From assembly GCA_003116975.1 (NCBI GenBank), contig BGKB01000035.1:540897-604896 (forward strand): a stretch of DNA of 64,000 nucleotides, in the 5' to 3' direction. Origin of the DNA: Aurantiochytrium sp. KH105 (taxonomy: Eukaryota > Sar > Bigyra > Thraustochytrida > Thraustochytriidae). The notes under the pieces are model-generated. The model made no database searches. It saw only the letters and a program-made list of their open reading frames with translations, and was not told the origin of the DNA. A program made the translations under genes and the position numbers. Below, one piece after another: positions 1 to 64,000 of the stretch (its first letter is position 1; each line of letters starts with the position of its first letter).

Positions 1-2
1 CT

Positions 3-1796
3 GACGGAGCATGGCCTCCTTCGCAACGTTCCCGCCAGCACAATTTCGCCCCCACGCTTCGCAACGCTGCTAGTAGTGGCGCCGCAACTCGCACCAGCTC
101 GAGTAGCAGCTCTTCGAGTGGCGATGCCACAAGTTCTGAAAATGCTTCACAAACAACAAAGGGCAAGTCCGTGCGCCGCAGGTGGACACCAGAGGAGGAT
201 GAGCTCTTGAGGCGCGCTGTGAAAAAGTATAATTGCCAGCAATGGAAGAAAATTGCAACGGAGGTCCCGGGAAGGTCCCATGTGCAATGTCTTCAGCGCT
301 GGAACAAATCACTTGATCCAGATGTCATCAAGGGCCGATGGACCACAGAGGAAGACAATCTTCTTCTGGACATTGTCGCTAAAAATCCCCACATGAAGAA
401 TTGGGGATTCGCAGCAAAGTACATTCCGGGCAGATCCGCCAAACAGTGCAGAGAGCGATATCTGAATCATCTCAATCCAACCATCCGTAGAGATGCATGG
501 ACAGCCGAAGAAGACGCTTTCATCCTGGAGGCCCAGCAGCGACTCGGTAACAAGTGGTCCGAAATCGCGTCATACCTTCCTGGTCGGACCGAAGCAGGGA
601 TCAAGACACGTCTAAAACTTTTGCACCAGTCACCCAAACCCCCGCAGCTGCCTCCGCCGCAGCCCCCACCGCGAGCACCTCCGGACCCGGCCATACAGGG
701 AGCCTCTTCCTCATCCTCTTTATCTTCGTCTTCGTCAGCAACTGCCTCTTCGGCCTCGAGACCTCTGTCTGATTTGAGGCCTTTGTCCGCCCACTCGTCA
801 ATGCACTCGCCCCACATGCCGACACAGAATCAAGATCTGCAGACACAGACGCTCGAAGAAAAGGGCCCGCGCGTGAGCCCTTCGACAAGTGACGGCCTCC
901 AGATCTCACCGATTGGGTCCTTTGTTGCAGACGATCAACTGTTCTATCTTGCGCCGCCCTTGGAGCACACAGTAACCTCGCATCCATCGTCGCTTTCCCT
1001 TCATGGGGCAGTGCAAGAGCCATCGGGTCGTTTGCCCGGGACTGAATACGCGGTAGACCCCTCTTCTTCGATGCTGTTGTCGTCGTCCTCGTCCTCGTCC
1101 TCGTCGTCCTCATCCTCGTCCTCTTCACATCGGCCTCTTATGGCATACGAACAAGGGCAGGTGTATCAAGAAGTGTCTCAGCCAGGCCATCTTTCTGGTT
1201 CTTCGCAATCATACCCGGCAGCAGAGCCAGCCCTGATGCCTGAATTCCCTCGTTTCAGACATCAAGCAGAGCATCTTCCGCGCCACCACACCACATCTGC
1301 GCCCTCACCCCAAACAGAGAGTGTTTCGAGCGGAGCTCGCGTCGAGTCGCACACGCAAACAGCCATGTCACAAGCGCCTTTGCCCTGGTCTACGCAAGAA
1401 GCATGGACAAACTCTCCCCCGACCCCACGGCATAGTCCAAGGCTATCCCCTCCTTTGTCTCCCTCATATGGTGCACGAAGCGGCATGCTGCCACCGTTGC
1501 TGGAACTTCCGCAGTCCTCGGCCCCCCCTTCTTTCTTGTCGACTTCGGCACCATCAGAGACCACCATGTACCAGCTTCGGCCACAATACCCCATGCAATC
1601 AAGCAGAATGGAGTACGCGCATTCGAATCAATACCCGAATCAAGACATAGCTTTGCAGGACGATAGAGCATACTTGGCTCAGCACCAGCAAGGCGATATG
1701 TCTCGAGATCAGTATTCATACGGCACTGGAAATCCGGCGTCATCGTCATCTTTGCATCACGATCAATCGCAGGGTTTCAAAAAGGAGCGCTACTGA
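3..1796 (+). CDS. R1R2R3-type Myb transcription factor, 5' partial
   Basis: Nuclear DNA-binding regulator by family. The frame is open from the left edge with no ATG before the Myb region, so the true start lies outside the window; 597 residues are visible. Three Myb repeats follow each other at about residues 58-107, 109-160 and 161-210. Repeat 1 has three spaced tryptophans and the PGRSHVQCLQRW signature, repeat 2 has PGRSAKQCRERYLNHLNP, repeat 3 has DAWTAEEDAF and LPGRTEAGIKTR. The third tryptophan is Tyr in repeat 2, and the usual NHW of repeat 3 is replaced by TRL. The remaining two thirds is low-complexity: Pro-rich, then Ser-rich with a long uninterrupted Ser run encoded near 1076-1126, fitting an activation or scaffold region. 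Animal and plant 3R-Mybs control G2/M genes, but the target here is unknown. Confidence 0.9.
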   Translation, partial: DGAWPPSQRSRQHNFAPTLRNAASSGAATRTSSSSSSSSGDATSSENASQTTKGKSVRRRWTPEEDELLRRAVKKYNCQQWKKIATEVPGRSHVQCLQRWNKSLDPDVIKGRWTTEEDNLLLDIVAKNPHMKNWGFAAKYIPGRSAKQCRERYLNHLNPTIRRDAWTAEEDAFILEAQQRLGNKWSEIASYLPGRTEAGIKTRLKLLHQSPKPPQLPPPQPPPRAPPDPAIQGASSSSSLSSSSSATASSASRPLSDLRPLSAHSSMHSPHMPTQNQDLQTQTLEEKGPRVSPSTSDGLQISPIGSFVADDQLFYLAPPLEHTVTSHPSSLSLHGAVQEPSGRLPGTEYAVDPSSSMLLSSSSSSSSSSSSSSSSHRPLMAYEQGQVYQEVSQPGHLSGSSQSYPAAEPALMPEFPRFRHQAEHLPRHHTTSAPSPQTESVSSGARVESHTQTAMSQAPLPWSTQEAWTNSPPTPRHSPRLSPPLSPSYGARSGMLPPLLELPQSSAPPSFLSTSAPSETTMYQLRPQYPMQSSRMEYAHSNQYPNQDIALQDDRAYLAQHQQGDMSRDQYSYGTGNPASSSSLHHDQSQGFKKERY

Positions 1797-2284
1797 TCTA
1801 TTTCTTCCAATCAGCTCAGTCTTTGACCACGAAAATGGAGCAAGGCCACCATGAGCCCACTTATTGAATTGTCGGCGAGCGAAATTCTCTTTTGCTTTCA
1901 CGAGAAAGAAAATGGGATAAAGGGAACTCTCGCTGACGTCTGCATTGCCAAAGGCATGCTTTCTTTTCTTTTCTTTTCTTCATACCCACATGATGCTTTT
2001 ACAAAATCACGTGGGTTCTTCATCAAGGTCCTGTCCTGTATATTTTCCTCTAGATTCACAAAATGACATTATCTCATCAAATTGACACATTTGTCTTGAG
2101 TGACGGTTTTTTTTATTTTTGTTTTTTTCCGGTCACGTTGTTCGTGATGACGCCAGTGACTCTTCCTTCGATGTTCCGAAAATGTGAATAAATTATATCG
2201 GAATTCCAGTGATATGTCTTCATCGCATCAAGCTCGAGCGTTCTCCGCAGATAATTGTTGTAAGGCAGTCAAATCTTTCTTCGC
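1797..2284. other. Convergent intergenic spacer
   Basis: Lies between the Myb stop and the stop of the convergent kelch gene. It holds a short pyrimidine array of TTTTC units near 1960-1980, several T-runs around 2108-2130 and an AATAAA-like string (gtgaataaattat, near 2185). These fit 3' UTRs and polyadenylation zones. No convincing coding potential seen. Confidence 0.6.
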
Positions 2285-4030
2285 TTAGGACTTTTCAAGT
2301 TGTCCATTAGGGATACTTGCGGGAGGGTTGGTTGCCTCGCCAGAATTGCGCTCGCGCTGGAACTTGAAGACGCTGAATACAATCGTTGCAAGCACGTAAA
2401 ACGCAAACCAAAGGGTGTAGATGATAAAAGCTGGGGTAGATGCCGACTGGACAAAGAGAATTCCAATGAAAATGTTGACGAACCCAAGCACAAGGGCCAG
2501 GCGGCCCATGTTCTTGTGAGCGAGCTCCCAGATCTTTCGGCCCGTTGAAGCAAGGCCAGTCGTAGGATCAGTCTTGTGCGGACGACACAATGCGTTGAGA
2601 GGCTGCAAAAGCCCAAGACCCATCACCACGACACCAATGACGGCATGAGCGCGTGCCAAGAAATGTCCGCCAGCAACCATGAGAAAGGCAATGATGAGAC
2701 CAGCGACGGCCGCCACGATGCCCAGCGTATTCAGCGCGCGATGCAAGTGGAACCAAAGTGGATCCCAATCACGACCAAAACGAGCAATAAAGACGCCGAG
2801 AGGAATGAAGAAACCCCATCCCAGTCCCATGAGTGTGAAATGTGCAACACGCCATGCTGGAATCGGATCATCGTTGCACTCGAGCGACTCGAGCGACTGT
2901 AAGGCTGCAAAGGTTGACCCATACGAAAGGCGCCAGAGAGATGTGGACGTGGCCACTTGCAGGTACAGATCGCCATTCATTGTTGCCATCGAGGACTGCG
3001 CCGCCGGTTGGGACGGCACCTCTGTACCAGCGCCTTGTGCAAGATCAACTTGTTTCCACAAGTCGTTGTCGAGCGCGCTGCTCAAGGTGTTTAGTTGCCC
3101 TGGGGCATCCTGCGAAACCAGCACGCCACCAGCGCCACCATAGAGGAAAAACGTTCCATCGCCCAAGCTTGAATCGGCTGCCATGGCGCCAAAGTTGCGT
3201 CCATGCAGACAGGTTGGGCCAGGGCCCCGCCACGTTCCTGTGGCGCTGGTGGCTGTTGCTGAGAGGCCTTCCACTTCGAGAATCCAAGATTCGCTGCTCG
3301 GACAAGGTCCATATCCACCAGATCCGCAGCCGCCGTACATTGCGAGGAGGGCTTCATCTGGCGCCGACGCAGGGTTGAGCGCAGCACTTGCCACCAGGCA
3401 TCGAGGCGTGGGGATGTCGCTGTCACTCGTGTCAATGGAGAGCCACTGCATGTCGCTAAGACGAAGCGCAAAGCTGTCGTCGAGGCGTTCGCGGGTATCG
3501 AATCCGTGACTCACAAGCAAATAGTCTTGACCTTGCACCGTTGTGAGCCCTCCTGCCATACCGTAGCGCGAACCAGGCGAGCCTGCAGTTGTGCCGTCAA
3601 GCACTTGGGTCCAAACGCCAGAGACAAGATCGAGGGTCCAAACGTCATTGTAGACCTCGAGGTCAGGCGTCTGGCCACCAAAGATGATCAGTCTGCCTGT
3701 GTCGTCGTCGACACCGCCGACGAGCGAGAATCGGGAAGTAGGGCCCTCATTAGCACTGGCCACGATGCGCCAGCTCTCCGAGACAGTGTCAAAGATGTAC
3801 GCTGCCGCGCTTTCGTCGTCTTCATCGACTGCTCCGGTCACGACTCCACCAAAGAGCACAAGGGATTGGTTCGAGGGCCACGGGGCCATGATGGCAAAGT
3901 GCCGGGCCGGCGGCGACATTCCATTGTTGATAAGTTGAACCTCTTCCCATGTAGGGGTCTGCGCTGTGGCGCCTCCAATGAGCGTCGCCAGCGCTGCCAG
4001 AAGAGGCACGAGGCGATAACGGGAGTACAT
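2285..4030 (-). CDS. Secreted kelch-repeat protein with C-terminal cytochrome b561-type membrane domain
   Basis: 581 residues from the ATG at 4030; the frame extends 15 bases upstream only through TTG. Residues 1-24 form a signal peptide (hydrophobic LLAALATLIGGATA, cleavage after AQ). An extracellular half of about five kelch-like blades follows; recurring marks are PxxR/H then LxxFGG (LVLFGG, LIIFGGQ, LAMYGG, FFLYGG). From about residue 390 there are five clear membrane helices. Histidines sit at the b561 haem-ligand positions: AHFTLMGLG, WFHLHRALN, ARAHAVIGV and HKNMGRLAL. Such domains carry electrons across membranes, usually from ascorbate. Family members more often pair b561 with DOMON; kelch in that place suggests the outer part senses or binds a ligand. 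The C-terminus is short and cytosolic. Function beyond transmembrane electron transfer is inferred. Confidence 0.85.
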   Translation of the reverse strand: MYSRYRLVPLLAALATLIGGATAQTPTWEEVQLINNGMSPPARHFAIMAPWPSNQSLVLFGGVVTGAVDEDDESAAAYIFDTVSESWRIVASANEGPTSRFSLVGGVDDDTGRLIIFGGQTPDLEVYNDVWTLDLVSGVWTQVLDGTTAGSPGSRYGMAGGLTTVQGQDYLLVSHGFDTRERLDDSFALRLSDMQWLSIDTSDSDIPTPRCLVASAALNPASAPDEALLAMYGGCGSGGYGPCPSSESWILEVEGLSATATSATGTWRGPGPTCLHGRNFGAMAADSSLGDGTFFLYGGAGGVLVSQDAPGQLNTLSSALDNDLWKQVDLAQGAGTEVPSQPAAQSSMATMNGDLYLQVATSTSLWRLSYGSTFAALQSLESLECNDDPIPAWRVAHFTLMGLGWGFFIPLGVFIARFGRDWDPLWFHLHRALNTLGIVAAVAGLIIAFLMVAGGHFLARAHAVIGVVVMGLGLLQPLNALCRPHKTDPTTGLASTGRKIWELAHKNMGRLALVLGFVNIFIGILFVQSASTPAFIIYTLWFAFYVLATIVFSVFKFQRERNSGEATNPPASIPNGQLEKS

Positions 4031-5620
4031 GGCTTTGGCCCTCAAGTCCAGCTCCTTTTTCCCTCGCTCGCTTCAAGTTGCTTGCTCGCTAAAGGCAGAA
4101 CCTCGCCTCTCTCCTCTTCTTCTCCGTTGCCTTGGAGCGTTGCGGTTCTGCTTCGCGCTGGCCTGCGCGGCGACGTGCCGCCGTCCCGGCCACGCGCGGG
4201 CGAACTCGGTTTGCGGGCCGCGATCGGCCTCCTGGCGGCTCGCGGTCCTGCCGAGCTTGTCGTACTGGCACTTCGGGCGGTCGAAGTTGGCCCGTCGCGG
4301 CCTTGCACAAGGGTCGATCTGCTTCGTCGTGCGAGCCTCTCGCTCGACCCGTCCTGCCGTTGCGGGTGCTGCGCGCCAGCGCGACTAGCGCGAGGTTTCG
4401 CCGCTAGCTGACGCCTCTGCCTACGAACGGCACGGGCGTGGGCGAAGCCTGGGCTCCATGCCACGCAGAAATGCGTCGGGCTTGCTGTGATTGATCGATT
4501 GATCGCCAATGGAAGTTGGGACTTTCTCGATGCACACCTTGCCGTTAAAATGCACCCACACGATTGATGTTCGCGGGGCTCACATGCACTACGAGCGAGC
4601 GCGAGCTCGGGCCGAGAGCGAAATCTCGCGAGATCCGAACAATGCCGAAAGAAAATGAACCATGACCGATCCAGGATTGTTAATGTGGTAATCGTGATGG
4701 CGTTGCGAAAAGAGCGCTGACCCTTGCGTCTCGTGTGACAATGGCGTAGAAAGCAAGAGAGGTTCGATCGACCAGCAGCGAGCCTCGATACTTTTCGATC
4801 GTATGTCGTAGTCGCCGCGGCGGCATGGCGAACAGACGACGGGCAATCGGAAAATGGGGGTAAATTTGGCTCAGACGAGAAGCGCAACAGACTCGATGAG
4901 AAATTGAACTTTTATCTTTTGCAGGCATTCCGTAAGGCGAAGCAAGATCTGACCTTTGGCTTTGCTGTGATAGCTCGAAGGAAACAAGCCATGCGCTTGC
5001 GGCGAAGGAAGAACAAAGGAGCAATGCAGTTTTTGCCATCAAAATTGATCTTCCGTTGCGCACAGGTTCATGAGCTCTCAAGAGCGAAGGGACTTCTTGA
5101 TCGTAGAATGTCATTCAGCAGAGACTGCTGCATTCCCTAGAGTAAGTCTAGTGGACATAGCAAAGCAATGGTAAACGAATGTAGGCAAGAGCCATCGTTG
5201 ATCAATTTTGCCCCCTTTCCGCACATATGTGCAGCGAAACTTTTCTTCGCCTTTTTCTGTGCTTGCGACAGGCAGGCAGGCAGGCACGCACGCACGCAGG
5301 CAGGCAGGCAGGCAAGGGCCTCATCACAAGAGCGCGCCAGTAGACCATCCACCCATTGTGCCAGCAGCAGAGCACCCTCTCATCATAAAGCAACAATCTA
5401 CTACCTACCATCGAATCTTCAAGGTCGTCAAGTGTGGGAGCATGCATAACAATCAATGGTGCGCCTCTCATCGTGCACGGAAAGGCGGTCTGTTTCCGTG
5501 CACGATAAAGTAGAGGCTGCTTCGCGCTCGAAGAGGGCGGCCGCGCACTGCAGTCAATGAATCAACTCTGACGCGGCGGCACGAGACGCGGCCCAGGCAC
5601 CGCGGAGGCGACGAGGCAAA
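4031..5620. other. Long divergent spacer, no supported gene
   Basis: About 1.6 kb between the kelch/b561 start and the VTC1 start. The first 400 bases are G+C-rich with Arg/Ala-rich open frames on both strands, typical of chance frames. The middle is more A+T-rich. A GGCA/CGCA simple repeat is listed separately. I checked both strands for spliced coding segments and recognised none. Confidence 0.5.
5271..5314. repeat. GGCA/CGCA tetranucleotide microsatellite
   Basis: Interrupted tandem array: GGCA units, a short run of CGCA, then GGCA again, about eleven units. No coding role is apparent. Confidence 0.9.
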
Positions 5621-6013
5621 ATGGCGACGCGCATCGAGCCCAAGGTGCTCCTGGCGAACGAGCGCACGTATGTTTCTTGGATGCGTATGGCGTCGGTGAT
5701 GGGGGCGATCGGGTCCGGCCTCCTCGCGGGGGCCTCGGACCACGGCTCGGGCCAGGAGGCGCAGGGACAGGTCGCGTCCGGCGCCACGGGCGTGGCACGC
5801 GCGGCAGGCTTGGTGCTCATGCCTGTGGCAGTTCTCTTTGCGCTTCATGCGGCATACACGTACTGGTCGCGCAACGTCAAGATCCAAAAGCGCGTCTACA
5901 CGGATATTGCGAACGAGACCGTGCCTCTGCTGCTTGGCGGCGTCTTGGTCGTTTCCCTCACCTCCGTCTTGCTTCTTGACATCATCATGGGCGACACAAT
6001 TAGTCTCAAGTAG
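5621..6013 (+). CDS. VTC1: VTC1-like vacuolar transporter chaperone subunit (DUF202 membrane protein)
   Basis: 130 residues, typical for VTC1. The DUF202 signature NERTYVSWMR lies at residues 14-23, followed by three hydrophobic segments: about 22-40, 68-88 and 107-126. The loop between helices 1 and 2 is Gly/Ser/Gln-rich. In yeast and many protists, VTC1 is the small membrane subunit of the complex that makes polyphosphate from ATP and moves it into acidic vacuoles (acidocalcisomes). No SPX or VTC4 catalytic gene lies nearby. The start is the ATG at 5621, just before the conserved RIEPKVLLANERT segment. Alternative: a general DUF202 protein of unknown role, less likely given the close N-terminal match. 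Confidence 0.87.
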   Translation: MATRIEPKVLLANERTYVSWMRMASVMGAIGSGLLAGASDHGSGQEAQGQVASGATGVARAAGLVLMPVAVLFALHAAYTYWSRNVKIQKRVYTDIANETVPLLLGGVLVVSLTSVLLLDIIMGDTISLK

Positions 6014-6369
6014 GCTTGAGGCAAAGAGCGTCAACGCTCTTCAAACTTATTCACACAAACGTAACCTCGTAGGCGTCCAATTTTTCGTAGCTGTTTCTTC
6101 TTTTTGATCGGGAGCTTGTTTCCGTTTCGTTGGTGTATCGCTTGTATAGAATTTGATTAATGGGGACTTTCAGTCAGTCTGCAACGAGCTCTACCAAACT
6201 CGTGTCAGGACTGAGAGAGACCATGAGATCGACTCCCCGATGTACATAGGAAAGCAGAAATGTCCCATAACGCGATGCGCAAAAACTTTATCAAATCGTT
6301 TACTACAATGGATGAAGCTTTTCAAGAATAGTCTTGTTCAAAGATCAATCATTCTTTTCTTTTTCTTGG
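6014..6369. other. Convergent intergenic spacer
   Basis: A+T-richer 356-base stretch between two converging stops (VTC1 and the radical-SAM-like gene). It contains T-rich strings but no supported gene; probably overlapping 3' UTRs. Confidence 0.6.
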
Positions 6370-7032
6370 TCAAGGATGAAAGCTTACTGCGCGAGTCTCG
6401 GTGGCCCCGAGCGCCATAGCAAGCTGACGCACGGCGCTGACATCAATGCCGTCGCGCTTCACCGTCGTACACTCGACATCGAGACCAGCCTCACTAAGCT
6501 GTCCAATGAAATCGCACACCATGCCGAAATTCAATTCCGGCGACTCTGCCTGCGCAAATTTGGCAAACGTGTTGGGGTCTGCGCCTGGGAGAAAGACGGA
6601 AGCCGATTTGATGCCCGCGGCCGCGAGTTGCTGCGCCGCACTAGCATTGTCGCCACCCGGCATGAGACCATTGGTCTTGATGCGCAAGGGCACGCCGTGC
6701 CTCGTTTCGCGAATAATTTGCGCAGCCTCGAGGATGGTGTCGAGCCGCAAAAGGGGCTCTCCGTATCCAGCAAAGGTGACGCCCTCATCATTTTCGCCCA
6801 TGCCAATCATCTTCTTGCGCGGGTCGCTCGCGTACGCGTTATCAACGGCCTCGAACATGTCTTGCGCCGTGGGCTCTTCTTCGTCCTCGGGTAGCTTTGC
6901 GAACCCGGAGTCCTCCGGCATGCTGAAGCTCGGCCCGCGCTGCACGATGATGGGCACCGCGTTGCAGCGATTCGTCACGCCCAGATACAGCTTGGACCCC
7001 AGCCAGTACACGAGCCCTGGTCTCGCGCTCAT
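6370..7032 (-). CDS. Radical-SAM-fold protein (TatD-linked type) lacking two of three cluster cysteines
   Basis: 220 residues from the ATG at 7032; the open frame continues upstream for about 65 codons without an ATG. The N-terminus reads YWLGSKLYLGVTNRCN, matching the start of the TatD-associated radical SAM family (family form: Y-x-G-x-x-L-Y-L-N-x-T-N-R-C). Later motifs also match: TFAGYGEPLLRLD at the GGEP-like position, and RIKTNGLMPG. In the family the first Cys is followed by a CxxxCxxC cluster that binds 4Fe-4S. Here the sequence is CNAVPIIVQ, so only the first Cys remains and the others are Pro and Val. Standard radical chemistry is therefore doubtful. It may be a repurposed SAM-binding or structural homologue. 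The region between this gene and UBE2T is a likely shared promoter. Confidence 0.75.
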   Translation of the reverse strand: MSARPGLVYWLGSKLYLGVTNRCNAVPIIVQRGPSFSMPEDSGFAKLPEDEEEPTAQDMFEAVDNAYASDPRKKMIGMGENDEGVTFAGYGEPLLRLDTILEAAQIIRETRHGVPLRIKTNGLMPGGDNASAAQQLAAAGIKSASVFLPGADPNTFAKFAQAESPELNFGMVCDFIGQLSEAGLDVECTTVKRDGIDVSAVRQLAMALGATETRAVSFHP

Positions 7033-7469
7033 TGTCTCCGCGCGCTCTCTTGCCTCGCGTCGTCCTCGCCCCTCGACTGCGCTCTTGCTTGCTGCACCAC
7101 GCGGCGTTTGTTCGGGCTCTGCTGCTGCCGCCGCTGCTTGGGCAGCTTCGGCAAAGCGTCTTGCGTTCGAATAGTAAAAGCTCAAACCAGACAAACCCCG
7201 AACCGTGTCGGCAGCAGGCTGCAGCAAAGCCGCGACGACGCGGCGAGAGCGTGGGGACGCAGGACGTCTACGTCGAGGCCTTGGTCAAGCCAAAGCTAAA
7301 GCAGAAGCAGAAGCAGAAGAGAGAGCTTGACAAGACGGCGTGCAGAGAGAGACAGACTCGGATCCGCGACAGAGTCCCAACCATCGCCCGAAAGAAACCA
7401 AGAGCGTAGCGGACGGCGGCTCGCAGGAGCAACAGCTGCAGCTGCTGGCGACCTTGAGGAGAAAAGAGA
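7033..7469. promoter_or_regulatory. Divergent promoter region between radical-SAM-like gene and UBE2T
   Basis: 437 bases separate the two outward-facing starts. G+C-rich at both ends, with a purine-rich AAGCAGAAGCAGAAGC stretch near 7300-7325. No TATA box is obvious. The promoter role is inferred from arrangement only. Confidence 0.4.
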
Positions 7470-8144
7470 ATGATGCGCAAAGCGAGACTCATGCGGGAAC
7501 TTGAGATGCTCAGCCGGGACCCGCCGCCGGGCGTGGCCGTGTGGCCGTCGACGGACAAGGACGGCGTTGAGCGCAACGACGTTCTCGACGCAACAGTACA
7601 GGGACCACCAGACTCGCCATATGAAGCTGGCGCCTTCAAGATGCGCGTCACTGTGCCCGGACGGTACCCACATGAACCTCCTGGCGTACAATTTGTCACC
7701 AAGGTGTACCATCCCAATGTGGATGGTGCAGGTCGCATCTGCCTCGACTCGCTCAAGATGCCTCCCAAGGGTGCATGGCAGCCGAGCCTCAACATTGGTC
7801 AAGTCCTTTCACAAATCCGTCTGCTCCTCGCAGAGCCTAACCCAGACGATCCGCTCATGCCCGAGATCAGTGAGGAACTCCGTAATGACCCGACGCGTTT
7901 TCGCCAACGTGCCAAAGAGCATACGGAACGCTATGCTGCCGTGGTAGATGCCTCTGCCGACGCAGACAAACCTGCAGACGCACAGTCTGCAGAGCCCGAT
8001 GCAGTGCAGGATTGCAAAGACGCCGACTCGTCAAATGCCATGAAACGAAAGAATGCACCATCTCAAGATGGCAAAGATGAAACTTCGAAAGCCGCAAGCA
8101 CCACCACCGACATCAAGCGTCACAAAGCAACAGCAGCTAGCTGA
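7470..8144 (+). CDS. UBE2T: Ubiquitin-conjugating enzyme E2, UBE2T-like
   Basis: 224 residues with a UBC fold at 1-150 and an acidic/basic low-complexity tail. The active site is intact: HPN at 81-83 and catalytic Cys91 in GRICLDSLK. The following PPKGAWQPSLNIGQVL and LLAEPNPDDPLM are characteristic of UBE2T. In animals UBE2T works with the FANCL ligase to monoubiquitinate FANCD2/FANCI in interstrand-crosslink repair. Lys96 matches the lysine that UBE2T auto-modifies in humans (family knowledge). The tail (151-224) has KRK and KRHK clusters that could act as nuclear signals. Two consecutive ATGs open the gene; the first is used here. Confidence 0.9.
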   Translation: MMRKARLMRELEMLSRDPPPGVAVWPSTDKDGVERNDVLDATVQGPPDSPYEAGAFKMRVTVPGRYPHEPPGVQFVTKVYHPNVDGAGRICLDSLKMPPKGAWQPSLNIGQVLSQIRLLLAEPNPDDPLMPEISEELRNDPTRFRQRAKEHTERYAAVVDASADADKPADAQSAEPDAVQDCKDADSSNAMKRKNAPSQDGKDETSKAASTTTDIKRHKATAAS

Positions 8145-8331
8145 CAATGTCTTAATTAAGCTTGACTTACCCAGATCTCTTTTCTTCCACGACAGAAAAG
8201 GAGAAACCCCTATTTGCGAGATGACTGGGGAAAAAAAGAAAAAGAAGGGAAATTTGTTATGTTGACATTGATTGGTTCTTCCCGTGGCTTGTCTCACCTT
8301 GTAAACTAACGACATTTGCAGACAACTTGTA

Positions 8332-11300
8332 TCAACGACGCGACTGGCGAAGAGAGCTACGAATGGAAAAGATCTCGAGGTTGACGCAGGTGAAGTCCTC
8401 ACGCGAGGCAAGGCAATCATTGCCAAAGGTGGCGCTGCTGCGGCTCGATCCAGCGCTGAGCATTTCATCGACAAAAAAAGCAAAACCGTCATCGCCTCCG
8501 CCCATGCCCAGTCCTCGTTCCGTGCTAAGCAGCCGAAAGAATCGGTTCTGGCCTGTCCACGGGAAAACACGAAGCATGCCATCGCCGTACTTTGATGCCC
8601 GAGGGTTGCCAAATGTAAACACAAAACTTTCGCCGTCCCCACTCCGGCCCTCCACATAACTATTTTCGTTCTGGAATTCCTCAACAACGAGTCCAGAAGG
8701 TAGAAAGCCGCCAAAGACGAAGCCATGCGAGTCCTGCAGGGCAATGACGACCGGGTGACGGCACGTCGCCGTGATCTCACGGACGGCAAGCGTCGACGCA
8801 CCGTCTCGCCGCATTGCAAAAATTCGGGTCCACGTCGAAACGGTGCGCAACGCAGTCGGCAGCGCGCGCTCTAGCTGCTTTTGGAGTGCAATCGACAGCA
8901 CGCTGTCAGAAGTGTCCGGTGCGAAGCGGCGTACCGCATTGCTCGAGATGGCAGCAGCCGCAGTAGGCGTCACGCGCGGCCGGTGTTGCGGCTCGCTCTC
9001 CAGAGCTTCCTGCTGATAGTCGGCGGGGCAAATTTCGGGGCCTGGGCTCGACGACGTCGAGCGTGTGTCAACGTTGGAGAGGGCCCCAGCATCTGCAAGA
9101 GCCGAGAGCGCCGAGGCCGCAGACGATGTCCGCGGCCTCGACATTTCAGAAGATTGAGATGCGTACAAGAGGTCAGGGATTTCTGACTCAATGCCGAGCG
9201 CGTGCGAAAGTACGGACTTGGCCGACGCGACCGAAAGTGTACGATTAATTGCAATCATTTCGTCGTCAGCGGGAGGGTGCTCCTCCATAAAGATGTGCTG
9301 CGCCGCAGCCTTGGTGAGCGAAGTGCGACGGTTCGCAGCGCTTCGCTTGGCCGCCTCGCGGACCGTGTCAGAGACTGAAGGACGAAGGGGCTCGGGCGTA
9401 GTCTTGTCCCAGAGAAACACGGAGGCGACATTCTCGTAAGGACCAAAGACTGCGACATTTTCCCGTGCCATGGCCTCGATGATGTTCTGTACATTGATGC
9501 GACCAATTGGTTTCTCATCTTCGTCCACAATGTAGACGCCGTGCACCTTGTGCTGGACAATCCGACCAATCGTTGTCTTGAGCGAGGCGTTCTCACGAAC
9601 GGGCACAGCCTCGTATCTTGTTTTACCGAGATGCATCTCGGAGATTCTATTCGCATTTTCCAAAAAATCGCCAATCGTGAGCTCGCTGAGATCGTGTGGC
9701 TTGTGCTCGTCCATCTCGAGTCTGCAGAGGAACCAAGCGTCCACGGAGCCAATCGTGGCGACCAAACGGCCGTCGGCATCTACTACGGGAACTGCGTCGA
9801 CCTCGTCACTGTTCATGATTCGATGAAAGGGCTCGAGAATCGTATCGGTCAGTGAGTACGCTACAATGCCTCGCTCAACGGCGTCCTCGTTGAGCTCTGT
9901 GGTCTCAAAGTACTCCTCGACGCGACTGTCCACCCTGGCCTGTAACAGCCTAGTAAAGACCTGATTGATGATTTCGGATTGCGAAATGACTTTGATAATC
10001 CGGCCCGTCATCGGATCTTCTACAGGGATGCGCTTGACATCCTTGGTGAGCGCAGACAAGACTCTCTTCATTGGAGTTGACACGCGGAGTGGATGCCACT
10101 GGGCAAGGTGGCGGTTGTGTTCCCGAAAGAAGACCGATACTTTGAGGTCGAGACCAAACCAGTTGGAAGTCTCTGAAGCGCCGAGCTCAATGCCATGGAT
10201 ATTGAAGGAGTTCTCGTGCGCTCGAGCCGTCGAGCCGGCGCGGCGTCGTCGCGCGGCGCGGAGTTTGAGGGTGAACTGCATGGCATCCTGGATGTCAAAG
10301 AGGCCCAAGTAAGAACGCGAAGTCTCGTCCCACACGGGCGCAGAGGACACGCCTTGCTCCAAGAGATAGAACATGGCGTCTCCGATGGTGGTCGAGCTTT
10401 GAATTTCATACATGACTCCAGCGTCGTCGCCTTTGACGGCGCCGAAGCTCGAGGTGTGCAAGATGGATTCCCCGGCGCGTTTGAGAGCAGCGGCGTCAGG
10501 AATGGCTGTTCGATCTCTCTCCGATCTGCTACCGCCTTCGTCGCGACTTCCACGACTGCGACTGCGACTCCTTGTCAGACGTTTAACCCGGGCTCGCAGA
10601 CTGCCTTTCGTTTTCGTGCGACCCTGTCGGCCGCGATCTCTGCTGCCGTCGCTGCCATCGTCGCCCAATGAAGAAGAAGAGGCATTCGCGGGAGCCATCG
10701 CTACGATGGAGCTTGTGAGAGCTGCGGTGCCATGGGGTCCGGAAAAAATATCAGGGTCTTGTGTGTCTTCGACAAGCTTGCTTCGTTCCTTGCGCATAAT
10801 TTCGTGGTAGTTGGACTTGCCCACGTTCATGGCTTGTTTGACAAAATACTCGCCCATGCGCGCAACAATTTCGCGCTCCTGCGCGGTCTCAGGAGCCACG
10901 CCGTAGCGGTGACAGGCTGCAACGACGATGAGTCTTTTGGTGAATGCGTGTCCCTCGAGTGTGACGGTCACTTTGGCGGGTGCGAACGAGCTGGGCACCT
11001 CAAAACACCTGTACTCCTCTTTGACGCCAGAGAGATCAAGGGGCATGTATGCCTTGAAGAGGCCCTCGCGATACGGGGAATCGACTTCGACTCTAACGTC
11101 GACGGAAAACAGCGACTGCGAGGTCTCGGCGGTGAAGCGGCGCAGGAGCATGGAGTTCTGGATCTTGAACCGCTCAAAGCGGAGCGTGCCTTTTTCATTC
11201 AAGGCATACGGGAGGGAACACACAAAGTAGTAAAACCCTCCTTTTTCGAGGTTAAACTCGAAGCGCACGGTCTCCTTGCCTATGCCTCCCCGCATCGTCC

Positions 11301-11343
11301 CGTACACCTCATTGCCTTCCTCGAGCTCCCAGATCTTCTCCAT
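8332..11343 (-). CDS. Four-CBS-domain protein with C-terminal TLDc domain
   Basis: 1003 residues from the ATG at 11343; the 27 codons upstream begin only at a TTG. Residues 1-155 form an unrecognised beta-rich domain (ETVRFEFNLEKGGFYYFVCSL). Residues 220-290 are Ser/Arg-rich, RS-like. Four CBS-like motifs follow at about 310-360, 420-465, 490-540 and 585-627, each with a hydrophobic strand and a D/S-rich turn (for example SSAPVWDE, VDAVPVVDADGR, VHGVYIVDEDEK). A long disordered linker follows. The last ~170 residues form a TLDc domain (PVVIALQDSHGFVFGGF, GDGESFVFTF, FFRLLSTERGLGMGG). CBS pairs normally bind adenine nucleotides; TLDc proteins act in oxidative-stress resistance and V-ATPase regulation. 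A nucleotide-responsive TLDc protein is an inference. Confidence 0.82.
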   Translation of the reverse strand: MEKIWELEEGNEVYGTMRGGIGKETVRFEFNLEKGGFYYFVCSLPYALNEKGTLRFERFKIQNSMLLRRFTAETSQSLFSVDVRVEVDSPYREGLFKAYMPLDLSGVKEEYRCFEVPSSFAPAKVTVTLEGHAFTKRLIVVAACHRYGVAPETAQEREIVARMGEYFVKQAMNVGKSNYHEIMRKERSKLVEDTQDPDIFSGPHGTAALTSSIVAMAPANASSSSLGDDGSDGSRDRGRQGRTKTKGSLRARVKRLTRSRSRSRGSRDEGGSRSERDRTAIPDAAALKRAGESILHTSSFGAVKGDDAGVMYEIQSSTTIGDAMFYLLEQGVSSAPVWDETSRSYLGLFDIQDAMQFTLKLRAARRRRAGSTARAHENSFNIHGIELGASETSNWFGLDLKVSVFFREHNRHLAQWHPLRVSTPMKRVLSALTKDVKRIPVEDPMTGRIIKVISQSEIINQVFTRLLQARVDSRVEEYFETTELNEDAVERGIVAYSLTDTILEPFHRIMNSDEVDAVPVVDADGRLVATIGSVDAWFLCRLEMDEHKPHDLSELTIGDFLENANRISEMHLGKTRYEAVPVRENASLKTTIGRIVQHKVHGVYIVDEDEKPIGRINVQNIIEAMARENVAVFGPYENVASVFLWDKTTPEPLRPSVSDTVREAAKRSAANRRTSLTKAAAQHIFMEEHPPADDEMIAINRTLSVASAKSVLSHALGIESEIPDLLYASQSSEMSRPRTSSAASALSALADAGALSNVDTRSTSSSPGPEICPADYQQEALESEPQHRPRVTPTAAAAISSNAVRRFAPDTSDSVLSIALQKQLERALPTALRTVSTWTRIFAMRRDGASTLAVREITATCRHPVVIALQDSHGFVFGGFLPSGLVVEEFQNENSYVEGRSGDGESFVFTFGNPRASKYGDGMLRVFPWTGQNRFFRLLSTERGLGMGGGDDGFAFFVDEMLSAGSSRSSATFGNDCLASREDFTCVNLEIFSIRSSLRQSRR

Positions 11344-11841
11344 CGTGTGTGTTTGTTTGTGTTCGGCGGCGGAGGACGAGTTCACTCGCCTCGGCTTTGC
11401 TTCGCAGCTCCGCTGATGTGCCAAGCGGATCTGAGTTTGACTCCAGACTCTTGCTGTTTGCGTGCCCCTCCTCCGCCCCGGTTTCGTCGTCGCCGCCCGT
11501 CCGTCCGTCCGCCGGGCGTCTTCCGTCGCGGTGCGCCGGGCCTTGCGCGGGGACGGGCGTTAGAGAAAAAAGGTTCTCCCGCCGAGGCCAGGTTCGAATC
11601 AAGACCCCTCGGGGACGTGTCCGCGGCCAGGTCGCAGCCCTCCCTCCCTCCCTCGCTCGCTCGCTCTCCTGCGCGGGCGTGCAGGCGCGCAGGGGGCGTG
11701 CGAAGACGTTCTGCAGGGGCGGGCGGGCGGGGAGAGCCCGGGGCCGACGGTCGCTGCGCGGCGCGGCGACGCGCGACGCGGGTCCTCCGCGTCCGATTTG
11801 CAAGTTTGCTTCGACAGCGCGAGAGCGAGATCCAGGCGACG

Positions 11842-11843
11842 GA

Positions 11844-11938
<95 letters not shown>
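11842..11938. repeat. Perfect GAAA tetranucleotide tract, about 24 units
   Basis: 97 bases of pure GAAA on the plus strand, uninterrupted: a homopurine/homopyrimidine block able to form triplex-like structures and likely variable in length. All six frames read as repeat peptides, so the open frames across it are not evidence for a gene. Confidence 0.98.
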
Positions 11939-12931
11939 CAAGCTGCGCAAGAGGCGTGCCGCCAAGAGAAGTATCCGCGCCCGCACAGTGGGCCGCGGGC
12001 CGTCCCAAGGTAAGTATTTCCGGAACACGGGTTGCAGGCCAGGACGCGTACGCGTACGTGCTGATCAGCTTGGAGGCGGTGAAGGAGGAGGAGGAGAAGC
12101 TGAAGGAGGAGAAGACGCCGCCAGCCACGGCCAGCCAGAGGAATGTTGGAGTCGCGAGGCAAGAAAAGCAGCTCTCGCTGCGAGGGCAACCAGTCCAGAA
12201 GCCCCAAAACTGCCACCGGGGCGGCAGGTGCAGCTGGCTGGAGTGAGTGGCAGGTCTCGCGAGTTTGGCGTATACGTTGATGTGAGTCAAGGCGCGCCTG
12301 GATGAAGTGGCCCGCGGAAAAAAGGCGGCGCTGGCGAACGCAAAGGACGCAGCGCTCGCTCGGCCGCTGTGCTCTTGCCAATGCATGCGGGGCTGGGCAG
12401 CGCAGCGCCGTGTGCGACGCCCGGGACCTGCGCAGACCCGGCGGCCAGTCAGCCAGCCAGGTGGCCGACCTGACTGAGCTCGTTCGCGCAACGAGGAGTG
12501 GGGAGAGCGGCAGCGTTTATTTACGCCAGCCAGGTGCGGACGGAGCGTGTGCGTGCACGTGCCGCGCAAAAAAGCCGACGGCGACGGCGACGCTGCCAGC
12601 AGCGACAGCTGGCTGGCTGGTTGGCTAGCTGGCTGGTTGCAAAATCCGGTCGCAAGCGCGAGGGAGCGCTTGGCGTCGAAAAGCTTGTCCGTCTGCAAGA
12701 AGAGGCAGGCATCGCGGGCCATGGACGCCAGTGAGCGCGAAGACGGCGTCGCGAGGAAATTAGTCGCAGTCGCAGTTGCAGTCGCAGGAAGAGGGTCGAA
12801 CTTGCTTGGACTTGATTGACCTCGAGGGCATCGTCATCAGCCAGTGGGCAGCCACAGCTTTCTCGAAACGGCCGCGTCCCAGCGGGCATGGGAGCTTGTG
12901 ACACCTTGCTTGGGTGAATTGATTGCCATGG

Positions 12932-12990
12932 TTGATTGATTGATTGATTGATTGATTGACCACTGGTGATTGATTGATTGATTGATTGAT
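12932..12990. repeat. Two adjacent TGAT arrays
   Basis: Two runs of TGAT/TTGA units (about seven and six copies) separated by a short CCACTGG spacer. Simple-sequence repeat. The spacer is unique and only one is present, so this is not a CRISPR array. Confidence 0.93.
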
Positions 12991-14213
12991 CGATTTGTGG
13001 AGCGTGGGAAACGATGAAGACGAGGCAAATTGAATTGTGCGCCGAATTATGGCACAAGATGCTTTCAACAGCATTGGCAGTGGTGGAGCGCGAATCTTGT
13101 CGTCGCAACTGCAAAGCAAGGAGGAAGAGGACAAGCCAAGTTGACTGCCTGCCAAAGGGTTTGTTCGGGGTCCAACGAGATGGGGCAAGGAAAGGCAGGT
13201 GGTTTGCAGCTGCAACTGCAGCTGGCTGCTGGCAGCTACAGGCACCATTGAGGACCCGAAGAAGAGGCGCAGGAGAGAGACCCCGAGAAGTGAAACGTGC
13301 CGCCCGCCGCAGCCAGCAGCTGTGCTGCAGCAGCCGCCAAAGCATTGGTTTGGCTCGGGTCAAGTGCCTAACAGCTGCATGACTAGCAACCATGGCGAGC
13401 GATGCCAAGAACTTGCGAAGCGTCCGGGCCGCGATGGCGGGGTCGTTTCTTGCCTGGCGAGCCCGAGCGCCAACACCTGGCTACTACTAGCTAAAAGGCG
13501 GGATGCGTCATAAGCGTAGAAGCTACGACGACTGACGCTCAGGAACTGGTTGGCGTCTTTCTTTCTGTGTGGTCTCGCAGTGGCCGGTCCGAGTCATCCG
13601 CACGGCCACGCCACCACGTCATGCTTCATGCTTGCATGTTTGCGTTGATCGCTCGCATAGTAGCTTGCCGGGCATTCTCGCCTGCGCGCGGTCGTCGTCA
13701 TCGCAGAGTCCTTATCCATCTCAATGCCAGCACTCTCGCGATCGTGACTTGTGTCCTCACGGCGGCACGCTCTGCACGGACGCAGTAGTTCTTCCCCAGC
13801 GAGGCAAGGTATGCAATGCGAAACAGGCCGAGGTCTGCGCGCGACCGTCGCAGGCGCCGAGGTCTCGACCCGTGCGCTCGTCGCCGCGCAGAGCGAGCGT
13901 CTCGTTCTCCGGTCCCGAGCGAGGTTTCGAATGTGGTTTTGGACCTGGCAGAATTCAAATCCATCGGCCGCAGCTCGTTGTTCTCAGTGTCAGTCTCACG
14001 TTTTCAAGTCGAAGAGCAGAAACGCGGCAGACGCGCAAGGCTTGGCGGCCGCGCGGAGCGCAGCCCCGGCGCGGCGCGGCGCGGGCGAGGACAGCGAGGC
14101 TGCGCGGCGCCGCGCAAGCGAAGGCGCGAGCGGGAGCGAGAGAGAAAGCGCGAGCTCCTCGCACAGGGCGGACGCTGGTTCGAACTCAACTCAGGTCTTG
14201 CGCTCGGGGCGTG

Positions 14214-14220
14214 ATGGCGC

Positions 14221-14256
<36 letters not shown>

Positions 14257-17200
14257 AGGAGAAGCAGGAGAGTCCGCTCGGGGTGGCGGGCGACGGGAAA
14301 GAAGACCTGCAGCGAGATGGTCGTGCGGAGGTAGTTGGCGCGGAGCCACGAGCGCAGACCGCTCCGCAAGGACGAGCGCCAGCGCAAAACTCGGGCAAAG
14401 AGCGACGAAGGGACTTCTTGCGGCACAGACACAGCAGCGGGGGCCGCGGGACCAGCGCAGACACAGCGGCGAGCGCACGTTCCGTGAATCTCAATGGGCT
14501 CTCGGACCTGCTGCGCAGCATGGAAGACGACATTGCCAATGTCGGCCGTCGCCTCGACGGCACGGGCGGATTCAACTCCTCCGACGACATTGCTGAAAAT
14601 CTTGCCGAGGATGACGCGGAAATGGTCGCTTCTGCCGCCGTAAGTCTTGGCGTCAACGGAAGTCATGACAATGACGAGGACAATCTTGGCAACGACGCCG
14701 GCGACGTGGCAAGTGCAGATATGAGCCATATCGACGACGGAGACGACGCACCTTTTGCAGGTGCTCAAGCCTCCCGACGCAGGCCCGACCCCATGAATGA
14801 CATGCCCATGTTTCCGACGTGGTTCGGTCGTAGCGTGTCAGACTTTACCAATGGCATTGCAAGCCCAAGATCGTTTGACGATGCACAATCCGACGAGACC
14901 AAATCTCTGGGCAAGGATCATAGGTCGAGCGATGACAGCGACAGTGTCAATGTCAGCGACAGTATCGCGCGGACTCGAACCAGCGTAGGACCATCCGTGC
15001 GCCGCGTCTACTCCCCCGTGAGCCAGCTGCGAAAAACGCTCAAGAGGACGCACTCCACCGGGGATGTGAGCAATCCTGATCAAGACAACAATAACAGCTC
15101 CAGCGGAGACCGCCTTTTTCTTTCCTTTCCTCTTCGCAGGGCTTCCACCGCCGACTCCAGCGCAGCGGGTTCTTCGGCCTCCAACGGAGCAGTGGCCTCT
15201 CCGACTGCTCTTGCGGCAGGACTGTATGCGCAAGAGAGAAATCGAAGAGGGCGATCCTGGAGTGCTTCCTCCAACATTGTACTCGAACAGTTCTTAAACT
15301 TTGAGGATGACCTCAACGACGTTCACGCCAAATTGTATGTGGACTTTACCTCTCCAGAAGCCCTCATTCTTCTTTCCACAAAGCGACTTCAGCAGTTCAA
15401 GGTTCAACTCTGTCACCTTGAAGAGTCCTTGCAGGATCTGGCGTCAATTAAAATTGCCTCGATTGATCTTACCGAGGTAACCTCGGGACGGAGGGAACTT
15501 GACGTCAAACGAATTTCGCTCCTGCGCCGCTGCCGTGAGTACCTCGACCACAGCAAAGATATTAGAGTTGAAGTCACAAGAATTCTCAAGGCTCGGGTGG
15601 ACTTTGATCAAGAGCGCATCATTCGTCTCTTCACGGCGACATGGAACGTTGGCAATCAAGCCCCGGATCCAAGCGAACTCGAACGCTGGATCCCTCGCGG
15701 AGGCGGGGAAAACGACGTCCTGGCCATTGGTCTGCAGGAGTGCGAATATGACCTCACTCAGGACATGCGCAAGACGGTCACGAGCGGCCAAATGCAGCGC
15801 AAAATGACTCGTCAGGATCTGGAAAAACTCGGCGCGCACGCTCGCTTTGGGAGTGGCGTTCTCACAGCCAGTCACAAGCACAATCGACTTGGCGCCTACA
15901 CCTTGTACTATCGTCTGAAATTCGAAAACGGCCTGAAAAAGACCATCACCTCGAACGTTGGCATTCACGTGAGCAGCATCATTTTGGACCACATTGGTCC
16001 CGAGTGGGCTCTCGTCCGCGAGTCCGAGCTTGCGCAAATGCGCCTCTTCGTGTTTGCGAAAAAGGCGCATTTGCATGCCATCTCGGACGTCCAGTACGCC
16101 TCCGAGGCAACTGGGGTTGGCGGCATTGGCGCCAACAAGGGCGGTGTTGCTGCGAGCTTTACCATGTATGGCATGCGTATGGGTTGGATTAGTTGCCACC
16201 TCGCCGCACACAAGAAACAACGATACCTCAAGGCGCGCAACAATGACCTCGCAGAAATTTTCATGTCCTTTGACAAGAAACTCTCCAGCCGCTGGTACAA
16301 TCTCACATCTGTGCTTGACCACATTTTCTTGCTCGGCGACCTCAATTATCGCATTGATCTCGGACTCGCCGGCCTGGTCCCCACGAGCGCCGTCAAGATG
16401 GTACAGCGTCTGCCCACGGACTCGAGTATGCAGTCGTATCTATCGTCAAATGGCGCCGTGCGCGCAACGGCGCGCACGGCGTCGTCATCGTCGGCTTCCT
16501 TGATTACCCCTTCATCAAAGGCAAAATCATCGTCTGGTGCACAAAAGCAGCAAACGACGAGCGCCAATGCACTCTCACGGTTTAGCTCGTCAGAGGCCTG
16601 CGAAGACGACTGCGAGAGCGACGATGGATCGGCGGTGTTTAAGCCCGAGTCCGGCGACTTGATTGTGGAAATCAAGGCAGACGTCTCGGCTGCAGAATCC
16701 GGGGATAGGCCCCAGATTCAGAGCACGCCCTCGCGACACACGGATAGTACAATGGAAGAGTGGAACAGGGTTACGAACCTCATCTTCAAGCGCGATTGGG
16801 CTACACTGCATGCTGCAGACCAATTACGTGCAGAAATGAAGGCGCGTAGAGTGCTCACCTCGTTTCAGGAGGGTACCATGAACTTTGCGCCAACCTTCAA
16901 AGTTATGCGAGACAAACCGTTTTCGGCATACGTCTTTCAGCGTTGCCCTTCCTATTGCGACCGTATTCTCTGGCATTCGCTTCCAGGAATGCGCGAGCGC
17001 ATCAAGCAGCTTCGTCTCGAGGCCTGTCATGACGTGACAACCTCGGATCATAAGCCTGTCGTTGCCGAATTCGTCATGAAGATACGCGAAGCCCATCCTG
17101 GTCTTCCTCTCCAAACGCTCGACACCCTGTCAGAGGAAGTCATCGGTAATTTTGCTCCAGAACTTCGCGATCGTCTTGAAAATTTGCACAAGGATGGCGG

Positions 17201-18113
17201 TTTCCAGGTTGGCAAGGCTCGCCACGCCCGCGAACAGTCACCCTCTGACGATAAGACTCTTGCGCACAGTGACAAGAGCGATGGAGGTCTCCGCACGGAC
17301 GACAGTGAGGGTCGTCATCACCATCACCATCACCATCATCACTCTCACCACCACCACCGCCACCACCACCAACAGAAACAGAAACAGCATAGGCACCATC
17401 GACGTTCCTCGTCTCTGAGCGATAAGAAGAAGGCTGCCATGGAGGCAGAGCTCTGGGGATCTGGCGACTTGCCCAGTAAAAAATCAATGCGTGCATACGC
17501 CGTAAGTGATCTGGAAGAGCCAATCCCGCCTGGCGGCATGCGCATTCGCATTACCAACTTCAAGGTCAAGGACCTCACCTCACGAGACTACGATGGCCAA
17601 GCTTCGCCTTTTGTTGTCTTTTGCTCGCCGAACTTGTTCACACCTCGACAGCTCGGCTACAATCCCAAACGTGGCGCAGCGCATACACCGGTGCTTCGTC
17701 ATCGTCTGTCGGCCGAATGGTCAGATGACCAGATTCCTGAAATCCCGTGCCCGTTGGTGTTTGCCAAAGCAAGCCAGATGCGGCGATGCCATCTCGTCTT
17801 TGCCGTGTGGGATCTCGACTCTGTCTCCCGCGAACACAGCCTGGGTCAGGGTAATCTCGGTCTAGGTCCTATTGCTGACGAGTACGAGCGGCGGGCAGAA
17901 GCAACAAACAAGGCCTACGGGACGATCAGTACAGATCCTATCGTGTTTGCAACACCGATTCTAATGAACGGTCGTCAGGCAGGGATCGTGAGTGGGTCGA
18001 TCCAGCTCTTAGGGCCGGACTGGACCGACCACAAACTCGCATCAGCTCGTGCAGCGCCAGTAGCGAAGCCACACAAACCACACAAACCCGTTGGGTGCTG
18101 CACCGTGCAATAG
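14214..18113 (+). CDS. Inositol polyphosphate 5-phosphatase with C-terminal C2-like domain and CaaX-type end
   Basis: 1299 residues from the ATG at 14214; the long upstream frame has only a GTG start and is rejected. Residues 1-450 are low-complexity (Gln run, acidic, Ser-rich). The catalytic domain spans about 465-960 and holds the family motifs: FTATWNVGNQAPD, IGLQECEYD, GANKGGVAASF, CHLAAHKKQ, LLGDLNYRID, FAPTFKV, PSYCDRILW and the final SDHKPV. Together these form the Mg-dependent 5-phosphatase active site acting on phosphoinositides or inositol phosphates. A 100-residue low-complexity insert (about 750-850) lies inside the catalytic domain. A His-rich tract (nt about 17313-17390) precedes a C2-like beta domain at about 1105-1280. 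The protein ends GCCTVQ, a plausible farnesylation box. Membrane recruitment by C2 plus lipid is inferred. Confidence 0.92.
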
Positions 18114-18336
18114 TTTTCCCTTTTCATTCCTTTTTCGTTTGTTTCCTTCTTATTAGAATTTGGAAAGAGAAGAAATGGAAAAAAATCAAAGAAAGCTGTC
18201 GCGGTAAACTCTTCGCGCTCACAAGCGAGAGAAAAAGGGATGGCAAACAAATTGGGTGGTTACGTAAAACAGTGTTCTATAGCTATTATATATCGCTCAA
18301 AATTGATTAGACGAGTCATCCATCCACCCGAACCCC

Positions 18337-19500
18337 TCAGACTCCAGGACGTCGACGTGTTCGTGTGCTTGACCGACGAGGCGGCTTTGTGACCTCCGCG
18401 TCACCCTGATCGTTCTCGTCCTTAGCCTTGAGTGCAGCGCTCCTTCGAGGCTTTGCAAGTGACTTTGCGCTCGCAGCTCGAGGCCTTTTCCGGCTTGTCC
18501 TGGTTTTCTCCTCCGCACGCTCAGGCGAAGATGTATCCGTGTCGACGCTGGGCTCGTCCTTTAAGTCAGATTTGGCAGAGGCTGTCCCGTTCGTCTTTTT
18601 CTGCAACGCTGGCACGATTGCGGAGGTCCGCCCTCCTACAGTGATGAAGTCAATCTTGTGACCGAGAATTTTTGCCGGTCCCTTTCCCTTGCCCCAGCGT
18701 TTGTGAAAAAGCCATGTCTCAGGGAACTTTTCTCGTGCTTGAAGCGCTTTGCAAGCCTGCGTGCAGACTGTTACGATGGCATTGTGCACGCGAGCAATGG
18801 CCGCTTCAGTGAGGTCATTGCTTGCCGTCTCTGGGTGTAGACGGGACTGAAAGATGACCTCATCTACGATCCAGTTGCCGAGTCCACACACAACACGTTC
18901 TTGGTTCATGAGAAGTGCCTTTATACTCAATTTGCTAGAGTGCAGCGCGCTCGTAAAGGCCGCAAGCGATGGCATCTCCGTGTACGGATCAGGGGCCAGT
19001 TTGGACACTGGAGCTTCCTTTGCGGGGTCTTTGCGCAAGCAAATTCGCCCGAAGCGGCGCTGATTCGTGAAAGCAACGCGTGTTCCATCCGCAAGGACAA
19101 ATTCGCACTTGGTAAATCTGGGTGGCCACTCCTCGTCGTGGACCTTAAAGTCCATGTAGCTCTGCGAAGGAACGCCCTTCACGACGAAGGATCCAGTCAT
19201 GCGAAAATGGAAGAGTGGGTGCAGACCTGTACGCTGCGCGTTTCCATCCTCGTCAACTTTTTCCATGTCCCACCAGAGATGCTTGCCCTTGCGAAGCACA
19301 GCCTTGCAAGTTGTCCCCTTAATCGCGGTTTCAAAGGTTGCGCCATCGGGGATCGAGGTCTTTTCAAAGACGGTATCATCGAACTTTCCGTGTCGTGGGC
19401 CGCCTCCGCTCTCGATGGTGATCACCTCTACGATGGGCTTGCCCTGTAGGTGCTTCTCTAACGTCCACCGCGCGTACTCGACCTCTGCGAGCTCGGGCAT
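18337..19500 (-). CDS. FPG1: Formamidopyrimidine-DNA glycosylase, plant/fungal FPG1 type
   Basis: 387 residues starting exactly MPELAEVEYAR: Pro2 is the Schiff-base nucleophile after Met removal, and Glu3 is the catalytic acid. Other Fpg/Nei marks are LRKGKHLWWD, FHFRMTGSF, NQRRFGRI and the helix-two-turn-helix segment NQERVVCGLGNWIVDEV (about 197-213). In place of the bacterial zinc finger the C-terminal motif is zincless (HKIDFITVGGRTSAIVPALQ), as in plant and fungal FPG. It excises oxidised bases (FapyG, hydantoins) and nicks the strand in base-excision repair. The last ~90 residues are a Lys/Arg/Ser-rich tail with KRPR clusters, probably a nuclear signal or non-specific DNA grip. It shares a 377-base divergent spacer with the next gene. 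Confidence 0.93.
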   Translation of the reverse strand: MPELAEVEYARWTLEKHLQGKPIVEVITIESGGGPRHGKFDDTVFEKTSIPDGATFETAIKGTTCKAVLRKGKHLWWDMEKVDEDGNAQRTGLHPLFHFRMTGSFVVKGVPSQSYMDFKVHDEEWPPRFTKCEFVLADGTRVAFTNQRRFGRICLRKDPAKEAPVSKLAPDPYTEMPSLAAFTSALHSSKLSIKALLMNQERVVCGLGNWIVDEVIFQSRLHPETASNDLTEAAIARVHNAIVTVCTQACKALQAREKFPETWLFHKRWGKGKGPAKILGHKIDFITVGGRTSAIVPALQKKTNGTASAKSDLKDEPSVDTDTSSPERAEEKTRTSRKRPRAASAKSLAKPRRSAALKAKDENDQGDAEVTKPPRRSSTRTRRRPGV

Positions 19501-19877
19501 GAGCTTTGCGGAGAGTGAACCCTTTTTGGCTTCGAGTCTCTCGGGGTTCTTCTTCTCTTCGAGTGCCAGAGTGCCAGAGTGCCAAGCTATGCTGACTGTC
19601 TACTTTTCGAGGGTTTCTGGCACCTACTAGCGGAGCCGCAGCCGCTAGAGTGCGCAGCCGTGCGCTTTGATGGACCTCGTGGGCTTCGTTCGACCTTTGC
19701 TTTGCGGTTGAAAATAGTGCCAGGCCCGAAGCCGTGCAGTATCTCAGCGGTACACACCTTGAGAACATCGCCGATCCGCTCGAACCTGGAACACACGAGC
19801 GCAGTGGTGCCAACACGAGCGCAGTGGTTTGTTGCGAATGTTGTTGTAGGCCGTAAAGACAGGCATGCAATGCAACG
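19501..19877. promoter_or_regulatory. Divergent spacer between FPG1 and a hypothetical gene
   Basis: Short spacer between two outward starts. It contains a small direct repeat (GTGCCAGAGTGCCAGAGTGCC, near 19563-19585) and another (ACACGAGCGCAGTGGT, twice, near 19790-19830). The promoter role is inferred from position. Confidence 0.4.
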
Positions 19878-20576
19878 ATGGACACCACTCCAGAAGAGAC
19901 TGCTCGATGGGAGCTAGCTGCATTACTGAGAGATCATCTGGCGCTGGTTGGCACAGGAGGATCAGAAGCGTCGCTGGAACGCCTCGCACGCGCAGTCAAA
20001 GATGCAAAGAAACGCCTGCAGGAGGACGCTTCAGCACATGGAGGACCCCGATGCATATTAAGACTTGACGAGCAGGTGGGCCTGCCTTCGAACATATTGA
20101 AGTCAAAGGGGCCGAAAAAGTCCTGCCGCAAGCAAGGAACATTCATGCCGCACCGTCGACAGGGCCATGCCCCACCCAAACGACCCATCAAAGCTTTATC
20201 AGGACTCATGGTTGACCCCATGTGCACACGGGGTAAAAATGGCTGTCAATATCGTGCTAGCGAGGCCCAACAGCTCACAGGAGGGGCCTTGCCAGAATTC
20301 GTTCCTCGGCAACGACATTTGCAACGGCGAGATCGACATACAACGAGAATGAGCTCACATGACGGCACAGAAGCCGCGACTCCATTGGAGTTACAATCCA
20401 GACGAATTCTTGGCCCTGCAGCAAGTGAGCAAATGCGCGAAGAGCTCGTATGTGACTCGCTGGTATCGCCGGGTGCAGGTTTGAAGACGGCTTCGAAGCG
20501 GCCGTCCACAGCCCGTGCGCGACGGCCACAACAGGTGGCAAATCGCCCCAAGTCTGCACGTGGAAAGAGCTTTTAG
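19878..20576 (+). CDS. Hypothetical protein with N-terminal helical segment
   Basis: 232 residues, not recognised. Residues 1-50 look alpha-helical (ETARWELAALLRDHLALV, then an ERLARAVKDAKKRLQED helix). The remainder is basic and low-complexity with KRP and RKSAR-type clusters near the end and no membrane segment. The ATG at 19878 is the first in frame. Expression is uncertain: the frame is longer than most chance frames nearby and starts downstream of a plausible divergent promoter, but no domain supports it. Confidence 0.45.
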   Translation: MDTTPEETARWELAALLRDHLALVGTGGSEASLERLARAVKDAKKRLQEDASAHGGPRCILRLDEQVGLPSNILKSKGPKKSCRKQGTFMPHRRQGHAPPKRPIKALSGLMVDPMCTRGKNGCQYRASEAQQLTGGALPEFVPRQRHLQRRDRHTTRMSSHDGTEAATPLELQSRRILGPAASEQMREELVCDSLVSPGAGLKTASKRPSTARARRPQQVANRPKSARGKSF

Positions 20577-20935
20577 GGAAGAAAAGAATGAATTTATCTG
20601 CGCACGGCAAGAACTTTAAGAAAAGGTGAGCTTACCTACAAAGAAACAGGCGCAAGCTCAGATCCCTCTTCCCTTTTTTCATTTTTTCTTTTTACCGTGC
20701 AGATTCTTCTTACCTTCCTTTTCATTTCTTTCTATGTGCAAGCTCAGAGAGGCTAACTATTCAATGATTGCGCGCACGCTGCAGAAAATTTCGTTTTCAA
20801 GGTAAAATCTCAAAAGGCATGTTTTTATATAAAAAAGGAAAACCTAGAACCATTGGTGCGTACACATCGCTTTCCCTCCCCTGGGTCGCTGGCACACGGT
20901 CGGAGCTAGCTAGAAAGTATGCTGCAGTCAAGTGA
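20577..20935. other. Convergent A+T-rich spacer
   Basis: 359 bases between two converging stops, with T-runs and a TATATAAAAAAGG string near 20828-20840. Looks like 3' UTR and polyadenylation sequence. No gene seen. Confidence 0.6.
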
Positions 20936-23359
20936 TTAACGACGACGCATGAGGACGCAAAGCGCCACAGAGAGAATAACGAAGATTACGCCAAGAACCA
21001 CAGTTGCGGCGATCGCCCCTGCGGGCCAGCTGCCATCGTCATCACCATCGTCGCCATCTTCCGCCGCCAGCACCCGACGACGCGACTGAGCCCCCGAGGT
21101 CTCGAGGCGAATGAGCGGCGAGTCGCTCGTGGAAAGATAAATGGCATCATTCGCAAGAAGTGGCAGACTGGTGACCTTGGACTGAAGCTCGGTCGTGTCA
21201 AGTGCTGAGAAGTCGCCGCCCGGGGCCATGGCGATCACGTTGCCCGAGACAAGAACGAGATTTCCTTCCGAGTCAGGTCCCATCCCGAACATGGAGAGCT
21301 GCGCGTCATCAAAGACCAGGCTTTGAATGTCTGAATCCAATGACATGTCAGTCGCGTTGATCGCCGTCAAGAGGCCCTGACGATTGAGAACGTAGAGGAT
21401 GCCTACGCTTGCGTCCATGAACAGATTTGCGTCAACCTCGGACGTCACGTTTGCATGCAGACTGTCCTCGCCCGTGTACGGCACTCTGACGATCGAAGTC
21501 ACACTGCTCTCCTCGCTCAGGAACACAGGAATGTAAAAGACCTCGGCATCGTCGTCGTACAATGGAATGCCCGAAAAGGCCCCGCCAAGCGACGTTTTCC
21601 AGTTGGTGAGACCCGTCAAGAAGGAGACACGATTGACGTGACCGCTGCGGCAGGCAGTGATAACGGCCTGATCCGAGATGATGTGCACGCCACCCACGAC
21701 GTAGTCATACGTCTCGTTGGAACAAATGGGTCGTCGCCAGGCCTGGGGCGGGTCTTGCGTCGCCGGATCATCTGCAGTACTGATTTTGTGCAGCATGGCC
21801 GAGGATACACCAGGCACAGCATCGGTGGCGACGAGAACATAGTCGGCGTCCGCAGGAACGGCGGCAGCGGCGCGAATTCGCGCCCCAAGGTTCCATGCCT
21901 GCTTAACGGAGCCATCGCCCTCTGAAACGCGGTAAAAGTAGCCGTCCGAGGATCCAACAAAGATATCATCCGAGCCCTCGGCACCAACCACGGCCGGGGC
22001 CTCAAAGCTTGCCGTAGACGAAGCGCCCTCCAGTACCCAGGCCACCTCGCCAGACTCGGGATCGACACTGATGAGACTTCCGGCCGTGCCGTCGGTTTGT
22101 GCCACGGAGCCAACGATGATGTTGCCGGAGTTGCCAAGAATCGGGGCGCTCCGACCACCACCAAGGCCTTCGGAGACCTCAAAGGAAACTTCGAGACTGC
22201 CATCACCAAGAGCGATATCGTCCTGCGCGTTGGCATTGCGCGAGGAAAACGACGGCGTCGCGGAGGAAGTCTCAAAGCCGGCACCGGGGGCGCTCTGGTA
22301 CTCATATGACTGGGCGTTGACGTGCAGCGCGAGGTCCCTGCAGGCCTTGCTGGGCTCGCACTCCTCGCTGCCTTCCTGGGCAGCGATATCGCTCAGGCAC
22401 TGATCCTTTTCTGCGGTGAGATCGATGCCCGTGCAGCCAGCGGAAGCGCAGGAGGCCAAGGCCGTGTACAATTGACTCATCGTTTCGCACGAAGCCGAAG
22501 CATTGCGCTCCAGCTCAATGGCACTACGCACAGTTTCCACGCAGGTGACTTGCTCGTCAGAGCAAACGGTGATGTCGTCGAGACTGATGGTATACGTTCC
22601 TAGACGGAAGCTAAGCTCATCAAGGGTGCTCAAATCTTCCGCTCCGAAGATAAGCGAGACGTTTGCAAAGGCTCCGATTTTTTGCTTGTTGGGGAAGGCG
22701 TTGAGAGCGACGATGGTGTTGGCGTCGTCACTTCGGAGGTTTTGCACAATTTCTTCGGCGGCAGCGTGATCGTTGCCAATCGCACCATCGGTGAAAATGA
22801 AGACGAGAGGGTATCGCGTGGCGTTGGCGTCCGGGTCGGCAACATTGGCTGGCACACCGAGTTCAGCATTGGTCGTGGCCTTGGTCTCGTTAATGTAATA
22901 TTGGACCTGGTCTAGCGCGCCCCACGCGCACGAATAGCCCTTCATCTGCTGGTCGGCGAGGTTGACCCAGGCCTCTTCGATGAGGGTCTCGTTGTTCGTG
23001 GGAAGCAACAAAGTCTTGCGGTCCTTGCCGGTGCCGGGGCAGCGAAAGATGGTAAGGCTGATGCGCGGGTTGCCTTGATTGGCGCTTTCGCATACCTCTT
23101 GAACAGCGCTGTATGCTGCTTTCATGTAGATGTTGATGACCTCCCAGCACGCCTTCTTTGACGTGTAGCTCGAGTCATACACGTTTTCTCGCAGGTACTC
23201 CAGACACTCATCATCGTTGTCGTCCATGGACCCACTGTTATCAAAGACGCCGTACACGTCAATGTCGCATGAGGGCACGACGGCATCCTCGCCGGTGCTG
23301 AGGCCAACGCAGGCCAGCACGCAGAGCGCCGCCACGTAGGTGGCGCGGAGGCCGGTCAT
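20936..23359 (-). CDS. Type I membrane protein with von Willebrand A domain and PQQ-like beta-propeller
   Basis: 807 residues from the ATG at 23359; the upstream 23 codons open only with TTG. Signal peptide at 1-23 (YVAALCVLACVGLSTG). A VWA domain follows, with a complete MIDAS start FDNSGSMDD (Asp40, Ser42, Ser44) and a later TDGAIG motif. VWA domains bind ligands through a metal ion. A Cys-rich stretch lies at about 275-355. The next 350 residues show repeated propeller-like motifs (GNIIVGSVAQ, DIFVGSSDGYFYRVSEGDG, LYVLNRQGLLTAINATD). A single membrane helix sits at about 780-802, ending in a short RRR tail. Several NxS/T sites fit an extracellular role. It is likely a surface adhesin or receptor; the ligand is unknown. 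Confidence 0.82.
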   Translation of the reverse strand: MTGLRATYVAALCVLACVGLSTGEDAVVPSCDIDVYGVFDNSGSMDDNDDECLEYLRENVYDSSYTSKKACWEVINIYMKAAYSAVQEVCESANQGNPRISLTIFRCPGTGKDRKTLLLPTNNETLIEEAWVNLADQQMKGYSCAWGALDQVQYYINETKATTNAELGVPANVADPDANATRYPLVFIFTDGAIGNDHAAAEEIVQNLRSDDANTIVALNAFPNKQKIGAFANVSLIFGAEDLSTLDELSFRLGTYTISLDDITVCSDEQVTCVETVRSAIELERNASASCETMSQLYTALASCASAGCTGIDLTAEKDQCLSDIAAQEGSEECEPSKACRDLALHVNAQSYEYQSAPGAGFETSSATPSFSSRNANAQDDIALGDGSLEVSFEVSEGLGGGRSAPILGNSGNIIVGSVAQTDGTAGSLISVDPESGEVAWVLEGASSTASFEAPAVVGAEGSDDIFVGSSDGYFYRVSEGDGSVKQAWNLGARIRAAAAVPADADYVLVATDAVPGVSSAMLHKISTADDPATQDPPQAWRRPICSNETYDYVVGGVHIISDQAVITACRSGHVNRVSFLTGLTNWKTSLGGAFSGIPLYDDDAEVFYIPVFLSEESSVTSIVRVPYTGEDSLHANVTSEVDANLFMDASVGILYVLNRQGLLTAINATDMSLDSDIQSLVFDDAQLSMFGMGPDSEGNLVLVSGNVIAMAPGGDFSALDTTELQSKVTSLPLLANDAIYLSTSDSPLIRLETSGAQSRRRVLAAEDGDDGDDDGSWPAGAIAATVVLGVIFVILSVALCVLMRRR

Positions 23360-24773
23360 CCTCGATGACCTCGGTTGGCGTCGACTGCTTCTCCGACCGC
23401 CTCCACCCGAAGGCGCCCGTCCGAGCAAGTTACGGTTCTACCGCCCTCGCTCGCTCGCTCGCTCACCCGTCCGGACGGTAAAGTGTGCGTAAGCTTGGCT
23501 CGGCTCGACTCGACGCGACGCTTCGCGACTCTAAAAGCGTCGGGCGTCGGGACAAGACGCGTGCGAGTGGACAGCCCGCTCGCTCACCGGACCTACCGAG
23601 GACGGCGAAGAAGAAGAAGAAGAAGACGGAGAAGACGATGTGCGCGAACGACTTGAACGCGAGTCGGGGCGCGGTCGGCGCGGGTCGCGGCTAGAAGAAG
23701 GCCGGAGACCCGAGGCCAGGGCTCGCGGCTGGCTCTGCCTCGCGCGCAGGAGCAGGCTGCTGGTGTTGCTGCTGCAGCAGTGCAGCTGCAGCAGCCAGGA
23801 AGCGAGCGGCGCGGACCGAGGGTTGGACCTCTGGCTCCGATTCCCGCCGCCGATCGATCGGCCGGGCGAGCGAGCGCGCGCGCGAGCGGGGGAAACGGGG
23901 CAAGCGGGGAGCGGAGGCTCGGCGGAGCGCGCGCGCTGCGTGCGAGCGCAGCGGCTACGACTGTCCGGCAGGCCTGGCAGGCAGGCTGGTGGCGGCGGTG
24001 TGGTTTGGGTTTGAATTGGAGACTTGGATTCGCGAGGACTTTTTGGCGTTTGAAAAAGCCGCCAGCAAACAAGCAAGCAGGACCAGAAAGCGGAAGTGAA
24101 ACTTCGCGGCGGCGCGTACTATGGCCTATGCCGAGCGGCAAGTCGAAAATTTCGGGACCGCCCACTTGCCGGCCGCAGTTCGGCACTTGCCGCCGAGGCC
24201 GGGGAAATCTCGCCCCGGGAAAGAACGCAGGGAGACGGTCTGTAAAACCGCGGTAGATGGAAACGCTAGGAGACGCGCCGCCGTTCTTTGGGGTGTTCTG
24301 TAAGCGGAGATTTCGGGGGATCCATTTCTGAGACACGGTTTCTCCGATGGGACTCGTTGTTGTGCTGCGTCCGAGGCCTGAAGCTGGCTTCAGCTGGGAA
24401 CAATCGTTTGGGACATAGAGTGGCGGCGCGACCGCGCCGCAAGGCATAGAGACCGGCAGACGCGAGGTGGCTTATTTAATTTTTTCTTTTATACCAACGA
24501 GAAACGCGGAGTCGGTCATCGTTTGGTTGGCGAGGCGCAAGGAAGATGGCGTTACTTGCAAATTCTTATCGGTCGCAGCCATGACCACTAATAGGCCTAG
24601 GTCTACTATTGTAAGAAAGAAAGGAAAGGAGGCATGAACGGCGCGTGCCGTCTGCGCTGGCTACCGGCCGAACGGCCGACCGGTCTTGACTCGCCTCTTG
24701 ACTTCCAAGCCAAAGCCACACTGTGCGGCTGCATGCATGTCGCAAACATGGCTCGCTCGAGAGAATTTCTTCT
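23360..24773. other. Intergenic spacer, no supported gene
   Basis: 1.4 kb upstream of the VWA gene and downstream of the ABHD10-like gene. Contains an AAG/GAA triplet patch near 23607-23635 and Leu-coding CTG-rich strings near 23757-23800. Open frames on both strands are Arg/Ser/Ala-rich chance frames. No RNA gene recognised. Confidence 0.5.
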
Positions 24774-25979
24774 CTAGACCTGCAAGCTTCGTAGCAGCTC
24801 CGTTTTGAAGACAGAAAGTGGTATGGGACTGGACAGACGATGGTCACCCCCATCTTCGGCATTCACGGCAATGTAAAATCCAGCGTCTGCAGCATCGCAG
24901 TCTCCTCCCGTAGAAGGAAGGCTTCGGCGACGAGCACGGAGATACGCGGCATGAAAGTCAGCTGCAGTCTGTTCTGAGACAACATCGTCTCCACGTCCAT
25001 GCATCAAAAACAATGGCACATGTGAAACTTGCGCAGCAAGCTCACTCCCGCCCGGGTAATCATATGCATCTTGAACAATCTTTCCGTCGAGCTCAATCAC
25101 CCCTGACTCTACATACGTTGAGGCCAAAAGTACTGAGCCTTTCTCTCGAGGCAAATCTTGCACTTGCGCTGGGAACTATGCGTGTGGGTTAGCTCTGCCT
25201 TTTGAACCAAGAAATACCAAGAAATGAGAAAAGAATCGTAAGTGGATACGGAGGATCAACTCACATCATAAGCTCCACCGAGAACAGCAACACCGGCGAG
25301 TCGATTAGCAGGAAGATATTTGGCAGCCGCGAGCAGGGACACGTATCCGCCAAATGAGGCACCGACAAGCAGCAGTTTTTGATCTTCGTCTCTTTGCGCA
25401 AAATCAATGATCTTGCAGAGATCTTGCACAGCCCGAGACACGCACAAGTCACGTATCGTCCCAGCAGACTCGCCGTGACCTACAAGGTCATAGCGCGCGT
25501 AGTCCCATGGGCCCGTTTTACCATGATTTTCTCCAGCTGCGCAGCACATTTTACCATTGTCGCTTGTAAAGTTAGTCGATCCTTTTCAAGAAAGCATTGA
25601 CGAAGAAGAGGACCACCTCGATCGTCCAATTTCTTGCTCAGTTTTTCAGGCCCCGCCAAGGCCCTAGGCTCCAGGCAGGTATGCAGCATGTAATGCTCGC
25701 AGTCCATCTCGATCGAGCATCTTGCGTCCGCCGCGCATGGATGGAAATGGAAGGAAGACAGGCCAACGACGCAATAATCAAATCCTCAATAGCACCTTTT
25801 TCGTAAAACGTACCCAGATCCGCGAAAGCGTCGCTCTTGGTGCCGCTGCGCGAGGAGGCAAGGCCCGGCGAGTACACCAGCAAGCCCGCGGCCCGCCCAG
25901 ACGCCCTTCCGAGGTCCACTGCGAGGCCGTCCACCACGCGCCGCGACCAGCACAGGGCAGCAGCGGGCGGCATCGCCAT
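24774..25979 (-). CDS. Alpha/beta hydrolase, ABHD10-like; three exons
   Basis: Reconstructed as complement(join(24774..25175, 25265..25536, 25814..25979)), 279 residues. Intron 1 (25537-25813) starts GTACGT and ends GCGCAG; intron 2 (25176-25264) starts GTGAGT and ends CATAG. The phases join without disturbing the fold. Exon 1 ends after YSPGLASSRSGTKSDAFADL, exon 2 continues with ARYDLVGHGESAG, the loop after the third strand. The nucleophile elbow is GASFGG (Ser116), the acid is in MHGRGDD (Asp209 or 210), the base is His258 in GGDHRLS. This spacing and the SGTKSDA and GDHRLS motifs recall ABHD10, a mitochondrial thioesterase/acyl-glucuronidase in animals. The start could be either of two close ATGs (25979, 25973). 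It diverges from another hydrolase. Confidence 0.8.
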
Positions 25980-26203
25980 CGGCCGGGACCGTCGTTGGCG
26001 CGGGCGGATCAGGACGCAGCAGATTGCGATCAGGCAGGCCGGCCGCGGGGCGCGGAGGGCGAGCAGCTTCGAGCTCGTCGCCCCCCCTCGCCCCCCGCCC
26101 TCTCGCAGTCCGCCGTCCCGGCCCCTCTGCCGCTCCGCGTGCGCGCGCGCCGAGGCCTCGAGGACCTCGAGACCGTCGAACGGAGGAGGCGAAAGAGAGA
26201 TCG
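25980..26203. promoter_or_regulatory. Divergent promoter between two hydrolase genes
   Basis: 224 bases, very G+C-rich, separating the ATGs of the ABHD10-like and FSH1-type genes. No TATA box seen. A shared promoter is inferred from the head-to-head arrangement. Confidence 0.45.
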
Positions 26204-26989
26204 ATGCCGCGCGAGATGCGTTTGCTGGCACTGCACGGGAGATACCAGAGCGCCGTCCGTTTCGCGGAGAAGCTCGCCGGGTCGCGCGCCGACAAGGGCG
26301 GCCAGGTCTTTGAAGGTGGGAGCACCGTGCTCCGCACGCGGATCCGCGTGGAACGCGAGCCTCGAAAGAGCGAGGCAGGTGGCGAGATCATGGTGGACCG
26401 CGGCCTCGTCGAGGTCGACTTTGCCTGTGGAAGCAAGCTCGAGCTCGTCGCGCTCGAGTCTCCGCACGAGGTGGAAGCACAGGTGAATCTCGCGAGCAAT
26501 AAATCGCTGCGCCGTAAACCGGCCAAACCCAGGGGAACACCGTGCTCCACGCGGGCTTGGTGGTTCAAAAAAGATGACGACCCGCACTTTGGTGCCGACC
26601 AGTCCATCGATCTCGTCTTGCGCACTCTGCGCGAACAAGGACCTTTCGATGGGCTGCTCGGATACAGTCAGGGTGCAAGCCTTGTCGGACTTCTTTGCTC
26701 CAGGGACTTTGCGGATGGCGCCAATGTTGATATTGGCATCATGTGTTCAGGTTACGCCTATGATGGTGCCTCGCTGGAGGCGCGAGAGAACATGCGCTCT
26801 TTGCATCTGTACAGCCCTTTAGATCGCATGATTCGCGCCGACAAGAGTGAAAATCTTGCGCGCCTCATGAATGGCATCGCTGTTGAGCATGAAAAGGGAC
26901 ATAGTTTGCCTGTTCCTTGGGTTTATGAGCAAATTTACGAAAGGTTTTTTCCTCACGAGGGCGAGCGCACGTCCGCAGGAGGTTTTTAA
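26204..26989 (+). CDS. Serine hydrolase of the FSH1/OVCA2 family
   Basis: 261 residues from the ATG at 26204, which gives the classic start MRLLALHGRYQSA (oxyanion HG). The catalytic triad is visible: Ser155 in GYSQGASL, Asp207 in YSPLDRMI, His233 in EKGHSLP. Family members are small cytosolic esterases (yeast Fsh1-3, human OVCA2). A Trp-Trp-containing loop (STRAWWFKKDDD, about 115-126) sits where FSH proteins have WW[FY]. Substrate unknown; OVCA2 prefers long-chain alkyl esters. Confidence 0.88.
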   Translation: MPREMRLLALHGRYQSAVRFAEKLAGSRADKGGQVFEGGSTVLRTRIRVEREPRKSEAGGEIMVDRGLVEVDFACGSKLELVALESPHEVEAQVNLASNKSLRRKPAKPRGTPCSTRAWWFKKDDDPHFGADQSIDLVLRTLREQGPFDGLLGYSQGASLVGLLCSRDFADGANVDIGIMCSGYAYDGASLEARENMRSLHLYSPLDRMIRADKSENLARLMNGIAVEHEKGHSLPVPWVYEQIYERFFPHEGERTSAGGF

Positions 26990-27187
26990 AAACAAGATGG
27001 TGGCCTAGCCTTGACGCACATTTGGCTGCTTTGCTTTGCTTTGTTTCGCTTCTCTTCTTTTCCTTCTCACTTCACTTCACTTCACTTCATCTCATTTCCC
27101 AACATCATGATCACAGAAACCTTCTTCCTCGCCAAGTTTTCTCTTTTTTCTTTCTTCTTTATACATCGACAGACCGCGCTCGTGACT

Positions 27188-29239
27188 TTATACAGACTCC
27201 GATCGAATGACATAGGCGGCAGATGCGTCGTACGAACGGTTACTCCCGGGCGCATGTGCTCGAGAAACCTGCGCAATCCGCGTTCCAAACTGGATGGCGC
27301 GCTTGGCGAGCCCAGAGACACCAGGGAGTCCAAGCTGGCACGCAACAATCCGCAAGAGACGTTTGTCTCCGTCACCAGAGGGCAAACGAGGATCCACAAC
27401 GTGCTCAAGCGGCAACGATGCAAGAGTTTCCATCACGTTCTCGTCCAGGTATGGATGGCGAACTTCCTTGCCACGGTCAGAGATGCACCTATCGTCCCGA
27501 CCCAAATTTCGCGTCCATAATCGTGCAGTATCGGTCTCAAGGTCCGAACGCAAATTTTCCCAACCACCCTTGGTATAAGAAACGCGGTGACGCCCATACC
27601 CGCCGAGTTGCTCGTCTGCACCGAGACCACTCAAAAGTATGCGAGCTGGCGACGTGTACTCTTGCTGTGCTGCTTCGTTCTCACCTTTTGATAATGTTGC
27701 TCGCTGCTGCGAGCCCGCGGACGTCAAGGAGGCACCGGCATCCTGGAACTCAAGTTGACGCCTTCGTTTCCGGGCAGCGTCTTTATCCTGCGACAGCTTG
27801 TGCGATCCACAACGTTCCGCATCTGGTTTCGCGCGCTGGTGCATCTTGCAACATGTGACACAAGCCTTGTGCACGCACGAGGCCTTGAGATGTGTACCGC
27901 CACGGCACCGGGATCCTGCACAATGTAAAGAACAATCTTGCTGCTCTTTCTCCAGTATTCTAACACCATTGCCGGTTTTCTCACTTGCACTCTTTTCGGG
28001 TCGGGGCGCCCCGAGAAGCTCGCGCAAACGAGAGGCACGAATCGAGTCTCGACTCGTGCCCACAGCGATATCATGTGCCGACGCGCACGCTAGCATCCCC
28101 GAACCTTGCGCTGCAAACCACAGCGCTGCGCCAATGTTGAAGTCCATGTGCGTGGTACGGGGCTCGAGAAGGCTGAGAATATGGCGCTCTTCGCGGAGAA
28201 TGTCGCTGTCGCACCGATTCGTACACACAAGATTCCATTGACGATCAGGAAAGGCCTGTCGTAGCTCGCGCCAGCTTTCCACTGCCGAGCGCCGGTCCGG
28301 CGACTGGTGCTGCGGTGCCTGAAAACACACAGAAAAGAGATCGATCGGTTCACCTTGAGGCAAGAATTCGTGCGCCAGAGCTGCAAGCACGGTGCAGTCC
28401 AACCCCCCCGAGAACAAGACACCAAGCGCGCCTTCGCGATGAAACTCCACGCGTAGTCGCACGGCGTCTCGTAGCGCTGCAGTCAGCTTCTCTGCGCTTT
28501 GCAAGAGCGCGCTCTCCGCCACCTCTTCGAGGCTGGTCAAAGGTCTCCTTCTGGCATTCGTTGGTTTTGCCGTCGAGTCTTGCTCCCACGGCGTCAAAGA
28601 AAGAGCAGCTTGATAATCTAGTGAACCGCTAAGGCTGCTGACATCAAGAGCGTAAATTCCAAGAGGTGCAACTTCCTCACAATTTTGGGCGCTAACGGGC
28701 GCCGTGGACGCGACCCCAAAAGCATGATCGTCTTCGGGTTGCCCTCTCCAGGTCACCAAGCTCCGGCGGCCGACTGGATCCCTACCAAAGAAAATCCGTG
28801 CGCGAGCTGCATCCCAAACTATAATAGCCCAAGGCCCACGCAATTGAAGAAGCATGCTCATGAGAAGGCTGCTACAGGTTTGTGCGTCCACGGACTGGCC
28901 AAGGGCTTGAGAAACAATGCGAGCGACCTCGGGCGTGTCGGGCCCCTGGGTGACGCACCTATCGCCGATCTGATATATTTCCCCATTAAAGACAAGCCAG
29001 CTGCTGCGCCCCGCATCGCCTGCGAACAACGTGGTTGTCGTCAGTTCTTGCGGCTGTGGCGTCACAGGTGTCCTCATGGCGAGGACCGCCGCCAAAAGGT
29101 GTATCTCGATGCCGCTCTCCGTCGCTACGGACACGCATCTTTCCGCAAAGAGGTCAGGCCCGCGACGCCTCAGTTGTTTCGCCAGCGCAGCGCTCGTCGC
29201 TGCCGCATCGCGCGATACCACGGCGCCCACGCCACACAT
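27188..29239 (-). CDS. ASNSD1: Asparagine synthetase domain-containing protein 1 (ASNSD1-type)
   Basis: 683 residues, starting MCGVGAVVS: Cys2 is the N-terminal nucleophile of a class II glutamine amidotransferase domain (about 1-220), with RRGPD and FNGEIY substrate motifs. The synthetase half begins about 250, with the ATP-binding PP-loop LFSGGLDC near 277. The C-terminal part has LLSGLGADEQLGGYGRH and KEVRHPYLDE, both typical of asparagine synthetase domains. Between the halves is a Cys/His-rich insertion at about 435-482, with C-x3-C-x4-C spacing, then CVTCC and a C-x2-H, probably metal binding, flanked by basic low-complexity sequence. ASNSD1 has no proven enzyme activity in animals. Divergent from the secreted Cys-rich gene with 171 bases between starts. 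Confidence 0.88.
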   Translation of the reverse strand: MCGVGAVVSRDAAATSAALAKQLRRRGPDLFAERCVSVATESGIEIHLLAAVLAMRTPVTPQPQELTTTTLFAGDAGRSSWLVFNGEIYQIGDRCVTQGPDTPEVARIVSQALGQSVDAQTCSSLLMSMLLQLRGPWAIIVWDAARARIFFGRDPVGRRSLVTWRGQPEDDHAFGVASTAPVSAQNCEEVAPLGIYALDVSSLSGSLDYQAALSLTPWEQDSTAKPTNARRRPLTSLEEVAESALLQSAEKLTAALRDAVRLRVEFHREGALGVLFSGGLDCTVLAALAHEFLPQGEPIDLFSVCFQAPQHQSPDRRSAVESWRELRQAFPDRQWNLVCTNRCDSDILREERHILSLLEPRTTHMDFNIGAALWFAAQGSGMLACASAHDIAVGTSRDSIRASRLRELLGAPRPEKSASEKTGNGVRILEKEQQDCSLHCAGSRCRGGTHLKASCVHKACVTCCKMHQRAKPDAERCGSHKLSQDKDAARKRRRQLEFQDAGASLTSAGSQQRATLSKGENEAAQQEYTSPARILLSGLGADEQLGGYGRHRVSYTKGGWENLRSDLETDTARLWTRNLGRDDRCISDRGKEVRHPYLDENVMETLASLPLEHVVDPRLPSGDGDKRLLRIVACQLGLPGVSGLAKRAIQFGTRIAQVSRAHAPGSNRSYDASAAYVIRSESV

Positions 29240-29410
29240 ACTGAAAGTTTTGCTTTCTGCAAGGCTTGCTTGTGTCTACTGGCAGTCTGACTGGCTGGCT
29301 TGGTGCTTGTGTGCTCGTAGTAAAGACTCTGGGTTCTCAACAGCCGGCAAAGATACAACGTGCGAGAGCGAGCCCGACCGCGGAGAAACTTTGACTCGCG
29401 CATTTGTGTG

Positions 29411-30832
29411 ATGCGTCAGACGATGCAGATGGTGACGGCCCTCGCCGTCCTTGTCGTGGTGCTGGCTGCGCAAGCCCAGGCGGAGTCGGTTTCCCAGGAA
29501 AGTGGAGTCAGCGATGACGTCAAAGCCCATGTGGAGCGCCTCGTGCAGTTCAACCACCCGGCACCGCTCGCGGCAGACCCGTACAAAGACGCAACCGTTC
29601 TAGAGGACAGATTTCGCGAGGCCCCAAAAGACGCTGTGTGCAAGCTCGAATTCATTGAAGAAACGAAGCTCTTGTACCAGCTTTCGACGGCGTCCGAAGC
29701 CAAGGTGGACCCAACGACGCAGCAGGTTGTCCATGCTGGGCCTTGCGGTGTCTGTTCCACACTAAAGGACCTGGTTGTACTCGCGGACTTCGAAAAGTCC
29801 AAGAATTATGCGCATGCACATCAGCCGTGCGTGGCCATTGGGGTCATTTCCCGTGACTTTGCGATTGAGTGCTATCGGGACCTAGGCTTCACCACGCCAT
29901 GTGCGGAGCTGCAATACTTTCGGGAGTTGCAGGCTTTCAAATCTTGCTCGTTCAAGTGCGCTCTTGATCTTGACCTGTCCCATGAGTGTTATGATTCGTG
30001 CAAAGCTAATGCCACAAATGCTGTCTTTGAGCGCGCCGCGGGATTGCACTTTGCAACCAAGGCTTCGGAAGTGCTCACCGGACTCACGTTGCCGCCGATT
30101 GACGAAGAGCGCATCAAGGAGGAGGAAGCCTGGGTCCAGCCAAAGTACAATCAGTCTTTTCTCGATATGCTTGCAACAAAGGAAGCTATCAACCTTCCTG
30201 AGAGGCCCGCGCTCGACCCGTACCAGGACCGTAACTTTAGCACATGGATCGATCCCGATGAGGTCTGCGCTGTCAAATTTGAGCCGCCGACCAATCGTCG
30301 CTATTCGATGCAGACATACGCAAGTGAGAAGGCTGCGCTCGATGACGGCGCGATCATCACGCATCAGTTCGGATGCGGCCTGTGCTCGTCGCTTTGGGAC
30401 CTCATTGTCTACATTGGTACCCCGGACCTCACAACGCCCGTACGTCGCTGCGCACTCAAGTCTTTTTTTAGCGAGCAATGGTCTCTCGAGTGTCTCTACG
30501 ATCTCGGTTTTAGCCCGCCTTGCGCAGACATTTGGCTCTTCAACGCGCGCAATACTCGCAAGCGCTGCATGTCCATTTGCATGAAACTCATGAACGCAGC
30601 CAATAATCTTCCCGACGGATCTCTCAACCGCTGCATCGCCTGTGACGAGGAAATGAGTGGTCCCCATTTCAAAAAGGGGTCTGCGCGCACAAGGCGGGAC
30701 TCTGGTATTCACTCGGCCATTTCACGCCCAGGCCCTGCCGTCTACCCGCTTGTGCACAAGTATCCGTCAACGACGATCGAGCCCACAAAAGGCGCAGGCG
30801 AAGCCGAAGCTGCTTCACACGACGAGCTCTGA
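29411..30832 (+). CDS. Secreted protein with two Cys-rich modules
   Basis: 473 residues from the ATG at 29411; the longer frame begins at GTG. Residues 1-25 are a signal peptide (MVTALAVLVVVLAAQAQA). The body is an internal duplication. Module 1 contains GPCGVCSTLKDLVVLADF, ECYRDLGFTTPCAELQYF and SCSFKCALDLD. Module 2 contains FGCGLCSSLWDLIVYIG, ECLYDLGFSPPCADIWLF and RCMSICMKLMN. The cysteine spacing matches between copies, suggesting the same disulfide fold twice. The C-terminus is Ser/Pro-rich without a membrane segment. I do not recognise the family. The positions imply extracellular or endomembrane-lumen location. Confidence 0.8.
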   Translation: MRQTMQMVTALAVLVVVLAAQAQAESVSQESGVSDDVKAHVERLVQFNHPAPLAADPYKDATVLEDRFREAPKDAVCKLEFIEETKLLYQLSTASEAKVDPTTQQVVHAGPCGVCSTLKDLVVLADFEKSKNYAHAHQPCVAIGVISRDFAIECYRDLGFTTPCAELQYFRELQAFKSCSFKCALDLDLSHECYDSCKANATNAVFERAAGLHFATKASEVLTGLTLPPIDEERIKEEEAWVQPKYNQSFLDMLATKEAINLPERPALDPYQDRNFSTWIDPDEVCAVKFEPPTNRRYSMQTYASEKAALDDGAIITHQFGCGLCSSLWDLIVYIGTPDLTTPVRRCALKSFFSEQWSLECLYDLGFSPPCADIWLFNARNTRKRCMSICMKLMNAANNLPDGSLNRCIACDEEMSGPHFKKGSARTRRDSGIHSAISRPGPAVYPLVHKYPSTTIEPTKGAGEAEAASHDEL

Positions 30833-31544
30833 ATTGATCTGGTCTAGGCCATGGCGGGACTTTGGAAATGGAAATGGACACACATACACAAAACTTGAAG
30901 GTCAATCGTATACAGAAAGAATTAATTAAGATCACCCCCAAGAACGTTGTGAGTTTGAGACAAACAGGCGATGCAGCTGCAACAAAAGAAAAATAAAGGA
31001 TTCTTAGAAGAGCAACCTCAGTTGCGGCGACGCAGAATCATTGCGCTAAAATAAAAAATAAATAAATAACAAACAATCGAAAAGATACAGGGACATCTTG
31101 AATGTGTCCCACCTATCCGTTCACCTACATTTTTGCAACTCGAATGCAGTGCCCAAGGAGTCCCCGGCTAGCGGCGGAGTCCGAGACGAGTCTTGGGCCA
31201 ATGACGCTGGCCGACATCGCAGGAATGAAGCACGCCTAGAGGGACTGACGCACCTTCGGTCAGACATTGATCGAGAGAGCAGAGTTGAGTAGTATTGCGT
31301 TGCGTTGCGTTGCGTTGCGTTGCGTTGCGTTGCCTTGATCGCACGCGTGCGTGTCCAACCGTGACGCAAGGCGAGCTAGGTTGATCGCGCGTGAGCCGAT
31401 TGGCGGGGGAAAGGGAAACCGAGCTCGCGCGTGCGGGGATTCGATCTACTTGGCAGAGTAGAGCAGATCAGAGCTGAGCGAAGCGCGACGCGACGCTCGA
31501 GCGCGGTGGCGTGGTTGGACACCCCAAAAATTACCAAAGACAGC
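30833..31544. other. Intergenic spacer with TTGCG array
   Basis: 712 bases between the secreted protein stop and the armadillo gene ATG. The left part is A+T-rich (AAATAAATAAATAAC near 31055) and fits a 3' UTR. The right part is a promoter/5' UTR with a pentanucleotide array listed separately. An open frame reaches upstream of 31545 but has no ATG. No other gene seen. Confidence 0.55.
31295..31329. repeat. TTGCG pentanucleotide array, seven units
   Basis: Seven perfect TTGCG copies plus one degenerate unit (TTGCC), about 215 bases upstream of the armadillo protein ATG. Simple repeat in a probable promoter or 5' UTR. Confidence 0.95.
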
Positions 31545-34100
31545 ATGCGCTCGTCAAGAGTGCGACACGCCACACCAACGCCGCCACCAAGAGGCGAGAG
31601 ACCGCGAAGACCGCAAGAAGGTGGTGGACGATCTCATATTCTCGACGGCGCGGGCGCACTCGGCTTGGCTTCGTCAACCGGTGGCAACCTAAGCGATGAC
31701 TCTGCAGCGGTGCTCAGCTTGTTCGGTCTGAGCGGACATGACTGGGGCAAGGAGGAAAAACGTGGGTCGAGAAAAGGCAAATCAAGGAGACGAAAGAAGA
31801 AGACCAACAGCAACTCAAATCTCGACAATGATGACAATGGTGAGCAACCTGGAGACGAAGGCGGAGATCGATCAGGGAGTCGTAGCAAGAACAATAGGGC
31901 TCGTGAAGCCGCACAGTTCTACGCACGACTCTCGCGTCCGCCAAAAAAGAATTTTCGTGTGGTAGAGCTTGGTGTTTCCACCCTGCGGCCACTCGTCGAC
32001 CTCGCGTACTGGAGCACCTTTACAGAAGTCCGTCGAGATGCCGCGGCAGCGTTTGCCACACTCGCTATGAATGATGCAAACCTCCCCGTCCTCTCCGAGG
32101 CAGGGGCGCTTGGGGCGGTCATTGCACTTATTGGTATGAACAATGACGTTAACGACACAGTTATTCAGCGTGATGCAGCAATTGCGCTCAGCTTCCTCGT
32201 GCGAGTCGCAGACGTGCGCAGCCGCTTCATCAAGGCTCCTGACGGTCTCCGCAGCGTCTTTTACATTTGTCGATCCTCTTCCATCGACGTGCGCCGAGCT
32301 TGCGCGAATATTTTCATGGAGCTGTCGCGGTCGGCAGAAACGAAGGAAGCTCTAGTCGAAAGCGGTGGAACAAAGTATCTTTTCGCTCTCGCTCAAACCA
32401 CAGATGAGGTGACCGTCCGCAAGGCTACCCAAGTACTCAAAAAACTGGCCGCACACGGCCCGAATCACGAAGCAATTGCCAACGACGAGGCCGCTCTCAA
32501 AAGTATGATCGGCCTCTTACTTGACAGCCCAGATCTGCAAATCAGACGTGACATGATGAATATGGTGTCTTCAATAGCATCGAACAACAAGCGGAGGGAA
32601 GAACTCGTGCAAAAGGGTGTCTTGACTCCGTTGCTTCTGCATCTTGATCCGCAGACCTCGAGTTTGGAAACCATTCTGCTCGTGATACAGTGTCTCTTTG
32701 GACTTTCTTTGAGCCCCGACGTCCTTCCCGCATTCGTGGAAGAGGGTGTGGTCGAGAATCTCAGCCGCGTCATTTTTGACGAGCTTCGAGAAATTCGGAA
32801 GTATCGTGCAATGCGTCCGGTGCCGCACTCAGCTGGAACCGGAGGCTTCGGGAGGTCCACCAAGCGCTTGCTCGAGCTGGCGCCAACGCGCGCGGTAGCA
32901 ATGCAGCATCAGGAATCCTTCCGCCAGGCGTCAAGCAACACAAATCAGGAATCTCGAAATAATGAAGAGGACGCCTGTCAGTCGACGCTTTCTAATCCGC
33001 GTATCTCCGAAGCCCCTATGCGACGGACCGTTGTTGGGGGCGCAAATGGCGGCGTCTATGCGTCCTCCAAATCCTCAAGGAGCCGGGGTACCACCATCGT
33101 GCAAGCCGGTCGGCCAACTGCCCTTCAAGCTGGTTCACCAGGACAGCTTGAGAGCGGGCCTGGGGGCCAACGCCCAACCTCCTCCAACGGCCGAGGGCAA
33201 GATCGGAGCAGCCGCAAAGCAAAAGTCAAGAGCATGGCAGAGCTCGAGCAGGATGCACTTCGTACTGGCCTCACCATCATGTTACATCTTGCCGCGCAGG
33301 CGAATCTTCGCGATGAGCTTGTTCGACGGAAGTTGCCCACTTCCCTCTACGAGGACACGATCCTTCAGAACCCCGACAAGCGCGTCCCGCGTCTTGTGGC
33401 CAAGACGCTGAGCTATTTGGCAGAGGCGGAGGCTGCGGGCAAGCGTCACACCAGACTTCTCGAAAGTGGAATTCTGCATCCGATCCGAGTCTTTTTGCGA
33501 AGTCGCGACTTTCATCTTCGCACGCTGACACTCTCGCTGGCGGCAAACCTTACAATTGCTGATCAAGCCAAGATCGAACTGGGCAGTGATTTGGAAATGC
33601 TCAAGCAGTTCGTCGGATTTTGTAATATCTTTGACGAAGACGTGAACGCCGACCTTGCCGTTGCGCTTGCACGTATTTCCGAGGATGTGTCGACCCTTCC
33701 AACGCTCATTCGCTCCCGTGCACTCGACGCGCTCATGTACATGATATCCCCTCGAAGTAAGAATGAAGTCGCAAAACGCGAAAGCGTTCGTGCACTCGGA
33801 AACTTGGCGCGGGATGTTGGCATCAAGCAGGAGTTCGTTCAATCAGGAGCTCTCGGGCACCTTATCTCGCTCAGTAAGAGTGGCAACGGGCAAACTAAAC
33901 TCTACGCGTTGCAGACACTCACAGCTTTGGAGCACGATACGGCTGCTATTCGTATTCAGATGGTCTTTCGCGGTTATGTGGCGCGAAGGAATTTCAACGA
34001 GGTTCGTCGACTTGCTTCAAAGCAACAAGCTGAACTCACGGAGGCACGGAAGTCGTCTGCATCTGGAGAGGACTCGTCAAACTCATCCCAAACAAGTTAA
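31545..34100 (+). CDS. Armadillo-repeat protein with C-terminal IQ motif
   Basis: 851 residues from the ATG at 31545. Residues 1-130 are basic and disordered (GKSRRRKKKTN looks like a nuclear signal). From about 140 onward ARM-like helical repeats recur, with the pattern of paired helices separated by Gly/Asn turns, for example EVRRDAAAAFATLAMNDAN, VRRACANIFMELSRSAET and VRKATQVLKKLAAHG. A disordered Gly/Ser linker occupies about 440-580, then ARM repeats resume to about 800. An IQ motif (IRIQMVFRGYVARRNF) sits near 803-818 and should bind calmodulin. ARM/IQ proteins of this kind are common in flagellates, often cytoskeletal or axonemal. The exact role is unknown. Confidence 0.85.
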   Translation: MRSSRVRHATPTPPPRGERPRRPQEGGGRSHILDGAGALGLASSTGGNLSDDSAAVLSLFGLSGHDWGKEEKRGSRKGKSRRRKKKTNSNSNLDNDDNGEQPGDEGGDRSGSRSKNNRAREAAQFYARLSRPPKKNFRVVELGVSTLRPLVDLAYWSTFTEVRRDAAAAFATLAMNDANLPVLSEAGALGAVIALIGMNNDVNDTVIQRDAAIALSFLVRVADVRSRFIKAPDGLRSVFYICRSSSIDVRRACANIFMELSRSAETKEALVESGGTKYLFALAQTTDEVTVRKATQVLKKLAAHGPNHEAIANDEAALKSMIGLLLDSPDLQIRRDMMNMVSSIASNNKRREELVQKGVLTPLLLHLDPQTSSLETILLVIQCLFGLSLSPDVLPAFVEEGVVENLSRVIFDELREIRKYRAMRPVPHSAGTGGFGRSTKRLLELAPTRAVAMQHQESFRQASSNTNQESRNNEEDACQSTLSNPRISEAPMRRTVVGGANGGVYASSKSSRSRGTTIVQAGRPTALQAGSPGQLESGPGGQRPTSSNGRGQDRSSRKAKVKSMAELEQDALRTGLTIMLHLAAQANLRDELVRRKLPTSLYEDTILQNPDKRVPRLVAKTLSYLAEAEAAGKRHTRLLESGILHPIRVFLRSRDFHLRTLTLSLAANLTIADQAKIELGSDLEMLKQFVGFCNIFDEDVNADLAVALARISEDVSTLPTLIRSRALDALMYMISPRSKNEVAKRESVRALGNLARDVGIKQEFVQSGALGHLISLSKSGNGQTKLYALQTLTALEHDTAAIRIQMVFRGYVARRNFNEVRRLASKQQAELTEARKSSASGEDSSNSSQTS

Positions 34101-34497
34101 TTCAGCCCCGTAAGTCTTCTGCTTTCGCGATAGGCTTTGAACTGTTTGATACCGAAGCAGAATCAATAAACTTTTCTATTTGGCAGCTAGGTTCATCCCT
34201 GTCATTTTATTTGGCCTTTGCTTTTGCATTTTGGCTTCGAGACTTCGCTTTTAAGAATCGATGTGGGTGAAGGAGGAGGACTTGGAGCTCTGGAGGACGT
34301 CAAGCATTTTCCGGGCGTCTCCTTCACTATTGCAAGGAAAAGGCATGTGCCACCCATCGGATTCGTCGTCGGCCTCCATTTCCCTCATGTTCGGTTTTTG
34401 CGTTGATAAGAATGCGCGTAGATGGAATCAATTTTTTTTAGGAAAAGTTGTGTAAGCCATAATAAGTATGAATGATTTTACAGAGCGGGCACATATA
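34101..34497. other. Convergent spacer
   Basis: 397 bases between two converging stops. A canonical AATAAA string (gaatcaataaac, about 34150) follows the armadillo gene by ~50 bases and probably serves as its polyadenylation signal. Nothing else recognised. Confidence 0.55.
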
Positions 34498-35673
34498 TCA
34501 CTCTTCGAGCTGAAGCGTGAGGTTATCATCATCGTCGTTGTCATCAAAAAGAGATTCGTCGTCCGACTGCATACCGAGCGACTGCGTCCACTCGATCAGA
34601 TCGTCGACCTTGTGTTCGGTGGACTCGAGCGGTGACGCCGATGCAGTGTCATCGACGCAGGGAATGTCAAGCGTCTCGACATCGGGCTCGGCCTTGGCGC
34701 TACGAAGATTGAGCTCGTTGATATCGCTCGAAAGCGCCGAAGGCCACCCTTGCGTGAGCGGTTCCATCGCGGATGTGCGCTCAATGGCGCGTGAAGGACC
34801 ACCTAGGCGAGGGACGCTCGGTTGGGGCGATCTGGGGGACGCGTGCGGAGAGCGTTCTTCATTCACTGGGGGCGGCACATCAGGATGGGGCAAGAGTGTG
34901 TCGAATAACAGCGATGGTCTTGTGGGCAGAATCGCAGGAGCCTCAAAGAGACGCTCTTGCGTCTTGGTCTCGGCATCGACGGTGCCATCGTCCTTGCTCT
35001 CTTTAGCTTCAGAAGCTCCATGGTCTGTCTGCTGGTTGCTATCTGGAACCGTGGCGCCGTCCTTTCCTTCTTCTGCCGAAGACGTGGACTCATTGTCAGA
35101 GTTCATTGCGTCTCCTGCATCGGAAGCCTTGCCTTCGTAGAATTGCTTGCGTCTCATTTCAATGAGCGTAGCCTTGTTGGGACGAGGGAGCGCTCCTGTC
35201 GTGCCAAAGCGCTTTCTCGCGGAAGGCCCACCTGAAGTTTCCTTCGATAACTGGGAAACCCGAGTCTTGCGACCCACGATGCTCGTCGACCCACGGCGGG
35301 ATCTCCACGCCTGCTTGGGCGTCCGTCTCACGTCAGAGTCATCAGCGGAAAGGTGGTGCTTGAAAAACCCGATGAGAAGCTCCTTGCGGGATTTGGTGTC
35401 GTTGGCCACGTTCTGCAGCTCCGAAAGGAGCTCATTCACGTGGGCGCCATCCATGCTCGCAAGCCGACGTTCGAGCGTGCTCAAGACCCCGTCATGGCCG
35501 CCTTGGCTATCTACCAGGCTTTCTTCATCGTCGCAAGTCTCTGGGGTGTCAGGTTCGTCGGTAGTAAGCTCAAGATCGGGCCTGCCACTCGAGTACGTGC
35601 TCCGACGCCGCAGGCGATTGGGCACCTCGCCCGTCCGCGCGAGCTGGTACTCTTGCCAAGGGCCGATATACAT
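34498..35673 (-). CDS. Hypothetical acidic, largely disordered protein
   Basis: 391 residues, ATG at 35673. The N-terminus MYIGPWQEYQLAR is a compact aromatic motif seen at the start of many otherwise unalignable protist proteins, possibly a short binding element. Residues 60-105 are helical (VLSTLERRLASMDGAHVNELLSELQ). The rest is rich in Ser, Asp, Glu, Pro, and it ends in an acidic DDNDDDDNLTLQLEE tail. There is no catalytic domain, signal peptide or membrane segment. The acidic, Ser-rich composition makes a regulated scaffold or nuclear protein possible. Confidence 0.65.
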   Translation of the reverse strand: MYIGPWQEYQLARTGEVPNRLRRRSTYSSGRPDLELTTDEPDTPETCDDEESLVDSQGGHDGVLSTLERRLASMDGAHVNELLSELQNVANDTKSRKELLIGFFKHHLSADDSDVRRTPKQAWRSRRGSTSIVGRKTRVSQLSKETSGGPSARKRFGTTGALPRPNKATLIEMRRKQFYEGKASDAGDAMNSDNESTSSAEEGKDGATVPDSNQQTDHGASEAKESKDDGTVDAETKTQERLFEAPAILPTRPSLLFDTLLPHPDVPPPVNEERSPHASPRSPQPSVPRLGGPSRAIERTSAMEPLTQGWPSALSSDINELNLRSAKAEPDVETLDIPCVDDTASASPLESTEHKVDDLIEWTQSLGMQSDDESLFDDNDDDDNLTLQLEE

Positions 35674-35946
35674 GGTGGTGATCCTTGCGTAATGAGGGGG
35701 CGTTGCGTCTCGACTTCGACGATTTCGCTTTGCCTTGCGTCTGCCCTCACCTAGGGCGGCCGCGAGCGAGGGCAGGGGGATGAGAAAGCCTGTTGCTTGT
35801 TGCGTACGGCGTCAAGCTTCACCTGGACACGCCTGCAGGTAAGCGCGCGAGTCCATTCCTGCGCAAGCTCTGCTTGCAGAGGCAAAGTCAAATGGAAAAA
35901 GGGGCAGCGGTCCAGGCGACCAGCAAATGGCGAGGTCCTGAACCGC

Positions 35947-35978
<32 letters not shown>

Positions 35979-37066
35979 TGCCTTACGCACAATAGGAGAA
36001 AACAATACGCAAAGGGAGGTTGGACCTCTTCTCCCTCCTTCAACTACTCTACTGCCACGGCCTTCCTCGGATCCGATCAATCAAGACCTGGATCCGGCCG
36101 GGCGCGGCGCGGGACATCTCCAACGAATAGTGGACTCCGCGCAGGCCCCTTCGCACTTCAGCATGGAGGGAGAGGAAGCAGAATAACAAACACTTGGCCC
36201 AGGTACACACCCCTTGTCAAACGGTGTGTACCCCGCACCACACACCGTTGGCCATGGTGGCTGATCCGTTGAATAGAGCGACGACGTTGTCCGAACTTGA
36301 AGCCGAGTAAGTTCGACTTGTGCTGTCAAAGTTGATGGGTTGGCTGGCTGACTAGCTAGCTGGCGAGCTGGCTACACAGGATGGCGGGCACTGGCGCGGA
36401 GAACTTTTTTTTCCCATTTTCTTTTTTACTGCCAATTGAAGCTGATGCTCCATTTTTATTACTGACAGTAAATGACATCTATTGTCTGACGCCCCAGGCT
36501 TTCACCTCAGCTCTGCGTACCGCGGACATTTGTTCGTGTAAAGAGAGATGATTGAGACAGAGCCGGCGCGTGGGGGGTTGGTCCAAGTCAAAAGCTGGAA
36601 TACTGTAGCGTATAGGCCACGAAAGAAACTAAAAAGGGAGAGAAACGGGGGAAGAAAGTGGCTTTGGAATGGACGAACCAGAGAAAGGTCAGTCTCGGAT
36701 TGTGTTCATTCGCTGCTTCCCAAAACTCTCGTTGCCTCAGCTCGCGAGGCAACGAGAGCGCTCGGGTCTCGCGCGCGCGGCGCCGAGACCGACGAAGGCT
36801 GCTCAAGACGACTTACAGCGGCCACGAAGGAGACAGTTTTTCGCACGCACCCCCTCTAATACTCTCTGTAGTAGGAGTCGCGTCTCGCGTCTTCGCACTG
36901 ATTTGTGTAAAAAGCTGGAACTTTTAGTTCGTTTCTGAGCACGCGGACAGTGAAATAAATTGCATGTCTTTTCGGTCTGCACCAGCTTGTAGCGCTCGAC
37001 GTTTCTCGAGCTATCTTGCTAGCTCGCTTGCTTCACAGTCTGACATAAACGCGATTCCTATTGAGC
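35674..37066. other. Long spacer, no supported gene
   Basis: 1.4 kb between the acidic protein start and a small hypothetical gene. It contains a GA dinucleotide run (about 35947-35978), an inverted CACACCGTTTGACAAGGGG/ACGGTGTGT pair near 36207-36250 and a CTAGCTGG patch near 36350-36370. No coding segment recognised. Confidence 0.5.
35947..35978. repeat. GA dinucleotide microsatellite
   Basis: About 13 GA units with one AAA interruption, in non-coding DNA. Confidence 0.9.
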
Positions 37067-37678
37067 ATGGGCGTCGTAGCTCCCGATCCGCAATTTGTTG
37101 TAGCACAGGAAGGGGGTGTGGTGATTATCAAAAAACGAAAAAGGTCGTTTTGGGCGTGGCTCTGTGGCCTCTCTACTTTTGTATTTCCGGACTTTTCCAC
37201 AAACTCGGAAACCTTTATTGAATCAAGACTGGAGGACGAGGCAATACACAAGCTTCCAATCTCACGAAATGCGCCTATTACCATGCACCACTCCTTCCGC
37301 CACAACAAACATCAGTCGCTGAGAAGGGCAGGCCGAAAAACCACTGCAGATTCCCTCAACTGCTCGTTTAAAATCAAGGCAAATGACACTGACAGCAACG
37401 AGTTTCAAGCAGAGGAAAATGCAAACTTCAGGGCAGCAGGCTCCACCAACTTTCCCACATCCAGAGACATCCATGCCAGTTTTCGAAGAATTCGAAGTCT
37501 CGACAGGCTGGAGGAAAACGAGAAGCAACAGCAAGATGTGACATTGAGCCGGGCACGGACAGCACCCAAAGCTATCGAGACCTCCACCGACGTTGATCGT
37601 TTGCTAAGCGACAGCGATACGGGGGATCAACTGGAGGAACTGCGTCTCATGCAGGCGATGCAGCGAGTTCCTTCTTGA
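37067..37678 (+). CDS. Small hypothetical protein
   Basis: 203 residues from the ATG at 37067. The N-terminus has an anchor-like stretch (IIKKRKRSFWAWLCGLSTFVFP, about 20-41) with basic residues before a short hydrophobic run; it could be a peripheral or single-pass membrane element. The remainder is polar, with a probable helix near the end (GDQLEELRLMQAMQRV). No family recognised. The surrounding DNA is A+T-richer. Moderate chance of being a real gene. Confidence 0.5.
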   Translation: MGVVAPDPQFVVAQEGGVVIIKKRKRSFWAWLCGLSTFVFPDFSTNSETFIESRLEDEAIHKLPISRNAPITMHHSFRHNKHQSLRRAGRKTTADSLNCSFKIKANDTDSNEFQAEENANFRAAGSTNFPTSRDIHASFRRIRSLDRLEENEKQQQDVTLSRARTAPKAIETSTDVDRLLSDSDTGDQLEELRLMQAMQRVPS

Positions 37679-38068
37679 ATTATTATCGGGAATTCGACAT
37701 GAATTATACAGTCCGTGGCAAGCAAGGTCTTTGGTTGATTCTGCTTCGTTTCTTCTTCTTCTTGCTGGACCATGGCGGCCCGATGTACGTACACTAATAG
37801 CTTTGCTGCATGGTCTCACGAAAATGCGTTGCAATGAACCTGAATTTTTTATTACTTTGAAAGAGAGAGAAGGAAAAGGAATGCATGAAAGCAAGGACGC
37901 ACGGAAATATCGAATGGATGCGTCGACGGGTCTCGGCCGCCTCCCGTGCAAACAAACGGGGCTGGAAGACGTAGAGAAAGGAGAACGAAGAAGAAGAAGA
38001 GGAGGAAGAAGAGCAATAATATCAACAGGCACAAAATTCAAATTGAATAGGAAATATATCAAAGAATG
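37679..38068. other. Convergent spacer before HIRA
   Basis: 390 bases between converging stops, with an AGAAGAAGAAG purine patch near 37987-38015. No gene seen. Confidence 0.55.
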
Positions 38069-41000
38069 TCAAGTCCGTCTTGCTCTTTTCATGGATGTTG
38101 TCCTGGATGTGTCTTCTTCGCCATTGCTTTGAGCATTTTGCAGTGCACGCAACATATCCGCTGCGAGTTTCTGCAACTGTCGATTTGACGCAACGGCAGG
38201 GACAACAATATCCTTCAAGAGAGCGCGTTTGCTCACCTGTCCATCCAAAGTTTCAGGCTGCCACCCGGTTGGCGCCTCTCCCAAGGCCTCGAGCAGGCGC
38301 CTGTTTGTAGCGCTTCCGGTGGAAGTCTCGCCCAATAGCGCATTGCATAGAGCTCGCAATCGCGCAAGGTCACCGTCAGCAGCGAGCTGACGCACATAGA
38401 CTTCAAGCCATTCTTGATACTCCGCGGGGCGCTGCAAAACCAATGCAGACGTGCAGAGCGACTCAGCATGCCGCTTTGAAGCACCACGATTATCTCGTAG
38501 GGTCGATGATGCCGCACTGGTAGGCTGCAACAAGTCACGCACTCGAGACGATGGGCGTGCAGACGCGAGACCGACGGCCCGACCTGTTTCTACTGTAGCT
38601 TGCCGGATGGACGCCAAGACCTGCGCATCCTGGCCACTGAGTCCGAAGGAGAGCGAGCTATGGAAGTCAGACGCTCTGTACTCGTCCACATCGGCGATCC
38701 GGACCCAGACCCTCATTTTCGCCTCGTACGCGAAGGCAGCGCATTCCTCGCGAAATGCAAGCTTCTCCTCTTCGGCAAGAATCAAAATCGCCACACCCTC
38801 GGGCGTGACTCCAAAAGCAGCAACAGTCGCAGGCGGGATCTGCTCCGCGACAGCGCCGCTTTCAGGGCGATTATCCTTATCGCTCTGGCCATCGTCCGCC
38901 ACGCTATCCTCGTCGCCGCCTTCGTCTTCACTGGCACTCGTATCGTCGGCGTCGTTGTCCTCCTCGTCCAGATCATGGTCTGCGCTCTGAAGCGTTTCAC
39001 CCTTTTCTTCTGCGTCAGTACTCGCACGATTTGCGACGCTCACTTCTGCGATCTGCGTCCCACCCGCGCCGGATTTGTCAGTTGTCGCAGCGGCAGAAGA
39101 TTTTTGGGGTTGAACAAGACCAAGACCCATGCGTCGCGACGCTTCCGTGGTGAAGCGGGAGACCGCGGGCACCAGAGATCGTAGGGGAATGCGACGCGGT
39201 CGAGCAGAGCTGCGTGCCCACAGCGGATCGAGAGTTGCATCCTGTACTGTCACCGTCAGCGTTGTCACATTCCAGAGACGAAGTCGTCCATCGCACGTTA
39301 CGCAACCCAGGAATGGGCTTTTCGGGCCTCCGGTTGCGAGGCCTGCAACGCGGCAGGGCAATCGAATTGGAGGCAAAAGCATCTCTCCTGCTGCACCAAA
39401 GAGACAGAGATCTGCCTCCCGCGTGGCGCAGGCCGTGAAAATATCATTCGAGACCACTGCGCACGCGCGGCCACGCACCTTGGATGTCCACGAGGCTATG
39501 CCAGGCGTTTCGGCAAGCGTGAGTTCGGACTCGATCCGACCCGTGTTCCCTGCGGACGGCCCAAAGATGCCAGCCCCCTTTGCTTTCTCGCGACGGACAT
39601 GAACGCGGAGCTGCCCCGATCCCGACGCGTTAAAGGAACGCGTGGCCCAAACCCGCGGACGCTTCGCGCTGCGGAGTACACGGTCCCGCTCATTCACACT
39701 GGTGTCTCGCGACACCACCACGAGCTTGCTCGACACTACACGCACTGCACTTGCGGGAGACAATGACTTCTTCCCATCGAGTTGACGCAACAAGGAGCTT
39801 GGATTCAGCTGCGTAGATCCCAGAGATACCGTAGACGGCGAGGCAACCTTGGGAGGTTGCGTGCTCGCTGTCGAAGTTCCGGACTCTACAGTCGACTTCG
39901 TTTCTGGTGCCGGCGCGAGTGTCGTCGCAGTGCCCGTGCTCGACGTCTGTGGCATGCGTGCCGACAGAGGGCTTGGCGGCGCGTCACTCGATCGATGCCG
40001 GGCTGGAGGATCTCCCCGGCGTCGAGGCACGAGAACATGCGGTTGCGTGCTTGTCCCGGTTGCTTGGGCGCTGCTCAGAGCGATTGGCGTAATGCGGCGC
40101 TTTCCCGTCGATGTGCGTTCCTCACGTTGCGCCTGAACAACATGTTTGTGAACATGTGCTTCTTGGGTAGTCGCGTTATTTCCGTCGCCTTGCGCACCAG
40201 CATTCGCGGTCAAATCTGGCATTGCAACGTCTGCGTTTGCGCGGTGGTCGGGGTCATCAACTTCAAGGTCCTTTTTAGCCTCAGACTCGAGGCGGAACTG
40301 CAGCGGTGTTTCCGGAATACTGGGCTGGGAGTTGCGGAGATCTTCTTCGCCGTAATACTCGTTGAGCAAATTTGTCAACTCAGCCTTGGAAATGGCAGGC
40401 CCCACATGCTCATGAGACTCGAGGTTTCGGCACTGGAGGCAAGCGACCTCGCCTCCTGAAGAACAAAGTACTAGAGTGGATCCATCGCCGGACCAGCTCA
40501 GATCCTGCACCTTGCGCTCGAAGAGTTTGCGCAAGATAAGCAAAGGACGGTTGTGACCGGGCGTCCAGAGCGTAAGAACGGACCGTTCGCACGCAATGGC
40601 GCAAATGGTCGACTTGGGCGACCGGGGCCCATGCGAGTAGATGCACGGACTGAATGCGCACACTGTGATTGGCGCCGAGTGCCCCACCAGCCGCACCGAG
40701 CCCTCCTGATCTTTCCACTTGTTTCGTTCAATAACGTAGCCCACGTTGCGGGGTTCATCGTAGGCATGTGACATGGACAGAAACACGCCATCGGGCGACC
40801 ATGACAGAAATTGACGCATCTCTTGGCTCTCTGACTCGGGGAAGGGACCTTTCACTTTGGCCTCAAGTTTCCAGTCGCCGCAGCGCCAGATAATGACCGC
40901 CTTGTCGTTGCCGACGCTGGCAATGTAGCGGCCCACTGGGTCCCAAGCGACTCCCATGGCCCAACCTTCGTGGCCCTTGAGGACGGCCACGGCATCGGAC

Positions 41001-41574
41001 TCGACGAGATTAAAGTTGCGCGTCCGCATGTCTTCTCGCACTGGCCACACGCGGATCGTGTTATCGATGCTCGACGATGCGATCATGTTGCTTCCGGGTG
41101 CCCACGAAAGCCCCGTGGTGTCCATGGCGTGTCCTCTAAAGGTCGCAATGCGTTTCCATGTTTCCACATTGTGTTTTGCGTCGCTGTCGAATCCACTTGT
41201 TGCGCCGTCTTGCGCATGCGCTTGTTGCGTCCACAGCGAGACGAGTCCGAGGGCGTCTCCTGATGCCAAAAAGTGTCCATCTGGGGACCACTGAAGCTCT
41301 CTCACCTCATTATCCACGGAAGAGGCCCAGAGAAGGGTTGCATCGCTCGTGCCGCCCTCGCCGAGTTTCCAAAGCTTGACTTTGCTGTCTGCGTGGGGCG
41401 TTACCATATGTGTCAATTGAGATGAGGTTGGGTTGGGTTAGTTGTGTTCGCGATCTTTGGGGTCGAAAAAAATCTTTACATTGAAATGCCAACAAAATGC
41501 CAACGTACCGTCTCCTGCTGTTGCTAATCGCTTGCCGTCAGGCGAAAGGCTGAGAGCCTGGATCTTTGTCCGCG
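38069..41574 (-). CDS. HIRA: Histone chaperone HIRA (WD40 and HIRA domain), 5' exon unresolved
   Basis: Two exons are clear: 38069-41388 and 41509-41574. The 120-base intron begins GTACGT and ends ACGCAG; joining gives LSPDGKRLATAGD then DSKVKLWKL, a continuous first WD40 blade. The 41574 exon needs one more upstream exon ending in phase 1, with the initiator Met. A candidate is a short ATG exon at 42160-42187 with a weak donor; not certain. The N-terminal half is a WD40 propeller (MDTTGLSWAPGSNMIASSS, MGVAWDPVGRYIASVGNDK). The middle is low-complexity and acidic. The C-terminal HIRA domain ends with EWLEVYVRQLAADGDLARLR. HIRA deposits histone H3.3-H4 outside replication together with Asf1 and ubinuclein. 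The overall order matches animal and plant HIRA. Confidence 0.9.
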
Positions 41575-42299
41575 CTGCAGTGTTAGTGCAAATACATTGA
41601 TCCACGGGAGTGAGTAAGTGAGTGAGGGCATGAATCGATCGAATGATTGATTGTTTGGTTGATTGGTGGGACATGTTCAAATCACGCGTGTCAGTCTGGA
41701 TGTCATTCCTCGCCATGTCAAGCCATGCAGGTACATCACGCAGAGCTTTCTTTGGCGGGCCGCAAAGATCTGCGGCTGCGCTGCACAGCGTCGCAGCGCG
41801 TCCATGGAGCTCGGCCTGGGCCAACGACCGAACGTACTTTTTCCGTCTGCGCCAAAGTGGCCGAGGTTTTCCGGCCGAGCCAGGAAGAGCGACATGTCCG
41901 CGGGCCTCCGTCCAGCCCGCGCCCCCCTCGCCACCGCGTATCTCGCACCGCGCCGCGCCCTTCGCGCGCGGGTCGCGCTCGCAAGTGGTTGGTCTTTCTG
42001 CTCTGCTCTGGTGATGTGCTCGCCCGACTCACGGTTAGACTCCGGCTGCGCGGCCGAGACCGCGACGTTTTCACTTGCGCGCGCCTATAACCCACTTACG
42101 GCGAAAAGATCGACTTGCCGCAAGTGAGGCAAATTTTTCCGGTGGCCAGCCCAATCAACCAACTCGAACTTGCTCGACCTTGACCATCTTTGTAGCTCGC
42201 AGAGCGAACTGTCGAGCAATTGAGCATCGGGCCTGCGGAGCTCCGGCAGCTTTGTGCGCCTTTGCGAGCGAGGAGGGAGCATCGCGCGGGAGCGCGAAC
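41575..42299. promoter_or_regulatory. Divergent region between HIRA and WDR27-like gene
   Basis: 725 bases that must contain HIRA's first exon(s) on the minus strand, the 3' acceptor (CTGCAG at 41575-41580, read on the minus strand) and both promoters. Two GTRAGT-type donors lie on the minus strand near 42030 and 42105. I could not choose between HIRA first exons from sequence alone. Confidence 0.45.
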
Positions 42300-45053
42300 A
42301 TGCCCAGCCCGAGACTGATCGGGAGCCCGCGCGCAGCCTCGGCACTCGCGTGTAGCGGATCGTAAGTGCCTGATAAAGAACGGACGCGAGGAGAGTCCGC
42401 CAACTGACACGAGCAGCGACGATCGCACTGCGACTTCTGACGATCGCACTGCGACTTCTGGCGCAAATCGTGATTGAAATAATTGTGCTTTCAAACGAAC
42501 GAACGATGGATCTCGTGAATTGGCTCTGTCCTGCGGGAAATTGACGCATGCAGACTTGTCGCGGTATCGTCATTTGACGCGCCGAGCATCACAGTTTGGG
42601 AGTGCACCGAGGAAGAACGCGACGGCAATGAGGTCGCGCCTCTGTGCGTCTTTACTGTCCGAGGTAGCAGATGCCTTCTGTTGGCATTATCGCCATGCGC
42701 GCGGGAGCTTTGGACGCTTTCCGATGAGTCAATTCAGGCTTGGCGCTTGAATGAGTCGCTGGCCTGGGATGCATTTTACGAAGCGTCTGCAGCTCCATTC
42801 GTCGCAAGCGGCATTCTTCGATGCGCCTCAGGAGGCGCGTCGACAGTCTGCGGGGGCGCAGAGCTCAGCTCTCTGCGCAATCCTGCCAGTGAACGATGGA
42901 ACACGTGCAAGGGATCAGATGCTCTCATCATGGACGCGCAGTTCGTTTCTCTTCCTGGCGTGGCAGATTTCTGTGGAGTCGCCTTTGTCACCGAGGACGG
43001 GGCATGTAATCTTTGGGATGCTGATGCTGCAGAGATATTGTGTCGCATCGCAGACCCCCTTCTAGGCGATATGCCGCCGACTTCCTTGGCAGTCTGGGAC
43101 GGCGCGCTTTGCGTGGTTGGAGATGAAGGCAATTTTGCCCTTGTTGAAGTTCGGAAAGGCGCGATGACCGTCTACGATTGCGGCAGTATTTGTGCGGGGC
43201 TTGATGCTCACGACACTATGTCTCAAGGTGTCACAGGCGCATATTGGCAAAACAACTTGCTTTTGCTAAGCTTTGCGTCGCGTGTGGTGCTTTACGACAC
43301 CACTGCTGGTCGTGTACTTTCTGACGAGCGTCTCGATGAAGACGTTGCAAGCATTCGTTGGCCACTTTGGTCAGAAGGCTGGCTGATCGCGCTGTCGTGC
43401 TTTGATAGTAGTTTGTGCGTACGTCAGTTCAATACTCTTTCGCGTGCATCGCACGGGCAACCTAAGTCGGCAAGCAAATCGTCGAGCCTCGGGACGGAAA
43501 ACGCGGGGGCGTGTATCAACTTATTTGACAAGCATCCTGAAATTGGGTCTGAAGAGGATAGTGGAGAAGAACGCGAGTCTGAGGAGGCAAACCAAGAGAC
43601 AGAGACACTGAGCGTCTTTCCCTCGGCAGATCCCCCGGAGACCTCGGCGCTTCGTAGTGTGTCGCGAAATTCGCTTCGACTGCAAGAGTCTGGCAGAGCG
43701 GCACCCAAACGTAGGGAAAAATCGCTCAACAAACCCGTGACATTCCACAAGTCTATAAAATCTTCAGGCTATGGCACTCCTCCGCAAGTGCGGACGCTAT
43801 TCAAGACCGCAAAACAGGAACGCAACGCCAAGTCAAAGAATGCTCGGGCTTCCCGAGGAGTAACAGAGGCGCTCCGATCCCGAGCCGGCGGTCCACCGAG
43901 CTACCCGTGCGATTGCACGCCTGTCAGCGAAAAGCTTGCCGTCCCCTCTGATGTCGAGGCGAAGATGAAGCATCAGGGTGCTGTTCTCAGGGTCAAGTAT
44001 TCGTTGGATGGGAGCTTGCTCGGATCGTGTGGGAGTGACAATGCTGTGCGAGTGACAAGGCTTCCTCTGAGCAAGCACAAGGGCGATGGCTCAAGTTTTA
44101 TCGGACATCATGCAAAGGTGGACTCTATTGATTTCAGCTTTCTTTCGAGCCTCATACGCGTGACGAACATTCCTTCACGCCCACTCTTGTTGACAGGATG
44201 TGCCGATGGAAGTGCAATGCTGTGGTCCACAGCATTGGCCCATCCCCTCGCTGTCTTTGCGCCCGAGGCGAAGAGCAATGGATCCGCTTCCAGCAGCAAT
44301 AATACGAATGGCGGCAAGGTGCAAGCATCGTTTTTTTACCTGGATCAGTTTGTCCTGGTGAGTCATGGATCGATGGTGCGCATGCACCGGTATGAAATCG
44401 ATGAACGCGCCGTTGCTCCCTCTCGCGACGTGGATACACAGCGCGAAAAGAATCGGCAAAAGGTAGCTCTCCACAGCGGTGCTGGGTCTGCGAATCAAAA
44501 AGTTGTGGCGTCGTGGGACTGCAGTACCGAGGCAAAGAGCGTAAACGGATTTGCAGCCATGAACGCATTCCACTCTCATCTTGTGCTCCTGAGCCGTTCT
44601 GACGGAAGCGTGGCTGCCATCGACGTTGCTGCAGACCGCATTTTACGCGTATCGCGAGGCCTGAGTCGCGCCCCACACACGATAACACTTCCTACACATG
44701 CTTTGCACGCAGCGCACCCGCCAGGTGCCTTTGATATGTTTGTTACGAGTTCGACTGCCGATGGCGGCACCTTGCAAATGTGGGACCTAAGACAGCGTGA
44801 AGCCGTGCAAACCTTGCAAGGGCATCAAAATCGCGTCCACACCGTCGGAACGAGCATTAGCCCTTGCATGCGATACATTGCAACGGGCTCAGAGGATAAT
44901 TCGTGCTACTTGTACGATGTGCGCATGGGATCGGTGCAGTCGCGACTTTGGCAGCCGCACAAGGACACCGTTTCCGACGTATCATTCCACCCTGTTGTTC
45001 CGTACCTCGCGACTGCATGTCATGATGGACGAATTCGAATCTTTGGTAGCTAA
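42300..45053 (+). CDS. WD40-repeat protein, WDR27-like; two exons
   Basis: Reconstructed as join(42300..42361, 42554..45053), 853 residues. The 192-base intron has a consensus donor GTAAGT and acceptor ATGCAG, phase 2. Without exon 1 the main frame has no ATG at its start although its first residues (LVAVSSFDAPSITVWE) are plainly a WD40 blade. The joined protein begins MPSPRLIGSPRAASALACSG. Two propellers are separated by an acidic low-complexity linker (about residues 410-530). Blades include VLRVKYSLDGSLLGSCGSD, LQMWDLRQREAVQTLQGH and VSDVSFHPVVPYLATACHDG. The layout and last blades resemble WDR27, a poorly known protein. Its head-to-head neighbour is HIRA. Confidence 0.78.
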
Positions 45054-45093
45054 GCTTCGTGATAAAATCATCTCGTCCCGACGTTTCGCTTTA

Positions 45094-46465
45094 CTACGTG
45101 TTTGAAAAAAATCTTCCCATGAACCCCCCAGCTGCAGCTTGGGCCGCGGCGACGCTGGACTTTTGGTCCTGCACCCATTTGACCTGGTCCGGCGAAAATC
45201 GGAGCGCGGTTGCGAGCGCCGCTTCGATCGTTTCCTTTTCCACACCTTCCCTTGCGCCCAGATACTTGAGAAAGATATTCTTGATGTACTCTCGCTCCGT
45301 GGCGGCCTGCGTTGCTGCGGCACTTTTGTCCTCAAAACCGAGGGAAGAATCTACTGATGATGCGTGTGGGCTATGCATGTCTACGGCGCTTTTTTTTTGT
45401 TGCGCACTGGCGGCGCGGTTTCTTTCCTCCTCCAAGAGCTTTTGGGCGTGAATTCTGAACTTGTCGTACTCGTCGCGAAGCTTGTCGTGTTGCTCAAGAA
45501 GTGAGGTATGTTTCGCGACGAGCGCGGCGTGTTCTGCGCTCGCGTCTGGGCGATGTATTGGCAAGGATCGGCCTGAATGTTGCGTTTGGAGCTCTGGTTT
45601 ATTATTGTTTTCCTCCTCGCCATTCTTATTGCTTGTCGATGCTTCAAGGTTCACGATGCGCTTGTGCAAAGCCTGCTGTTCTGCGTCTGCGTTGCGAAGG
45701 CGTCGATCGAGGTCGTTGTTTCGCTTGCGCAAGGTCGTAACTTCTTTGGAAGAGTCGTCGAGCGCAGCCGAAAGACGCTCGATCTCGCGTCTCGAGTACT
45801 CGAGCTGCGAGTAATAGTCGTGCCCTGTAATATTGTGCTGTTTGTATTTGAGATTGTTCTCTGCAAGGCGCGTCACCTCGGCATCCTTTCGCTTCAGGGA
45901 CATTTCCATTTTCATTTTGTACCTGCGGAACTTGTCCTGGGTTTCCTCGAGTGTCTTGCTGAGTTGGTCGACTCGCTGCGATAGGGTTGCCGACTCTGAC
46001 TCGGAGAGGGATAAAGCTGGCATAGGAAACGGGACAGAGTTCGACCCGACACGATCAAAGACCTCCTCTTCCTCAATCCATTCGGTAACGCCCGGGGCTG
46101 TTTCGATGAGACACCAAATGAGCCCGGCGGCCTCGTCACGCACGCGAAGTCGGGCAGCAATCGGACAGCGAGGCTCCTCAGGTTCGCCTTGAGCATCTTC
46201 GAGCCTTCCTTCGAGGTCCTCGATACGGCGTTGCGCGCGCCTCGTAAGGTCTTTGACTCGTTCGAGCTGTTCTTGCAGTGCTTGATTTTCCTTGCGTTGC
46301 ACACCGAGCGCTTCGTCACGCTGCTGCAGTTTTTTCTTCAGGTCATCGATGGATCTTTTGGCCACGGAGAGCAGCTTTTTCAAGTAAGGCACAGACTCTT
46401 TCTTGTTGCCACCGCCAGCGGCCCCGTTGGCGACGGCACCTTGGCCAGGTGCCGCCGCAGCCACC

Positions 46466-46512
<47 letters not shown>

Positions 46513-46647
46513 TTGCTGCTCGTCTTGCTGCTCTTGCGTTTGCTCTTGGCCCTGTGTCTGCTCTTGATGCTCTTCCGCGGAAGCCGGAGTTGGCTCGGGC
46601 GCAGAGGCCAGCGCCGGAGCAGGGCCGCCCCCTTCGTTGGCGTCCAT
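45094..46647 (-). CDS. Coiled-coil golgin with C-terminal GRIP domain
   Basis: 517 residues from the ATG at 46647; upstream codons open with GTG only. The N-terminus is Gln-rich followed by a pure Ala run encoded by a GCA/GCT repeat (46469-46512). Long coiled coils occupy about 85-160 and 225-430, interrupted by a compact segment near 165-215. The end has REYIKNIFLKYLGAREG and LRFSPDQVKWVQ, the GRIP signature including the conserved Tyr. GRIP domains bind Arl1-GTP on the trans-Golgi network, so this is probably a tethering golgin. The stop is 41 bases from the convergent WDR27-like stop, so the 3' UTRs must overlap. Confidence 0.85.
46469..46512. repeat. GCA triplet repeat coding poly-Ala
   Basis: About 14 GCA units in the golgin gene, read on the minus strand as a TGC-type Ala run. 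Likely length-variable. Confidence 0.9.
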
Positions 46648-47679
46648 TTCCGCCGGCGCGCGAGGCTGCAGGCCAGTTTGGCTGACGGCAAAAACCAAAT
46701 TTATGGAATTGGAGACGACCGACCACACCTCTCTCTCCTCATCACTTCATCTTCATTTGTTGGCGGATGGATCATCAGGCCGTGGCGATGATCTTGTGAA
46801 GATGGGAAAGAGGGCTTTTGCTGGCGCTTGCTCACGCGGTCGAAGGGAGGAAGAGAGGAAGGGGGGGAGGTAACGAGGGAGATGAAGCAAAGTGAAGAAG
46901 ATACAGGACGGCAGCGGTGAAATTATTTGCGAAATCGAAGATTCGCTTGCAGAGAGAGGCAAAGAGGCCTCCCCCAAAAAGACGAAATACTGAGCAAGAT
47001 GAACTTTGGCGTCCACAAATGATAGAAACCTTAAGGTCCACAGATATCTCCAGCTGCGCGGCACAATCAAGTTTCGATAGTTGAATTTGACAAAACAATA
47101 ATATGCAAATCTTGTGGTCCCCAAGGTTGACCTCATGCATTGAGCGTTTGCACCATTTGATTGGCCCCAAAATCTATTCCAGGGCACGCAGATTTCTGAT
47201 AGCAAGACTCATTTTTCGGATAACGACGGGATTTGGCTGTGGAATGAACATGCCGATTTTCACGAAACAGTAAACACCCAGGCCTAGCTGTCGTGTTGGT
47301 GGATATGACGCCTTTAGCAAGAGACTCATGGCCGTTAATGATCATGAAAAAACAAGACGTTCCCCCCCTCGATAAATTTGCGTGAGGCGGTTCACATGAC
47401 GATCATCTATCTCGTGACTCGCACGATGGATGTTCTCTTCGTTCTGTTCTATTCTAATTTTTCTTTTCTAAAACTCCGTAACGGGCAAATGGCCCAAAAG
47501 TACTGGGTGCGACGTGCATGCCCTGTGCCTGAGCAGCGAGGACTTGCAAATTAGATGAAGCAGAGTAGAGTCCACTGCATGCCTGCCTACCTTGGAAAGG
47601 GGCTCGGAGGAGAACGTGGCGAAGGTTTGCAGGGCATAGTCGCAAAGGCGACGGCAAGAGCTCCAAGTGAGGAGGGAAA
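46648..47679. other. Divergent spacer between golgin and B9D2
   Basis: 1.03 kb. The first 250 bases are purine-rich, the middle is A+T-rich, the last 200 bases before B9D2 are mixed. No coding region or RNA gene recognised. Confidence 0.5.
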
Positions 47680-48495
47680 ATGAGCGACAGCGAAGAGGAG
47701 GAACGTGGCAGGCGCGAACGTCGGTCAGCGTCGTCCTCGAGTGGCAAGAAGCCACGCGAAGGACGCAAACTCCGCACGTTCACGTCTGATCAGCTTCGAA
47801 AGTCGAATGCGCACGATGATGACGGCGAAAATGAGCGCGGAACTAGCAACGTCAACTCTCATCGCGATATTGGGTCTGCGTCGAGCAAGCACGAAGGCAA
47901 CGCCGACAAAGTCCAGGCGATGCGTGCGCGTATTCGTAAAAAGGAGCGCCAAGTCGCACTGCATGAGCCCGAGGTGCACGTGATTGGCGAAATTGATGGT
48001 GGGATCAACTTTGGGTCCGGGGTCTGCTGCCGTTGGCAGCTGGATTTCGGTTCCGCGTGGGAGCCCTTGAGCGGCAACGTTGAAGGTCAAACTCATGTCG
48101 ACTATCCCTCTGACGGAGACTCGGCCGTATGGTCGCACCCTCTTGATGTTCACTTTTTAGCAAAAGGCATTCAAGGCTGGCCTCGGCTTCTTGTGCAAGT
48201 TTGGCAAATGGATGAATTCGGTCGCGTGCATCTGCGAGGCTACGGATTTACACACCTCCCATGTGCCTCGGGCTCGTACGAGCTCGATGTGGCAACCTGG
48301 CGACCTATGGGTACTCTCAAAGAAGAAATCGCTGCTAACTTTCTTGGCGTCACGCCGCAACTACGGGACATGGATCTCCTGTTCAAGAAGGCGTGGAGCG
48401 ATCGCTGTAGGCTGTCGACGACAAGTGCAGGAATCGTCCGCGTTAACGTTGACATCCTCTTGCGAAATTTTCACCTGTACAATGTAAACGCATAA
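47680..48495 (+). CDS. B9D2: B9 domain-containing protein 2, ciliary transition zone
   Basis: 271 residues. Residues 1-95 form a charged, disordered extension absent from the ~175-residue animal protein. The B9 (C2-like) domain runs from about 96 to the end: EVHVIGEIDGGINFG, SAWEPLSGNVEGQT, AVWSHPLDVHF, KGIQGWPRLLVQVWQMD, GYGFTHLP, TWRPMGT and LLRNFHLYNV are all hallmark strings. B9D2 is part of the MKS/B9 complex at the transition zone, gating protein entry to cilia. Its presence indicates a flagellated life stage. The ATG is at 47680; an alternative start inside the extension is possible. Confidence 0.95.
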   Translation: MSDSEEEERGRRERRSASSSSGKKPREGRKLRTFTSDQLRKSNAHDDDGENERGTSNVNSHRDIGSASSKHEGNADKVQAMRARIRKKERQVALHEPEVHVIGEIDGGINFGSGVCCRWQLDFGSAWEPLSGNVEGQTHVDYPSDGDSAVWSHPLDVHFLAKGIQGWPRLLVQVWQMDEFGRVHLRGYGFTHLPCASGSYELDVATWRPMGTLKEEIAANFLGVTPQLRDMDLLFKKAWSDRCRLSTTSAGIVRVNVDILLRNFHLYNVNA

Positions 48496-48704
48496 ATGAA
48501 TGTTCTCCCACCCTTCACATTTTATCTTGCATGCCACCTTTGAAAACGACGTCAATACCAACAGCAACAAGGACGAAATAGAAAAGGAAAGGAAGGAAAG
48601 GTATGTCTTACTTTGCGTCACCATGCTAATATTTTCTTCCTTTTCTCTTTTTCGACAATGGAATAGACCGGGACGCACATCCTATCATCCGTCCTTCTGC
48701 CTAC

Positions 48705-51344
48705 CTAGCGGCTCGTAGACTTGCCCTTTTTCTTTTTCTTGCTCGACTTATCTTTGCCCGTTTCAAATTTCCTCTTTTTCACAGATGATCCACCCGCGGC
48801 CACCGTTTGCTTTTGCACAAAGGTAGACCCTCCGGATGTAGCCATTTTCGTAAGAACGTGGATTTGACAGCCTCGATGGTCTTTATGAACCTGGGAAGAG
48901 GGCAAGGCCTCGCATACGAAATGCTCTTTCGCAAACGTATAAAAGTCGCCCTTTAGCTGGTGCACACCGGGCGCAGCGCCGTTTCCATGACCGAGCACCA
49001 CGATCGTGCGCTCATGAGCCAGTTTCTCAAGAACATTGACCAAATTTCTCCATACAGTCGTGTCCCGGCCATAGACAACACCTGTGGCAAGAATGACATC
49101 AGCACGGTCGCGAAGACCGAGTATTTGCAAAGGATCGTCGCATGACCACTCGAGCGTCGCGACACGCGCGTTCGAAACTTCGTTTGTTTCGATATTGGAC
49201 CGCAAGAGTCGCAAAACTTGATCGTCGCCATCTGTGGAAATGACGGAAGCACCAAGCTTGGCGGACACAATCGAGCACAAGCCCATACCGGCGCCCAGTT
49301 CCACCACGGTGGTAGTCGACTTTGTCATGTTGGAAGCAAAGAGTTCAGCAGAGGTGAGGCCGCCCGAGAGGACCTCCGCGAGTCCCTTTTGGACTGCAGC
49401 AGAGGAAAGTCTCGAAAGCCACTCGGCAAGAACAAAACTACTTTCCCAAATGGCGCCGCCCGTGGCGCCCGTGGCACCGGTGGCCTCTCTCTTTTGCTGC
49501 AGGTTGCGACCGCCCGCAAGAATGTGCTCGATCGACACAGAGAAATGAGCTGCAGGGAAGTCGAAGTGCTCGACGCGCGAGGCCGATGCTGCCTCTTCGA
49601 GGGCTGCGTGTCGAACGTTACTTTTATTGAGCGCGAATAGCAGCTTGCTGCATTCTTGTGAATTGAAATTCGCAAGTTTGGCCGAAGCGACGTCCCCGAG
49701 CTCCTGCATGAAAGCAGCGTCCTTGAAGCCGAGCGTCGCAAGTGCCCAGGCGAAGTTTGAAAGATCGCGAGCGTTGAAGGAATTGATGTGCTCTTTTGCT
49801 TGCGAAGCCATCTTTTGCAAAAATGGGGCGAGCCCCGAGACCCGCGCGTTGGCGTCGGAATTGGAAAGTGCTTTTGCGAGCCCCCAGACAATGTTCGCCA
49901 AATTTCGGGTCGGTATTTCTTCCATGTCAGCAAGGTTTTTCGCCACATGAAGTAGGACAGTTCCGGCATCCTTGTCTTCGCGTCCAATCTTGGCAAATGC
50001 AATGGCCAGACTATCTGCATCTGGAGCTTTCCATGAGCGAATCGCGCGAACCAAACCGAGGTCAATCTTGCTCACAAAGTCTGGTCGGTCGAGCTTGGCA
50101 AGTGCGAGCGCAACCGTCGAGAGGGAATGCGCGTCGAGACGGCCAGCGAGTCTCGTCGAACACTGACGTTCAAGGTCAGGAATCAGGGTGTCGAGACGAG
50201 GGTCGGAAGACTTTACAGTGACAGCAAGCGCCCAGAGCGTCATTGAAATCTCCTGCGCATTCATGCGAAAAAGGACCCTGCGGATCGGGTCCCCAAGCGC
50301 ATCAATCGGATCAAGAACTTCATGTCCTGCTTGCTCGTGGAATCGCGCAATGGCAGACGCCAGGTTTGCAATATGCTGCGGAAGGAAGTCTGCGGACTTT
50401 TTGGCAAATGTGGGCTTGAAGCTTTCGAACCAGGCCGCATCCGGGACCACGGCAAGCCGAACCTTGGAGAGGCCTGCGAGCGCATTCGCTAGTTCCTGAG
50501 CATTAAGGTACGATTGCGCAGCGTGGAGTCGATCAATAACATGATCCAGCTTTTGGGGCCCTAAGACCGTTGCGAGGTTTCCAAGGCCATGAAGCAAGCT
50601 CCCAAGACCTTGAGGAGCGAGTCCCAGCTTTCTCTCTTCGAGGGACTGAATGAGCGAAGAAGCGAGCTCGCAAGCATCTGCTTCAGTATAGTGAAGTTTA
50701 CCAAGTCCCCAAATGGTAAGTGAGACGTCAGAGGCCTGGAAGCGTGACAGATCGAATTCTGCGCCACGGCGCACTGCAGCTTCAAGCAAGGAATCCATGT
50801 TGGCCGTGCGGGGATGATCTGCCCCAAGGAGCTTGGCAATGGCCCAAAGCACAGAGCTCACGTGACGCGGTTCGCACGCAGCGTCTTTTTGAAGCTGCGA
50901 TTGCGTTTGGAGTAAGAGGGCATCCTCTGCAGTACCCGCGCATCTGGCTAAGGCTTGGAGGGCTGTGACGCAGTTCGCCACGGTAAACTCGTCTACCCCG
51001 CCTTTGATGACCGCTTCGAGCTCTGGTCTTTCGCGTCCGCAGGCATGAAGGCGCTTATTGATGTCATGCGCCCTCCCTCCAGATTTACCGCCGCCCCTCG
51101 ACGTCCCTGTCGAGGCGCCTCGAGAAAAGCCACGTCCTCGAGACGGCGGCGACGTAGCGTCATGCTCGGTTCTTCCGCGACCCCGGCCTCGATTCCCGTG
51201 TCCAGGACCTCCGGCTCCGAGTCCTCCGCGTCCGCGTCCGCCTCGGTCTCCGTCGCGCCCTCCTCCGCGACCGCGACCGCGACCGCGACCGCGTCCGCGG
51301 CCACGGCCTCCTCTTCCTCCTCGTCCACGCCCGTCGAAGGCCAT
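48705..51344 (-). CDS. RGG-rich protein fusing helical repeats to a Methyltransf_16-type methyltransferase
   Basis: 879 residues. Residues 1-60 are nearly pure RG/GR, an RNA-binding-like RGG region. From about 95 to 600 a helical repeat recurs about every 36-40 residues, with marks such as VSSVLWAIAKLLGA, VSLTIWGLGKLHYT, ISMTLWALAVTV and LSNFAWALATLGF. These resemble the FASTK/RAP/OPR class that binds organelle RNA. A class I methyltransferase fold follows at about 640-850: SAM-binding motif VVELGAGMGLCSIVSAKLG near 677, STDGDD, and VILATGVVYGRDTTVW. The tail is Lys-rich (KKKKKG). METTL21-type enzymes methylate protein lysines. A repeat-guided methyltransferase is an inference. No transit peptide is evident, as RGG is at the start. 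Confidence 0.8.
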   Translation of the reverse strand: MAFDGRGRGGRGGRGRGRGRGRGRGRGGGRDGDRGGRGRGGLGAGGPGHGNRGRGRGRTEHDATSPPSRGRGFSRGASTGTSRGGGKSGGRAHDINKRLHACGRERPELEAVIKGGVDEFTVANCVTALQALARCAGTAEDALLLQTQSQLQKDAACEPRHVSSVLWAIAKLLGADHPRTANMDSLLEAAVRRGAEFDLSRFQASDVSLTIWGLGKLHYTEADACELASSLIQSLEERKLGLAPQGLGSLLHGLGNLATVLGPQKLDHVIDRLHAAQSYLNAQELANALAGLSKVRLAVVPDAAWFESFKPTFAKKSADFLPQHIANLASAIARFHEQAGHEVLDPIDALGDPIRRVLFRMNAQEISMTLWALAVTVKSSDPRLDTLIPDLERQCSTRLAGRLDAHSLSTVALALAKLDRPDFVSKIDLGLVRAIRSWKAPDADSLAIAFAKIGREDKDAGTVLLHVAKNLADMEEIPTRNLANIVWGLAKALSNSDANARVSGLAPFLQKMASQAKEHINSFNARDLSNFAWALATLGFKDAAFMQELGDVASAKLANFNSQECSKLLFALNKSNVRHAALEEAASASRVEHFDFPAAHFSVSIEHILAGGRNLQQKREATGATGATGGAIWESSFVLAEWLSRLSSAAVQKGLAEVLSGGLTSAELFASNMTKSTTTVVELGAGMGLCSIVSAKLGASVISTDGDDQVLRLLRSNIETNEVSNARVATLEWSCDDPLQILGLRDRADVILATGVVYGRDTTVWRNLVNVLEKLAHERTIVVLGHGNGAAPGVHQLKGDFYTFAKEHFVCEALPSSQVHKDHRGCQIHVLTKMATSGGSTFVQKQTVAAGGSSVKKRKFETGKDKSSKKKKKGKSTSR

Positions 51345-51740
51345 GTTTTCCGACGTTTTTCCTTTTTGGTTGGTGGGGGTGAGAGCGCTTCTTGAGGCTA
51401 TACTACACTACAGTCACCATGGTCACTGTCAATGCAGTGGCGGCCCGGCGTGGACTGTGGAACCAGAGCTGGGGACATTGCAGCGCCATCACAGAGACTC
51501 ACTCACCCGAGCATGGCACCATCGCAAAGGGTCGCAGGGCTGGCATTCTCTTTCTGTTCAGACAAGTCTTGTTGTTGTTCGGGACTTGGAGATTCTTGTT
51601 TGGATGATCCCGATGTATGAAGACATGAGATCGACCAGTTTGATGCAGCGAAACAAAGAAAGAAAGAGAGAAAAAAGAGGTTCGTTTGTTCGTATGTACA
51701 CAAAATGTGATCCGAAGATGGGCAAAGAATAAAAGAAACC
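51345..51740. other. Spacer upstream of the fusion gene
   Basis: 396 bases between the fusion gene start and the kinase stop on the same strand. It holds the fusion gene's promoter and the kinase 3' end. A GAAAGAAAGAGAG purine patch lies near 51655. No gene seen. Confidence 0.5.
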
Positions 51741-54700
51741 TTAGATATCGTCCTCCTGGGCCTGACGCAACTCCGAGTCAAGTCGCTTGAGTGCTTGGTC
51801 CATGTGGTTAATGACGATATCCTCGGGGAGCAAAAGCTGGTCCGCCAGCGCTCGCAATTGACAAAGATCGAGCTTGACCGCAAAAGTCTCGTCAACGGGG
51901 TCGCACGAAGTTTTGTTGTACAGGTCACGGTAGTATGATGTGACCGCGTCAACACAAGCATCGAGCTCACGCGTATCGAGCGCACCATTCTTGTCGCACT
52001 GTGGTGAAGCCTTGGAATCGGCGTGGCGCGGTGTCTCCTTTGCAAGACCAATGGCTCCCTCAACGAGGCCATCATGGTAGATCTCCGGGTGAAGCTTTTG
52101 CATGAATGCCATTTCGAGGGCCTCCTTGGTATCGACTCGACGATTGGTATCACGCTGCAGGCATGCAAGGATGACATCCGCGAGGCCTGGGGCAAAATCG
52201 CGCGGAAATGGCGGGAAGGCATTCTCGCGAATGGCCTCGGAAAGCTTCCAATACCCAGAGCCAATCTTGAAAGGAAACCGTCCGAGCGCAGCAGTGTAGA
52301 GCGAGAGCCCAAGCGACCAGACATCAGCCTTGAAGGAGTACTTTTCGCCTTGGATGCGCTCTGGAGACATGTACATTGTGGTGCCGAGATAGGTTGCGCA
52401 TTCTGCATTTTCGTCGTCAAGGTCGCGGGAAATGCCAAAATCGGCCAGCTTCACGACGCCGGAAGCGGAAATGAGCAAGTTGGATGGCTTGATGTCGCGA
52501 TGGAGCTGGTTAAGACGATGCAAATACGAGAGACCTGAAAGGCAATGCATGGCCACGTAACCGAGTGTCTTGCTGTCGAGAGGCTTGCCCTTGTCGACAA
52601 TATCCTGGAGCGTGCCGCCCGCCATGTATTCAAAGACGAGAGAGCTGGTTCCAACCTGCGCGTTGACAAAGGAGTCAAAAAATTGAACCACGTTCGGAGA
52701 TTCGAGTCCGTAGAGAAAAAAGTTGAGCTCGCGACGCATTTGCTTGCGCTGGTGCTTATCGTTGACAACAACCTGTTTGACGGCGACAATCTGGAGGGAG
52801 GGAACATGCACGGACTTGACGACTGTGCCTCCGGCTCCGCCCCCGAGTTTACCGATCTGTACGAGACCTTCTTCCATGCGGGTGATTTTCACCTGAGAGG
52901 CGCGAAATTGTCCGCGCTGCAGCTGCTTTGCTACGGAGCGCACTCCATTCTGATCGAGACGTCCGATGCCAGGGGCGCCCTTGAGCCCTTCCTCTGAAAT
53001 GACAATATTCTCCATGTGAAGGGCGCCATTGTTGAAGGTGAAGGACTTTGTTATGTCCTCGTCAAGGTCAATGTCAATGGCGAGGGAGTGGGCTCCGAGC
53101 ACGGCTTTCTTCCATGACGATTTATGGTCACTAATGACCTCGCAGGGCCCGGTCGCCTTTGCCTTGGCTTCATTTTCGCGGTCGTACGCATTTTCCTGAT
53201 CATCACCAGCACAAGATGCATTGTCTTGCGGGCTCACCGCGACCTTGAGATTCAGCTGCTTGTACTTGAGTGTCTTGCGGTTGCCGCGCTCCTTGCGGTC
53301 GGGCGATGGCGAGAGCTGCAGAGCACGGCGAAAGCTCGGTTTTTCTTCCTTGTGCTCCTCAGTGTGAGCGTGCACATGAAGACCGAGTGGGGAAGCCGAG
53401 GCTTGACGGCGCGGCGCATCCTGGAGACCTTGGCCGAAGTCGGTACAACTTGAACTCGGAAGGGTGAGCTCAGACCGTCGTTTCATGAGGCGCGCAGGGC
53501 GCCCGGCGCGGCCTGGGCCCATGCGTTCAGCATGTCCGGTTTTGCCGCCATAGGCACTATTGGTGCTGTTTGCGTTTTCGTCCTGGTCATAGTAGGTGTC
53601 TTTGCGTACGCGTGCGAGTTCTTCCCGCTTTCGATTCCTCGTGGGTTTCGGTGTGTTAAGGTACTGATGCGGACGTTGGGCGGTGCGTGGTTGGTCGGTC
53701 AAAGGCTGACGAAGAGGCATGAGACGTGCCGGGGGCGTGTTGCAATACTCGGACGGCCCGCGCATAAGGAGCTGCTTTTGCCAGTGCGACGTAGACGATG
53801 CCTCGGACCCAAGGCTGTGCTTTCGCGAGTGGAAGCTCTTGCTGCTGCCGTTGCCACCGCTGATGTAGTTGCGTGCATCGGCGACGGAAGACACAGAGGA
53901 CGGGATGCTTCGCGGGGTTCCCTCGACATTGTCGTCGGATTCGGAAAAGGAGTCGACACTTTCCCCCGATGGGGAAGACTTTCTACGCGCAGATGACATT
54001 GCGCCACCAGCACGGCGGCCTGTCGAAGAGCTGAGACCACTGCGCGGTGTCTGCAGCGCAGCGGGCGGGGGTTGCTGCTGGTACTGGTGATGCGGCGGCA
54101 CGGCAGGGGAAAGAGGCCCCGAAACCTGAGCCGCAGAAAAGCTGCCCGAGCTGTCGGCTGTTCCCGTGCTCGTGCTCCGTCGCCGCAACGGGCGTGACAA
54201 GGCATTGGGGCTCGATGTGCCACGAGGCCTGGATTCAGGGGGAGGATGAACTCCTCCGAGAAATTGGTCTTGATCGAGCGAGGATGCGCTCACCGTGGCA
54301 GCCGAGCTCCACCCGGAAGGCAGCGTAGAGCATGAAGCACTGGTAAGGGGTGAGTCGATGGCCGCAAAATTTTGCAACTCATCGAGAATGCCCACGACCT
54401 CGTTAAATAGACGCTTCTTTTGTAAGCCACAACTGCGCAGATCGTCGCGGAACTCGGGCAGGTACATGTCCTGAAGGAGGCTTCGCACGAGCACGTAGCC
54501 CTCGTCGGAAAGGCGCCGCGCGCAGAGGTCCATCATGGAGCGACAGTCTTCGTAAAGAGCGTGTTTATCATGGATTTCGTGAATGGCTTCAAGGACCATG
54601 AGCAAAAAGTGGTCAATCTGCCAGTTGCAGACGGCGATGGCGCTCGTGGGCTCCATGGGCATGCGCACGGCGGCAAAGAGACGTTTGAGGCGCTTAAACG

Positions 54701-55847
54701 TGAAAGATCCTGTATAGCCCGAAGAGGATGCGACCGAGCTGGATTGCGAGGAGAAGGAGCTTTGGCGCACAAGGGGGCATGCGCTGCCGCTGCCGCTGTG
54801 GCTGGAACTGGACGCGGGGCCAAAAGAGGACGAGCTGGTATTGACCGCGATGCGGTGTTGAAACTGGGTGGTGGACTGCGACGATTCTGATCGAGAGAGA
54901 CGACCGGGGCGCGTGCCGCCTCTTTGCTGTTGCGGCGGAGGTCCAGGCTCGCCCCCATTGCTGGGAAACTGAGGGCGCGCGTCGCGGCGATACTGCGTCT
55001 GTTGTTTCTTGAGCTGCTCCATGCCGACCTCGGGACTGGTGCTACGCAGGACTTCTGGGTGGTGCGGCATGAAGTTGGGCAAAAAGGACCCTTGGTTTTC
55101 TGTGTCTTCATCGTAGTCTGCGTCATCATATTCTTCGTTGTCACAGTTGGGAAGCGGGTGCGTTTCATCGCGTGAAGACGGGTGACGGGGCAAATCGCTG
55201 CAGGACACGCGTCGATGAAGCGAGTCCGGTGCTCCCGAAGAAGGGGGCGCGGCGCAGGCGTCGTCGTGCACCTCGCGTTGGTGGCGATACTGTTGTTGTT
55301 GTTGTTGGTGGTGGTGCTGCTGCGGAGGAGCCGGTTGCTGCTGGTTTTTGCGGGTGTTGCGATTGGAGCCACCGTTGTTTCCGGGCGAGTATTGCGTGCG
55401 GTGGCGGCGAATGCGGGGTCCATGTGCAGATCCCCGCGTCGCTGCGTTTCCAGCGTCATACGGCTGTGGCGTTTGTGCGGACGGGTTTGCGAGAGGCAGT
55501 TGCGTCGCGATGGGCACGTCCATGGCGCTCATGGATCGAGGTCTGCTCGTGAGTCTGCGCTGCGCGTGGCTGCGGTGGATCCCACCGCCCGCGTTGCGCA
55601 GGATGGAGGGCTCTGCTGCGGCCTGGGATTTTGTTTTCTCAAGCTCGTTGAGGATCATTTTGCAAGCGCGGGGATCGCGTACGCCGAGATTTGCGCCGAT
55701 CGCGTCTGCGTCCGTGCTGAGTCGGAGGAGCGTCGCGCCGTCGACTTGCCTTCGCCGCACCGCTTCTTGCGCCTCTTCGAGCCCAAGTTCCTGCATGAGC
55801 CTGGCCACGTCCTCCACGGAGCTCGTGGCCGCGATGGCGTTTTGCAT
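51741..55847 (-). CDS. MAP kinase kinase-like protein kinase with N-terminal SAM domain
   Basis: 1368 residues. Residues 10-72 form a SAM domain (VARLMQELGLEEAQEAVRRR, LGVRDPRACKMILNELEK), a protein-interaction module. Residues 75-960 are mostly disordered with poly-Gln/Pro/Ser, except a helical block at about 395-480 (NWQIDHFLLMVLEAIHEI). The kinase domain lies at about 985-1265: glycine loop KLGGGAGGTV, Lys1024 in VAVKQV, HRDIKPSN with Asp1118, DFG with Asp1136, and MSPERIQGEKYSFKADVWSLG. The substrate-lobe sequence is closest to MAP2K (MEK) kinases. The activation segment (DDENAECATYLGTT) lacks a clear SxxxS/T pair. Such a very long kinase with SAM suggests a scaffold-like signalling component. 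Confidence 0.87.
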   Translation of the reverse strand: MQNAIAATSSVEDVARLMQELGLEEAQEAVRRRQVDGATLLRLSTDADAIGANLGVRDPRACKMILNELEKTKSQAAAEPSILRNAGGGIHRSHAQRRLTSRPRSMSAMDVPIATQLPLANPSAQTPQPYDAGNAATRGSAHGPRIRRHRTQYSPGNNGGSNRNTRKNQQQPAPPQQHHHQQQQQQYRHQREVHDDACAAPPSSGAPDSLHRRVSCSDLPRHPSSRDETHPLPNCDNEEYDDADYDEDTENQGSFLPNFMPHHPEVLRSTSPEVGMEQLKKQQTQYRRDARPQFPSNGGEPGPPPQQQRGGTRPGRLSRSESSQSTTQFQHRIAVNTSSSSFGPASSSSHSGSGSACPLVRQSSFSSQSSSVASSSGYTGSFTFKRLKRLFAAVRMPMEPTSAIAVCNWQIDHFLLMVLEAIHEIHDKHALYEDCRSMMDLCARRLSDEGYVLVRSLLQDMYLPEFRDDLRSCGLQKKRLFNEVVGILDELQNFAAIDSPLTSASCSTLPSGWSSAATVSASSLDQDQFLGGVHPPPESRPRGTSSPNALSRPLRRRSTSTGTADSSGSFSAAQVSGPLSPAVPPHHQYQQQPPPAALQTPRSGLSSSTGRRAGGAMSSARRKSSPSGESVDSFSESDDNVEGTPRSIPSSVSSVADARNYISGGNGSSKSFHSRKHSLGSEASSTSHWQKQLLMRGPSEYCNTPPARLMPLRQPLTDQPRTAQRPHQYLNTPKPTRNRKREELARVRKDTYYDQDENANSTNSAYGGKTGHAERMGPGRAGRPARLMKRRSELTLPSSSCTDFGQGLQDAPRRQASASPLGLHVHAHTEEHKEEKPSFRRALQLSPSPDRKERGNRKTLKYKQLNLKVAVSPQDNASCAGDDQENAYDRENEAKAKATGPCEVISDHKSSWKKAVLGAHSLAIDIDLDEDITKSFTFNNGALHMENIVISEEGLKGAPGIGRLDQNGVRSVAKQLQRGQFRASQVKITRMEEGLVQIGKLGGGAGGTVVKSVHVPSLQIVAVKQVVVNDKHQRKQMRRELNFFLYGLESPNVVQFFDSFVNAQVGTSSLVFEYMAGGTLQDIVDKGKPLDSKTLGYVAMHCLSGLSYLHRLNQLHRDIKPSNLLISASGVVKLADFGISRDLDDENAECATYLGTTMYMSPERIQGEKYSFKADVWSLGLSLYTAALGRFPFKIGSGYWKLSEAIRENAFPPFPRDFAPGLADVILACLQRDTNRRVDTKEALEMAFMQKLHPEIYHDGLVEGAIGLAKETPRHADSKASPQCDKNGALDTRELDACVDAVTSYYRDLYNKTSCDPVDETFAVKLDLCQLRALADQLLLPEDIVINHMDQALKRLDSELRQAQEDDI

Positions 55848-56355
55848 GCTCGACGTCGACGGCGGGTCCGTCCCGGTCTGCGAGAGCTAGCTGGGGAAGA
55901 AAGAGCCCAGACAGCCCGCAAAGCCGAGGCGCTCGCCGGCGGTGCGCGGCGGTGGGGACACGCGCGCGCGAGGGCTCCGTCGTGGGCTCTGCGCTGCGCA
56001 CGGGCTCTGCCGCCTCGAGCTCCGGTCGAGGCGCGACCCAACGTCTCTCGCCCGCGTTCTTTTCTGCCCTGCTTTCTGCCCTTCCCGCGTTCGTTCTTTT
56101 CCGCGTTCTTTTCTCCTTCCCGATCTGCCTGTGCTCGGCGGCGGCGCCTCGAAACGTCCCTCCCGCCCGCCGCTGCGGCTGCTCTGCCACGCGATGGCGG
56201 CGCGCGGCGGCGCGCCCGCGGCCGTCTGCGCGCTCCTCGCGCCTCTGCGCGGCGCGCTCGCCCGCGCTTGGCGCGCTCGGCGCGGCGGGGCGGCGGGGCG
56301 GGGTGGCGGGGCGGGGGAACGGGGCACGGATGGCGCCGCCGATCAGCCGGCCCGG

Positions 56356-56408
56356 CCCAGCCCAGCCCAGCCCAGCCCAGGCGCGGGGCGAAGGAAGGAA
56401 GGAAGGAA
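56356..56408. repeat. CCCAG array followed by GGAA array
   Basis: Five CCCAG units, 11 other bases, then four GGAA units. Simple-sequence DNA in a G+C-rich spacer. Confidence 0.85.
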
Positions 56409-56825
56409 GGGAAGCACGCGCGCGACGGCAGGCCCGGGGCGCGCGCGCGCTCGCTCGCTGCGCACGGCGTCGCGGCGCCTGGCCTCTCTCGCCCGCTCGC
56501 GCAGCGGTTCTGCTCGCGGTTCAAGTTCTGGTGATCCTGGCAAACGTCTTCTTGGTGTTCTCTCCCTCTCTCTCTCTTCCTCTGGACGGACGGGAGAGAG
56601 AGAGATTACGGGACGCGCCGCTGCCGGTTTGCGCACTTGCGGCGCCGTTTGCGCGACAGTGGAGGCTGCGGCGCTTCACTTGCGCCGCCGCGATTCCCGA
56701 CTTGCGCCTCCGGCCCAGCCGGACCGGCCAACCGAGCACAGGAGCCACGCCGAGGCCTGCGCAGCCGTGAAGGGCGCGCGGGAGATCAAGATCGTCTCGC
56801 CCGCGAGAGCGAGCAAGCGCTGGCC

Positions 56826-56864
56826 GGGAGGGAGGGAGGGAGGGAGGGAGGGAGGGAGGGAGGG
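56826..56864. repeat. GGGA tandem array
   Basis: About ten GGGA units on the plus strand. Tandem triple-G runs can form G-quadruplexes. Non-coding. Confidence 0.93.
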
Positions 56865-57476
56865 CGAGGACCGCAAGCACGTTGTTGCCTGCAACTGCAG
56901 CTGCTGCTGCTGCTGCAGCTGCTGGGACCAGAGCGAGCGAGCCTTGGCCATGACGACGATGTGACCCAAGCCGGCTTGGTGCAAACAGGAGCAACAACAA
57001 GCAAGCAAAGGCGAGCAAGCAAGCGAGCAAGCAAAGTCTTCGGGCCTTGAAGCCTCGCTGTCGCGCGCAAGGAGGTTGCGGGAGAAGACGAGGTCGCGGC
57101 GGAGGTTGTCCGGGGGCCCAGGGCCGACCGAGGGCGGGTATCGATGATCGTGTCTCGAAGTCGAGCGATCAATCTTCGATCTTCGGAACGAGAGAGGGAG
57201 GGTCAAAGGGCAAAGGCAACCAACCACAGGAGTTGTCATGGCCAGGACAGCGCGCACGGCGTCACGCATAGTCAACGAGTTTTATAGGTGTTTCTGGGAC
57301 GAGTGCTTGGCAGGCAGGAGGTGGGAGGAGGGTCGATGGCTGACGCCGGGAAACCCGACAGGAGTCAGTTTGCGTAGGAGAGAGAGAACGAGTGTGGTCG
57401 TCCGTATTGCATAGTGCGAGGGAGGATGGATGCCCGCCCGCCCTGCCGACGACTCGACTTGGGAAAAGGGGACAAA

Positions 57477-57613
57477 TTAGAGTCCAGCGACAACGAGCTT
57501 CTCTTTGGGATCTTGCGCCGGCTCGGGAGACGTTGAGGGGAGCGACATGAGGCCGACGCCAACGACGATGCAGATGACTCCGAGGAAAAGGACTGACGGG
57601 GATGCGTGATGCG

Positions 57614-57657
<44 letters not shown>

Positions 57658-58784
57658 GATAAACAATCGATCCAACACTCGATCGATGGATCGACGCGCG
57701 CTCGATGTCAGCCTCGAAATTCTTTCCCTTCTTTCTTCCGTCACCTTCTTGTCTTGACATGACTCAGTCATCGAGGATGCGATCGTTGACAGGCGGAGGT
57801 GCGCGCAAGGAGGAAAGCGACTCACATGACATACATGCATGTGAAGGGGGGAGGAGGATAAAACGTACGGAGAGGATCACCCTGCTGCTTTTCGCCACGC
57901 ACGAAGCGCGATGTGAGCAGGGTGAATACAAAGGTAGATGCGTTACAAATGGGAACGGCCAAAGACAGTTCTGTTTGGGTTCAACTCGATCGTAATGCGC
58001 GTGCGTGCTTGTGAGTCCCCTTTCTTGTTTTATTCCTTTAGCTCTCCTCTCCTCACTGTGCCCTCCTTCGCCTCTCTTTCTCCAGCTTGCAGCCCATCTT
58101 CAACGTACCGGATGTCCCCAAAAGAAGGTAGTAGAGCAGCGACCCGCTCTGATTGACCACAAAAGGGACTGTAAACTGCGCGTGCACGGCAAAGTAAGTG
58201 CATGTTCATGTCATCGTCCATGCCCATGCCCATGTCCTGTCCAGTCAGTCTCCTCGCATCATCCCGCGACCCCGACCCTCCCCCTCCGCCCATCCCTCCG
58301 CCCGCCTGCTCTTCCTCGTGTGCATGCCGTGGCCACGCTCGTGCTCGCGCCTGTGCAGCCAGGACCCCGGGACGACGGCGTGGTTCTGCACAGCGCAGCT
58401 CGGGTCGGCGGAGTAGTCCATGCATAAGCAGGCAAAGCAAGACAAGCACGCGTCCAAGACTCGACACCTCCGGCGCAGTTGCCGTCGCCACTGCTGCCGC
58501 TCGCGGCCTCGCAGCAGCGGCGGCAGCGGCAGCGGCGGCAGCAGAGCCGCGAGCGCACGCACCCTCCAGTCCCTGGCGAGCGCGGCGAGGTGGCGCGCGA
58601 GTCGGGTCGGCGCGGGCGCGGCCCTCATCGCCGCGGCGTGCCGGGCGTCGTCCCCGCGCGCAGGCGCCGCCGGCCGCGCGGCATCCGGCGCGCCGCCATC
58701 GGCCCCGCGCGGCCGCAGGAACGAGTTCGTGCCGCCCCAGAGCGCGCCCACGAGCACGAGGCTGCCGAGCTCCGCGGCGCGCAT
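57477..58784 (-). CDS. TMEM234: TMEM234-like small membrane protein; four exons
   Basis: Reconstructed as complement(join(57477..57592, 57869..57970, 58109..58175, 58563..58784)), 168 residues. Donors are GTGCGT, GTACGT and GTACGT; acceptors are GCGCAG, AAACAG and GTCAG, and the phases (0,1,1) are consistent. Exon 1 starts MRAAELGSLVLVGALWGGTN, matching the family start ALWGGT. Exon 2 gives TVPFVVNQSGSLLYYLLLG. Exon 3 gives ELSLAVPICNASTFVFTLLT. Exon 4 is the last hydrophobic segment LLFLGVICIVVGVGLMS plus a short tail. These are family signatures, giving four membrane helices of a half-length drug/metabolite-transporter type. Loops between helices 1 and 2 are Ala/Arg-rich. In vertebrates loss of TMEM234 affects the kidney filter; molecular role unknown. 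No single reading frame shows the gene. Confidence 0.88.
57614..57657. repeat. TCAA array inside TMEM234 intron 3
   Basis: Eleven TCAA units within the 276-base third intron (57593-57868). Confidence 0.93.
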
Positions 58785-59222
58785 CGCGGCGGCCGAATCT
58801 CCGACTGTATCTTTTCCTCGCCGTGTCCAGGCGCCGCGCGTATCCATCCATCGATCGTATCCAAGGCGAGCGCGAAAAGGAAAGGAAAAGCAAAGCAAAG
58901 CAAAGCAGGCAAAAAGCAAAGCGCGAACTCCGCCCCGAGGAAGAGCAGCGCGACGCGGACCCGGACCCGGACCCGGACCCGGGCCCGGCGCGCCTCGACG
59001 CGCGGCTCCGCGGCGGACCTCGCGGCGCGCTGCCGCTTTCCCTCCGCGCGCGCGGGCGGCGAGGTCCATCCAGCCGTCGGCGGCGGGACCGGCGAGGTTG
59101 GCGCGGCGAGGTACTAGCTACTCTACTCTCGAGCTTTAGGAGCGGGTTGACGCCGACGAAGACGACGACGAGGAGGGGAGCAGCGGCGGCAGAGGCGCGG
59201 GGGCGAGGAGGAAAAGGAGAAG
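58785..59222. promoter_or_regulatory. Divergent promoter between TMEM234 and pyruvate kinase
   Basis: 438 bases, extremely G+C-rich, with a GGACCC hexamer repeat (58957-58982) and AAGCAAAGCAAAGC near 58890. No TATA element seen. The regulatory role is inferred from head-to-head arrangement. Confidence 0.4.
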
Positions 59223-61343
59223 ATGAACTCGGCGGAGAAACACGCCGCGTCGAAGTTCGCGCTCAAAGGTGGCGGGAAGAAGGGCGCCGGCGGTGGGCCG
59301 GCCCACATGCCGCTCGTGCGCGTGGCCAGCCTGTGCGAGGAAGATCCGAACATTGTGCGCGATGTCGTCATGGAGGCGCACAACACGCCGCCAAGGCCCA
59401 AAACGCTGTCTTCGCGACCGCGCGTTGGATCGGAGTCGATGAAGGGGTTGCGACATCGCACCGCTTCGACGGGCAGCGTCGGTCCTACGGCGGCCGAGAT
59501 TCGCAGACTTCGGCGTGGCGTTCTCGACTGGTCTTCGGTCGCAGTCATGAGCGTAATGGAGGTACTCGAGTGGCGCGAGGACGATGAGCACGAACTCGAT
59601 GTCGTGGTGGTTCCTGTCATTGACAATATGGCAAGTCTACAAGTTGCAGGGAACTCGGAAAAGCAAGATAATGGTGAGGGCCAAATCGCCGGCCAAGAGC
59701 CAAACGAACGCGAGATCGTGTCTCCGGCCGCTGCAACCTCCTTGGAGGTGGCTGATCCCGCCCCGGCTCCGGTCGCGCCAAAAAAGCATTCGCGTCGAAC
59801 GAAACGACGGCGTCGCACCAAGATCGTGTGCGCTATTGGCCCAGCCTCGCGCGAGGTGGAGACCTTGGTCGACCTTTTGGAGGCCGGCATGAACGTTGCC
59901 CGACTCAACTTTTCGCATGGCGATCATGCGTATCATGCGCAGACCATCAAGAATCTGCAGGAAGCTATTCGGCTCCGCGAAGAGAGGAGTGGGGCGCAGT
60001 GCCACTGCGCCATTCTCATGGACACCAAGGGACCAGAGATTCGGACAGGAATGCTCAAGGATCATGAGCCGGTAGAACTCGTGACAGGACAACTTCTCGA
60101 GATCACGACAGATTATACTCTTGCAGGCACCTCGTCCATTGTGGCGTGCAGCTACAAGGAGCTCTGCGCCTCGGTGCGGGTGGGAGGCCTCATTCTGATT
60201 GCAGATGGATCGATTCAGACGCGCGTCGAAGAGATTCGCGAGACAAGTGTCATGGTTCGCGTGGAGAACGACGCCATCTTGGAAGAACGCAAGAACATGA
60301 ATCTTCCCGGCGTCTCGATCCGGCTGCCGGGCATCACGGCCAAAGACAAGTACGATTTGGAGAACTTTGCGCTCAATTATCCCGTCGACATTGTCTCTGG
60401 GTCCTTTATTCGGACGGCGGCTAATGTACGCGCCGTACGCGCGTGTTTGGGTGAGCGAGGGAAGCACATTCGCGTGCATGCGAAGATTGAGAGTGTCGAG
60501 GCACTGCGAAACATTGAGGAGATTATTGAAGAGGCAGACGGCGTGCACGTGAGTCGAGGCGACTTGGGAATGGAACTCCCGCTGAGCAAGTTGTTTTTGG
60601 CGCAAAAGGGCGTCATTCGTTGGGCCAACCTTGCGGGGAAGCCGGTCGTGACGAGCACGCAGATGCTTGATTCCATGACGACGCGACCCCGGCCCACCAA
60701 TGCCGAGTGCAGCGACGTGGCTAATGCGGTGCTTGACGGCACGGATTGCGTCATGCTCTCCGCGGAAACGGCCAAGGGCATGTATCCTCGTGAGTCCGTG
60801 GCGACCATGGGACGCATCATTTCCGAAGCTGAGCGGGTCATCAACTATGAGTCGTACTACAGCACCATTCGCGCCGAGGTGCTCTCGAAGGGCAAGGTGT
60901 CTGTGGTGGAGGCTCTTGCGTCGTCCGCAGTGGAGACTTCGCTCGACGTTCGCGCGGATCTCATTGTGGTGGTGTCCGATTCCGGGGACCTGGCCCGACT
61001 CGTTGCCAAGTACCGTCCCACGGCTCGCATCGTGGTTGTCACAAGCAACAGGGTGACTGCACACCATATGTCGGTTTGTCGAGGCGTGTCTGCCATGCTT
61101 TTGGACGAGGCTGTTTTGAGCGCTCCGCGCGAAATGTGGCTGCACGCCAACAAGTACATTCTCGACCGTGCGTGGGCTCGCGTTGGTGCCATGGTCACTT
61201 TGGTCACGTCCCTGTACGACATCAAGGACAGCGTCAAGCAGCGACTTGATCAGCAGCCCAACAAATTTGAGCGGCTCAGCAACACCATCGAGGTGCGAAA
61301 GATTTCTCTCGACGCCTACGAGACCATGGTCGAGGCTGCCTAG
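59223..61343 (+). CDS. PYK: Pyruvate kinase with long N-terminal extension
   Basis: 706 residues; the catalytic core starts near 197 (TKIVCAIGPASREVETL). Active-site motifs are intact: RLNFSHGDHAYH, MDTKGPEIRTG, HAKIES with Lys421 (general acid/base helper), SRGDLGMELP, the substrate-loop STQMLDSM and RPTNAECSDVANAVLDGTDCVMLSAETAKG. It converts phosphoenolpyruvate and ADP to pyruvate and ATP. The first ~195 residues are unusual: about 60 disordered basic residues, a predicted helix-strand block at 85-130, then a low-complexity EP/AP linker and a KKHSRRTKRRRR cluster. No clear mitochondrial or plastid peptide is seen. The C-terminal allosteric domain is present to the end. Divergent from TMEM234. 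Confidence 0.93.
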   Translation: MNSAEKHAASKFALKGGGKKGAGGGPAHMPLVRVASLCEEDPNIVRDVVMEAHNTPPRPKTLSSRPRVGSESMKGLRHRTASTGSVGPTAAEIRRLRRGVLDWSSVAVMSVMEVLEWREDDEHELDVVVVPVIDNMASLQVAGNSEKQDNGEGQIAGQEPNEREIVSPAAATSLEVADPAPAPVAPKKHSRRTKRRRRTKIVCAIGPASREVETLVDLLEAGMNVARLNFSHGDHAYHAQTIKNLQEAIRLREERSGAQCHCAILMDTKGPEIRTGMLKDHEPVELVTGQLLEITTDYTLAGTSSIVACSYKELCASVRVGGLILIADGSIQTRVEEIRETSVMVRVENDAILEERKNMNLPGVSIRLPGITAKDKYDLENFALNYPVDIVSGSFIRTAANVRAVRACLGERGKHIRVHAKIESVEALRNIEEIIEEADGVHVSRGDLGMELPLSKLFLAQKGVIRWANLAGKPVVTSTQMLDSMTTRPRPTNAECSDVANAVLDGTDCVMLSAETAKGMYPRESVATMGRIISEAERVINYESYYSTIRAEVLSKGKVSVVEALASSAVETSLDVRADLIVVVSDSGDLARLVAKYRPTARIVVVTSNRVTAHHMSVCRGVSAMLLDEAVLSAPREMWLHANKYILDRAWARVGAMVTLVTSLYDIKDSVKQRLDQQPNKFERLSNTIEVRKISLDAYETMVEAA

Positions 61344-61567
61344 CTTCTAAACTTATATATTATAAATGTATGTAGTACCCTGAAAATGGACAAGCCTGCG
61401 GTGTGGCGAGAGTCTAGTCTACACATCGAACCAAACAAGGGTGACGAAAGCTTGATTTCCTTTTTCCTCAATTTTTGTTACTTGACACTCCCCGTTGCTA
61501 TTATCAAAATTTCTCTACAAACAAAATAGAATTGTAAGCCGTAACTAGCGTAAGTTTACCAGAAGAG
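61344..61567. other. Pyruvate kinase 3' region and downstream flank of the transposon
   Basis: 224 bases. An A+T-rich string (TTATATATTATAAATG) follows the kinase stop. In Fanzor/TnpB systems the guide RNA is encoded at or just beyond the nuclease gene end, so the minus-strand 3' flank here would be where it lay. I cannot identify its boundaries. Confidence 0.4.
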
Positions 61568-62826
61568 TCACTTCGTGCACGAGATGGATTTGATGTAGAT
61601 ATCACGAGATGATGTCTCTGTCAACAGAGAGACCACAACGATCACATTTATATCGTTTATTCCCACCAAGATTGCGTTTCACGTATCCGCATCTTGTGCA
61701 GGTTTTTGAAGTGTACTCTTCAGGAACGGCCAACGTGTTTCTTACATGTCCGTGGTTTTGAATGAGTTCGTCGCGAAAGCGGCAGTGAGAAAGCATTTGT
61801 ATCTTGCGCTTCGCAGTTGGATGGAGCTTGTGTGATTGGAGGATACTCTTGACACCTTTTTTACCAACCCGGATTTCTTGAAAATTGTCCAGAAGAAAGC
61901 GAATGATCTTGTTGTGTGTGTCTTTGACTTTGTTCTTCATTTTTGCCCAAAGCATTTGCTCTTTGCGCTTGTAGGTCTTCTTTCTATGTATGCGACTTCT
62001 CGTCTTTCCATCCCCATCCCGGGAGCTTCTGATCTGGTCAATACGCTTTGCCAAGTCGAGCATATTGTAAGACTTAAAATTTCCACGTATTTCAGAACTA
62101 GTGGTACGTGGTAAGACGTTGAGTGTTGCGCATAGTTTTGCATTGTTCGAACAGAGTATTTGAAAGTCACGAGCACCTGAATCGAGTGTCGCGTCTTTAA
62201 AAGGTGCTGGTTTGAGCCTTTCTCGCTTTTCTGATATAGAATGATCAGGTACCAACGACCAGCTTCTTCGTGAACGATTTTGCAGTCCTTTTAAATCTTG
62301 GGGAGCTTTCGATTTCGCTTTTTCGAACCTTGACGTTTGTATCGAATGGTCCAAATGGTTCAGCTTTGTCGTCAACATCCAACTTCCACCTATATTTTTT
62401 CATGAGGAAGATGAAGTTGTCATCAAATGCATTGTCCTTGGCGAACATACACTTTTGAACTGGAATAATACCGAATCCACGCTTATCGCGCCTTAACTGA
62501 AAGAGCATTTCGAGCTTTTTGATGTTTCCAGCTTTTTTGTTCGAAAAAGCGGATTTGTAAGCTGCTCCTAGACGACGCAGCGTGTCACCACGCATATGGT
62601 ATGGAAGACTCTCAATCTCGTCATCGAGCTTTCGTTTCTTCTCGACTTCACGATTCAACGCTTTACGAGTTGGCCCAAGAAAGTATCTTTTCATCTCCGC
62701 AAAACGAGTACCGACATTTCCTTTCTTGATATGCTCAAGAGCCAGGTTCCATAATGCACGTAGTGCGTGGTGAATTTTGGCAAAAATTTGTCTTTGACGA
62801 AATGTTGGTCGTAGCTTAACTTTCAT
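61568..62826 (-). pseudogene. TnpB/Fanzor2-type RNA-guided nuclease, frameshifted
   Basis: The gene should start at the ATG ending at 62826 with MKVKLRPTFRQRQIFAKIHH, the usual TnpB N-terminus. Frame A runs to a stop at 62245. The following ~60 bases use a second frame (CKIVHEEAGRWYLII, about 62278-62234), then a third frame carries the rest: LDSGARDFQ with the RuvC-I Asp at 62181-62183, a basic helix, then SHCRFRDELI, PEEYTSKTC, a four-Cys zinc finger (CTRCG to CDRCG) and VDRDII with the RuvC-III Asp. A last shift near 61,610 cuts off a 13-residue end still readable to 61568. At least three frame changes make an active product unlikely. Most catalytic landmarks survive, so the loss is recent. 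Fanzor2 proteins are known RNA-guided nucleases linked to IS607 elements. Confidence 0.87.
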
Positions 62827-63423
62827 CGATCTTAAGTCGCTTTCTTCCGCGTCGTCTGCTTCGTTGACCATAGAGACGACACCCGAAGACGGTGATGATT
62901 GAGATGAGGTCTTTGACGAGCTCATCGTGCGGTCCTCCATCGTCTTCTTGTCCATTTGGATGGACAACTCGAATTGACCCTCCTTTCGAAGTGACAATCC
63001 ACTCGAGCAAGTTGAATGCGAGTCTACAGAGACGGTCTCTATAGGTAACCACGACTTCATCGAGTCCTCCACGCATTGCGAGTTCCAGAATGGAACGAGG
63101 ACCGCGTCTTTTGAAGTCGATACCCGACCCAATGATTTGGATGACTTGATGATCGGGGAAGTTTTCTTCGACCTAAGCGACTTGTCTGGAGAGGTCGTCC
63201 TTCTGCGCTTTGCTACTGACTCTTGCATAACATAGTCGACGTCGCTCAACTTCCGTTTGCCCAGGAGTGTCCGAGTTGATGTAAAAGTCCTCGATACATA
63301 CTCGTCGGTGTCCGCCTTTTGTTCTGTTACTTCTGACTTTGTTGTCGTTAGCGTAGTTTCTCTGTGCAATCCGAGCCGCAAAGCGGCGACTCCAACGGAG
63401 ACGTAATGTCGCTCGTCTGACAT
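62816..63423 (-). pseudogene. IS607-family serine recombinase (tnpA-like), broken
   Basis: The ATG at 63423 opens MSDERHYVSVGVAALRLGLH, a MerR-like helix-turn-helix typical of IS607 TnpA. Near 63,355 the frame shifts; the next frame continues NKVRSNRTKGGHRRV (end of the DNA-binding part) and LCYARVSSKAQ with the catalytic Ser at 63215-63217. It then meets a TAG at 63173-63175. Beyond this stop the same frame resumes with homologous sequence (DHQVIQ, GSGIDFKRRG), then VVVTYRDRLCRLAF and ITVFGCRLYG, ending at 62816. So one frameshift and one nonsense codon break an otherwise complete gene of ~200 residues. IS607 recombinases excise and insert elements through a Ser-DNA link. Confidence 0.87.
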
Positions 63424-64000
63424 CGAGCGACACCACCAACCCGAGTTTCGGTTTTGCTGGAAACGATTTGGTGTTGTTTTGGTGTTGTTTTCGATTCAGG
63501 TCACTTCCACACCCGGTCGTATCGTATAGCCCCGCGACAAGTACTAACAGCTTTAGCCCCCAGCCGCGAACCATGCCGTGCCACCTGCCGACTGTCAACG
63601 CAGAGGTGGCCCTGGTCACGCGTGGCTGCCGAGAACTTTTACGTCTGCCGCAATCGTCGGAGCGCAAGCCGCCAGATAGACTGCTTGCGAAGTCCGGCCG
63701 ACTAGACGTCCTCTCCACTCAGCCTCTAGCAGCGCAGCTAGAAGGCCAAGAATTCTGCACTTACGATGGGCGGTTCTGCACTTGCAAATGCGTCGAGCAG
63801 CACTTGCAATCTGGATGTTGTGCCACCAGCGCCAATGCCTCGCTCAATGGGTTGACAGTGAGGCCGGCTGGTCACTGCTGCAATGACTGGATGCTAGTAG
63901 AGCAATGGACTGGCTGCCACTTGCAAGCCGAATTACTCGACTTGCTGGACAATTATTGTAGACACTTGGAAGAGAAAAATAGCCCTAAGCGATAGTAAGA
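63424..64000. other. Right-edge flank, no recognised gene
   Basis: 577 bases. The first ~70 bases probably contain the transposon's upstream flank, including a GGTGTTGTTTT direct repeat. An open plus-strand frame (63468-63995) is Cys/Leu/Ser-rich without known domain; CACTTGCAA occurs three times in it (about 63779, 63801, 63918). I do not support it as a gene. Confidence 0.4.

Follow-up and report, generated by a model that had tools for sequence, protein, structure and literature searches.

A decayed IS607-type Fanzor2 element in Aurantiochytrium and a transposase gene that probably also encodes a nuclease arm

The window analysed here is the whole 64,000-nucleotide stretch of contig BGKB01000035.1 (C35) from Aurantiochytrium sp. 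KH105. At its right-hand side, about 0.5 kb from the end of C35, it holds a decayed transposable element with an IS607-type serine recombinase gene (tnpA) followed by a TnpB-like Fanzor2 nuclease gene. The neighbour is a genuine pyruvate kinase gene, as the preliminary description of this DNA had taken it to be. It is convergent with the element, the two standing tail to tail 148 bp apart. The features are as follows.

61492..63531, minus strand: IS607/Fanzor2 element, 5'-truncated and decayed, delimited by blastn against 17 other loci of the genome
62816..63423, minus strand: remnant of the TnpA serine recombinase (N-terminal HTH part and catalytic part, frameshifted), from profiles and alignment to the C21 copy
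61568..62826, minus strand: remnant of the TnpB/Fanzor2 nuclease, from profiles and alignment to the C21 copy
62827..63260 (upper limit approximate), minus strand: candidate extension of the nuclease frame (+1) inside TnpA, within the open frame 62245-63423 and from clade-wide tests
63034..63093, minus strand: arm motif PFWNSQCVEDSMKSWLPIET, read in the nuclease frame and conserved in an alignment of relatives
62163..62186, minus strand: RuvC-I, LDSGARDF (LDPGARDF in the C21 copy)
61605..61727, minus strand: alternative glutamate, zinc finger and damaged RuvC-III (VPEEYTSKTC...DRDIIS)
61492..61567, minus strand: non-coding right end with a terminal GG, putative 3' part of the guide (re/omega) RNA
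63532..63987, no strand assigned: left flank shared with the C73a copy, containing a dispersed repeat at 63697-63987
59223..61343, plus strand: pyruvate kinase gene, convergent neighbour (PK profile, E 5.5e-123)

The preliminary description had found the right element and drawn it slightly short, at 61568..63423. The body common to this and other copies spans 61512-63531 by blast against those copies, and the right end reaches 61492. In the window the last base of the TnpA stop codon is 62816 and the first base of the TnpB ATG is 62826, so the genes overlap by 11 bases. The overlap, first described with the recombinase preceding the nuclease, is seen in that order in the window and identically in the C21 copy. 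The motifs named at the outset (ARVSS, YRDRLCR, LDSGARDF, a zinc finger and DRD) are all present. The GC content of the element, about 0.43, is lower than that of its flank. The dispersed repeat in the left flank, about 290 bp long, has 45 matches, with many copies ending at the same base.

Profile searches identify both genes. The window recombinase piece at 62819-63076 matches Pfam Resolvase (E 8.9e-6) and the NCBIfam IS607 transposase (E 5.5e-21; 75 bits, cut-off 110). The nuclease piece at 61602-62378 matches Cas12f1-like_TNB (E 1.5e-10) and guided_TnpB (E 7.7e-14; 51.8 bits, cut-off 100), and the N-terminal TnpB piece matches guided_TnpB under its cut-off (E 1.3e-6, 28 bits). These NCBIfam scores stay below the cut-offs because the pieces are fragments. 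In C21, where both genes are complete (TnpA 205 aa, TnpB 421 aa), TnpA reaches 173 bits with NF033518 (cut-off 110) and matches Resolvase (E 1.1e-17), MerR and HTH_17. It combines the N-terminal HTH and C-terminal serine-recombinase domain of an IS607 transposase, and TnpB lies downstream of it, as in the window.

The nuclease carries the marks of a Fanzor. C21 TnpB contains LDPGARDF, the alternative glutamate in VPEEYTSKTC, a zinc finger and DRDINGARNI. DPG in RuvC-I occurs in both C21 and C132, and the window copy reads DSG. The alternative glutamate, E370, stands just upstream of the zinc finger and is invariant in 15 of 15 sequences (set A1) and in the window. Fanzor1 nucleases are carried by eukaryotic DNA transposons without an IS607 TnpA, and such a TnpA is present in both families of this genome. 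The context is that of Fanzor2: a 76-Mb genome, a pyruvate kinase neighbour, copies on many contigs and IS607 surroundings. The published fingerprint, according to PMC10711439, is DPG in RuvC-I with an alternative glutamate before the zinc finger, and the complete C21 nuclease carries it. The closest solved relative of the C21 nuclease is the mimivirus Fanzor2 9b0l (E 3.2e-25), which is nearest by fold too. Profile matches, fingerprint and nearest structure together bear out the view that an IS607 recombinase and a Fanzor2/TnpB nuclease reside in a eukaryotic nuclear genome.

The assembly comprises 76 Mb in 367 contigs, and the genome-wide search for intact copies that had been proposed was productive. 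Our own count from 42 matches gives at least 18 loci of the window family, the window included, among them C21 with both genes complete. A second IS607/Fanzor2 family occupies five loci (C200, C201, C165, C242 and C266), pieces of which are 26-30% identical to the window family. At least three of these (C165, C242 and C266) have complete TnpA frames of 224-227 aa and nuclease frames of 644-647 codons. C35 and C9 were compared at three stretches over about 15 kb and match there in the same order, with 94-97% identity, and the element stands beside the pyruvate kinase gene on both. Such stretches are probably uncollapsed haplotypes, so some of the 18 loci may be alleles. Internally deleted copies (L037, L040, L041, L039 and L042) retain both ends or the right end. 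Their breakpoints are partly common, at window-equivalent 62886 in L037 and L040 and at 61907 in L040 and L041, as if deletion derivatives had transposed or arisen at preferred sites. Further weak TnpB-like matches at C11:181834, C18:780580, C27:519352 and C175:137684 are possibly older Fanzor remnants.

The window copy differs from C21 by 144 substitutions in 1856 (7.8%) and four indels. TnpA has lost 10 bp in the HTH part, and TnpB has lost single bases at two places and 5 bp at RuvC-III. With indels that frameshift both genes, a damaged RuvC-III and no left end, the copy is dead. A recent lateral arrival, as initially suggested, is rejected: the same insertion stands on two haplotype-like contigs, and the divergence from C21 is that just given. 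With at least 18 loci of its family in the genome, and five of a second, the copy belongs to a resident, decaying transposon family and is not a fresh arrival. IS607-type elements with Fanzor2 were reportedly described from eukaryotes and giant viruses by Bao and Jurka in 2013. The element family here may have a giant-virus or bacterial source.

IS607 TnpA moves its element as a circle through crossover at GG dinucleotides. AACGG stands at or beside the right end in 17 of the 18 loci, at 61492 in the window, and is absent from C73b; in 13 of the 18 the end reads exactly ATAGTAACGG. Fuller copies reach further left, to about CTGAAGCAGTTACAAC, an end that the window copy lacks. GG occurs near the left end in 7 of 9 copies examined, at varying distance and perhaps by chance. 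The right end (61492-61567) is conserved, also in internally deleted copies, and is the putative 3' part of the guide (re/omega) RNA, as expected by analogy with the published family from which this role is taken (PMC10711439). A covariation analysis of this RNA found both sides changed in 0 of 19 pairs, a result that is uninformative because the copies are too similar. IS607 elements are expected to leave no target-site duplication. Joined-flank searches for C21, C90 and C168a, which bear on this, yielded no clean empty insertion site; C5 and C49 hold parts of the searched flanks in another arrangement, and the C168a flanks match only themselves.

The best database relatives of the C21 nuclease are P0001-P0004, metagenomic proteins 32-41% identical to it. 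In a quick, unrooted tree of 84 rows, in which row L086 is the second nuclease of its locus rather than the one adjoining TnpA, the window-family nuclease groups with P0001-P0004 at full support, metagenomic proteins being its nearest relatives there. A 70-row clade that includes both genome families splits from the side with six canonical rows at SH-aLRT 99 (unrooted), and neither family groups with the canonical-glutamate IS607 TnpBs. The second family lies elsewhere in the tree, with support of 85 for its wider group; therefore the genome acquired Fanzor2 at least twice or the families diverged long ago.

The nuclease frame does not stop at the TnpB start. In the better-kept genome copies it runs to 589-679 codons, against about 420 needed by TnpB, and in the second family (L043-L047, that is C201, C200, C266, C165 and C242) to 578-647 codons. 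In the window the open frame 62245-63423 continues it through TnpA. Comparison loci comprised 58 from a viral collection, the best 80 of 156 bacterial loci and the genome's own copies. The 84 loci kept, with both genes complete enough, were selected by TnpB match and not by frame length, and many are near copies of one another. TnpB lies in the +1 frame of TnpA in all 84, and in 81 of them at least 52% of TnpA is free of stops in that frame, the exceptions being L099, L103 and L109. These three loci, from the viral collection, have the +1 relation and no open extension, and L099 and L103 are AT-rich; in the quick tree all three fall on the ordinary-IS607 side. A simple motif scan found DPG with the alternative glutamate in 69 of the 84 loci.

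Synonymous shuffling of the catalytic domain, which preserves the TnpA protein and its codon use, provides the main test of this open frame. The loci were grouped into 27 clusters at 60% TnpA identity, two of which (L099; L103 with L109) are without the extension. With L099 and L103 left out, the catalytic domain of the remaining 25 clusters has 12 stops in +1 against 78.6 expected. The +2 frame has 213 against 238.6, and the +1 frame of the HTH part has 41 against 48.4. All 27 clusters together give 52 against 122.9 in the +1 frame of the catalytic domain, and a first version of the test, over the whole gene, gave 102 against 187. Across six frames, z is -11.2 for +1 and -2.6 for +2, with no depletion in the antisense frames. 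Taken by itself, the L027 cluster is not significantly depleted in the catalytic domain (0 against 1.5, p 0.14), and over the whole gene p is 0.007.

Ordinary IS607 elements served as controls. They came from 17 plasmid records among the 60 matches listed of 205, with human pathogens left out. Three records without an annotated TnpA were dropped, and of the other 14 the 11 in +1 relation were kept, 3 being in another frame. These 11 elements show no depletion of +1 stops in sum (94 against 99.5 expected), and their nuclease frame extends just 2-39 codons upstream. One control, L204, is nominally depleted (6 against 9.5, p 0.006).

Synonymous sites point the same way. In 2064 pairs of 50-70% identity, which are not independent of one another, four-fold third-base identity reaches 0.504 in the catalytic domain; TnpB has 0.278 and the HTH part 0.281. 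The direction is the same in pairs of 30-50% identity (0.423 against 0.271) and of 70-90% identity (0.714 against 0.482). Controls give 0.246 against 0.248 (48 pairs) and 0.381 against 0.421 (4 closer pairs). The constraint is patchy, peaking at TnpA residues 110-129 and 150-159 and lying at about 0.3-0.4 elsewhere.

Column comparison adds that +1 residues stay constant where the TnpA residue changes. A +1 aromatic residue is present in 25 of 25 over TnpA Ile or Leu, a Trp in 25 of 25 over TnpA Leu CTG/TTG, and a Ser in 22 of 25, kept by AGY codons over TnpA Lys and TCN over TnpA Val. Twelve +1 columns are at least 80% conserved, against a null mean of 0.03, and none against 0.4 in the control set. 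The +2 columns are raised as well (10 against 1.42), which fixed third bases would be expected to cause; the case for +1 therefore rests on the stop and Leu tests. At Leu codons the constraint shows in the third base, while identity at the first, silent in both frames, is as expected. When the copies of this genome are compared with one another, the catalytic part has 105/140/232 differences at TnpA codon positions 1/2/3, and hence no third-position suppression is seen among recent copies. The double constraint may be relaxed there, or the copies may be too decayed. Since L027 is also non-significant in the stop test of the catalytic domain, the claim for the clade is not based on this genome.

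The protein read from the +1 frame has a recognisable arm. In an alignment of 70 sequences its majority pattern is P-[YF]-W-N...C.E.S-S..L-W-L-P-T-x-T-D...S-W-F-S; a few rows are without parts of it, and P0002 is without the region. Judged by eye from the proteins, P0036, P0044, P0007, P0030, P0031 and P0041 hold parts of the motif with altered spacing. AlphaFold2, run with 70 sequences on the 621 aa of the C21 nuclease frame that follow from an ATG close to the start of TnpA, predicts the core well and the arm as mostly disordered, with an island of about 90 confidence at residues 109-130. This island suggests docking, and the segment probably docks on the nuclease core. VIA-align pairs 9b0l, the mimivirus L79 Fanzor2, with the C21 model from residue 110 (chain residue 53), a range given by its end residues only. 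The other 49 among the matches listed start at model residues 192-198, in a fold comparison that barely tested model parts outside 193-621. The alignment from residue 110 therefore indicates an ordered segment at that place in a solved Fanzor2.

By eye, the listed starts show no start codon or ribosome site of the extension conserved across clusters. Of 10 genome copies, 5 (C21, C132, C168a, C73b and C90) have an ATG in the nuclease frame seven bases downstream of the ATG of TnpA; the position reads ACG in C109, C73a, C9 and the window, and C14 differs. In C21 this ATG would allow leaky scanning. The arm would be translated as part of the nuclease through an internal start, leaky scanning or a frameshift, and we infer that it matters for nuclease function.

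An assembly or contamination artefact, with bacterial DNA joined to the end of a protist contig, is barely credible. The element does lie at the end of C35 with GC below that of the flank, but the family has at least 18 differently flanked loci over many contigs, and C9 carries the same insertion beside pyruvate kinase; contamination is thus very unlikely. Nor is it probable that the locus is an ordinary decayed IS607/Fanzor2 element and nothing else, its open frame a by-product of TnpA sequence and codon use and its TnpB starting near the TnpA end. Such elements in eukaryotes are already published (PMC3627910, PMC10711439), annotated plasmid controls do start TnpB near the TnpA end, and L027 by itself is not significant in the stop test. 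Yet shuffles that keep the TnpA protein and codon use still leave far more stops expected than the 12 seen, ordinary elements show no such depletion in sum, and +1 residues are kept across changes in TnpA.

A nucleic-acid signal in tnpA, such as a DNA site of the transposase, an RNA structure or a translation signal, could produce patchy constraint with two peaks and would raise +2 residue conservation along with +1. We regard it as very improbable as the source of the synonymous-site constraint. It sits poorly with a Leu first base at expected identity beside a constrained third base, with a Ser maintained by two unrelated codon boxes, with strong stop depletion in +1 only over the whole catalytic domain, and with a segment that is predicted to be ordered and from which the mimivirus Fanzor2 aligns. 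A variant of dual coding deserves more weight, though we think it unlikely: a +1 frameshift out of TnpA would give a fusion of the TnpA DNA-binding domain, arm and nuclease. In most clusters the open frame starts within or just after the HTH domain, and by eye P0004 (647 aa) and P0009 (669 aa, 17 member sequences) run in one frame from a TnpA-like HTH through the arm into the nuclease, as does the decayed window frame 62245-63423. However, these single frames are either natural fusions or frameshifted copies, their joining perhaps a decay frameshift as in the window, and in six clusters (L043, L061, L066, L080, L129 and L138) the frame opens only at TnpA residue 71-100.

We return to tnpA as a dual-coding gene. 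The dead copy in the window belongs to an IS607-type family resident in the genome, and very probably tnpA of Fanzor2/pro-Fanzor elements is dual-coding for a nuclease arm. The N-terminal arm of the nuclease appears to be overprinted on the transposase gene, and if the +1 frame encodes this arm inside tnpA, the catalytic part of tnpA is therefore dual-coding. Across the clade an overprinted arm is well supported by the sequence tests and the structure model. It also seems likely that the core-docking arm arose through overprinting in IS607 elements of bacteria before Fanzors reached eukaryotes, that it physically locks both genes together, and that it persists in Fanzor2s such as mimivirus L79. 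In working members, the serine TnpA would move the element as a circle with crossover at GG. The Fanzor2 nuclease, guided by the right-end RNA, would cut DNA in a way that favours retention of the element, as the family suggests. Its frame would extend upstream through tnpA in +1 across the Fanzor2/pro-Fanzor clade and encode a mostly disordered N-terminal arm, whose conserved PFWN...LWLP...SWFS segment probably docks on the core.

By itself the element adds one more Fanzor2 family, useful in that both genes are complete in one copy or more. The overprinted nuclease arm proposed for the Fanzor clade looks new, and no report of an overprinted TnpB or Fanzor N-terminus was found in the open-licence PMC literature searched. 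If the arm is real, pro-Fanzor and some Fanzor2 nucleases as annotated lack their true N-terminus, a point relevant to expressing them. It would help to explain why the TnpB lineage in question remains linked to IS607 TnpA up to its capture by other transposons. It would also supply a conserved stretch of overprinted protein with an origin that is datable on the TnpB tree.

Like published Fanzor2 systems, the genome family has a serine TnpA and a TnpB-like nuclease with DPG, the alternative glutamate and a zinc finger. Unlike them, it is distinct in sequence, its best database match reaching 41% identity over the nuclease, and the window copy is dead. Ordinary IS607 elements, from plasmids of Selenomonas, Bifidobacterium and Microcystis among others, share the serine TnpA upstream of TnpB, in +1 relation in 11 of 14; in contrast to the Fanzor clade, these controls have no open nuclease frame through TnpA and no synonymous-site constraint. 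Saito et al. 2023 described N-terminal disordered regions in NlovFz2 (96 aa) and MmeFz2 (61 aa), called unique to each in PMC10432273. The arm resembles them as an extra N-terminal region of Fanzor2 and differs, by that description, in being a common conserved motif inside tnpA. Pro-Fanzors are bacterial, mostly cyanobacterial IS607 TnpBs according to PMC10711439. They share with this family the IS607 TnpA, DPG and the alternative glutamate, the +1 relation and what appears to be an overprinted arm with PYWN...LWLP...SWFST, whereas they live in bacterial hosts and the genome's extended nuclease is about 21-30% identical to them.
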